Virus record (IMG/VR): IMGVR_UViG_3300025601_000059
Span: 1 to 35,938 of that record
Length of the DNA: 35,938 bases
Strand: one strand, 5' to 3'
From: a virus
The position numbers were made by a program, and so were the translations under genes. Every line of letters starts with the position of its first letter. Position 1 is the first letter of the stretch. Below, piece by piece: positions 1 through 35,938 of the stretch. The notes under the pieces were generated by a model. The model saw nothing but the letters and a program-made list of their open reading frames with translations. It was not told the origin of the DNA and searched no databases.

Positions 1-1
1 A

Positions 2-2083
2 GGCTTAGCCCTATCCTCTCCTACAGTAAGTCTTCCAGACTTTATATTCCAAAGCACAGACTATGACTCGTGGTACAGCGTCCAGAAAACTCACCTTACT
101 CCGTATTTTACCTTTTCAGAAAACCCAGGGTTTATAAGGTTTCAGACCTTAGATATAGACAACCAGCCATCAAAAGCTGTTTACGCAATATTTGAAATTG
201 AGAGCTTCAGCTCTGACCCCAAGATAATTCTTAAGCTTGTCAACAAGGTTAATGGCGATAGCTTTTCTGTTATCCTGCTGCAAGACGTTTTGAGTTATGA
301 GCTAACTATTAGAGGACAAGCCTCCGTCATTAGCACGAAGCAAGGTATCACTCTTAATGAAAAAGTTTTCGTGGGGGCATCGTTTGTTTCCTTAAGCAAC
401 TACTTTGGTTCAGACGTGCTGTCTTTCTTCAGCAATGTCCAGCAGTTGATGATGTTTGTTGCGGGAGACAATACCTATACCTCTCAATTCGATGGAAAGA
501 TCTACAAGGTTGGACTGTGCACACAAAGAAACGTAAACAAAGTACCAGAGTTTTTTGAAGTTGAAGAGCTGGGTTATGTTGACGCAGGATTCTATAACAT
601 GTCCGTTTGGTCTAATGTCTTAGACGGAGGAATCCCGTCCTCCTTTACGTTCGAGGAATTGTACGACCACATAGCAACCTACACCCTAACGGCATCTATA
701 GACTATGGAGTCTATAGCCTAGACGTTGACTGCGACTCTTATTGGCAGGACTACCTTCCGCTTTCATACTTTGCTCAGTATGTAAAAGATTCCTTTGGGG
801 AAGAGTATTACGACTTATCCTTTCTCCAGCTTAACGTAGACTATCCATCTACTCCTAAGTTTAAGCTGTCCTCGTATGACACAGATGAGGCTCTCGTAAA
901 GACTTACGTTAGCTTTCAGCTCATAGAGTCTGGGGCAACTAAGCAGCTGTCTGAGTTTTCAGATGTAGTCACAGCTCGAAGAAACAACGTGGTAAACCCC
1001 ACTGCCATCAGGTACGGTGCAGGGTGGATAAACACAGCATTTGAGGTGGTAGATGGAACGATTATCTACCCTCCAAACGACGTGCCCATGACCTCTTGTG
1101 CCATTGTTACACACATCGAGATGAAGGTTAGGGGGGCTATAAAGAACAAAGTCGGGCTAAGGAGTCTACAGTATGCCTCCCAAGCTTTCAACGATACCAC
1201 CTCTAATCCAATCGGGACAAAGTTTAACGTCCCTATCTTCCCTTACAAAAGATACTCACTCTTTTATGACTACAAGTCTAGGAATCCATATAGGATCTAC
1301 AGAGGCAGCACCCCTTACCTCTACCTGACCAAGAAGAGCGGGATAGAAAAGGTAGGAGATTATGACGCGCTAATTAACAGGGGCTTCTTAATCAACGTCA
1401 ATGAAAAGGCAGCAGAGAACTACAGTCTAATAGCTACGCAGATGTTTATGTTCTTTGGTCAGGATAGCTTTCCAACAGGCGAAACGAAAATCTTTGAGCT
1501 TGAGTCGAATTACGTTTCTATAAAAGTCTTTATGCAGCCAATTGACAACTCTAACAAGCGCGTAAGGCTTTACGCACTAAATGCAAAGACTGGTCAATTC
1601 CAGACAGGACTGGCATTCTACATAAACGGAAAGATAGTCAAGACTCCTACAATTAACCTTAACGAATGGACAGCCCTGGGAATAAGGTTTGCAGAGCCTC
1701 TTAGGTTTGATTCATCTGTCGGTGCCATAAGATTTACGGGGCCGATGCTGGTAAACAACATATCGTATTACGAGTCCAGTAGCTTGCAAGAGGTAGAGCG
1801 TCAGTCCGTAAGGCTCTGGGATGCCGTGTCAGCCAGTTCAAATTCTTGGGCTTACTGGAAGAACCTTCTAACTCAGTCCGCTACTGATTATCTTTGGAAT
1901 GACGTATTAATCCTTTCTTCCACACAATATTATGGAGTAAACCCCTCAAGTATCTATAAAGCTTACGCTGGAACCAATAAGATCGTAGCAGGAGATGATT
2001 CTGTTCTATATGTCGGAGGTATTCTTGGCTATAAGATCACAAACGGTTTGGCTTGGTCATCTTCCATCGTCAAACCTCTATAG
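2..2083 (+). CDS. LamG-like structural protein, 5'-truncated by the window
   Basis: The reading frame is open from base 2 with no stop, so the true start lies upstream; the TTG at 290 is only an internal codon. About 693 residues are visible. The first ~180 have the alternating beta-strand, aromatic-rich pattern of a LamG/concanavalin-like domain: a stretch on exposure to ligand or solvent, then 'FDGKIYKVGLC', typical of the penultimate strand of such jelly rolls. A second beta-rich region near bases 1440-1790 looks like another carbohydrate-binding-type sandwich. No catalytic motif, membrane segment or coiled coil is evident. Such domains usually bind cell-surface sugars, so a minor tail or capsid-surface adhesin is likely. 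Its place directly upstream of the head genes, away from the tail-tip cluster, is unusual. That this is a virion protein is inferred; the domain assignment is from sequence pattern only. Confidence 0.7.
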   Translation, partial: GLALSSPTVSLPDFIFQSTDYDSWYSVQKTHLTPYFTFSENPGFIRFQTLDIDNQPSKAVYAIFEIESFSSDPKIILKLVNKVNGDSFSVILLQDVLSYELTIRGQASVISTKQGITLNEKVFVGASFVSLSNYFGSDVLSFFSNVQQLMMFVAGDNTYTSQFDGKIYKVGLCTQRNVNKVPEFFEVEELGYVDAGFYNMSVWSNVLDGGIPSSFTFEELYDHIATYTLTASIDYGVYSLDVDCDSYWQDYLPLSYFAQYVKDSFGEEYYDLSFLQLNVDYPSTPKFKLSSYDTDEALVKTYVSFQLIESGATKQLSEFSDVVTARRNNVVNPTAIRYGAGWINTAFEVVDGTIIYPPNDVPMTSCAIVTHIEMKVRGAIKNKVGLRSLQYASQAFNDTTSNPIGTKFNVPIFPYKRYSLFYDYKSRNPYRIYRGSTPYLYLTKKSGIEKVGDYDALINRGFLINVNEKAAENYSLIATQMFMFFGQDSFPTGETKIFELESNYVSIKVFMQPIDNSNKRVRLYALNAKTGQFQTGLAFYINGKIVKTPTINLNEWTALGIRFAEPLRFDSSVGAIRFTGPMLVNNISYYESSSLQEVERQSVRLWDAVSASSNSWAYWKNLLTQSATDYLWNDVLILSSTQYYGVNPSSIYKAYAGTNKIVAGDDSVLYVGGILGYKITNGLAWSSSIVKPL

Positions 2084-2085
2084 TA

Positions 2086-2094
2086 TGGTATACT
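2086..2094 (+). promoter_or_regulatory. Extended -10 promoter, probably leaderless
   Basis: TGGTATACT lies in the short gap after the LamG-like gene. The -10 hexamer TATACT (2089-2094) ends 7 bases before the ATG at 2102, so transcription would start at or next to the start codon. No clear -35 hexamer is seen 16-18 bases upstream, as expected when an extended -10 (TGn) compensates. Confidence 0.55.
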
Positions 2095-2101
2095 AGTGGT
2101 T

Positions 2102-2470
2102 ATGATAGACAAAGACAACGGACAAATCAGTAACTCTAAAGCCACAGTTATTGAAAAAGATTACCCATGGGGTATATATTTTTGGAAGAAAGCAAATGGA
2201 AAGCCCTTTACGGATGGCCATGGTAGCGTACTGAACATCCCATCTCACAAGGGGGACGCTCTGCAGATAGCAAAGATTAAACAAGAAGCTACGGCTCTTG
2301 GTCAGGGAGATGGCTCTTATGAGTTCATGCCTGGAGTTGCCAGGGTATCTGAAGATGAGTACCAAGAGCAAAAGGAACGAATGGCTAGCGGCCTCCTTCC
2401 AAACCTAAACGATCTTGGCTCAGTACAGGCAGCAAAAGATACGCTAAGGCTTTACGGGGACGAGGGATAA
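2102..2470 (+). CDS. Conserved hypothetical protein preceding the portal gene
   Basis: A 122-residue soluble, rather acidic protein with no signal peptide, membrane segment or motif I recognise. I chose ATG 2102 over the in-frame GTG at 2096 because the GTG directly abuts the -10 box, while the ATG sits 7 bases after it, which fits a leaderless transcript; there is no Shine-Dalgarno sequence for either start. The centre has a beta-type 'WGIYFWKK' segment and the C-terminal half is helical with many Gln, Glu and Ala. Its stop overlaps the portal start by one base (TAATG), so translation of the two is probably coupled. Its position suggests a role in head assembly or packaging, but the sequence alone does not show a function. 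Confidence 0.7.
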   Translation: MIDKDNGQISNSKATVIEKDYPWGIYFWKKANGKPFTDGHGSVLNIPSHKGDALQIAKIKQEATALGQGDGSYEFMPGVARVSEDEYQEQKERMASGLLPNLNDLGSVQAAKDTLRLYGDEG

Positions 2471-4107
2471 TGTCTGAATACGTAATAGGCGCCAGCCTGC
2501 CAGAATTTGAAAAAGAGCCAGATCCATTCAAGGCTCAAGACCCTTTCTTAAAAGAGTGGGACGTCCTAAAGGGGCTCTCTGGGATTGATAAAAACTTTAA
2601 GCGCAGGTCTGAAAGAATTCAAAAAGCAAACAACCCTCCTATAGTTGACACCACAATGGCTTACAACAACATAGATGTAACATCCGCAATATACCAGGAC
2701 AGTGCTTTGGCTGTCAATACTGGTAACGGGGCAAACTCCAAAGAGCTTAACCCAGGAGCGGTGTACCGTAATGGGTATGGCATGTTTGATGTGATTACAC
2801 CTCCCTGGAATCTTTATGAACTAGCAAACTTTTATGACACATCATTTGCCAACCACGCAGCCATTGATGCAAAGGTAGAAAACATTGTTGGTCTGGGCTA
2901 CAGCTTTGACGTGTCCAAAAGAACAATGATGAAGCTTGAGTCTAACGAAGATCCAGAAGCTGTCGCTCGTGCTCGTAAAAGGATTCAGAGAGCAAAAGTG
3001 GAAATGGAAGATTGGCTAGATAGTCTTAATAGGGATGACTCCTTTACTAGCACAATGATGAAATTTTACACGGACGTTCAGGCCACAGGAAACGGGTACC
3101 TTGAAGTTGGTAGAACCACGAAGGGTCAGATTGGTTATGTGGGCCACATACCTTCAACAACAATGAGAGCCAGAAGGCTACGAGACGGATACGTTCAGAT
3201 CATAGGTAATAAGGTTGTATACTTTAGAAACTTTGGGGCAACGAACACAAACCCCATGACAGATGATCCTAGGCCTAATGAAATACTTCACTACAAAGAG
3301 TACTCTCCCCTAAATACCTTTTATGGTGTGCCAGACATTATGTCTGCCATATCTTCTCTTTACGGAGATCAGCTTGCTTCTCAGTACAATATTGACTACT
3401 TTGGGAACAAAGGCGTACCACGTTATGTCGTAACTCTTAAGGGAGCCAAACTGTCCTCTGAGGCAGAGGATAAGATGTTCAGGTTCCTGCAGACTAGCCT
3501 TAAAGGACAGTCTCACAGAACCCTTTACATTCCATTGCCGGCAGATTCAGATAACAATAAAGTTGAGTTTAAGATGGAGCCTATAGAGAATGGGGTTCAG
3601 GAAGCATCGTTCAACGAGTATAGAATTCGGAATAGGGATGATATACTTGTAGCACACCAAGTACCTCTATCAAAGATTGGTGGAGCGGACTCGTCCTCTA
3701 TAGCAGCTGCCCTAGCCCAAGACAGAACGTTTAAAGAGCAAGTTGCCAGACCAGCACAGACTAACCTGGAGAAGATGATAAAGAAGATAATTAGAGAAAA
3801 GACTGATATCTTAGACTTTGCCTTTACCGAGTTAACCCTTACAGATGAAATTGCTCAGTCTCAAATACTTGAACGCTATGTCAAGACACAGGTCATGACT
3901 CCTAATGAAGCTCGTGAGTCTCTAGGATTGCCTCAGAGGCCAGATGGAGACTCTCCATTCGAAATGTCACCAAGACAAGCAACAGATGCAAGGGCTAACC
4001 TTGCAGGTAACCGATCAAGAGATGCAGAAAGATCTAACAACGAGTCAGATTCTACGTCTACGTTAAGCGGTAGGAACGCCCAAGGAGAAGGGACATCCTC
4101 TGATTAG
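2470..4107 (+). CDS. Portal protein
   Basis: A 545-residue protein of the HK97/PBSX portal family (Phage_portal), which forms the dodecameric DNA channel at the capsid vertex. Supporting features are a 'PPWNLYELANFYDTS' entry into the wing/stem region, 'ATGNGYLEV' (the usual conserved 'GNaY.ev' strand), 'ILHYKEYSP...YGVPDI' (the family's 'i.H.k....d..yG.p' motif), and the late 'IKKIIREK...FTELTLTDEIAQSQILERYV...MTPNEARESLGLP' segment typical of the crown and the 'tpNEaR..lGlp' signature. The last ~45 residues are polar and probably disordered. The start overlaps the preceding gene by one base, and a GAGG-type ribosome binding site lies in the upstream gene. Length is normal for the family. 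The expected neighbour, terminase, is not in the window. Confidence 0.92.
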   Translation: MSEYVIGASLPEFEKEPDPFKAQDPFLKEWDVLKGLSGIDKNFKRRSERIQKANNPPIVDTTMAYNNIDVTSAIYQDSALAVNTGNGANSKELNPGAVYRNGYGMFDVITPPWNLYELANFYDTSFANHAAIDAKVENIVGLGYSFDVSKRTMMKLESNEDPEAVARARKRIQRAKVEMEDWLDSLNRDDSFTSTMMKFYTDVQATGNGYLEVGRTTKGQIGYVGHIPSTTMRARRLRDGYVQIIGNKVVYFRNFGATNTNPMTDDPRPNEILHYKEYSPLNTFYGVPDIMSAISSLYGDQLASQYNIDYFGNKGVPRYVVTLKGAKLSSEAEDKMFRFLQTSLKGQSHRTLYIPLPADSDNNKVEFKMEPIENGVQEASFNEYRIRNRDDILVAHQVPLSKIGGADSSSIAAALAQDRTFKEQVARPAQTNLEKMIKKIIREKTDILDFAFTELTLTDEIAQSQILERYVKTQVMTPNEARESLGLPQRPDGDSPFEMSPRQATDARANLAGNRSRDAERSNNESDSTSTLSGRNAQGEGTSSD

Positions 4108-4140
4108 TTCCTCTAAACATAACGTTTTGAGAACATTTAT
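4107..4140 (+). terminator. Possible weak terminator after the portal gene
   Basis: An imperfect hairpin (4107-4118 pairing with 4124-4134, one bulge and a 5-base loop) is followed by a short A/T tract. The T run is poor, so it may be only an RNA-processing or pausing structure. It lies just upstream of a candidate promoter for the protease gene. Confidence 0.3.
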
Positions 4141-4151
4141 CGTAAAAAGGG

Positions 4152-4159
4152 TGTATAAT
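4152..4159 (+). promoter_or_regulatory. TATAAT -10 box, probably leaderless protease promoter
   Basis: TGTATAAT, with a perfect TATAAT at 4154-4159, sits 8 bases before the ATG at 4168. There is no ribosome binding site between the box and the start codon, so a transcript starting at the ATG is the simplest reading. A TTGAGA at 4127-4132 is 21 bases upstream, too far for a standard -35. Confidence 0.55.
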
Positions 4160-4167
4160 AAACTAGC

Positions 4168-5535
4168 ATGACTATATCAAAGGTTCACCTAGATACCGAG
4201 GGCGACAACGTTCGTCTCTCGATGCCTTTCAGCAAGGTAGATAAAGAGAGACGTATTGTCTCTGGTTTTGCCACACTCGACAACGTGGACAAGCAGGATG
4301 ACATCGTCACAACAGAGGCAAGCCTAGAAGCTTTCAGAAAGTTTCGTGGAAACATCCGAGAGATGCACCAGCCCCTAGCCGTTGGAAAGATGGTATCCTT
4401 CAAAGAAGAGAAGTACTTTGACCCAGAAGAGAAGAAGTTCTTTTCAGGCGTATATGTATCTGCATATGTTTCCAAGGGTGCTCAGGCAACTTGGGAAAAG
4501 GTATTAGACGGAACCCTGTCAGGATTCTCAATTGGTGGAAGAATGAACAAGTGGGATGACGCCTATGATGAGAAGTCAGATGCAAAAATTCGAATTATTA
4601 AAGATTACGACCTCGTAGAGCTATCGCTCGTTGACAACCCCGCAAACCAGTTTGCAAACATTATGTCAGTTGAAAAAGTTGATGGAATTAATGTCGTAAA
4701 GAGCTCTTCCCCAGATACATCTTTTGAGAATGTGTTCTGGGATGACCAGTCAGGAATTGTCCTGGTATCTGAAGATGAGTCATATCTAAGCCCCGTAAGC
4801 GGCGAAGAGATGAAGAACATAGGTTTCGTTGAGAAAAACGATAACGAAAAATCAGAAATGATAAAGTTCTTAGTTGATAGTGCTAAAGGCATTAATTTTT
4901 CTAAGATAACAAAGGAGGAAGACCCTATGACTGATAACACAAGCGCAGAAGTAGTCGAAGTGGCTACAGTTGCTGATGCAGCAGCGGTCGCTCCAGAGGC
5001 AGATGCCAACACCGGTCTACACGAGTACGGTGAGGTTCTCAAGACAGAAGATATGGAAGAAGACGAGATGGAAGAGAAGTCAGCAGATGCTGAAGTCTTG
5101 GAAGAGAAGTCATCAGACATGTCCGTTGAGGACGAAGAGGAAGAAGACAAGTCTTATGACGAGATGAAGTCTGACAGCCAAGAGTCCCCTGTCGAGGTTA
5201 CCGAAGAGGTATCAAAATCAGATGATGTAACCGATGCTGTATCTCAGCTTAAAGACGGTATTACATCAGCCTTTAGCGATCTATCAACAGTAATCAAGTC
5301 ACTAAATGACGAAATTGTTGAGTTAAAGAAATCTCTAGGTCTTGTATCTTCAAAGATACAGGATGCAGAAGGAGACTTCAATGAGTTTGGAAAGAGAATC
5401 GATGCAGTTGAGGCTGACACCGCTTTCCGTAAATCTGGCGATCTAGGCGAGATCGTACAGGAACAGCCTGAAACTAAGGTTGAGAAATCCCTATGGGGCG
5501 GACGTTTCCTCAAAACTGCCGATTTATTCAATTAA
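4168..5535 (+). CDS. XkdF-like prohead protease fused to a scaffold domain
   Basis: A 455-residue protein. Residues 1-165 match the XkdF/S78-type prohead serine protease: 'IVSGFATLDNVDKQDDIV', 'REMHQPLAVGK' with the probable catalytic His67, 'GTLSGFSIGGRM' with the probable nucleophile Ser121 (Ser118 is the alternative), and 'YDLVELSLVDNPAN' with Glu151. These enzymes digest scaffold and mature the procapsid. Residues ~240-375 are extremely acidic and low-complexity, and ~380-430 form heptad-like helices, ending in a short 'SLWGGRFLKTADLFN' tail that could contact the capsid protein. This C-terminal half looks like a scaffold (delta-domain) region, so protease and scaffold share one polypeptide. 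An internal start can produce the scaffold alone (see the next entry). The MCP gene follows after 26 bases. The start codon is supported by the -10 box 8 bases upstream. Confidence 0.87.
   Translation: MTISKVHLDTEGDNVRLSMPFSKVDKERRIVSGFATLDNVDKQDDIVTTEASLEAFRKFRGNIREMHQPLAVGKMVSFKEEKYFDPEEKKFFSGVYVSAYVSKGAQATWEKVLDGTLSGFSIGGRMNKWDDAYDEKSDAKIRIIKDYDLVELSLVDNPANQFANIMSVEKVDGINVVKSSSPDTSFENVFWDDQSGIVLVSEDESYLSPVSGEEMKNIGFVEKNDNEKSEMIKFLVDSAKGINFSKITKEEDPMTDNTSAEVVEVATVADAAAVAPEADANTGLHEYGEVLKTEDMEEDEMEEKSADAEVLEEKSSDMSVEDEEEEDKSYDEMKSDSQESPVEVTEEVSKSDDVTDAVSQLKDGITSAFSDLSTVIKSLNDEIVELKKSLGLVSSKIQDAEGDFNEFGKRIDAVEADTAFRKSGDLGEIVQEQPETKVEKSLWGGRFLKTADLFN
4911..4918 (+). promoter_or_regulatory. Internal Shine-Dalgarno site for the nested scaffold gene
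   Basis: AAAGGAGG lies inside the protease gene, 8 bases before an in-frame ATG at 4927. It is one of the strongest ribosome binding sites in the window, comparable with that of the capsid gene, and it lies exactly at the protease/scaffold boundary. Confidence 0.7.
4927..5535 (+). CDS. Nested in-frame scaffolding protein
   Basis: ATG 4927 is Met254 of the protease gene and is in the same frame. It would give a 202-residue protein made only of the acidic linker and C-terminal coiled coil, lacking the protease domain. It is preceded by AAAGGAGG at the ideal distance. The arrangement parallels phage lambda, where the scaffold Nu3 is translated from an internal start in protease gene C (established for lambda). 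Composition (Asp/Glu-rich start, long amphipathic helix, basic-aromatic tail) suits a scaffold that fills the procapsid and is later degraded. No other scaffold gene lies between portal and capsid, which supports the need for this product in excess over the protease. Expression of the short form is inferred. Confidence 0.68.
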   Translation: MTDNTSAEVVEVATVADAAAVAPEADANTGLHEYGEVLKTEDMEEDEMEEKSADAEVLEEKSSDMSVEDEEEEDKSYDEMKSDSQESPVEVTEEVSKSDDVTDAVSQLKDGITSAFSDLSTVIKSLNDEIVELKKSLGLVSSKIQDAEGDFNEFGKRIDAVEADTAFRKSGDLGEIVQEQPETKVEKSLWGGRFLKTADLFN

Positions 5536-5548
5536 TAAACAATCACTT

Positions 5549-5556
5549 AGGAGGTG
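5549..5556 (+). promoter_or_regulatory. Strong ribosome binding site of the capsid gene
   Basis: AGGAGGTG is a near-perfect complement to the 16S rRNA tail, 5 bases before ATG 5562. It fixes the capsid start at 5562 even though the frame is open from 5493 within the protease gene. Confidence 0.8.
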
Positions 5557-5561
5557 ACATA

Positions 5562-6680
5562 ATGTCGGAAGATATCAAGAAAAATAATCCAGATGCAGCA
5601 AGCGCAGACAGCGGTTTGTTTAATGGTGAAGGTGCATTTGCATCAGGAGGTATTGGTGGGGTAACTACTCCCGCAGCGGGAACGCTCGGAATGATCCCAA
5701 CAGCATCACTTGGTTCAACAACTGGCGCAAACGCGGTTAATCCTTCGGGTGATGCTGGTAGCGGAATTCTCCGTCCAGAGCAGGCTCGTCGATTTATCGA
5801 TTATGTTTGGGATGCTACTGTACTCGCCAAAGATGGCCGCAGAGTTACAATGCGGGCCAACACAATGGAACTCGAGAAGGTTAATGTTGGAGAGCGTGTT
5901 ATCCGTGCAGCTGCACAGGCAACAGGCGACTACACTAACTCTGGAGCAACATTCACAAAGGTAGAGCTTACCACACGCAAGATTCGTCTTGACTGGGAAG
6001 TATCTGCAGAAGGTCTAGAAGACGGTATTGAGGGCGCAGCTCTTGAGGACCACCTAGTACGCTTGATGACAAATGCTTTTGCAAATGACATCGAGGACCT
6101 AGCCATTAATGGTGACGGTGCTACTGGTAACTTCTTGTCCATCATGGATGGCTTTGTTAACAAGGCCAAGACTGGTGGAGACGCACACGAGTCAATCGTT
6201 ACCGTCGCTGGCAATGCATGGACTCCAGAGGTAATGCAAGACATTATCACTGCCATGCCACGCAAGTACCGCGCACTTAAGAACAACCTTAAGTTCTACG
6301 CTGGTACCGACGCCTTCCAGGGAATCGTTAAGAATAACGGTACCCTAGCAGACGCAGTCGCTGAAGCCTTCGCAGGCCAGATCAGTGGCACTCAGGGAAA
6401 CACACAGTCCTATCTAGACGGTAACGGTCAGACATTCGGTGGTGCTCGCACCACACGTGTTCTAGGCGTAGACGTTCAAGAAGTTCCGTACTTCCCAGCA
6501 GGATATGTAGACCTTACATTCCCTCAGAACCGTATTTGGGGTTTCCAGAGAGACATTACTGTTAACCGAGAGTACAAGGCCAAGAAGGACACCATTGAAT
6601 ATACCGTATTCGTACGTTTTGGTATTCAGTGGGAAGAAGAGGACGCCATTGCGTTCGCTGACGCTGCTTCAGATGCTTAA
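5562..6680 (+). CDS. Major capsid protein
   Basis: A 372-residue protein with an HK97-type capsid layout. The first ~70 residues are Gly/Ala/Ser-rich and flexible (N-arm). They are followed by 'LRPEQARRFIDYVWDATVLAKDGR', a spine-helix/E-loop region with 'TRKIRLDWEVSAEGLEDGIEG', the P-domain 'LVRLMTNAFANDIEDLAINGDG', and A-domain strands ending 'IWGFQRDITVNREYKAKKDTIEYTVFVRFGIQWEEEDAIAFA', typical of the C-terminal part of this fold. Start 5562 is chosen for its strong ribosome binding site. Arginine codons are almost all CGN (about 16 of 18 by hand count), unlike neighbouring genes, as expected for the most abundant virion protein. A strong terminator follows. The order protease, scaffold, capsid supports the call. 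Confidence 0.93.
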   Translation: MSEDIKKNNPDAASADSGLFNGEGAFASGGIGGVTTPAAGTLGMIPTASLGSTTGANAVNPSGDAGSGILRPEQARRFIDYVWDATVLAKDGRRVTMRANTMELEKVNVGERVIRAAAQATGDYTNSGATFTKVELTTRKIRLDWEVSAEGLEDGIEGAALEDHLVRLMTNAFANDIEDLAINGDGATGNFLSIMDGFVNKAKTGGDAHESIVTVAGNAWTPEVMQDIITAMPRKYRALKNNLKFYAGTDAFQGIVKNNGTLADAVAEAFAGQISGTQGNTQSYLDGNGQTFGGARTTRVLGVDVQEVPYFPAGYVDLTFPQNRIWGFQRDITVNREYKAKKDTIEYTVFVRFGIQWEEEDAIAFADAASDA

Positions 6681-6700
6681 TTTGTAACAGTATCCTTTTT

Positions 6701-6741
6701 AAAAGGGGGCAGGGGCATCTCGCCTCTGCCCCTCTTTAAGT
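6701..6741 (+). terminator. Rho-independent terminator after the capsid gene
   Basis: A 16-bp G/C-rich stem (6701-6716 with 6722-6737, one A-C mismatch and two G-U pairs) encloses the 5-base loop ATCTC and runs into a T-rich tract. It lies 20 bases after the capsid stop and just before a new -10 box. Confidence 0.82.
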
Positions 6742-6747
6742 TTAATC

Positions 6748-6756
6748 TGATATAAT
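6748..6756 (+). promoter_or_regulatory. Extended -10 promoter restarting transcription after the capsid
   Basis: TGATATAAT carries a perfect TATAAT (6751-6756) directly after the terminator. Transcription would start near 6763, leaving a ~15-base leader whose first bases form the ribosome binding site (AGGAGG, 6763-6768) of the gene at 6778. No -35 hexamer is evident. Confidence 0.55.
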
Positions 6757-6777
6757 TATCACAGGAGGAATATCAAT

Positions 6778-7251
6778 ATGACACAAAATGTATTTAAACC
6801 AGAAGCTAGAGATGGCGATGGAGACGGCCTAGTTCAAGACGGAACTAAGTTTGAAAGACCAGAAGGAGAAACACAGGAAGCCTTTGAGGGTAAGCCTTCA
6901 GACGTAGATGTTGCCGATGTTGTCGAAGAAGAAGCTGTAAAGACCGAGGGTGTAAACGTAATAACATCCCCAGATCCAGTACCTTCAGAGCCAGCCTTAG
7001 CGCCAGTAAAGGATGGAGCTATCGGCTCATCATCAAAGAAGCCACCCACCAAAGCACCAGCTAAGAAAAAAGCTGTTGTTAGTGAGGAAAAGGTTGCAGT
7101 ATTTTCCGAAAGAAACCTAAGCTGGAGTGGTCTTGGTAAGGTTTATAGAGGTTACAACATAGTATCCAAGAAAGATTCCATTCAGTGGGTAACTCTTGGA
7201 GCTGTTCGTCTGGCAACCCCAGAAGAAATAAAAGAGGAATTCGGCAACTAG
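6778..7251 (+). CDS. Head accessory protein with DGDGDG (EF-hand-like) motif
   Basis: A 157-residue protein with three parts. Near the N-terminus 'RDGDGDGLVQDGT' has the DxDxDG spacing of a calcium-binding loop. Residues ~20-105 are acidic then Pro/Ala/Lys-rich and likely disordered. The last ~50 residues are a compact domain ('GKVYRGYNIVSKKDSIQWVTLGAVRLATPEEIKEEFG'-type pattern, beginning WSGLG). Position straight after the capsid and its own promoter suggests a capsid decoration, cement or head-completion protein. Calcium binding is a motif-based guess because a single loop without flanking helices is not a full EF-hand. The start is supported by ACAGGAGG at 6761-6768. Confidence 0.66.
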   Translation: MTQNVFKPEARDGDGDGLVQDGTKFERPEGETQEAFEGKPSDVDVADVVEEEAVKTEGVNVITSPDPVPSEPALAPVKDGAIGSSSKKPPTKAPAKKKAVVSEEKVAVFSERNLSWSGLGKVYRGYNIVSKKDSIQWVTLGAVRLATPEEIKEEFGN

Positions 7252-7252
7252 C

Positions 7253-8404
7253 ATGGAGATATTGAGGGTTCCACCATATCCAATAGTAACTACTTGGGAC
7301 GTACCAGAAGCAAATACTTCTTATGTAATTTATGTAGAAGATTTGGTGGATCACTCATTTCAAAATGCTGACGTAGTCTCAAACGCTACATCTAAGATAA
7401 CCTACTCTCTTCCAAAGTCAATGGTACAATTTGACAGGAAGTTCTTGTTCAAGGTATTAGACTCAACAGGGCAAACGGTAGTAGAAGACAACCTAGACAT
7501 CTATAGGCCCTACGTAGACCCCAAAACATTAGGTACAACAGCTTCAGAAATCTTGGAGTACAAGACCTTGGAGATAGTCTCCAGGGCAATTATTGATAGC
7601 GTAGTAGCCAAAGGCTTTTACAATAAAAAAGTAAACGTGCAAGCTGCTGGGCAGGGCTCAGATTATATGCCATTATGGTACGATGTAAACAAAGTACTAC
7701 GTGTTCATGAGAACAGCAAATTAGTTTTTGATGGAGAAGACGTCAAGCTAAGAATCTCAGGATTCCATGATGTAGAGCAGCCAGTAACAAAAGATGTAGG
7801 CCTAACAACAGTTGAGGCAAACAAGTATGAAGTAGGAAATAGGATTGTAATCTCTGGTGTCCAAGAAGAGTACGAATCACTTAACGGATCTTTTATAGTA
7901 TCAGAAATAATTGATGAGCATTCTTTTAGGGTCAGAGCAAAGATCGCAGACTACTCAGCAGTTGCAGATGAAAATTTTGCCCTAGCTCTTAGGGGTTGGG
8001 ATGTCTTGTACAAGGTCTCAAGAGATAACTCGGCAATCGTAAGAGAGCTCGCTGGCGTAGTAAACAGGCTAGAAGGCCGGCAAGTCACAGTACCTATTGG
8101 TCGAGGAGACCTGGTGTATGACGCAAGAAACTTCGGAGACTTTCCTAAAGGATGGGACTATAACTTTGTTCTGGATGTAGGCCCCAAGGCCATTTCTCCA
8201 GACATCGAGTATGCCACAAAGCTTCTAGTTGAAGACCTCAAATGTGGAAAGCTTGAGTATTTTCAGAGGTATGTATCTGCTTATAACACGGACCAGTTTA
8301 AGATTCAGTTTGACAAGCAACTCTTTGGTGGAACAGGAAACCTAATAGTTGACAAGATCCTGAGCCGACACGTTGACACGATTACTAGGCTAGGAGTCCT
8401 GTAG
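7253..8404 (+). CDS. Probable head-tail adaptor (connector) protein
   Basis: A 383-residue protein with an N-terminal beta-rich domain ('YPIVTTWDVPEANTSYVIYV', Ig-like in pattern) and a helical segment near residues 100-130 ('SEILEYKTLEIVSRAIIDSVVAKGF') of the kind found in gp15/gp6 adaptors. A further beta domain at ~170-240 could be an inserted sandwich. The last ~65 residues ('ATKLLVEDLKCGKLEY', then 'FGGTGNLIVDKILSRH') resemble the adaptor C-terminus that docks on the portal clip. The gene begins 1 base after the preceding stop and ends in a TAGTG overlap with the stopper gene. The position between capsid and stopper is the standard adaptor slot. It is longer than usual (adaptors are often 100-200 residues), so extra domains are likely. 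The role is inferred from order plus weak pattern. Confidence 0.62.
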   Translation: MEILRVPPYPIVTTWDVPEANTSYVIYVEDLVDHSFQNADVVSNATSKITYSLPKSMVQFDRKFLFKVLDSTGQTVVEDNLDIYRPYVDPKTLGTTASEILEYKTLEIVSRAIIDSVVAKGFYNKKVNVQAAGQGSDYMPLWYDVNKVLRVHENSKLVFDGEDVKLRISGFHDVEQPVTKDVGLTTVEANKYEVGNRIVISGVQEEYESLNGSFIVSEIIDEHSFRVRAKIADYSAVADENFALALRGWDVLYKVSRDNSAIVRELAGVVNRLEGRQVTVPIGRGDLVYDARNFGDFPKGWDYNFVLDVGPKAISPDIEYATKLLVEDLKCGKLEYFQRYVSAYNTDQFKIQFDKQLFGGTGNLIVDKILSRHVDTITRLGVL

Positions 8405-8853
8405 TGGCTGCATGTGACGTAATCGACTTTACCTTTCCGATGCAGGTAGACATCCTGCACCCAATCGTAGAGCAAGGAAGTTACGGAAACATAAAGAAGG
8501 AATGGCTGCTAGACAGAACCATTGCTTGCAACTTCTCCTCCGCAGGTTCTGCATTTTCAGAAGACGTTAAGCCAAACATAAACATCACCCAAGAGTTCGT
8601 CTTGGTAGGTCGGTTAAAAGCCGACCCTAGGCTTTCCGCAAGGCAGGAAAAGAACTCTATAACTAACGTAATCTTAACTAACATTAAAGACAAGCAAAAG
8701 AATTATCTTTATAACGAAACTGCTGGGGTTCGCTCAGGCAGGTCTACTATCTTTGAGCTTGCATCTGTAGAGCCTTTTGTAGGGCCTTTCGGAAGCATCG
8801 AATATTATAAGGTAGTAATACGAAGGTCCGAAAACCAGGCAGGAAATATCTAA
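8404..8853 (+). CDS. Head-tail stopper / head closure protein
   Basis: A 149-residue, all-beta-looking protein starting with GTG, whose G is the last base of the upstream TAG (coupled translation). The pattern 'VDILHPIVEQGSYGNIKKEW' followed by 'TIACNFSS' matches the opening strands of SPP1-gp16/HK97-type stoppers, which commonly begin 'i.....t.D.yGn....w....tv.c....', and a late 'GPFGSIEYYKVVIRR' strand closes the barrel. It would plug the connector after packaging. Neighbour order (adaptor, stopper, gp10-like, tail terminator) is canonical. Confidence 0.66.
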   Translation: MAACDVIDFTFPMQVDILHPIVEQGSYGNIKKEWLLDRTIACNFSSAGSAFSEDVKPNINITQEFVLVGRLKADPRLSARQEKNSITNVILTNIKDKQKNYLYNETAGVRSGRSTIFELASVEPFVGPFGSIEYYKVVIRRSENQAGNI

Positions 8854-9527
8854 TGAGGGCTGTGTTTGGGATGTCATCCTTTAATAAAGACATGAACAAT
8901 TTGGTCCAGTACTCCATTGGCTTTCTGGACGGTGCCCAGAGGGGCAAAAGAGTATTCAAAAGGGAGATAGGTAAGTCAGCCGTAGAGATGGCTAAGCAGT
9001 TTATAGACTCAAATGCTAGGGTGGACCCAGAGGCACTGCAGCACGTATACGAGTGGTACAGTTCCGGAAACCCATCGGCAAGGCTGTACGACATAGACTA
9101 CGTTGTTACTGGTGCTGGGGTTTCAGTCTCTTCAACATTCAGGCAATCAGAAGCTATCCAGAACGGCTCTAATGTACCATTTTACGATAAGGCAAGAATC
9201 ATGGAGTACGGAATCCCTGTCAGGATTACTCCAAAAAGATCTACGGTCCTTGCTTTTGAGCAAGACGGCGAGACAGTGTTTACTAGGGGGCCGATTGACG
9301 TAGCCAATCCTGGAGGGGTAGATGCCCAAGGATCCTTTGAAAGGGTCTTTAACATATTTATGGACCAGTACTTTTCTCAGGCGTTCCTTGACGCCACGGG
9401 GTTAAGGGCATACTTATCCAGGCCCAAGGCCTTTCATAATAACATTAGAAGCGGTATGGCAGGCGGAAAATCTATAGGCCTGTCTGCAGGGTACTCCTGG
9501 ATAACAAAGGCACAGGTAGACATCTAA
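8853..9527 (+). CDS. HK97 gp10-like tail completion protein
   Basis: A 224-residue basic protein. A helical N-terminal third ('REIGKSAVEMAKQFIDSNARVDP') leads to a beta-rich core with 'HVYEWYSSGNPSARLYDIDY' and 'SNVPFYDKARIMEYGIPVRITPKRS', which together resemble the gp10/neck type II family where a 'h.YeW...g....rLy.l' region precedes 'f..KA..mE.G..v.i.p'. It sits in the canonical slot between stopper and tail terminator. The ATG at 8853 overlaps the upstream stop by one base; ATG 8871 is an alternative start. The gene ends in another TAATG overlap. Confidence 0.72.
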   Translation: MRAVFGMSSFNKDMNNLVQYSIGFLDGAQRGKRVFKREIGKSAVEMAKQFIDSNARVDPEALQHVYEWYSSGNPSARLYDIDYVVTGAGVSVSSTFRQSEAIQNGSNVPFYDKARIMEYGIPVRITPKRSTVLAFEQDGETVFTRGPIDVANPGGVDAQGSFERVFNIFMDQYFSQAFLDATGLRAYLSRPKAFHNNIRSGMAGGKSIGLSAGYSWITKAQVDI

Positions 9528-10048
9528 TGGCTATATATTACCCCCCAGCTTTTATTAACTCATATCTAGCACAGGCCGTACCAGATACGCTTGGGGCAGA
9601 TTTTGTGTTTCCCTTCTTCCCGACTTCACCAACAGCTATCGAGGACTTGACAGTATCCTTTCCTGACGCGGCTAATAATATTTTTGCTGTTTACGATAGA
9701 ATGTTTAAAATGAGAAAGACTCCATTTCCTCACATAAAGTCAGAGCAGCTCTTGTATTACTTCTACAAGACATCTGGTGATCCAGTGCAGCTGATTGAAG
9801 CCACGCAAGTAATACAGGACCTTCTAGACAGAGAAGACGAGTCTGCTCAGGAGCTAAACTCTTTTTCTGTAGCAAAGCAGGCATCTGCAAACCCACTTCT
9901 AGACGATAAAGGAGAAGTCCGACCTACACCCTTCTTTCATAGAATCAAGATTTACCAGCTAGAAGAGACTAGAGACCTCATTGATTTTGGCACTGCAAGG
10001 ACCTATGCGGGGAATAAAATAATCATTGACTACGACTGGCATAAATAG
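9527..10048 (+). CDS. Probable tail terminator protein
   Basis: A 173-residue protein, called mainly by position: the last gene of the connector block and directly before the tail tube. The sequence has alternating alpha/beta character ('TDLTVSFPDAANNIFAVYDRMFKMRKTPFP'-like N-terminal half, 'SEQLLYYFYKTSGD' strand, helix 'QVIQDLLDREDESAQELNSFS', late 'FFHRIKIYQLEETRDLIDFGTARTYAGNKIIIDYDW'). The ending with strands that describe a measured quantity and an aromatic close is common in tail terminators, which cap the tube and bind the head. No catalytic motif is seen. Confidence in it being a virion connector protein is higher than in the exact role. Confidence 0.58.
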   Translation: MAIYYPPAFINSYLAQAVPDTLGADFVFPFFPTSPTAIEDLTVSFPDAANNIFAVYDRMFKMRKTPFPHIKSEQLLYYFYKTSGDPVQLIEATQVIQDLLDREDESAQELNSFSVAKQASANPLLDDKGEVRPTPFFHRIKIYQLEETRDLIDFGTARTYAGNKIIIDYDWHK

Positions 10049-10063
10049 ATAGTTAAAAAAACG

Positions 10064-10072
10064 TGGTATAAT
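10064..10072 (+). promoter_or_regulatory. Extended -10 promoter of the tail tube gene
   Basis: TGGTATAAT with a perfect hexamer at 10067-10072 lies in the 80-base gap after the tail terminator gene. Predicted transcription start is about 10079, giving a ~50-base leader that ends in AGAGGTGA (10115-10122) before ATG 10129. Confidence 0.6.
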
Positions 10073-10128
10073 AATGATGAGGAAACAAACGCTCTTTACT
10101 CTATTTAAGGAAAAAGAGGTGAAATAAT

Positions 10129-10752
10129 ATGGCATATACACGTGGATCTAGTTCCAACATTATCGTTGGAGCAGCAGCACTATTTACGTACGAAGATGGG
10201 CTTCTTACAGACGCAGATCTTCCAGCTTACGTGGATGACGTGTCGTTCAAGGAAACACTTGATGGCGACGTAGACTTCCGTAACGTAGGCTACACAATGA
10301 ACGGCCTAGAGATTTTGTTTCAGCCAGACTTCGGAGAAGTTCAGGTTGACCAGGTACTAGACGTTGCAAAGCTTTACAAGCAGGGAATGCAGGTTAATCT
10401 TAACACTGCTTTCGCTGAGTCCACTCTAGAGAACCTCTTGTTTTCTATTGCTGGAAAAGACGCAGACCTAACTACAGTTGCACTGAACCCAACACTAAAC
10501 CTGTCCGCAGGTGAAATTGGAGAATGTCCAGTTGAGAGAGGCCTAGTAGCCGTTGGACCAGGTACAGGAGACTGTGCACTTTCTGACCAGGTTGAGCGCG
10601 TCTATGTTGCATACCGAGCACTCTCCATTGAGAATGTTACAGTATCAGCAAAGCGTGATGAGGCAACAATGTTTGAGGTCTCGTTCCGTCTTCTACCAAA
10701 TGACTCAGCGTCATATGGAAAGATCGTAGATCGCACAATCCCAGCTGCATAA
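10129..10752 (+). CDS. Major tail tube protein
   Basis: A 207-residue beta-rich protein with the behaviour of a siphovirus tube subunit: N-terminal 'SSNIIVGAAALFTYEDG', central 'VDDVSFKETLDGDVDFRNVGYTMNGLEILFQPDFGEVQVDQVL' (loop and strands that stack the rings), and C-terminal 'NVTVSAKRDEATMFEVSFRLLPND', typical of the closing strands. It has its own promoter, a strong ribosome binding site and a terminator right after it, and it uses mostly CGN arginine codons. These are all signs of very high expression. The paired chaperones and the tape measure follow, as expected. Hundreds of copies would line the long tail. Confidence 0.88.
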   Translation: MAYTRGSSSNIIVGAAALFTYEDGLLTDADLPAYVDDVSFKETLDGDVDFRNVGYTMNGLEILFQPDFGEVQVDQVLDVAKLYKQGMQVNLNTAFAESTLENLLFSIAGKDADLTTVALNPTLNLSAGEIGECPVERGLVAVGPGTGDCALSDQVERVYVAYRALSIENVTVSAKRDEATMFEVSFRLLPNDSASYGKIVDRTIPAA

Positions 10753-10778
10753 AAAGTAAATATAATTTAATATAGATT

Positions 10779-10815
10779 TCCCTCTCAGATTGCATCTGGG
10801 GGGGATTTCTTTTTG
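10779..10815 (+). terminator. Terminator after the tail tube gene
   Basis: An 11-bp stem (10779-10789 with 10795-10805, two G-U pairs) closes on the 5-base loop TTGCA and is followed by ATTTCTTTTT. Its T tract runs into the -10 region of the next promoter. Confidence 0.78.
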
Positions 10816-10822
10816 CTATACT
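10814..10822 (+). promoter_or_regulatory. Extended -10 promoter, leaderless chaperone transcript
   Basis: TGCTATACT (hexamer 10817-10822) ends 6 bases before ATG 10829, with no room for a ribosome binding site. The upstream hairpin and T tract end in the promoter itself, so one ~50-base stretch both stops and restarts transcription. Confidence 0.6.
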
Positions 10823-10828
10823 TATAGG

Positions 10829-11518
10829 ATGGCAACTAAAATTTATGAATCCGGTATCGTCGAATTAGTCGACGGTACAGAGCTTTATGTCACCCCGTTA
10901 AAAATTAAATATCTCAGAGAGTTTATGGATGCCTTCCGGTATATCGAAAGTTCAGAGAATGATGACGAGTCCATGACACATATCCTAGAGTGCGTAAGGA
11001 TATCTATGAAGCAGTTCTGCCCTTCAATAAAAACCATTTATGACGTAGAGGATAACCTTGACATACAAGGTCTATACGCAATACTAAAGTTTGCCGCTGG
11101 GATAAAGATAGAGCCTGAGAATGAGCCCTCTGAAATAAAAGAAAAGGCTACGGACTCTTCAGTGTCCTGGGAAAACACAAAGCTTGCAGAGCTTGAGGCA
11201 GAAGTGTTCCTTCTGGGAATATGGAAGGACTATGAGGACCTAGAGCTTTCAATGTCTATGCCAGAGCTGTCTGCCACTCTTAATGCAAAGAGGGAAGCTG
11301 AATACTCAGAGAAAAAGTTTTTGGCAGCAATTCAAGGTATTGACATCGACAAGCAGTCGGGCAAGAAAGATGAGTGGGAAGAAATGAAGGCTCGTGTATT
11401 CAGTGGTGGAAAAGCTAAAGATGCAAACGACATTACAGCCTTGCAGGGTGTAAATGCTAGAAACGCTGGCTTCGGAATAGGCATGGGGCTGGGTTACGAG
11501 GATTTAACTAAAAAATAA
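10829..11518 (+). CDS. Tail assembly chaperone, long form
   Basis: A 229-residue acidic, mostly helical protein. Residues 1-92 are the chaperone N-domain ('VELVDGTELYVTPLKIKYLREFMDAF...HILECVRISMKQFCPSI...LYAILKFAAGIKI') and are clearly paralogous to the next gene. Residues ~107-165 are the T-like extension ('LAELEAEVFLLGIWKDYEDLELSMSMPELSATL'), which in other siphophages is normally reached by ribosomal frameshifting. The C-terminus is Gly/Ala-rich ('GVNARNAGFGIGMGLGYEDL') and may reach the tape measure. The frame is open from 10790, but that part is the terminator hairpin; ATG 10829 is chosen because it lies 6 bases after the -10 box. It coats the tape measure during tail assembly and is absent from the virion in known systems. 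Confidence 0.83.
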   Translation: MATKIYESGIVELVDGTELYVTPLKIKYLREFMDAFRYIESSENDDESMTHILECVRISMKQFCPSIKTIYDVEDNLDIQGLYAILKFAAGIKIEPENEPSEIKEKATDSSVSWENTKLAELEAEVFLLGIWKDYEDLELSMSMPELSATLNAKREAEYSEKKFLAAIQGIDIDKQSGKKDEWEEMKARVFSGGKAKDANDITALQGVNARNAGFGIGMGLGYEDLTKK

Positions 11519-11530
11519 AAATCCCCTTTG

Positions 11531-11539
11531 TGGTATACT
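11531..11539 (+). promoter_or_regulatory. Extended -10 promoter of the short chaperone and tape measure
   Basis: TGGTATACT (hexamer 11534-11539) lies between the two chaperone genes. The predicted start is about 11546, leaving a ~30-base leader with GGAGAGG (11561-11567) before ATG 11577. An imperfect inverted repeat (11523-11534 with 11547-11557) brackets it. Confidence 0.55.
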
Positions 11540-11576
11540 TGTAATAACCAAACGGGGCTATGGAGAGGAAAAAAGA

Positions 11577-11900
11577 ATGGCTGTAACTATTAACGAAGAG
11601 AACACACTAAAGCTAATGGATGGATCTACCATAACTGTTAGACCACTAAAGATTTCGCTGCTGCGTAGTTTTATGAAAAAGTTTGAGCAGGTAGCGCAAG
11701 TTGCCGATGACAATGAAAAGTCGATGGACGTACTCATGGAGTGTGTCCAAATCGCAATGAGGCAGTACAAGCCAGAGATAGCAGAAGATCTTGCGGCTCT
11801 TGAAGAAGTTTTAGATTTACCTACTCTATACAAAATTGTAGAAGCAGCATCAGGTATTGATATGGGAGACACTTCAGTAGTATCTAATCTGACCAAATAG
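11577..11900 (+). CDS. Tail assembly chaperone, short paralog
   Basis: A 107-residue protein that aligns along its whole length with the first ~92 residues of the preceding gene: 'LKLMDGSTITVRPLKISLLRSFMKKF' against 'VELVDGTELYVTPLKIKYLREFMDAF', and 'VLMECVQIAMRQYKPEI' against 'ILECVRISMKQFCPSI'. It has only the N-domain (the gpG-like part) and no T-like extension. After its stop there are just 23 bases before the tape measure gene, so no frameshift product is possible within a separate frame. The pair therefore looks like a gene duplication giving separate short and long chaperones. The order is also inverted, with the long form first. Confidence 0.83.
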   Translation: MAVTINEENTLKLMDGSTITVRPLKISLLRSFMKKFEQVAQVADDNEKSMDVLMECVQIAMRQYKPEIAEDLAALEEVLDLPTLYKIVEAASGIDMGDTSVVSNLTK

Positions 11901-11923
11901 CCAGATAAAGGGAGGTGTAGTTT

Positions 11924-14900
11924 ATGGCCGATATTGAATCCAATATACGGATAGATATAGACACAGCCGGTGCACTGGCGTCGATAAAAGCCCTCCAAAG
12001 CAAGATCTCCGGCTTCCAAGCACAGATGAATCGCGGTACGGCTGCCCAAGCCCAAGCCGCAAGCAAGTTATCTCAGCAGCTTGTCAGTGGTATAAACTCC
12101 ACTGGCAAGTTTTCTGCTAGCATCCAGAGTGTTCAGACCTCTGCCGAATCCTTTACCTCGTCCCTTGAGAAAAACAAGCTCTCAATGGGGCAATACTTCC
12201 GTTACGCCGGCGCATCCACAAAAAGCTTTGGAAGAATGTTCACCTCAGAGCTGGGTGTTATTGAAAAGACAGCCAGGGAAAGAGTCAAGACTCTTCAAAC
12301 CCAGTACGTAAAACTAGGTCGAGATGCCAGCGGTGCTATGAAGTCTATAGCTATAAGGCCTCTGAATCTAGATTTAGAAAACCTTGGAACACGGACCGCA
12401 ATTGCCGCTCAAAAGCAGCAGATTCTTAATCAGCTACTTAGACAGGGCTCCACGAATCTTCTAAACTTTGGTAAGAACACCCAGTGGGCTGGTAGACAGC
12501 TAATGGTTGGATTTACAATACCTCTTACTATTTTTGGTGGGATAGCTTCAAAGACTTTTATGGAGCTAGAAGAGCAGGTCATAAAGTTTAGAAAAGTTTA
12601 TGGTGACATGTTCACAACTGACATCCAGGCAGATAAGGCCCTAGAGGATGTTCGAAGGATTGCGAACGAGTTCACAAGATATGGGGTTGCTGTAAAAGAC
12701 ACTCTTAGCCTAGCTGGGGACGCTGCTGCCGCAGGATTCGCGGGAGAAGATCTTAATAGGCAGACAGAGCAAGCAACAAGGCTCGCCGTACTTGGTCAGC
12801 TAGATCAGCAAAAAGCTTTAGACACAACTATATCCTTGCAGAACGCATTCAGGCTATCCTCTGATGAGCTAGCAGACTCTATCAATTTCCTAAACGCAGT
12901 TGAGAACCAGACAGTTGTTGCCCTAGATGATGTTACTACTGCAATTCCAAAGGTAGCAACGGTAATTCAGGTTCTTGGAGGAGACGTCAAGGACCTGTCC
13001 TTCTTCCTGGCAGCCATGAAGGAGAGCGGCGTCAATGCGGCAGAGGGCGCAAATGCCCTGAAGTCGAGCCTTGGGCGCTTAGTTAACCCCACGACCGCAG
13101 CCAAAAAGATGTTGTCAGGTTTTGGAATTGATGTTGTCGGAATTGTTGAAGGTAACGTAGGAAACCTTAGAGGGACCATGCTCGAGCTAGGCGAAGCCCT
13201 AGACACTTTGGATCCTTTGAATAGAGCCCGAGCAATGGAACAATTGTTTGGAAAGTTTCAGTTTGCAAGGATGTCAGCACTGTTCGACAACATAAATAGA
13301 GACGGCAGTCAGGCAGCAAGAGTCCTAGACATAGCAGCAATGTCTGCTTCTGACCTTGCAAACGCCGCCGAAAAAGAGCTTGGAGTTTCAGCAGCCTCCG
13401 CGATGAACGAGTTCCGAGGATCTCTAGAAAGACTTAAGGCAAGCCTTGCCCCAATTGGAGAACTATTTCTTAGGCTTGTAACACCAATAATGGACTTTGC
13501 TGCAAAAGGTTTAGATAGCTTTAACGGTCTTAGTGACGGGATGAAGTCTGTTGTTGCAGGCTTAGGTGTCGCACTGGGAGTTATAGGCCCCGTAGCCCTG
13601 ATGACTTTTGGATTGCTTGCAAACGGAGCGGCAAACATAATCAAGGGTTTCTTAGCCCTGCGTCAAATGTTCCAAAGTACTGGAAAGCAATCCCAAATCC
13701 TTGGAGAGCAAACACAGTACCTAACGGAAAAGCAATTACAAGAGATGGCTGTTGCAGCCTCTTTGGAGCAGGCACACAACAGGCTAGCACAATCCTTCAC
13801 TTCTGAGGCCGCCGCTATTGAAAAGCTTGTGGTTGCATACGGAAAAGCAATTCAAAGGCAGCAGCAATTTGCAGGAGTTGGCATAGCTACAACTATGGCG
13901 GCACCGAGAAAGATGCAAGCAGGAGGAGTTGTTTCTGTTCCTGGATCTGGCAAGGGAGACAAGGTCCCCGCAATGCTGGAGCCTGGAGAAGCTGTAATTC
14001 CAGGGGCAATGGCCAAGAGGTACGCTCCATTAATTAACGGTATGATTGCTGGAAACATTCCAGGATACAAGAAGGGGAGATCTTCTGTAGGAGGATCTCT
14101 AGGCTCCCCCTCTGGTCAGATTATGCAGGTGACAAACAGGAACAGCCTTGGCGCTATAGAGACTCTTGCTTCAAACATAAACGGCGCTGACGACCTAATC
14201 AACCAGGCATTCACCAATCTTGCAAATAAAACAGACATAAGGATTAAAGACTTTGTCGAAGAAATAAAGAGAATCGCCCAAGAAACTGGACAAGGTGTTC
14301 CACAAGCCATATTAGACAGGGGCGACAGGAAGTCCAGTGCAAGCTCTGTTGGAGAAAGAAGACCTCACAGGCAGCAGATAGGCGAAGAACGAGGGGCCAA
14401 AGGAGTTGCGGAGTATGAGCGCGAGCTAAACACAGCAAAGAAGTTGCGGACAGAGCTCGAAGCAATAAACAAAACAAAGATTAAAGCCGGTAAGACCGCA
14501 ATGTTCTCTGACAAAGAGATTAAAGACATGACCCAAATAGATCGATCTCACATTATCGGTGTAGATAAGGGTCTTGGAGCAAAAAGTTTTAACAGTGAGT
14601 TTACAAAGCCAGAGGTTGGGGCTAGAAATAGACTCTCCGGAATGATGCAGCTAAGCCCAAAGAACCAGTCCATGATGAAAGGCACCATGGAAGAGATGAA
14701 CATGTCTCAGAAAGAGGTTGATGCTCTTCAGGACAAGTACACTCGAGGTTTAGCTCTGACAGAAGCGGAGCACGACACCCAGGCAAAGGTTCTAAAAAGA
14801 GTACTAGAAAAGCTAAAAGCAAATGCAAACCTCAGCAAGCAAGTCTCTCCAAGTTTTGAAAAATATGCAACAGGTGTCGTGACGACTGCAAGCATCAAAT

Positions 14901-17900
14901 CCAAGAACCCTGCACTAAGAGCACCCATGGAGCGAGACACACAGGCTGCTACCCGTGAATATGAAATGATGAGAAGGAGCCGAGAAGACGCTGTTGTCAA
15001 GTCTGTCAAAAAGAATTCTAGGTCAGCCTCCCCATCCAAAAAGCTAGAGCAAGAGGGAAAGAATCTTGTAGACGGCATAGAGATGGGCGTAAGAAGCGGA
15101 GCTGACGACGTCTCTGCGGCAGGACAATCCCTGGGCCAAGCCGCAGCCGATGGAATTTACAGGGTATCCCCAACTAGGGTTACTACAAATAAAAATACTG
15201 CAATGGCTGCTCAGAGGGACAGGAACCGCGGCACTGACGCCACAGGCCTAGGTCTCTTAGGCAAGGTAAAGTCTGGCCAAGCCTCTGACGTGCAGACACG
15301 AAAGTTAATTCAAACTACGAATAACACAAGCTCTAGTATGGGTAACCTAGGTGGCAGTATTATGCAGGCTTCCTTCGCCTTTAGCAGCATGACAATGCTA
15401 TTTGGTTCGATGGGGATTGAGGTAGGAAATCTTAACGAAATAGTGTTCGGACTATCTAACGCAGCATTCGCCCTAAGTCTTATCTTACCATTAGTGACAA
15501 CTTTGTTTAAGAAAATGGCTGCTAGCATGGCTGGAAGAAACATGGCGGAGATCTTTTTAGGGGCTCCAGGTAGGCTGGGGGCAAAGGTTGCCGGAGCTAA
15601 GGCTACGGCCGGAGTGACGAAAGTCATGGCTGGCGGTCTGAAGAACACTTGGAAAAATCTTAGTACGGTAGGGGGCGCTCTGGGGGGTGTCCTAGGTAAG
15701 ATCGTTCCCCTGTTCTTAAGGTTCGTTCCCTTTCTTGGGTTAGCCATAGCTGCCTTTGGAATTTTTAAAACTATTGGAGACATTGCGGAGCAGCAAAAGC
15801 AAAAGATAGAGGGGCTGGGTAACGCAGCATTCGCAACAGGGGAAAAGCTAAAAAACATTTCTGGCCTTATAGGTGTAGCTCTTGCGAGAGACCCAGACCG
15901 TAGAGGACAAGTAACATCCGTAGAAGGGCTGGGGGCTGGAGGGGCTCAGCGCGTTCAGGCGATAAGAGAGACTGAAGAGTTTAACAAACTAAAGGGTGAA
16001 AGTTCTGACAAGGGTGGCTTCAAAGAAGACATCGAAAACATAAAAAAGGCAACCGTAGAGCAGGCCAAGGTGGCGCTCGACAACCTGGCTCTTCAGCTGT
16101 TGGCCCTCTCCCCAGAAGGAACAGACCCCGCAGTAATTCAAGAATACGTAGCAGCAATTGCTGCGGAAGCAGGGCAGACAGATCTGGACCTCTCCTTTAT
16201 CCTGAGTGTAGACTTGTCAGACCCAGAACAGTTCGATAAGTTAGTGTCTTCTGCGACAAGCTCTTTTTCAAAGATTCAGTCAGAGTATGAGTCGTCATTA
16301 GCTAATGTTAAGAATGCAAATTTTTTGCCAAAAGACCTGCTACCTCAGCTAAACATGCTAGGCTCCGAGTATTCTTCGGTGTTTGAGGCACTAAATACTG
16401 GATTCTCTTCTGGTGTTATCGAGCAAGATGCTTACGAGAAAGCAACAGAGGGGCTTCTCTCAAACGTTGCTTCTCTAGGCACAGGTGCCAAGGTCGTAAT
16501 GGACAAGCTTTTCGAAAATGTGGGAATAGATCCAAAAGAATTGAGTGGGATACAAGATGTTAATGATAAGATGCTTGCATTCAAGGTTCTTCAAGCTGGA
16601 GGCAATGTATCCGATGAAGATCTTTTTGCCCTAGATAACGCAGATGATTACAGTGCAACTCAGGACGAGATTAATGCCGGCGCTGAGGTTAGGACTGCCC
16701 TCGAAGAGCGCCTAGCCGCAAGCATAGCCAATACTACAAATGCTCTGCTGGCAAAGGCCGAAGGAGAACGAGAAGTAAACATCCTGACGTCGACAGCAGC
16801 AATCGATGATGAAATAGCTGCGAATGAAGCGTTGCTTGGCCTTTACCCAAGGCTTTTGGAGTCGCTGGGGAGTGAGGAAGAAGCTCTTAAAGCGGTTACT
16901 GACGCACAAAAGCTAAAGCTAATACAGGATGCAATCGAGCAAGATCTGACGAAGGGCACAACTGAAAACTACGATAACGTAATTTCTGCGCTGAGCTCCT
17001 TAGCTGAATCGCAAGAAGCCGTTAACGACGTAACGTCTAGGTCAAACCTTCTTACAGAAATCGCAAACCTCAGAGAGAAAAACTCTGTCCTTGCATGGTT
17101 GACCAGTAATGGACTCTCAGTTGCTAAGGCCATGGAAGTTATAGGAAATGCTACACTTTACGCCGGAGCTGCAGCCTCCATGGCTGGGGAAGAGTTTGAA
17201 GAATTCAAGATTATGATGGAAGAGTTCAACACTCTTTCTTCGAATATAACAGTCTCCAGTGGGTCAAGAGAGAAGAGTCCATTTGAAGAAGCCATAGAGA
17301 ACCTTAAGGAGCAGCTAACTCAGTTAAAGCAAAACACAGAGGCCTATGCAAAACTCCGTAAAGCCGGCCTAGGAGTTAAGGATGCTTTTGAAAACGCAAA
17401 GGATCCAATATTGGCCGCAGCCTTGGCAACAACCAAAGTTGGCACCGCTGCATGGTCAAAGCTGGTTAACCAAATTAAGGCTGTAAACAAGGAGCTTTCC
17501 CGTGGGGCCCTTAAAGAGCTTTTGCAAACAGGAAAAGTAGACCAAGAGCTAAAGAGAAATCAGATTGCAGCTTCAAGCGCACTGACGGCTTTGGGTTACA
17601 GTTACGAACAAATAAAAGAAGTTTTATCTAATGATGACCTCGTAAACTCTGTAGCAAAAGACCTAAAAGATGGAGTTATTAACTCAAGAGATTTGCTGAA
17701 CTCCTTAAAGCAAATACAGATAATGGAGGCCTTAGACGTAAAGCTAAACTTTACCACTAAAGAAGGAACTGAAGAGGAGTTCAAGAAGCTGTTCGATAAA
17801 GCGGTAGACTACCTCGAGGCACAAAAAGCAACAATAGAAGTCCAGTTTGAAATAGACACAGCATCCGACAACTCCATCGTCACAGATGCAGAAAATCTAA

Positions 17901-19384
17901 TTGCAACCCTGAGCTTTGCCTTAGACGACCTAGATGCTCAGATTTCAGGGATTGCAGATCAAGAAGAGGACATCAACAAGAAGTACGAGGAGAGAGAAAC
18001 CGCTCTTGACAAAGTACAGAAGATTAACGAAAAGATTGCTAGGCAGCAAAAGGGGCAGCTAAGCATAGCCGAAGCTCTTTCCCAGGGAGACATAGCCGCT
18101 GCAGCAGCCGCGACACAAGAGCTAAGGGCTCAGCAGGCTCAGGACAACAGAGAGGCCCAAAAAGAGTTGCTATCTCTGTCCAAGGACAGGCAGCTATCGG
18201 CTCTCCGATCCCTAGACGGTAGGTCTAGACTAGAGATTGAAGCTAAGATAAAAGACATAAAAAATGAGATTTTTAGGATTGAAGAAGATACCTTGGAGCC
18301 TGCTCAGGAAAGAATCAGGCTGATTACTGTAGAGAAAGATGCAGCCATAGCATCTCTTGAGGCGCAGATCCGTAAGTGGGATATGCTTTCTGCTAGGGTA
18401 ACAGAGTCAAAGCTAAAGCTAACCCCTGAGGAAATGTCAGCAATGGAGTACCAAGCAGGTCTGATAGCGGACATGCTAGAAAACTGGGACAAGATAAAGG
18501 ACAAGACCGCAACCCTGACCATAACTAAAAAGACTGTAGAAAAGAAGGACCCAACTCCTTCCAAGACAGGCTCCGGAGGTTCCGGTGGTTCCGGTGGTTC
18601 TGGTAATGGTTCATCTGGCGGTCAGAGCAGAGATGACTTGTTGCCTAATACAGATGACCCAACAAGTATTGGAGGGCCAGAAAATTCTAACGTTCCCAAT
18701 ACAGGACCAACGGGAGCATACGGAGATAACATTTCGGGATTCATAAAGAACCAAGAAAGAGAGACTAAGCCAGCGACAGATAACGTTTCGGGATTCATAA
18801 AGAACCAAGAAAGAGAGACTAAGCCAGCGACGAATGGATCTGACAGAAGATTTGAAAATCTAAACCCTGCTAACGCGCCTAAGCCAAAGTCCTCCTCGGT
18901 TTCCAAAGCTGACGCAGCAGAGACTACGAGGCTTATTGGCATAACAAGGGACAGAATTATAAGCGGCGATTTCTCAAGCCCAGCCCAAAGGCAAAGGTTG
19001 GTAGACCTAAACGTTGCCAGGATAACTGGTCAGAGGGTTGGCTCTGCGGCCGGAGGAATGGTTTTAAGGTACATGGCTTCTGGTGGAATGGTTCCAAAGT
19101 ATATGGCAGAAGGTGGAAAGCTTATGAAGCCAATGGGCACAGACAAAGTTCCAGCCATGCTAACCCCCGGAGAATTCGTTATTAAAAAGTCTTCAGTTAA
19201 TAGTTATGGCGTAGAAAATCTAAAATCAATAAATAATGGCCAAGCGCCAGATTCCAATTCAGTGTATAATTATAGTCTAACAGTTAACACGAAGAGCGGC
19301 TCTGACCCAGATGACATAGCTAGAACAGTTATGACAAGTCTAAAGAGGGTGGAGTCTCAAAGAATTAGGAGTAGTCGGTACTAA
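11924..19384 (+). CDS. Tail tape measure protein
   Basis: A giant 2,486-residue protein; at about 0.15 nm per residue it predicts a tail near 370 nm. Residues ~1-165 are helical. Residues ~170-400 match the TP901-type core ('GRQLMVGFTIPLTIFGGIASKTFMELEEQVIKFRKVYGD', 'GDAAAAGFAG', 'MKESGVNAAEGANALKSSL'). Hydrophobic stretches near 540-565, 1168-1195 and 1259-1283 could form membrane channels at DNA entry. 'GDKVPAMLEPGEAVIP' (~675-690) and 'TDKVPAMLTPGEFVIK' (~2405-2420) are two copies of a motif common in tape measures. 'SPSKKLEQEGKNLVDGI' is another family signature. A Gly-Ser linker and a tandem 18-residue repeat lie near 2215-2302. The start has GGAGGTG at 11911-11917. Arginine is mostly AGA/AGG. 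No muralytic active site is obvious. Confidence 0.95.
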   Translation: MADIESNIRIDIDTAGALASIKALQSKISGFQAQMNRGTAAQAQAASKLSQQLVSGINSTGKFSASIQSVQTSAESFTSSLEKNKLSMGQYFRYAGASTKSFGRMFTSELGVIEKTARERVKTLQTQYVKLGRDASGAMKSIAIRPLNLDLENLGTRTAIAAQKQQILNQLLRQGSTNLLNFGKNTQWAGRQLMVGFTIPLTIFGGIASKTFMELEEQVIKFRKVYGDMFTTDIQADKALEDVRRIANEFTRYGVAVKDTLSLAGDAAAAGFAGEDLNRQTEQATRLAVLGQLDQQKALDTTISLQNAFRLSSDELADSINFLNAVENQTVVALDDVTTAIPKVATVIQVLGGDVKDLSFFLAAMKESGVNAAEGANALKSSLGRLVNPTTAAKKMLSGFGIDVVGIVEGNVGNLRGTMLELGEALDTLDPLNRARAMEQLFGKFQFARMSALFDNINRDGSQAARVLDIAAMSASDLANAAEKELGVSAASAMNEFRGSLERLKASLAPIGELFLRLVTPIMDFAAKGLDSFNGLSDGMKSVVAGLGVALGVIGPVALMTFGLLANGAANIIKGFLALRQMFQSTGKQSQILGEQTQYLTEKQLQEMAVAASLEQAHNRLAQSFTSEAAAIEKLVVAYGKAIQRQQQFAGVGIATTMAAPRKMQAGGVVSVPGSGKGDKVPAMLEPGEAVIPGAMAKRYAPLINGMIAGNIPGYKKGRSSVGGSLGSPSGQIMQVTNRNSLGAIETLASNINGADDLINQAFTNLANKTDIRIKDFVEEIKRIAQETGQGVPQAILDRGDRKSSASSVGERRPHRQQIGEERGAKGVAEYERELNTAKKLRTELEAINKTKIKAGKTAMFSDKEIKDMTQIDRSHIIGVDKGLGAKSFNSEFTKPEVGARNRLSGMMQLSPKNQSMMKGTMEEMNMSQKEVDALQDKYTRGLALTEAEHDTQAKVLKRVLEKLKANANLSKQVSPSFEKYATGVVTTASIKSKNPALRAPMERDTQAATREYEMMRRSREDAVVKSVKKNSRSASPSKKLEQEGKNLVDGIEMGVRSGADDVSAAGQSLGQAAADGIYRVSPTRVTTNKNTAMAAQRDRNRGTDATGLGLLGKVKSGQASDVQTRKLIQTTNNTSSSMGNLGGSIMQASFAFSSMTMLFGSMGIEVGNLNEIVFGLSNAAFALSLILPLVTTLFKKMAASMAGRNMAEIFLGAPGRLGAKVAGAKATAGVTKVMAGGLKNTWKNLSTVGGALGGVLGKIVPLFLRFVPFLGLAIAAFGIFKTIGDIAEQQKQKIEGLGNAAFATGEKLKNISGLIGVALARDPDRRGQVTSVEGLGAGGAQRVQAIRETEEFNKLKGESSDKGGFKEDIENIKKATVEQAKVALDNLALQLLALSPEGTDPAVIQEYVAAIAAEAGQTDLDLSFILSVDLSDPEQFDKLVSSATSSFSKIQSEYESSLANVKNANFLPKDLLPQLNMLGSEYSSVFEALNTGFSSGVIEQDAYEKATEGLLSNVASLGTGAKVVMDKLFENVGIDPKELSGIQDVNDKMLAFKVLQAGGNVSDEDLFALDNADDYSATQDEINAGAEVRTALEERLAASIANTTNALLAKAEGEREVNILTSTAAIDDEIAANEALLGLYPRLLESLGSEEEALKAVTDAQKLKLIQDAIEQDLTKGTTENYDNVISALSSLAESQEAVNDVTSRSNLLTEIANLREKNSVLAWLTSNGLSVAKAMEVIGNATLYAGAAASMAGEEFEEFKIMMEEFNTLSSNITVSSGSREKSPFEEAIENLKEQLTQLKQNTEAYAKLRKAGLGVKDAFENAKDPILAAALATTKVGTAAWSKLVNQIKAVNKELSRGALKELLQTGKVDQELKRNQIAASSALTALGYSYEQIKEVLSNDDLVNSVAKDLKDGVINSRDLLNSLKQIQIMEALDVKLNFTTKEGTEEEFKKLFDKAVDYLEAQKATIEVQFEIDTASDNSIVTDAENLIATLSFALDDLDAQISGIADQEEDINKKYEERETALDKVQKINEKIARQQKGQLSIAEALSQGDIAAAAAATQELRAQQAQDNREAQKELLSLSKDRQLSALRSLDGRSRLEIEAKIKDIKNEIFRIEEDTLEPAQERIRLITVEKDAAIASLEAQIRKWDMLSARVTESKLKLTPEEMSAMEYQAGLIADMLENWDKIKDKTATLTITKKTVEKKDPTPSKTGSGGSGGSGGSGNGSSGGQSRDDLLPNTDDPTSIGGPENSNVPNTGPTGAYGDNISGFIKNQERETKPATDNVSGFIKNQERETKPATNGSDRRFENLNPANAPKPKSSSVSKADAAETTRLIGITRDRIISGDFSSPAQRQRLVDLNVARITGQRVGSAAGGMVLRYMASGGMVPKYMAEGGKLMKPMGTDKVPAMLTPGEFVIKKSSVNSYGVENLKSINNGQAPDSNSVYNYSLTVNTKSGSDPDDIARTVMTSLKRVESQRIRSSRY
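18569..18606 (+). repeat. Short Gly-Ser tandem repeat in the tape measure gene
   Basis: A 9-base unit of the type TTCCGGTGG, repeated about four times with small changes, encodes repeated Gly-Ser-Gly. It is a flexible linker between the last coiled-coil region and the C-terminal tail region, and is a likely hot spot for slippage. Confidence 0.75.
18725..18832 (+). repeat. 54-bp tandem duplication in the tape measure gene
   Basis: Two head-to-tail 54-bp copies (18725-18778 and 18779-18832) differ at only two bases (ATT/GTT and ACA/ACG). Each encodes 18 residues, DN(I/V)SGFIKNQERETKPAT, so the frame is kept. Near identity, including at third codon positions, indicates a recent duplication. Confidence 0.92.
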
Positions 19385-20010
19385 TGGCAACCTCAGCTTA
19401 CATGAGCAACAGAAGTAAGTACGGCCGACCACAGGCCATGCTCTGGGCAGAGAACCCTGGAAGAATAGAGGCAGGGGCCTACATACCTAACGGATACGAG
19501 GTGGGGTATGACAACGAAGAAATCTCAGACCTTACCCAGTTAAACCAGTTTTTAATATTGTCGGACCATAGTCGTTCACCTCTTGATTTTAGTATAGATA
19601 GAATAGAGCAAAGGCAAAGAATGATCAACGGCAGGATGAGGTCATATCATATTGCTGATAAGCTCAAGGCTTCCCTGTCTTGGAGCATGCTACCATCTAG
19701 ATCCTTTAAGGCCGCTCCTTCATTCTCAGAAACAGGCACCACGGACTATTCTGTTGACGAACGCTACACTGTAGACGGGGGCGCTGGTGGGGTTGACCTC
19801 CTTTCATGGTATGAGGCACACTCAGGACCATTCTGGGTTTACTTGGCGTATGATAAGTTTAAGCAGGATGGGGTTGAAGACTACTCTAATCTGGCACAAT
19901 ATAATCAAGTCGTAGAAATGTACATTTCGGATTTTTCGTATAGCGTCGTAAAGCGAGGAACGAGCAACCACGACTTCTGGAACATTTCAGTGTCTTTAGA
20001 AGAGGTATAA
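19384..20010 (+). CDS. Probable distal tail protein (Dit-like minor tail protein)
   Basis: A 208-residue protein encoded directly between the tape measure and the tip protein, the normal Dit position. The sequence is beta-rich with 'ISDLTQLNQFLILSDHSRSPLDFSIDRIEQRQRMINGRMRSYHIADK', which looks like the first Dit barrel with its aligned strands, and 'LLSWYEAHSGPFWVYLAYDKF', a motif common in phage minor tail proteins of this position, then 'EMYISDFSYSVVKRGTSNHDFWNISVSLEEV' closing strands. It would form the hexameric ring that joins tube to tip. The start overlaps the tape measure stop (TAATG) and its own stop overlaps the next start. Confidence 0.66.
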   Translation: MATSAYMSNRSKYGRPQAMLWAENPGRIEAGAYIPNGYEVGYDNEEISDLTQLNQFLILSDHSRSPLDFSIDRIEQRQRMINGRMRSYHIADKLKASLSWSMLPSRSFKAAPSFSETGTTDYSVDERYTVDGGAGGVDLLSWYEAHSGPFWVYLAYDKFKQDGVEDYSNLAQYNQVVEMYISDFSYSVVKRGTSNHDFWNISVSLEEV

Positions 20011-23000
20011 TGTTTGTAAATGATGAGCTAAACAACCATCTGCTAACCTCTCCAACAGTAAAGAGCAATTCCAAGGTAGTTGTAGAGTGGAACCTTAATG
20101 CGTACGATAACATTTCTAAGGTCGGCAATTACAGGTACCGTCCACTAGAAGGTCCTTCATCAGAGTTGGGCCACCTTCCATCCTTCTTTGATCCAAGCGA
20201 CGAAGGCGGGTTCTACACTGGTGCCACGGACTCAGACGTAGTCCTTGACGGCGGCATTGATGAAGATGGCACCCCCATACTATTACAACAGCCTAAGCAA
20301 AAAGAAAAGCTTTTATACTCGCTAGAGGATTGCTTTGGAAGGTTCAGGCCAAGATCTGGAATCAACAAGGTTCGTTTTGGAATAACAGGGTTTGTTCATA
20401 ATGCAAACCGAGACATGGCTAGAAGGCCAAGGTATTATATGTCACACAAGGACGATAAGTTTAAGTACTGGTCGTCTTATCGGGTAGAGAATGATGTAGA
20501 GTATGGTATAGCTAATGTATCTCCCCTTGGGATCAATCACATTAATGATGCTGCACCATTTGTTGTTTACGAAGAGCCCATAGCCACGAACAAGATCGTA
20601 GTCAAGGTTCAGACAAATGTTGGGGCTGTAGAATCACAAAGAGTTCTTAGCATTTCTGGTGAGACGGGAGACCCTCTCTTCGGAGACGAAAACAAGACTA
20701 CCCCCTCTGACTGGGGCATAGATGTCCTAGTCGATAACCAGTGGCAAAACGTAATCAATTTTTTACCAGAAAGTACCAGACCTGACGGGTCTTCAATCAT
20801 AGGGCCAGACGGCTATATGGAAATCTCCTACGGCTTGATCCTACCTAAAAAGTACCAGCAAATATTTAGCTTTAATTCCGTCTTGTCTTCTTACACAGGG
20901 CTACCTAGCTCAGGTTTTGAGGGTGAAGCTTACCTCGTAAAGGACTCAGACTCCGATAAGGGGCTTTACTATGTTTGGCTAAACAATGGGTACGAGCAAT
21001 TCGTACCAGAGTATGGGTGGAAGCTTTCTGAGCAAGACGCCTCTCCAGAGTCAGAATTTGTTTCAAATATAGGAAACCCAGAGTCGTTCGTTGTCCCAAG
21101 CCAAAATGCTTTACAATTTAGAGAGTTCCAATATATTTCTGGGATAAGAGTTGCAGCAAGAAGAATGAACAAGTTCAATTCAGTATTAGATCTAATAGAG
21201 ATATCCCCCAGGTTATCCGTAGACATAACGGAGATAACAAATAGCTATAATCTATCAAAGATAGCATCTGACTTAGGTAGTACAGGCCTTCCTGTAGGAC
21301 AGCTCCTAGCTTCTGTAGGCTCCTTAGAACTGTTTGACCCAGACCAAGCTTTCAACAAGAGTAACGATAAGACTATCGTACCTTTTAGCTCCATAAAGAA
21401 CATGCAGGTAAAAATTTATGATGTAATTTCTTATCAGCAAGACTTGTCATCTAACCGTCAAAACATCTTTTACGTTCCCATAAAGACAATGTACGCAGAC
21501 TCATTCCCAGAAATATACTCTGATACAAGGTCCGTTTCTTTAGACCTTAGAGACCTATACTTTTACTTCGAGTCCCTTCCCGCTCCAGATTTACTGCTTA
21601 CAAATGTGTCTTTATCCTCAGCAGTTTCGACACTGTTAGATTATATAGGATTCTCAAATTATGTTTTCAGAAGGTTGCCACTGGAAAGTGAAGATACCAT
21701 TCCTTTCTTTTACTGCAAGTCAGACAGGACGGTTGCAGAGGTCCTTCAGGACTTAGCCGTATCAACTCAAAGTGCGATGTTCTTTGACGAAAACAATAAC
21801 TTCGTGGTGACCAGCAAAAACTACATGATCCCATCGTCTGCAGAAAGACCTACAGACATGGTTTTGATAGGTGAAGAATCTTCCGAGCAAACAGAGGAAG
21901 ACCTTCAAGCTGCAGCTGAATTTGGTATAGTTCCCCCATCTAATCTGCCGAACATTGTTTCCATCTCATCGCAAGATGATGCCATTTTTAATGATGGCAA
22001 AATAGTATATAAGTCCCTATACATTCAGAAGAGCCAAGAAAACTCCGACCAAGCCTACAAGCTAGACTCTGGCAAGAACTGGGTATATAAGCCAGTACTT
22101 CTTTGGGAGGCAGCTGGAGAAGAAGCATCGAAAGCTAAAAATGAGCAGACCTCTACACAAAACGCATACAGCCTGACGGCCATACCCCTAAAGTCAGATC
22201 TATCAGAGACAGTCCCGTATGTAAGAAATGGAGTAGTAGTTTCCAATATCTTAGACCTCGGAGAGTCTGTTTACTGGCTTGGTCGTTACGCTGGATACTT
22301 CTATGCTGCTGGAGAGATCATAAGGTTTGACGCTGTGGAGTATAGCATCCCAAACATATCAGACTCCATATGGATAACAAGCATAGATGACTATCAAAAC
22401 TATTTCTCTAAAATATCTTTTGGTGGTAAAATGTTTCCTACTGGAAGAGTTAGGATTTTTTCACAACCAAATTACAGGACTATCAATGGAGATCTGGTCT
22501 TGACCGAGGGTGCCGTGTCTAAACATGGTCGTGGACAGTTTGGCACTGCAATAACTAGCCATTATGCTGGAATAGATTTATCCTGGACCAATGGCTCTAA
22601 GATAAACGGAATTGGAATTAACTCAAAATTCCTGTTTGAAAGCAGCGGGGCATCTGAGATTCAGTCTGTAGAACTCCTGCCACCAGCTACACGTACTGTT
22701 TATGATAGTATCCTAACCGCCAAGTCAGACATAAAGCAGCTTTATGAAAACCTTAGTTTTTTGGGTGTAAGACTTCTGTCTAGCCCGCTAGATTCAGAGA
22801 TCACGTCTTCCATGTCGGATATACGTTCTCAGATTTCTGGAAAAGAGAATCTTGTAAAGTCCAGGATGATAGAGTTAAAAGCATATACTGACGTGTCATC
22901 CAAGTATCTGAACTCTTCTTCAGCCCTGTCCCAGGCAAGACGTACTCAGGTTACCGACAAGATTAAAAACTTTTTGGCTTATTCTTATTCTTCAGAAAAC

Positions 23001-24599
23001 CCAGAAAGCTCTTCTATGTCGACAGACACGGAGATGGTGCAAGCCTCCGCTCTGATAATGGATGGGGCTAACTCAGACGATGCCAGCTACTCTCCCATAA
23101 ATCATATCACCTACGCTTTCTCAACGCCTACATTGGTTCCTGGGGAAGTCGCTACTAGCGATACTCTTCATACCCACTTTGGAACTAGGATGCGAATTAT
23201 TGGACGGGTGTCTCCCTCAAATGAATCTGCTCAGGAAGCCAACGGGGCAATGACATACGTTACCGTAGAGACCACATCTCCAGAGGACAAGGCGAATATA
23301 ACAGGAGGCAGTGGTGGGATATCTGGATTACTTAATAGTAAAACAGGAGAAGGTTATTACTTTGAGATAGCCGCGCTAGATTCTCTGACTATAGATAAGT
23401 ACTCTGCTTCAAACATGTTCTTCTACAAGGTTATTTCGAGTGGCTCAGATGCAGAGTCTTCATCCTTGCCTCAGTTATTGTGGAGAGGTGTTTCTGATAT
23501 TCTGGTAGACGGCGGGGATTTTGTCGGCCAGAGCAGGATCTTTGCACAAGAAAACCAAACGGTGTATGACCTTGCCTTTGAGTACGTTGACAATATCGAT
23601 GGCACCAGGACTTTCTTCCTTTACTTAAACGGAACACAGGTAGCCACAGTCACGGACACGTCTCCAATTGTCGCTGGCAACTCCTCAGCATTGTTTATTC
23701 GCGGAACCTCGAAGTGTATGTTTGAAAATATTTACAGCATGTCAAACAATTACGCAGACAGCCCATCATCAAAGCTGGACCCAGTAGTTAGTTCTGCCTT
23801 CGGCGCCGAGGACTTGACGATAAACTCCTCGTTTTCAAAGTATGCCATAAGCGGACTAGTCCAGTCAACGTACCTGTCATCAATTGGCCCATCGAATGTT
23901 CCAAAGTACAACATATACTACGATGAGTTTGGAACTATAATGAGAGAGGCCGCCTACCTAAACATTAAGTATGATAAAGCCTTCCCAGCTCTTTACTCTA
24001 GGATAATCCCAGGTGCCAGCAAGATTAGAACGTACTGCGTATCGTCCTACTATGGAAGCCCATATGGTGCAGAGTTTTTGGTATTCAATACTACCGATAC
24101 AGTTATTAGCCTGGATTCAAGCACAAACTCAGCCCTTAGAATTCAAGGTATAACATTTACTCAGCAGTCTAGTAACGAGCTAACTGTTGACGAATTCTTT
24201 AACAAAAAGAGTGATCTTTCAAATCCCGTAATAGAAAATGGTGTAGTCGTTTCCTCACCACTATATTCTAAAGAAAAATTCTTGGACATAAGGAACAGCC
24301 GGTCGACGTATGGAAGAAAAGAATTTGCCATAGATGCCCCCTACATACAAAGTAGAGACACGGCTAACTCTATGATGAACTGGCTTGCAGAAAAGATCAT
24401 GGTTCCAAGAAAGTCTTTGGGTCTGAGAGTGTTCTCTTTGCCAACTTTGCAGCTGGGAGATATTGTTAGCGTAAAGTATAGCTCAGATGAAATAGATCAG
24501 GTAAGGGAGGGTGACCGCTTTGTTATTTACCAAATAGATCATTCCAGGTCTAGCGGGTCCGTAGAGACGTCAATATACTTAAGTGAGGTAAAGTCCTAA
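20010..24599 (+). CDS. Large tail-tip (Tal/hub-like) protein with LamG-like domain
   Basis: A 1,529-residue protein. The N-terminal half is beta-rich with many DNIS/SY-type strands. Residues ~960-1000 are helical ('SMSDIRSQISGKENLVKSRMIELKAY'). Residues ~1060-1250 form a concanavalin/LamG-like domain ('GEGYYFEIAALDSLTIDKY', then 'VYDLAFEYVDNIDGTRTFFLYLNGTQVATV' and 'SSALFIRGTSKCMFENIYSMSNNY'), probably carbohydrate binding. The C-terminal ~150 residues ('FAIDAPYIQSRDTANSMMNWLAEKI', 'PTLQLGDIVSVKYSS', 'FVIYQIDHSRSSGSVETSIYLSEV') have the pattern of hub proteins of the gp27/Tal type, whose strands end in 'l.lGDiV.v'. Hub plus adhesion domain fits the tail tip. ATG overlaps the preceding stop by one base. 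Confidence 0.74.
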   Translation: MFVNDELNNHLLTSPTVKSNSKVVVEWNLNAYDNISKVGNYRYRPLEGPSSELGHLPSFFDPSDEGGFYTGATDSDVVLDGGIDEDGTPILLQQPKQKEKLLYSLEDCFGRFRPRSGINKVRFGITGFVHNANRDMARRPRYYMSHKDDKFKYWSSYRVENDVEYGIANVSPLGINHINDAAPFVVYEEPIATNKIVVKVQTNVGAVESQRVLSISGETGDPLFGDENKTTPSDWGIDVLVDNQWQNVINFLPESTRPDGSSIIGPDGYMEISYGLILPKKYQQIFSFNSVLSSYTGLPSSGFEGEAYLVKDSDSDKGLYYVWLNNGYEQFVPEYGWKLSEQDASPESEFVSNIGNPESFVVPSQNALQFREFQYISGIRVAARRMNKFNSVLDLIEISPRLSVDITEITNSYNLSKIASDLGSTGLPVGQLLASVGSLELFDPDQAFNKSNDKTIVPFSSIKNMQVKIYDVISYQQDLSSNRQNIFYVPIKTMYADSFPEIYSDTRSVSLDLRDLYFYFESLPAPDLLLTNVSLSSAVSTLLDYIGFSNYVFRRLPLESEDTIPFFYCKSDRTVAEVLQDLAVSTQSAMFFDENNNFVVTSKNYMIPSSAERPTDMVLIGEESSEQTEEDLQAAAEFGIVPPSNLPNIVSISSQDDAIFNDGKIVYKSLYIQKSQENSDQAYKLDSGKNWVYKPVLLWEAAGEEASKAKNEQTSTQNAYSLTAIPLKSDLSETVPYVRNGVVVSNILDLGESVYWLGRYAGYFYAAGEIIRFDAVEYSIPNISDSIWITSIDDYQNYFSKISFGGKMFPTGRVRIFSQPNYRTINGDLVLTEGAVSKHGRGQFGTAITSHYAGIDLSWTNGSKINGIGINSKFLFESSGASEIQSVELLPPATRTVYDSILTAKSDIKQLYENLSFLGVRLLSSPLDSEITSSMSDIRSQISGKENLVKSRMIELKAYTDVSSKYLNSSSALSQARRTQVTDKIKNFLAYSYSSENPESSSMSTDTEMVQASALIMDGANSDDASYSPINHITYAFSTPTLVPGEVATSDTLHTHFGTRMRIIGRVSPSNESAQEANGAMTYVTVETTSPEDKANITGGSGGISGLLNSKTGEGYYFEIAALDSLTIDKYSASNMFFYKVISSGSDAESSSLPQLLWRGVSDILVDGGDFVGQSRIFAQENQTVYDLAFEYVDNIDGTRTFFLYLNGTQVATVTDTSPIVAGNSSALFIRGTSKCMFENIYSMSNNYADSPSSKLDPVVSSAFGAEDLTINSSFSKYAISGLVQSTYLSSIGPSNVPKYNIYYDEFGTIMREAAYLNIKYDKAFPALYSRIIPGASKIRTYCVSSYYGSPYGAEFLVFNTTDTVISLDSSTNSALRIQGITFTQQSSNELTVDEFFNKKSDLSNPVIENGVVVSSPLYSKEKFLDIRNSRSTYGRKEFAIDAPYIQSRDTANSMMNWLAEKIMVPRKSLGLRVFSLPTLQLGDIVSVKYSSDEIDQVREGDRFVIYQIDHSRSSGSVETSIYLSEVKS

Positions 24600-25117
24600 T
24601 GGTTCAACCAAAAGCAAGTCAAGCTTCGAGGGTAGTCAATGTGGGGTCATCGAATACAGCGGTAAAGATCCCAGAACTTTATAACGTAGATATTAACACT
24701 GATGTTGTGCCGGAGTCTGTTCTAGAGTTTCTGCTTTTTGAGCAGATAGCTGGACAAGAGCTTCTGCTAACTTCTAGAACAGACCTTCTTAACGGGCAGA
24801 ATGTTTCTTATGGAGTTATCAGTAACCTGACTGATCTGCAGCTAGACTATTCTCCGTCAAACATTCTAGCCGTGCCCAACACCTTGCCAGACTTGTTTAA
24901 AGTTTATGGTCTAGTTCTTGAGAGTTACGTTCCAGTTTTGGATATAGAGTCTGGTGGGCCTCTGTCAGGCAATGAGTCCCCCAATGCATACATAGACTTG
25001 GGAGATGAGTCCACTACAAAGAATCAGCTTATCATAGAGTTTAAAAATATGCAGTCTAATTACGATGTGGAAATTCAGGTCCTTTCTTCTGGTATAATTG
25101 AAGATACCGTAATATAA
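24599..25117 (+). CDS. Minor tail protein of unknown role
   Basis: A 172-residue protein with beta-type content and no recognised motif. The middle ('LTDLQLDYSPSNILAVPNTLPDLFKVYGLVLESYVPVLDIE') and the end ('NQLIIEFKNMQSNYDVEIQVLSSGIIEDTVI') read like strands of a small sandwich. It begins on the last base of the tip gene stop (TAATG) and is followed by a gene with its own promoter. The context says tail tip or adhesin accessory protein. Its last codons contain the -10 box for the next gene. Confidence 0.6.
   Translation: MVQPKASQASRVVNVGSSNTAVKIPELYNVDINTDVVPESVLEFLLFEQIAGQELLLTSRTDLLNGQNVSYGVISNLTDLQLDYSPSNILAVPNTLPDLFKVYGLVLESYVPVLDIESGGPLSGNESPNAYIDLGDESTTKNQLIIEFKNMQSNYDVEIQVLSSGIIEDTVI
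25090..25098 (+). promoter_or_regulatory. Extended -10 promoter inside the end of the upstream gene
   Basis: TGGTATAAT (hexamer 25093-25098) lies 36 bases before ATG 25134. The expected start is near 25105, and the leader carries AAAGAGAG as a ribosome binding site. No -35 is evident. Confidence 0.5.
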
Positions 25118-25133
25118 AGCAAAGAGAGTTAAG

Positions 25134-26291
25134 ATGATTACAGATAAAGGAAAAGAAATATTTGGCAAGTACCTGGTAGGTTCTGCACCAGCGTATGCTT
25201 CTTACATTGCCATTGGCTGCGGGGCTGCCCCTAACCCCAGTGGATACGAGACAACAGCCGGAGACCTTTCAGCTTGGCCCCAGAAGACTAGCCTAGACTT
25301 TGAGATGTTCAGGGTTCCGATAACCTCTAGAGGATTCGTGCAAGACGAAGATGGAAACTCTCAGGTTGTGTTTTCAGCAGAGGTGCCTACCACAGAACGA
25401 TATGAAATTACAGAAGTCGGCATATTTTCTGCCTCCTCTAACCCCTCCTCTGTTGGTTACGACAGTAGAACTCTTTATGCTTTTACAAGGGAAGAGCCTT
25501 GGAAGTACCTGGAAGCGGCTCTCTTTACAGAGGATCAACCTTTAGATAATCTGTCTGCGTCAAAGGATCTGTCTCTTAGCTTTCGTGAGAACCCCGCCAT
25601 TCAGACTAACGCTACTAACAGAATGTTTAGAGCCGAAAGAGTTGTTCGTTCCGAGCAATCAAGGTACTTTAACAACATGATTATGTTGTCTAGTAATTTT
25701 TCTGACTTGTCGGATTCTTCGTCAATTGCTGGGGAATGGGACTTGTCGGATCAAGATAAGATATCTCTTGCAACATCGGTAGACCTTTCCAGGAATTCTC
25801 CCCTCGACCAAATCAAGCTAGCCCTATCCGTTGTTGATGTAGATGGAACAGCTGGGGTTGCCCCAAACAGGGTAAGGGTTACCTTAGAATTCACTACGGT
25901 TAACAGTGGTGGATCGTTTAGGTTAGACTTTGAGTCAGAGGCTGGAGCTTTTTCACCCAGCAGGTATCGAGTGTTAGAGCAAAGTATCGGTGAAGGTAAG
26001 ACATATGGAACATTTCTTTGGTCTGCTGTGAACAACGTTAATATTTATGCTGCGGCCGTTGATGAGTCCGGGGAAGTTATTATTGAGTCAGGAACTGACT
26101 TACCATACTACTACATTGCCTTAGACGCTATTCGTCTAGAAAACATTGGATCTAAGAATCCACTGTATGCAATGACAGGATACACTGTTATAGAGAACAC
26201 GGAAAACGGTGTTGCTCGTCCCATAGTGAAGTTACCAAATACATCGGCTATGGTTGAGTTTAGGTTGGGTGTAGGAGTCTTTAATGGCTAA
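25134..26291 (+). CDS. Minor tail protein of the 'ITDKGKEIFGKYL' family
   Basis: A 385-residue protein. Its N-terminus 'MITDKGKEIFGKYLVGSAP' followed by 'SYIAIGCGAAP' is a signature shared by many phage tail-fiber or tip proteins, where it forms the base that attaches to the tip. The remaining ~300 residues are beta-rich and aromatic ('VPTTERYEITEVGIFSA' is another typical line: strands describing an attached jelly roll), with 'RVRVTLEFTTVNSGGSFRLDFESEAGAF' in the centre suggesting a carbohydrate-binding sandwich. It overlaps the next gene by 8 bases. A receptor-binding role is inferred. Confidence 0.72.
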   Translation: MITDKGKEIFGKYLVGSAPAYASYIAIGCGAAPNPSGYETTAGDLSAWPQKTSLDFEMFRVPITSRGFVQDEDGNSQVVFSAEVPTTERYEITEVGIFSASSNPSSVGYDSRTLYAFTREEPWKYLEAALFTEDQPLDNLSASKDLSLSFRENPAIQTNATNRMFRAERVVRSEQSRYFNNMIMLSSNFSDLSDSSSIAGEWDLSDQDKISLATSVDLSRNSPLDQIKLALSVVDVDGTAGVAPNRVRVTLEFTTVNSGGSFRLDFESEAGAFSPSRYRVLEQSIGEGKTYGTFLWSAVNNVNIYAAAVDESGEVIIESGTDLPYYYIALDAIRLENIGSKNPLYAMTGYTVIENTENGVARPIVKLPNTSAMVEFRLGVGVFNG

Positions 26292-26730
26292 TGGAAGAAT
26301 ATTACTAGGACCAGCTTCTTGGGTCGTAAACGAAGACCACGAAGTAAGCTTTAGGTATCGGGTTGTGACAAATGACTTAAACGTTAGGTCTGCATTTTCT
26401 CCGACATATGTAGTGGCCGTTCCAGCAGTTGCAGAAATATTCAACACAATAGATTATGGAATAAGCTCTAGAGCTATCGGCTCTCAAAACCTGGTAGACA
26501 TCGTGTGGTCCCTGTTGCCCAGGTATGACAATATGCCTTATTACGTATTTATTAAAGCCCCTGGGGCAACAGACTTCTCTTATCTTAAATTAACTTACGA
26601 AACATCCTTCTCACACATCCTTCCAGCCTCGAGCCCCACGGGTGTCTACAATTTTACAGTGACAATGCCAACAACTGGCAAAACAGCTTTAGCAAATGCA
26701 ATACTTTTTTCAGCCACAGTAACGATTTAA
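26284..26730 (+). CDS. Small minor tail protein, fibronectin-like
   Basis: A 148-residue beta-rich protein. 'EVSFRYRVVTNDLNVRSAFSPTYVVAV' has the strand pattern of a fibronectin-III or similar Ig-like fold, and 'GVYNFTVTMPTTGKTALANAILFSATVTI' would be the last two strands. It overlaps the end of the preceding gene by 8 bases and has TAGGAG upstream, so it is probably translated with it. Such modules decorate phage tails and may bind the cell surface. No enzyme motif is visible. Confidence 0.6.
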   Translation: MANGRILLGPASWVVNEDHEVSFRYRVVTNDLNVRSAFSPTYVVAVPAVAEIFNTIDYGISSRAIGSQNLVDIVWSLLPRYDNMPYYVFIKAPGATDFSYLKLTYETSFSHILPASSPTGVYNFTVTMPTTGKTALANAILFSATVTI

Positions 26731-26739
26731 TGGTATACT
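26731..26739 (+). promoter_or_regulatory. Extended -10 promoter before the gene at 26749
   Basis: TGGTATACT (hexamer 26734-26739) ends 9 bases before ATG 26749. A very short leader (about 3 bases) is predicted. An AGGAG at 26740-26744 is only 4 bases from the ATG, so the site may be used either as a poor ribosome binding site on a read-through RNA or not at all on a near-leaderless one. Confidence 0.5.
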
Positions 26740-26748
26740 AGGAGAACT

Positions 26749-27195
26749 ATGGCAAAGATTCCAACACCAGACAGAGGTCAGCCTCTAGATGTTTCCTACA
26801 TCTACCAGATGGCTACGGCTATCAATGAGCTATCTTCTCAGGTATCGTCTCCTACTTACAAGTATGCTTCTGTTGACACTTCGAGTGGAACCCAGAACAG
26901 TCTGATCTCAAACACAAAGATAGTCGCTGGATCAATAGACATCTACTCAACTCTGACAGACGTGTCCCCAGGCCTTGCTATTGACAAGTCTTACTCCTTT
27001 AACACTGGGGAGTTTAAGTATCCACCGATTGTAACAGCAAGCCCAGTTCTAACTTCAAAGTCCGAAAACGGTTCAGACCTTAGCGTTACAATTAAGCAGA
27101 TCACTACCTCTAGGGTTGATCTTACGGTGACATTCTTTGGAACTGGTAAGGCTGCCTTGAAGGTAAACCTTATTGCTATTGGCCTACCGCTCTAG
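26749..27195 (+). CDS. Small minor tail protein, possible trimeric fiber segment
   Basis: A 148-residue protein. The first ~35 residues ('SYIYQMATAINELSSQV') form an amphipathic helix with heptad spacing, followed by a beta-rich body with 'FKYPPIVTASPVLTSKSENGSDLSVTIKQITTSRVDLTVTFFGTGKAALKVNLIAIG'. A short coiled coil followed by an H-type-lectin-like sandwich is a common layout in tail tip adhesins. It is the last gene of the tail cluster and has its own -10 box. The function is inferred from layout. Confidence 0.62.
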   Translation: MAKIPTPDRGQPLDVSYIYQMATAINELSSQVSSPTYKYASVDTSSGTQNSLISNTKIVAGSIDIYSTLTDVSPGLAIDKSYSFNTGEFKYPPIVTASPVLTSKSENGSDLSVTIKQITTSRVDLTVTFFGTGKAALKVNLIAIGLPL

Positions 27196-27207
27196 TCGTT
27201 AGCCCCC

Positions 27208-27756
27208 ATGCCTCCCAACCCAAAGCGCGGATACAGGACTCGAGAAGAGTATAACGAGGCATCTGTGATACCGGGGAATAAAAAAGTATACTTCTTAAAC
27301 GGTAAGCTGGTCAGGGCTTATCACATCAATAGGTCTAATGGCATAATGTCTGTCTACAACATAATCGATGACCAAATAGAGAGCTGCCTTATTAGTGATT
27401 TTAAAAAGAATCGTGAGAAGGCATACACTGTAGGTGAAACCGCAGACTTAGTGAACAGACATAAGAAGTACATGCCATCGCTGATGAAGCGTGAGGAGAT
27501 CCCCAGGCCTACGGGAAGTCAAAAAGGTGGGGCAACAGGCTGGCAAGTGAGAAGTTATTATTCAGAGTCACAAGTAAAAGAGATACGAGACATTCTTGCA
27601 TCTTATCATATGGGTAGGCCAAGAGGTGACGGCCTCCTTACGAACAACATAACACCTACGGCTCCAGAGTTGACAAGGCGCATGGGGCATGGTATGCTTA
27701 CATATACCAAGACAGAAGATGGAAGATTTATTCCTACTTGGTCGGAGAGTATTTAA
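27208..27756 (+). CDS. MerR-like helix-turn-helix DNA-binding protein
   Basis: A 182-residue basic protein. Residues ~70-130 have the pattern of a MerR/excisionase-type winged helix: 'AYTVGETADLVNRHKKYMPSLMKREEIPRP' (helix-turn-helix followed by the 'G.ip.P'-type turn) and 'RSYYSESQVKEIRDILASYH' (the 'R.Y...dv..I..i' wing-and-helix). The N-terminal ~65 residues are a separate beta-type domain with 'GKKVYFLNGKLVRAYHI', perhaps for sensing or oligomerisation, and the tail is polar. Codon start ATG 27208 has no ribosome binding site. It lies exactly between the virion and replication blocks and is followed within 20 bases by an inverted repeat over a promoter, so a regulator of that promoter is a reasonable inference. 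No sensory cysteine pair is seen. Confidence 0.68.
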   Translation: MPPNPKRGYRTREEYNEASVIPGNKKVYFLNGKLVRAYHINRSNGIMSVYNIIDDQIESCLISDFKKNREKAYTVGETADLVNRHKKYMPSLMKREEIPRPTGSQKGGATGWQVRSYYSESQVKEIRDILASYHMGRPRGDGLLTNNITPTAPELTRRMGHGMLTYTKTEDGRFIPTWSESI

Positions 27757-27780
27757 AGACATTTGGGTATTGCATGTCTT
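27756..27780 (+). promoter_or_regulatory. Inverted repeat, candidate operator
   Basis: AAGACAT (27756-27762) and ATGTCTT (27774-27780) are perfect inverted repeats with an 11-base spacer. The right arm overlaps the -35 hexamer of the promoter for the replication module. No T tract follows, so a simple terminator is unlikely. Confidence 0.5.
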
Positions 27781-27798
27781 CCAGATCTGTGGTACTAT
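27770..27798 (+). promoter_or_regulatory. Sigma70-type promoter of the replication module
   Basis: TTGCAT (27770-27775), 17-base spacer, TACTAT (27793-27798), with an extended TGG before the -10. This is one of three sites in the window with a recognisable -35. It would start transcription near 27805, upstream of ATG 27830. Confidence 0.6.
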
Positions 27799-27829
27799 GT
27801 ATTACAATAAGTTCTATGAGAGGGACATT

Positions 27830-28039
27830 ATGGAAATCGAAAGTACAAAAATAACGGTAGCATTGGGGTATACCCTAAACCTAGGTAACTTTCAATCATT
27901 GAGAGTAGACATTGGAGTAACAGACTCCAAGCGTGACGGAGAAAATACTGACCAAGCCTTCGATCGGATTTACGCATTCGTAGAAAGTAAACTTGGAGAT
28001 AAGGTTGCTGAGGCATCCCAGGAGCTAGAGACTAAGTAA
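27830..28039 (+). CDS. Small conserved protein of the replication module
   Basis: A 69-residue protein: 'KITVALGYTLNLGNFQSLRVDIGVTDSKRDGE' (three strands) then a helix 'QAFDRIYAFVESKLGDKVAEASQELETK'. The frame is open from 27689, but ATG 27830 is chosen because it follows the promoter and an AGAGGGA site, while earlier starts overlap the HTH gene or the -10 box. The beta-beta-beta-alpha pattern suits a small nucleic-acid-binding or helicase-associated protein, but I cannot assign a function. It overlaps the next gene by one base (TAATG). Confidence 0.72.
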   Translation: MEIESTKITVALGYTLNLGNFQSLRVDIGVTDSKRDGENTDQAFDRIYAFVESKLGDKVAEASQELETK

Positions 28040-28347
28040 TGGCAGATCGCAAGGAGAGGTTCTCCTTGCTCAGCCGCTACAGCAAGCATCATACTGCACG
28101 TTATGAGCAAAGACCTCAAATCAACCTAAACGTAGAACAGTGGGCAGCCGATGCCCTAATTGAGTCATACACTTTACAAGGATGCTATGACCTGCTAGAA
28201 TATTATTTCGAAGTAGCTCAGAATCCAGCGTGGAAGTATTTTGCCAACTATGCGCAAGATATAATTTCAAAGCGTGACCAGTACAACCAAGATCTAATCG
28301 ACAGGAAGCAGCGCAGAGCTGCAGCGAAGAAGTGGTTAAGTGAGTAA
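28039..28347 (+). CDS. Small helical protein adjacent to the helicase gene
   Basis: A 102-residue, strongly basic and aromatic, all-helical-looking protein ('EQWAADALIESYTLQGCYDLLEYYFEVAQNPAWKYFANYAQDIISKRDQYNQDLIDRKQRRAAAKKWLSE'-type heptads; rows of Tyr/Phe/Trp on one face). It overlaps the upstream gene by one base and the helicase gene by 8 bases, so it is co-translated with the helicase. A helicase loader or partner is a reasonable guess from position and size, but no AAA+ motif or known loader signature is present. Confidence 0.68.
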   Translation: MADRKERFSLLSRYSKHHTARYEQRPQINLNVEQWAADALIESYTLQGCYDLLEYYFEVAQNPAWKYFANYAQDIISKRDQYNQDLIDRKQRRAAAKKWLSE

Positions 28348-29569
28348 TACAGAGTCTAAACTAATATCAGCCGTCCTAGAGGATAAGCAGGTGCACGTTT
28401 TGCTACAGGCAAACGTGGACAACCTTCTCCGTACCCATAAAGACATCTGGGAGTTTATACGAACCTACTCCGAGAGGAATGGGTCCGTACCTCCAACTTC
28501 AATACTTGTAGAAAAGTTTAGGGACTTTCAGCCTGTCCCAGGAATCGGAACCACTAAGTATCACTTGGAGGAGTTGCAGGCAGAGTATCTTAATGATAGC
28601 CTAAAGGACATGATCCGAACGGCAGCATCAGATATTCAAAATGGTGAAGGCGTCAAGGTATTAGAGTCACTCATTACTGACACCTCTGCCCTAAAGAAAA
28701 ACACCTCTGCCATCAGGGACATCGATGCCACAGACATCGAAGACGCTGTTGCCTATTACGAACATGTCCAAAAGCAAACTGCTCTTGGAGTACAAGGTAT
28801 TAGAACGGGGCTTCCCGGATTTGACAACTATCTACCAGCAGGAATTACTGCAGGACAGCTAGGGGTGTTCCTTGCGTATCCAGGTATTGGTAAGTCTTGG
28901 TTGTCCCTATACTTTGCGGTACAGGCATGGAAGCTCGGCAAGACTCCTATGGTCGTAAGCCTAGAGATGAGTGAGACAGAAGTTCGTAACCGCGTGTTTA
29001 CAATTATGGGCGAAGGCCTTTGGTCTCACAGAAAGCTTTCCGCAGGTGACGTAGAAGTTGACGACCTGAGAAGGTGGCACAAGAGCAAGCTAGAGGGCAA
29101 GCCAGAGTTTCACATCATATCAAATGACTCTGGTGGGGAAGTTACTCCATCGGTTCTTCGAGGAAAGATTGACCAGTACAAGCCAGACTTTATTATCGTT
29201 GATTACCTACAGCTGATGTCTCCTAATCAAAAATCTGAGAACGAGACTGTTAGGATGAAGAACCTTTCTCGGGAGCTAAAGCTAATGGCCATCTCTGAGG
29301 AGGTACCTATCCTAGCCATATCCTCAGCGACCCCTGACGACGTCACCAAGCTAGATACAGTTCCAACCCTAGGACAGACAGCCTGGAGCCGTCAGATCGC
29401 TTACGACGCCGACTGGGTCCTAGCCCTGGGCCGAGCTGCAAACTCCGACGTAATCGAATGCGTATTCAGAAAAAACAGAAATGGGTTTATGGGAGAGTTC
29501 CTTGTTCAGGCAGACTTTGACAAGGGGTGGTACAAGTACAAGGACTACGAAGGTGGAAGTTCTTCGTAG
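28340..29569 (+). CDS. dnaB: Replicative DNA helicase, DnaB family
   Basis: A 409-residue ring helicase. Residues ~1-130 are a short helical N-domain plus linker, reduced compared with bacterial DnaB. The RecA-like core has 'AYPGIGKSW' at 179-187 (DnaB-type Walker A), 'VVSLEMSETEVRNRVF' at 206-220 (H1a region), 'FIIVDYLQLMSP' at 284-295 (Walker B), 'LSRELKLMA' at 309-317, and 'ECVFRKNRNGFMGEF' at 373-387 (arginine-finger/H4). It unwinds duplex DNA at the fork on the lagging strand template. Start is GTG 28340, overlapping the previous gene by 8 bases. The primase gene lies shortly downstream, as in many phages. Confidence 0.93.
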   Translation: MSNTESKLISAVLEDKQVHVLLQANVDNLLRTHKDIWEFIRTYSERNGSVPPTSILVEKFRDFQPVPGIGTTKYHLEELQAEYLNDSLKDMIRTAASDIQNGEGVKVLESLITDTSALKKNTSAIRDIDATDIEDAVAYYEHVQKQTALGVQGIRTGLPGFDNYLPAGITAGQLGVFLAYPGIGKSWLSLYFAVQAWKLGKTPMVVSLEMSETEVRNRVFTIMGEGLWSHRKLSAGDVEVDDLRRWHKSKLEGKPEFHIISNDSGGEVTPSVLRGKIDQYKPDFIIVDYLQLMSPNQKSENETVRMKNLSRELKLMAISEEVPILAISSATPDDVTKLDTVPTLGQTAWSRQIAYDADWVLALGRAANSDVIECVFRKNRNGFMGEFLVQADFDKGWYKYKDYEGGSSS

Positions 29570-29598
29570 TAGATCTATCAATTTTCAAAGATGTCTAG

Positions 29599-29604
29599 TA
29601 TAAT
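29599..29604 (+). promoter_or_regulatory. TATAAT -10 box, leaderless start of the gene at 29611
   Basis: A perfect TATAAT ends 6 bases before ATG 29611. There is no ribosome binding site and no TG extension (AG precedes the box). No clear -35 is found at 16-18 bases upstream. Confidence 0.5.
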
Positions 29605-29610
29605 ATATGT

Positions 29611-29943
29611 ATGGAAAGCTATCATCACAAGGCTATAAAGAGTTTTAGTATCAGTGGAGAGATCTACGATGACTCTGAAATAATAAGGCTGCGAGATGAA
29701 TACTCTAGAGTATTGCACACAGGCATGAGAATTTCTGGATACGTTCCAAGGCTAGACATTTTAGAAGATTTCACAATAGAATACGAAGAAGCAACTCTAA
29801 TATTTAAATTTAAGCTAACAATATATGGTTCATACATAGGGAAGAAAAAAAGCGAATGGGTGATGGGATTAAACAGTACAGCTCCAGTCTATACTCAGAG
29901 GAGCAAGTCAAGCGAGTTATTACGGGATCCGGCCTCACCATAG
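29611..29943 (+). CDS. Small protein of unknown function overlapping primase
   Basis: A 110-residue protein. 'SISGEIYDDSEIIRLRDEYSRVL' is helical and 'DILEDFTIEYEEATLIFKFKLTIYGSYIGKK' is beta-rich, giving a small alpha/beta fold. There is no recognisable domain. It would be leaderless. Its last 29 codons (29856-29943) overlap the primase gene in another frame, and this tail ('NSTAPVYTQRSKSSELL...') looks unstructured, as if the frame simply reads through the primase start. The N-terminal part has codon and residue use like real genes here. Confidence 0.55.
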   Translation: MESYHHKAIKSFSISGEIYDDSEIIRLRDEYSRVLHTGMRISGYVPRLDILEDFTIEYEEATLIFKFKLTIYGSYIGKKKSEWVMGLNSTAPVYTQRSKSSELLRDPASP

Positions 29944-30800
29944 AAGGCGAAGTCGATATTGACTTCCTACTGTTCTGCCCATTTCACCCAAACCATCGAA
30001 CTCCAGCTGGAGAAATTGATAAATCCAAGGGCACGTTCTTTTGTTTCTCCTGTCACAAAGTCGCAGACTTAACAGAGTTTGTTATGCACACAACCGGAAG
30101 GACTTACTTCGAGTCCGCTAGGTTTATTAAAAGTAAAGAGACTGAGACTAACATAGAGGCAGAGGTGCAGAGGGCTCTTACAGAGCGACCAGAGTACGTG
30201 CCTTTCGATGAGGTTACTATTCAGCGCCTTTCTCAGCAGGCACTAGATTCCCCAAGGGCGGTCAACTATTACCTTGGCAGGAATATATCTAAAGAGTCCA
30301 TGGAAACTTTTAAGCTTGGGTTTTCGGAGAAGCAAGACATGGTCACGATACCTGTGCATGCCCCCAACGGGATGGCTGTAGGTTTTGTTGGTAGGTCTAT
30401 AGAGGGCAAAGAATTTAAGAACACCCCAAAACTTCCTAAAGGCAAAGTCCTGTTCAACCTGCATCGCGTAAAAAACGCAGATAAGATTTATGTTGTGGAG
30501 TCCTCATTTGATGCGATAAGATTACATCAATGTGATTTTCCAGCGGTAGCTACGTTGGGATCAAATGTATCCAACATACAAACAGACCTACTACAAAAAT
30601 ACTTCAATAACGTAATAGTTATTGCTGATAATGATGAAGCAGGCGGAAACATGAAAGACAGGATAATTAAAAAACTTGGCTCTAGAGTATCCGTAATACA
30701 GTTAGAAAAGCAATACAAAGATATAGGCGATATGTCAGATAACGATATAAGAAACTTAGAGTATTCGTTTGACAAATCAATAGCCAGCATGCTAACATAA
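29856..30800 (+). CDS. DNA primase, DnaG-type (short)
   Basis: A 314-residue primase. A zinc ribbon is formed by C41, H44, C63 and C66 ('CPFHPNHRTP' and 'FCFSCHKVADL'). The Toprim core follows with Glu215 in 'IYVVESSFDAIRL' and the Asp258-x-Asp260 pair in 'VIVIADNDEAGG', the metal-binding acids for RNA primer synthesis. The C-terminal helicase-binding domain of bacterial DnaG is missing, so it is much shorter than the ~600-residue bacterial enzyme, as usual in phages. ATG 29856 is the only plausible start before the zinc finger, though it has no clear ribosome binding site and lies inside the preceding gene. It probably depends on translation of that gene. Confidence 0.9.
   Translation: MGDGIKQYSSSLYSEEQVKRVITGSGLTIEGEVDIDFLLFCPFHPNHRTPAGEIDKSKGTFFCFSCHKVADLTEFVMHTTGRTYFESARFIKSKETETNIEAEVQRALTERPEYVPFDEVTIQRLSQQALDSPRAVNYYLGRNISKESMETFKLGFSEKQDMVTIPVHAPNGMAVGFVGRSIEGKEFKNTPKLPKGKVLFNLHRVKNADKIYVVESSFDAIRLHQCDFPAVATLGSNVSNIQTDLLQKYFNNVIVIADNDEAGGNMKDRIIKKLGSRVSVIQLEKQYKDIGDMSDNDIRNLEYSFDKSIASMLT
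30769..30798 (+). promoter_or_regulatory. Sigma70-type promoter of the SSB gene
   Basis: TTGACA (30769-30774) lies inside the end of the primase gene, with an 18-base spacer to TAACAT (30793-30798) preceded by TGC. Transcription would start near 30805 and give the SSB gene a short leader with AAGGAG. Confidence 0.55.
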
Positions 30801-30825
30801 TACATACAAACAAGGAGAACAAAAC

Positions 30826-31482
30826 ATGAGCATTACAAGAGGACTAAAAGACATCAACGCACTACTAGACAAGCCGAAGTATGAATCTAACGGAGAGAAG
30901 GTTCGATGGCTTAAGCTTGTAGACGGACAGTCAGCAAAGATTCGATTCATCGAAGAGCTGGACGAAGAGTCCGCAGGTTACGCCGAGGGCAGGGGTCTTG
31001 CAATCGTCGTTAAGGAGCACACAAATCCAAAGGACTACAAGCGCAAGGCTTTGGACACCATGGACTCTGAGGGTCGTGACTGGGCAGAAGAGATGAGCCG
31101 CAAGGATCCTAAGGCAGGCTGGAAAGCCCGTCTACGCTTCTACTGTAACGTCCTTGTGGATGACGGTCTCGAGCCTCCATACGTTGCTGTGTGGTCCCAG
31201 GGTGTCGGCAAGCAGTCGGCATTCAACAACCTTAGAGAGTACGCTTTGGAAACTGGCAGTATCTCTAACATGTCATGGAAGATCAAGAGAAACGGTCAGG
31301 GAACAGAGACTAGCTACACCCTGATCCCCACAGCACCAGACTCTGAGCCATTCGACTGGTCAGGACATGAGCCTTTCGATTTGGAGAAGGTCGTAAGACA
31401 CGTACCTTATTCAGAGCAGGAAAGTTTCTACCTTGGGTTTGACGGCCCATCCTCTGTAACTGCAACCAACATAGACTGGTAA
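30826..31482 (+). CDS. Single-stranded DNA-binding protein
   Basis: A 218-residue acidic protein with an OB-fold-like pattern: 'VRWLKLVDGQSAKIRFIEELDEES' opens the barrel, 'RLRFYCNVLVDDGLEPPYVAVWSQG' is the central strand pair, and 'MSWKIKRNGQGTETSYTLIP' is the signature of gp32-like SSBs found in phages with such replication modules. The end is acidic ('DSEPFDWSGHEPFDLEKVV', then the 'ATNIDW' tail), as expected for a protein-interaction tail. It coats ssDNA at the fork. It has its own promoter, a strong AAGGAG site and a terminator after it, and arginine codons are mostly CGN, all suggesting high expression. It is not a bacterial-type SSB (OB with short GGRG tail). Confidence 0.8.
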   Translation: MSITRGLKDINALLDKPKYESNGEKVRWLKLVDGQSAKIRFIEELDEESAGYAEGRGLAIVVKEHTNPKDYKRKALDTMDSEGRDWAEEMSRKDPKAGWKARLRFYCNVLVDDGLEPPYVAVWSQGVGKQSAFNNLREYALETGSISNMSWKIKRNGQGTETSYTLIPTAPDSEPFDWSGHEPFDLEKVVRHVPYSEQESFYLGFDGPSSVTATNIDW

Positions 31483-31490
31483 TTTATATT

Positions 31491-31522
31491 AGGAGGGGTG
31501 GCCACTCGCTGCCCCTCCTTTT
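31491..31522 (+). terminator. Terminator after the SSB gene
   Basis: AGGAGGGG (31491-31498) pairs perfectly with CCCCTCCT (31512-31519) across a 13-base loop and is followed by TTTTA. It separates the SSB unit from the polymerase gene. Confidence 0.75.
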
Positions 31523-31533
31523 ACACGCCCCTA

Positions 31534-31562
31534 TTGACATCACGCGCTCACTGTGCAATAAT
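31534..31562 (+). promoter_or_regulatory. Sigma70-type promoter of the polymerase gene
   Basis: A perfect TTGACA (31534-31539), 17-base spacer and AATAAT (31557-31562) with TGC before the -10. The predicted start is near 31569, and the ~20-base leader carries AGAGGA (31578-31583) before ATG 31589. This is the best classical promoter in the window. Confidence 0.75.
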
Positions 31563-31570
31563 TATTGTAC
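31553..31570 (+). promoter_or_regulatory. Palindrome over the -10 box, candidate operator
   Basis: GTGCAATAATTATTGTAC is an 18-bp inverted repeat with one mismatched pair; the inner 12 bases CAATAATTATTG are a perfect palindrome. It covers the -10 hexamer and the predicted start site, the classical place for a dimeric repressor. No matching binding protein can be named from the sequence. Confidence 0.55.
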
Positions 31571-31588
31571 GCATAACAGAGGATCTTA

Positions 31589-34500
31589 ATGAGCTACAAC
31601 GGCCTGCACGTTCACACACACTACTCGCTCTTTGACGGGATTGCTACTCCTCAGGAGTATGTTGACCGTGCCAAAGATTTGGGCATGTCTGCCATTGCTA
31701 TTACAGACCATGGATCCCTTTCTGGACACAGAGAGTTTTATCGTATGGCTAAGGACAAGGGGATTAAACCTGTCCTTGGCGTAGAGGCCTACATCACAGC
31801 CGATAGGTTCGACCAACGAGGTAACGATGCTCGCGACGGATTACTAGACTTAGTTTACAACCACGTAATTATTCTTGCAAAGAATAAGGTTGGGCTTTAC
31901 AATTTAAACAAGCTAAACGAAATTGCTTGGACAGAAGGTTTCTTCAAGAAGCCACGTATTGACTACGAGGTGTTAGAGAAATATGCGGAAGGCCTAATCG
32001 TTCTTTCCGGATGCCTCTCTGGTGCTCTAGCAAAAGCTATTGAGGCAGAAGAGCTTGCGGAAGCAAAAACTATTATTGAGTGGCACAAGAGGGTCTTCAA
32101 GGACGACTACTACATTGAGGTTATGCCACACAACGGGGAGGCTGTTAACAAGCAGCTTCTAGCTTTGGCAGACCAGTACAACGTAACCCCAATCATCACC
32201 CCAGACTGTCACCATGCTGATGCGGGGCAAAAAGAAATTCAGGAGCTTAAGCTTATCCTTAACAGCTACTCTAATAAAGTACAGAAGGATGTTACTTACA
32301 ACAAGTCTTTAAAGCATGACAGCCTAATGGATAGACTAGATTACCTGTACGGCGAACGCCAAATATCATTCGCTAAGTTTGATATTCATCTTCTATCTGA
32401 TGAAGAGATGCGTTCTGCTATGGTTTCACAAGGTGTTGACCGAGAAGACATGTACACTGCAACCCAAGAAGTTGCCGATAAGGTTCAGGACTACGAGATA
32501 GAAGACTACGCAGACTTGCTACCGGTTCAGTACCAGGATCCTAATGGCGAGCTGAGGATGCTGGCTGAGCAGGGGCTCAAGAAGCGTGGCGTTGATTCCC
32601 AAGAATATCGTGATAGGTTAGACGAAGAGCTTAAGGTTATTCAGGACAAGAACTTTGGTCCATACTTTCTCGTTGTTAGGTCTATGATTTCTTGGGCTAA
32701 AAAAGAGGGGATCATGGTTGGTCCTGGTCGAGGTTCTTCTGCTGGATCGCTTCTGTGTTACGCATTAGAGATTACAGACATTGACCCCATCGTTCATGGA
32801 TTGCTCTTCTTTAGATTCATTAACCCTGAGCGTAGCGACTTCCCAGACATCGACACCGACATCCAGGATTCTCGAAGAGAAGAAGTAAAGGACTACCTTG
32901 TAAGGCAGTACAAGCACGTGGCATCCATTGCTACTTTCTTGCAGTTCAAAGATAAGGGGGTAGTCAGAGACATCGCCAGAGTCCTTCATATACCTCTTAC
33001 AGACGTCAACAAGGTCCTAAAGGTTATTGATACGTGGGAAGACTATTGCCGATCCCGTCAGGCCGAATGGTTCAGAGAGAAGTACCCAGAGATTGAGGTC
33101 TATGGAGAGCAGCTACGTGGACGAATTCGTGGGACTGGCATACACGCAGCTGGTGTTGTGACGTCAAAGCAGCCTATCTTCAAGTTTGCCCCTATGGAGA
33201 CTAGGGTCTCTCCTGGAACTAAGGAGAGAATCCCTGTGGTAGCCGTAGACATGACCGAGGCAGAGCGTATTGGTCTAATCAAGATCGATGCTTTGGGCCT
33301 TAAAACTCTATCAGTCCTAAGAGACACCCTAGACATAATAGAGGGGCGTCACGGAAAGAAGATTGACCTACTAGAAATTGACATGGACGACTCCAATGTT
33401 TACAAAATGCTATCAGACGGGTATACCAAGGGGGTATTCCAGTGTGAGGCTACCCCGTATACAAATCTTCTAGTTAAGATGGGCGTCAAGAACTTCTCTG
33501 AGCTAGCAGCTTCTAATGCTTTGGTCCGACCAGGTGCCGCAAACACCATTGGTAAGGACTACATCGCTCGCAAGCAAGGAAGACAGAGCATTAGTTACCA
33601 CCACAAAGTCTTTAAGGAGTTTACGGCTGAAACTTACGGCTGTGTCTTGTATCAGGAGCAGGTCATGCAGGCATGTGTATACCTAGGCGGTATGAGTATG
33701 TCTGAAGCCGACACTGTTCGTAAGATTATTGGAAAGAAGAAAGACGCTAAAGAGTTTGACGTCTTCAAGGATAAGTTCGTAAAGGGTGCATCTAACTACC
33801 TAAGCCCTAATGCTGCACTAGACCTTTGGACAGACTTCGAGGCTCACGCTGGGTATTCGTTTAACAAGTCTCACGCCGTGGCGTACTCAACTCTTTCCTA
33901 TTGGACAGCATGGTTAAAGAATAGATACCCACTAGAGTTTATGTACTCTATCCTTAAGAATGAAAAGGACAAGGACGCCAGAACAGAATACCTAATTGAG
34001 GCTAAGCGTATGGGAATATCTATCAAGCTTCCTCATATCAATGATTCAGATGCTGACTTCAAGATCGAAGGTAAGGGCATCAGGTTCGGACTCACAGGCA
34101 TAAAGTATATCTCAGACAACATTGCCGAGAAGTTTTTAGCAGTGCGTCCATTCAAGTCTTATAGCGACCTAGAGGCCTTCACTTCCAAGAAGGGCAGTGG
34201 TGTCAACAGCAGGTCCCTGCAGGCCCTACGGGTAGTCGGTGCAGCAACATTCGAAGACAACCCTCGTAAGGACGATGAGATTCGTGAAAACCTTTACGAG
34301 TTCCTGAACCTCCCAGAGTTTAATATATCTGTGCCACAACACTTTCACGCATTCATTAATGATGTTGAAGACTTTGACGACAAGGGATCCTTCATACTTA
34401 TGGGCATGGTCAAGAGTATAAAGAGGGGACCTGGATGGTCAAGGATAGAGTTGCTAGATAAGACTGGTAGTGTTGGCATCTTTGACGACGAGCAGACGAC

Positions 34501-34864
34501 TATAGAACCAGGGAAGACCTATCTATTACTAGCAAGTGACAACAGAGTTCTTAATGCGATACAGATTGACGACATTGGTAAGGTGGAGTCATCACTAATT
34601 AAATACTTAAACTACAAGACTCTTCCTTTTAAGGGTGATGAGATGTATGTTGTGTCGTTTAAATCACGGGTAACGAAGGCAGGAAAGAAAATGGCATACC
34701 TAACCCTTGCAGATACCGCCAGAGAGCTTCACCCCGTAACGGTGTTCCCAACCCAGTTCTCAAAGGCTTACATGAAAATAAAAGAAGGCAGCTCGTATGT
34801 CTTCAGCTTCGCAAAAACAAAAGATGGAACAATAATTATGGAGGACGTACATGACAACAATTGA
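31589..34864 (+). CDS. dnaE: DNA polymerase III alpha subunit (PHP-type replicase)
   Basis: A 1,091-residue C-family polymerase. Residues 1-~220 are the PHP domain. The nine metal ligands known from bacterial DnaE are all present: H7 and H9 in 'LHVHTHYSLFDG', D16, H41 ('TDHGSLSG'), E66 ('GVEAY'), H92, C142 ('LSGCLSG'), D206 and H208 ('TPDCHH'). The palm carries 'PGRGSSAGSLLCY' (378-391) and 'PDIDTDI' (419-425, D420/D422/D424), with D567 in 'LIKIDALGLKTL' as the third catalytic acid. 'VLYQEQVMQ' and 'HAGYSFNKSHAVAYS' are the usual late palm and fingers motifs. The C-terminus has an OB fold ('GSFILMGMVKSIKRG'). The phage therefore copies its DNA with its own replicase. It overlaps the next gene by 14 bases. 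Confidence 0.95.
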   Translation: MSYNGLHVHTHYSLFDGIATPQEYVDRAKDLGMSAIAITDHGSLSGHREFYRMAKDKGIKPVLGVEAYITADRFDQRGNDARDGLLDLVYNHVIILAKNKVGLYNLNKLNEIAWTEGFFKKPRIDYEVLEKYAEGLIVLSGCLSGALAKAIEAEELAEAKTIIEWHKRVFKDDYYIEVMPHNGEAVNKQLLALADQYNVTPIITPDCHHADAGQKEIQELKLILNSYSNKVQKDVTYNKSLKHDSLMDRLDYLYGERQISFAKFDIHLLSDEEMRSAMVSQGVDREDMYTATQEVADKVQDYEIEDYADLLPVQYQDPNGELRMLAEQGLKKRGVDSQEYRDRLDEELKVIQDKNFGPYFLVVRSMISWAKKEGIMVGPGRGSSAGSLLCYALEITDIDPIVHGLLFFRFINPERSDFPDIDTDIQDSRREEVKDYLVRQYKHVASIATFLQFKDKGVVRDIARVLHIPLTDVNKVLKVIDTWEDYCRSRQAEWFREKYPEIEVYGEQLRGRIRGTGIHAAGVVTSKQPIFKFAPMETRVSPGTKERIPVVAVDMTEAERIGLIKIDALGLKTLSVLRDTLDIIEGRHGKKIDLLEIDMDDSNVYKMLSDGYTKGVFQCEATPYTNLLVKMGVKNFSELAASNALVRPGAANTIGKDYIARKQGRQSISYHHKVFKEFTAETYGCVLYQEQVMQACVYLGGMSMSEADTVRKIIGKKKDAKEFDVFKDKFVKGASNYLSPNAALDLWTDFEAHAGYSFNKSHAVAYSTLSYWTAWLKNRYPLEFMYSILKNEKDKDARTEYLIEAKRMGISIKLPHINDSDADFKIEGKGIRFGLTGIKYISDNIAEKFLAVRPFKSYSDLEAFTSKKGSGVNSRSLQALRVVGAATFEDNPRKDDEIRENLYEFLNLPEFNISVPQHFHAFINDVEDFDDKGSFILMGMVKSIKRGPGWSRIELLDKTGSVGIFDDEQTTIEPGKTYLLLASDNRVLNAIQIDDIGKVESSLIKYLNYKTLPFKGDEMYVVSFKSRVTKAGKKMAYLTLADTARELHPVTVFPTQFSKAYMKIKEGSSYVFSFAKTKDGTIIMEDVHDNN

Positions 34865-35861
34865 TGAGGCTCTAGCTTTATTAGATCCAAAGTTACGAAA
34901 GAAGGTGGCACCAGCGGTGGGAATCAAGACAGAGTTTCAGAAGACTCCTAGCCCAGGTCTTAATAAGGCCTTGGGTGGTGGGTTTCCGTATGGCAGACAG
35001 GTTCTTCTTTGGGGGAGCAAGTCTAGCGCCAAGTCTTCTCTGTGTTTGCAGACAATCGGGTTGGCACAAAAAGAAGGAAAACTTTGTGCTTGGGTTGATG
35101 CAGAGATGTCATACGATGCAGAATGGGCTGAGAGGCTAGGGGTAGACCCCACACAGCTGATTTACTCAGAGGCAAGGAGCATCAACGACATGGTAGATGT
35201 TGTCGTAGCCCTGCTGCATGCAGGCGTAGACATGATTGTGATAGATAGTATAAGCTCTCTTCTTCCAGCGGTATACTTCGAGAAAGACTCTACAGAGTTA
35301 AAGCAGCTGGACAACACTAAGCAGATTGGGTCAGAGTCAAAGGACCTAAAGCATGCTTGGATGATGATTAACTATGCGAATAATCAGGAGAAGCCAGCTC
35401 TGATTGTTGCTATCTCTCAGGCTAGGAATAACATTACAGCAATGTATACTCAGTCTATTCCAACTGGAGGTAATGCAACTCAGTTCTTCTCCTCAACTAT
35501 CGTAAAGCTGTTCTCATCCTCGTCTGATGGTCAGGCCATTAAAGGCAAGATTCAAGTTGGAGACAAGCTTATAGAACAAAAGCTAGGTCGGACAGTTCGC
35601 TGGGAGGTTCAAAACTCTAAGACCTCTGCACCAGGAGAGTCTGGAGAGTATGGGTTTTACTATAAGGGAGACCTTATTGGAATCGATGTTATTGGAGACC
35701 TTGTAGATACGGCAGAGATGGTGGGCTATGTGGAGCGTACAGGTGCTTGGTACATCCTTCCAGACGGTACAAAGGTTCAGGGAAGAGACGCGTTCGTAAA
35801 GCGTGCCAGAGAGGACTCTGCCCTTCAGCAAGAGCTTAGGGACAAGGTCAATGGGCTCTAG
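34851..35861 (+). CDS. RecA/UvsX-like recombinase
   Basis: A 336-residue strand-exchange ATPase. Walker A is 'GSKSSAKSS' at 55-63 with Ala60 where the usual second glycine (GxxxxGKT) stands, similar to the 'SKSxKS' loop of T4 UvsX. 'DAEMSYD' supplies Glu85 (the RecA catalytic Glu96 equivalent), 'IVIDSISSLLP' at 129-139 is Walker B, and 'IPTGGNATQFFSS' resembles the L2 DNA-binding loop. The 'GRTVRWEVQNSKTSAPGESGEYGFYY' stretch matches the region following the RecA core ('G..trvkvvKNK'). It would drive recombination-dependent replication and repair. ATG 34851 has GGAGG at 34840-34844 and overlaps the polymerase gene by 14 bases. The recombinase class is well supported; RecA versus UvsX subfamily is not. 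Confidence 0.87.
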   Translation: MTTIDEALALLDPKLRKKVAPAVGIKTEFQKTPSPGLNKALGGGFPYGRQVLLWGSKSSAKSSLCLQTIGLAQKEGKLCAWVDAEMSYDAEWAERLGVDPTQLIYSEARSINDMVDVVVALLHAGVDMIVIDSISSLLPAVYFEKDSTELKQLDNTKQIGSESKDLKHAWMMINYANNQEKPALIVAISQARNNITAMYTQSIPTGGNATQFFSSTIVKLFSSSSDGQAIKGKIQVGDKLIEQKLGRTVRWEVQNSKTSAPGESGEYGFYYKGDLIGIDVIGDLVDTAEMVGYVERTGAWYILPDGTKVQGRDAFVKRAREDSALQQELRDKVNGL

Positions 35862-35938
35862 CCGATACAGCACATACACCGGAAAGTTTAACTGTCATGT
35901 ATGCAAGGACCCCGTGACCTCACTTAGGCATTATCCAG
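35851..35938 (+). CDS. Start of a small zinc-ribbon protein (truncated by the window)
   Basis: ATG 35851 opens a frame that runs past the end of the window and overlaps the recombinase stop by 11 bases, the same coupling style as the other genes here. The first 29 residues are MGSSRYSTYTGKFN then CHVCKDPVTSLRHYP: a CxxC knuckle of the kind that starts a zinc ribbon or HNH-adjacent finger. The second half of the metal site would lie beyond the window. A small zinc-binding protein of the replication module is likely; the overlap and the motif are seen, the rest is inference. Confidence 0.6.
   Translation, partial: MGSSRYSTYTGKFNCHVCKDPVTSLRHYP

Follow-up and report, generated by a model that had tools for sequence, protein, structure and literature searches.

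A promoter-type sequence preserved inside the 3′ end of a winged-helix gene as the probable switch point at the structural/replication border of a group of uncultured phages

We identified a sequence with the layout of a sigma-70/sigma-A promoter, here referred to as P2, inside the end of a winged-helix gene at the border between the structural and replication genes of a virus recorded in IMG/VR, whose sequence of 35,938 bases is called the window below. P2 points towards the replication genes, and its letters are under purifying selection beyond that on the encoded protein. Judging from its sequence, P2 is probably the switch point of this border, firing towards the replication genes. The inverted repeat to which the original prediction had assigned that role is not the switch point; a chance repeat is replaced by a conserved, probable control point for the replication genes. 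P2 would also be a clean case of a promoter preserved in coding sequence and seen only by codon-level comparison, and it supplies exact bases for testing.

The gene carrying P2, confirmed as an open frame of 182 aa, stands between the structural genes and the replication block, in which PHROG 5189, a small gene, DnaB, primase, SSB, a DnaE-type polymerase and UvsX/RecA follow in this order. The features of the gene and its surroundings are as follows:

27208..27756, + strand: gene of 182 aa, PHROG 9440, MerR/HTH_17-type winged helix, heading the replication block (ORF and profile match)
27277..27411, + strand: N-terminal SH3/Tudor-like barrel, residues 24-68 (model pLDDT ~90-95)
27415..27615, + strand: MerR-like winged helix, residues 70-136 (structure comparison)
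27670..27675, + strand: −35 hexamer of P2, TTGACA, codons Leu-Thr
27690..27698, + strand: extended −10 of P2, TGG-TATGCT (TATACT in most relatives), codons His/Asp-Gly-Met/Ile-Leu
27830..28039, + strand: first gene downstream of P2, 69 aa, PHROG 5189
28340..29569, + strand: DnaB-like helicase, followed by primase, SSB, DnaE-type polymerase and UvsX/RecA up to 35861

The start of PHROG 5189 was set at 27830 because the in-frame ATG at 27797 is lost in relatives (L001, L004 and L007) and L007 has an in-frame stop, TAA; a longer downstream protein starting at this ATG or at TTG 27770 was rejected on the same grounds. A terminator separating structural and replication genes was sought at 26000-29000 and none was found. 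We retrieved 80 close and 80 more distant relatives. The phages concerned form a common group, uncultured and mostly aquatic. The hosts are probably Actinobacteria, as suggested by the related phages of Streptomyces and Rhodococcus, and the gene order around the winged-helix gene is common to the window and known actinophages.

P2 reads TTGACA-N17-TATGCT with the TG of an extended −10 (27670-27698) and lies within the last 90 nt of the gene, aimed at the replication genes. It thus has the hexamers, the spacing (16-18 nt) and the optional TG of sigma-70/sigma-A extended −10 promoters. With 10/12 consensus bases plus TG in the window, it was one of the two best-scoring sites in the promoter scan of the region; the other, at 28173-28201, was unconserved and was used as a control. 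From the spacing, transcription would be expected to start at ~27704-27706. Across the relatives, TTGACA-N17-TGG-TATACT is near-invariant and the codons between the hexamers vary. P2 scores at least 9/12 at the aligned place in 148/149 relatives, and control promoter-like coding sites nearby reach that score in just 15/139 and 28/126. It lies 64-67 nt before the gene end, with a 17-nt spacer, in every relative of our table, in which the window is counted twice. The TG is missing in 25 of 140 relatives, in which the Asp codon is GAC. The lineage of the window has a slightly weaker P2, with TATGCT as −10 and, in L007, CTGACA as −35; TATGCT was also found in L017, which has no ~50-nt intergenic spacer of the kind described below for the window lineage. 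P2 is clade-specific, being absent from the Streptomyces phages and from further relatives with less than 55% identity; L103 (40% identity) retains TTGCGT-17-TGG-TATAGT (8/12). Three relatives below 55% identity and without P2 (L091, L094 and L095) have TTTACA-18-TGC-TATAAT some 100 nt into the next gene, around 3480-3520, and a downstream shift of the replication promoter is possible in this group.

Synonymous changes were counted on a tree built from 88 representatives that differ by more than 3%. The five hexamer codons underwent 14 synonymous steps, against a mean of 84.6 expected and a minimum of 24 in the draws, and none of 200,000 random codon sets of matched degeneracy was as low as 14. 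The letters of P2 are thus conserved beyond what coding requires. Flanking codons vary freely (Arg 33, Arg 22 and Gly 23 steps), and so does most of the 17-nt spacer. Less than 15% of the expected synonymous change was seen in just five of the gene's codons (85 representatives), four of them in P2 or in the region of the expected start, and the constraint reaches the TAT codon at 27703, just past the −10. The promoter sequence was also retained where the protein changed: Leu to Ile in L098 and L160 turned TATACT into TATAAT, and Asp to Asn in L110 kept TGG-TATACT. Elsewhere in the same gene, outside the promoter, the TTT (Phe) codon at 27400-27402 was invariant in 85/85 representatives.

Two further features lie behind the gene:

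27756..27780, + strand: inverted repeat AAGACAT-N11-ATGTCTT, unconserved
27770..27798, + strand: weak promoter-like pair TTGCAT-N17-TACTAT, window lineage only

In the original prediction, the repeat was an operator whose right arm covers the −35 of the promoter for the replication block. The perfect 7-bp repeat is present (27756-27762 / 27774-27780) and abuts the gene, its left arm starting at the last base of the stop codon. The overlap of the right arm with the −35 exists as well, and is limited to two bases of TTGCAT. The promoter-like pair could also be confirmed, with its −35 at 27770-27775, 17 nt, a −10 at 27793-27798 and an extended −10 TG; it is weak (7/12 consensus bases), was not reported by the promoter scan, and has a −10 whose letters differ among the nine near-identical genomes of the window lineage. 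The operator role itself did not hold, as the repeat is unconserved and at chance level, and the stronger, deeply conserved P2 lies ~100 nt upstream, inside the gene. Co-occurrence of repeat and gene, proposed as a check, failed, an outcome that the original prediction had named as refuting it: among 140 relatives of 55-96% identity, none has the repeat at that place, and a few carry different repeats close by that bear no relation to it, at the level expected by chance. It was found only in the window and eight near-identical relatives (L001-L008, ~97-100% protein identity), the sole relatives with a ~50-nt spacer behind the gene, and is intact in 6/9, the outer base pair being gone in L001, L004 and L006. 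Nearly all other relatives from the same search (79-85% identical) have 10-30 nt from the stop to the next start. Perfect inverted repeats with arms of at least 7 are common in the window: there are 62 of them if loops of 0-20 are allowed and 49 if the loop is 3-20 long, and one such repeat occurs in 6% of shuffled 76-nt stretches of the same composition. A role of the repeat as an RNA hairpin was rejected, since the predicted fold of the spacer leaves it unused and gains no stability over shuffled sequences (z −0.3). MerR-type operators sit in promoter spacers of 19-20 nt. Here, the centre of the repeat falls upstream of its promoter's −35, outside the spacer, and the spacers of the two candidate promoters measure 17 nt. 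Repeat and weak promoter are part of a ~50-nt spacer confined to the window lineage.

The protein agrees with the original description in being MerR-like, in having an additional domain at its N-terminus and in lacking a set of metal cysteines, with one Cys in all; it is a winged-helix protein, and its gene heads the replication block. It matches the profile of PHROG 9440 (function unknown) with E 6e-24 over residues 25-180, most of its length. Pfam HTH_17 was detected in 23/32 relatives and MerR_1 in 8/32; the window protein gives no match to either with E<1. In the AlphaFold2 model (mean pLDDT 81, low confidence after residue 130), the winged helix resembles CadR (Z 5.0), HiNmlR (4.9), MtaN (4.3) and RacA (4.3), with rmsd ~2 over 57-60 residues. 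Since these Z values are middling and no Foldseek match fell below E 0.001, the assignment as a MerR-type winged helix rests on the agreement of Pfam, in the relatives, and fold, in the model; a sequence search of solved structures returned nothing. By its modelled fold it is a DNA-binding protein. It may regulate P2. The barrel matches SETDB1, SMN and other Tudor/SH3-like barrels (Z 4.3-4.8), which indicates the fold class only. CarD (Z 4.6) was discarded as a match, having rmsd >5 and being tied with unrelated barrels, and we make no claim about RNA polymerase from it. The usual MerR layout, an N-terminal wing followed by a long coiled-coil helix, was not found: the barrel stands in front, helix 120-132 ends in coil at 133-151 in the model (low confidence after 130), and the tail behind the winged helix comprises residues 137-182. 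As the model shows no coiled coil, a classical palindrome-binding MerR dimer seems unlikely. BldC, a MerR-like protein that also lacks this element, binds direct repeats in a head-to-tail arrangement (PMC5859096), and the case for expecting an inverted-repeat operator is therefore weak.

Other explanations of the conserved letters were weighed against a promoter. It is very improbable that the codons are frozen by codon preference, mRNA structure or an overlapping frame with no promoter involved. Such causes can produce strong codon constraint in phages, but the gene shows no general fixation of ATA for Ile or of TTG for Leu, neighbouring codons vary, and the amino-acid changes keep the hexamers. 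The overlapping frame is moreover closed, its ATG at 27689 being missing or soon followed by stops in relatives that keep P2. We also regard it as unlikely that the frozen codons are an operator, overlapping the promoter, of the winged-helix protein or another regulator, by which the gene would carry its own target. The extension of the constraint to the TAT codon at 27703 and the MerR-type protein encoded in cis speak for it; however, the constrained letters are those of the sigma-70 hexamers and the TG, most of the spacer is free, and its 17 nt differ from the length usual for MerR-type operators. In principle, some other DNA-binding protein could be the cause of the conserved letters of P2.

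Where the promoter of the replication genes lies was the other point to be weighed. The model in which a dimer of the winged-helix protein binds the repeat at 27756-27780 and controls TTGCAT-17-TACTAT as the driver of the replication genes has hardly any chance of being correct. The repeat and the promoter-like pair both exist and the protein has a DNA-binding fold, but the repeat is at chance level, belongs to the window lineage, where its outer pair is lost in three genomes, and is absent from 140/140 others; the promoter is weak and its −10 varies; nearly all other relatives have ~10-30 nt between the genes; and the coiled-coil helix by which MerR proteins dimerise is missing from the protein model. 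We consider it rather unlikely that the window lineage moved its replication promoter, so that TTGCAT-17-TGGTACTAT in the spacer replaces or supplements a decaying P2. This lineage has lost P1 (see below), its −10 of P2 has changed from TATACT to TATGCT, and it alone has the spacer, yet P2 still has 10/12 with TG versus 7/12 for the spacer promoter, whose −10 letters vary even among near-identical genomes. Perhaps part of the function of P2 has moved to the new spacer, as P2 is weaker and P1 is lost there.

Two extended −10 elements were detected upstream of P2:

26731..26739, + strand: extended −10 TGGTATACT without −35, directly before the last structural gene (26749)
27588..27596, + strand: place of P1, extended −10 TGATATACT, kept in 58/88 representatives and lost in the window lineage

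P1 was left out of the main claim; its constraint is real in part of the group, but a good −35 (at least 9/12) was found in 1/149, and P1 is lost in the window. TGnTATAMT occurs just before the start of the last structural gene in 71/72 distinct loci, ~8-20 nt before the start codon and with no obvious −35, and a site of this type was found before the winged-helix gene in 0/49 loci. This points to joint transcription of the winged-helix gene with the structural genes, and to P2 as the site serving replication; the site at 26731 is a probable late promoter that would also transcribe the winged-helix gene. Similar sites without −35 were observed near gene borders of the structural half of the window, at 2086, 6748, 10064, 10814, 11531, 25090 and 26731, and they probably form a class of late promoters. 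Some of them are very near the ATG, so near-leaderless transcripts are likely. The picture suggests two promoter classes in these phages, one with full −35/−10 promoters that serves replication and one with an extended −10 alone that serves the structural genes.

If P2 is the switch point, the polymerase of the host would use it shortly after infection, and a replication transcript starting near 27705 would serve PHROG 5189, DnaB, primase, SSB and DnaE with no need of the structural genes. The winged-helix gene, with no comparable promoter directly upstream, would probably be made from the extended −10-only class, e.g. from 26731. We infer the transcription of P2, its earliness and its start position. 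It is also conceivable, though improbable, that the winged-helix protein is produced along with the structural proteins, binds P2 in the gene that encodes it and turns down or readjusts transcription for replication, perhaps through a contact of its SH3/Tudor-like domain with RNA polymerase. If true, this binding would be a late-to-early feedback switch, in which sensor, operator and promoter share the same bases.

Phage and bacterial promoters occur inside the 3′ end of the upstream gene; P2 would be a new and unusually well kept example. It shares with them the sigma-70 type and the position in coding sequence, and it differs from them in being kept near letter-for-letter in ~150 loci despite protein changes and in its place at the structural/replication border. 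No earlier description of P2 was found in the openly licensed literature. According to PMC10653884, synonymous recoding can create intragenic transcription starts in mycobacteria.

The Streptomyces phages of Stanwilliamsviridae (e.g. Moab gp52) have a PHROG 9440 homologue over ~85% of the protein with ~28-31% identity, annotated as 'MerR-like helix-turn-helix DNA binding domain protein' and found at the equivalent position, followed by small genes, DnaB, primase, SSB and DnaE. There is no embedded promoter at this place, and phosphoesterase and small membrane/holin genes lie upstream, where the window has tail genes. The MerR family (CadR, HiNmlR, MtaN, RacA) shares the fold of residues 70-136, whereas in the window protein an SH3-like barrel precedes the wing, the model shows no helix for coiled-coil dimerisation behind it, and there are no metal cysteines and no palindrome in an elongated spacer. 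BldC is a MerR-like winged helix with no coiled coil, a layout with which the model of the window protein is compatible; it is 68 residues long and consists of the wing alone, to which the window protein adds the barrel and the tail; the Foldseek match to the BldC-DNA chain 6ama_H was weak (TM 0.62 on BldC length, E 1.3).

Other signals and overlaps were observed along the window. The PHROG 17515 gene (29611-29943) overlaps the start of the primase gene (29856-30800) by ~90 nt, and the same overlap is seen between gp57 and gp58 of Streptomyces phage Moab. Between structural genes, at 6681-6777, a strong hairpin around GGGGGCAGGGGCATCTCGCCTCTGCCCCTC is followed by TGATATAAT and an AGGAGG site, likely a terminator and a late-type promoter. 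In the replication block, at 31483-31588 before the DnaE-type polymerase, a G+C-rich hairpin with a T-run precedes TTGACA and TG-C-AATAAT, likely a terminator followed by a full −35/−10 promoter.
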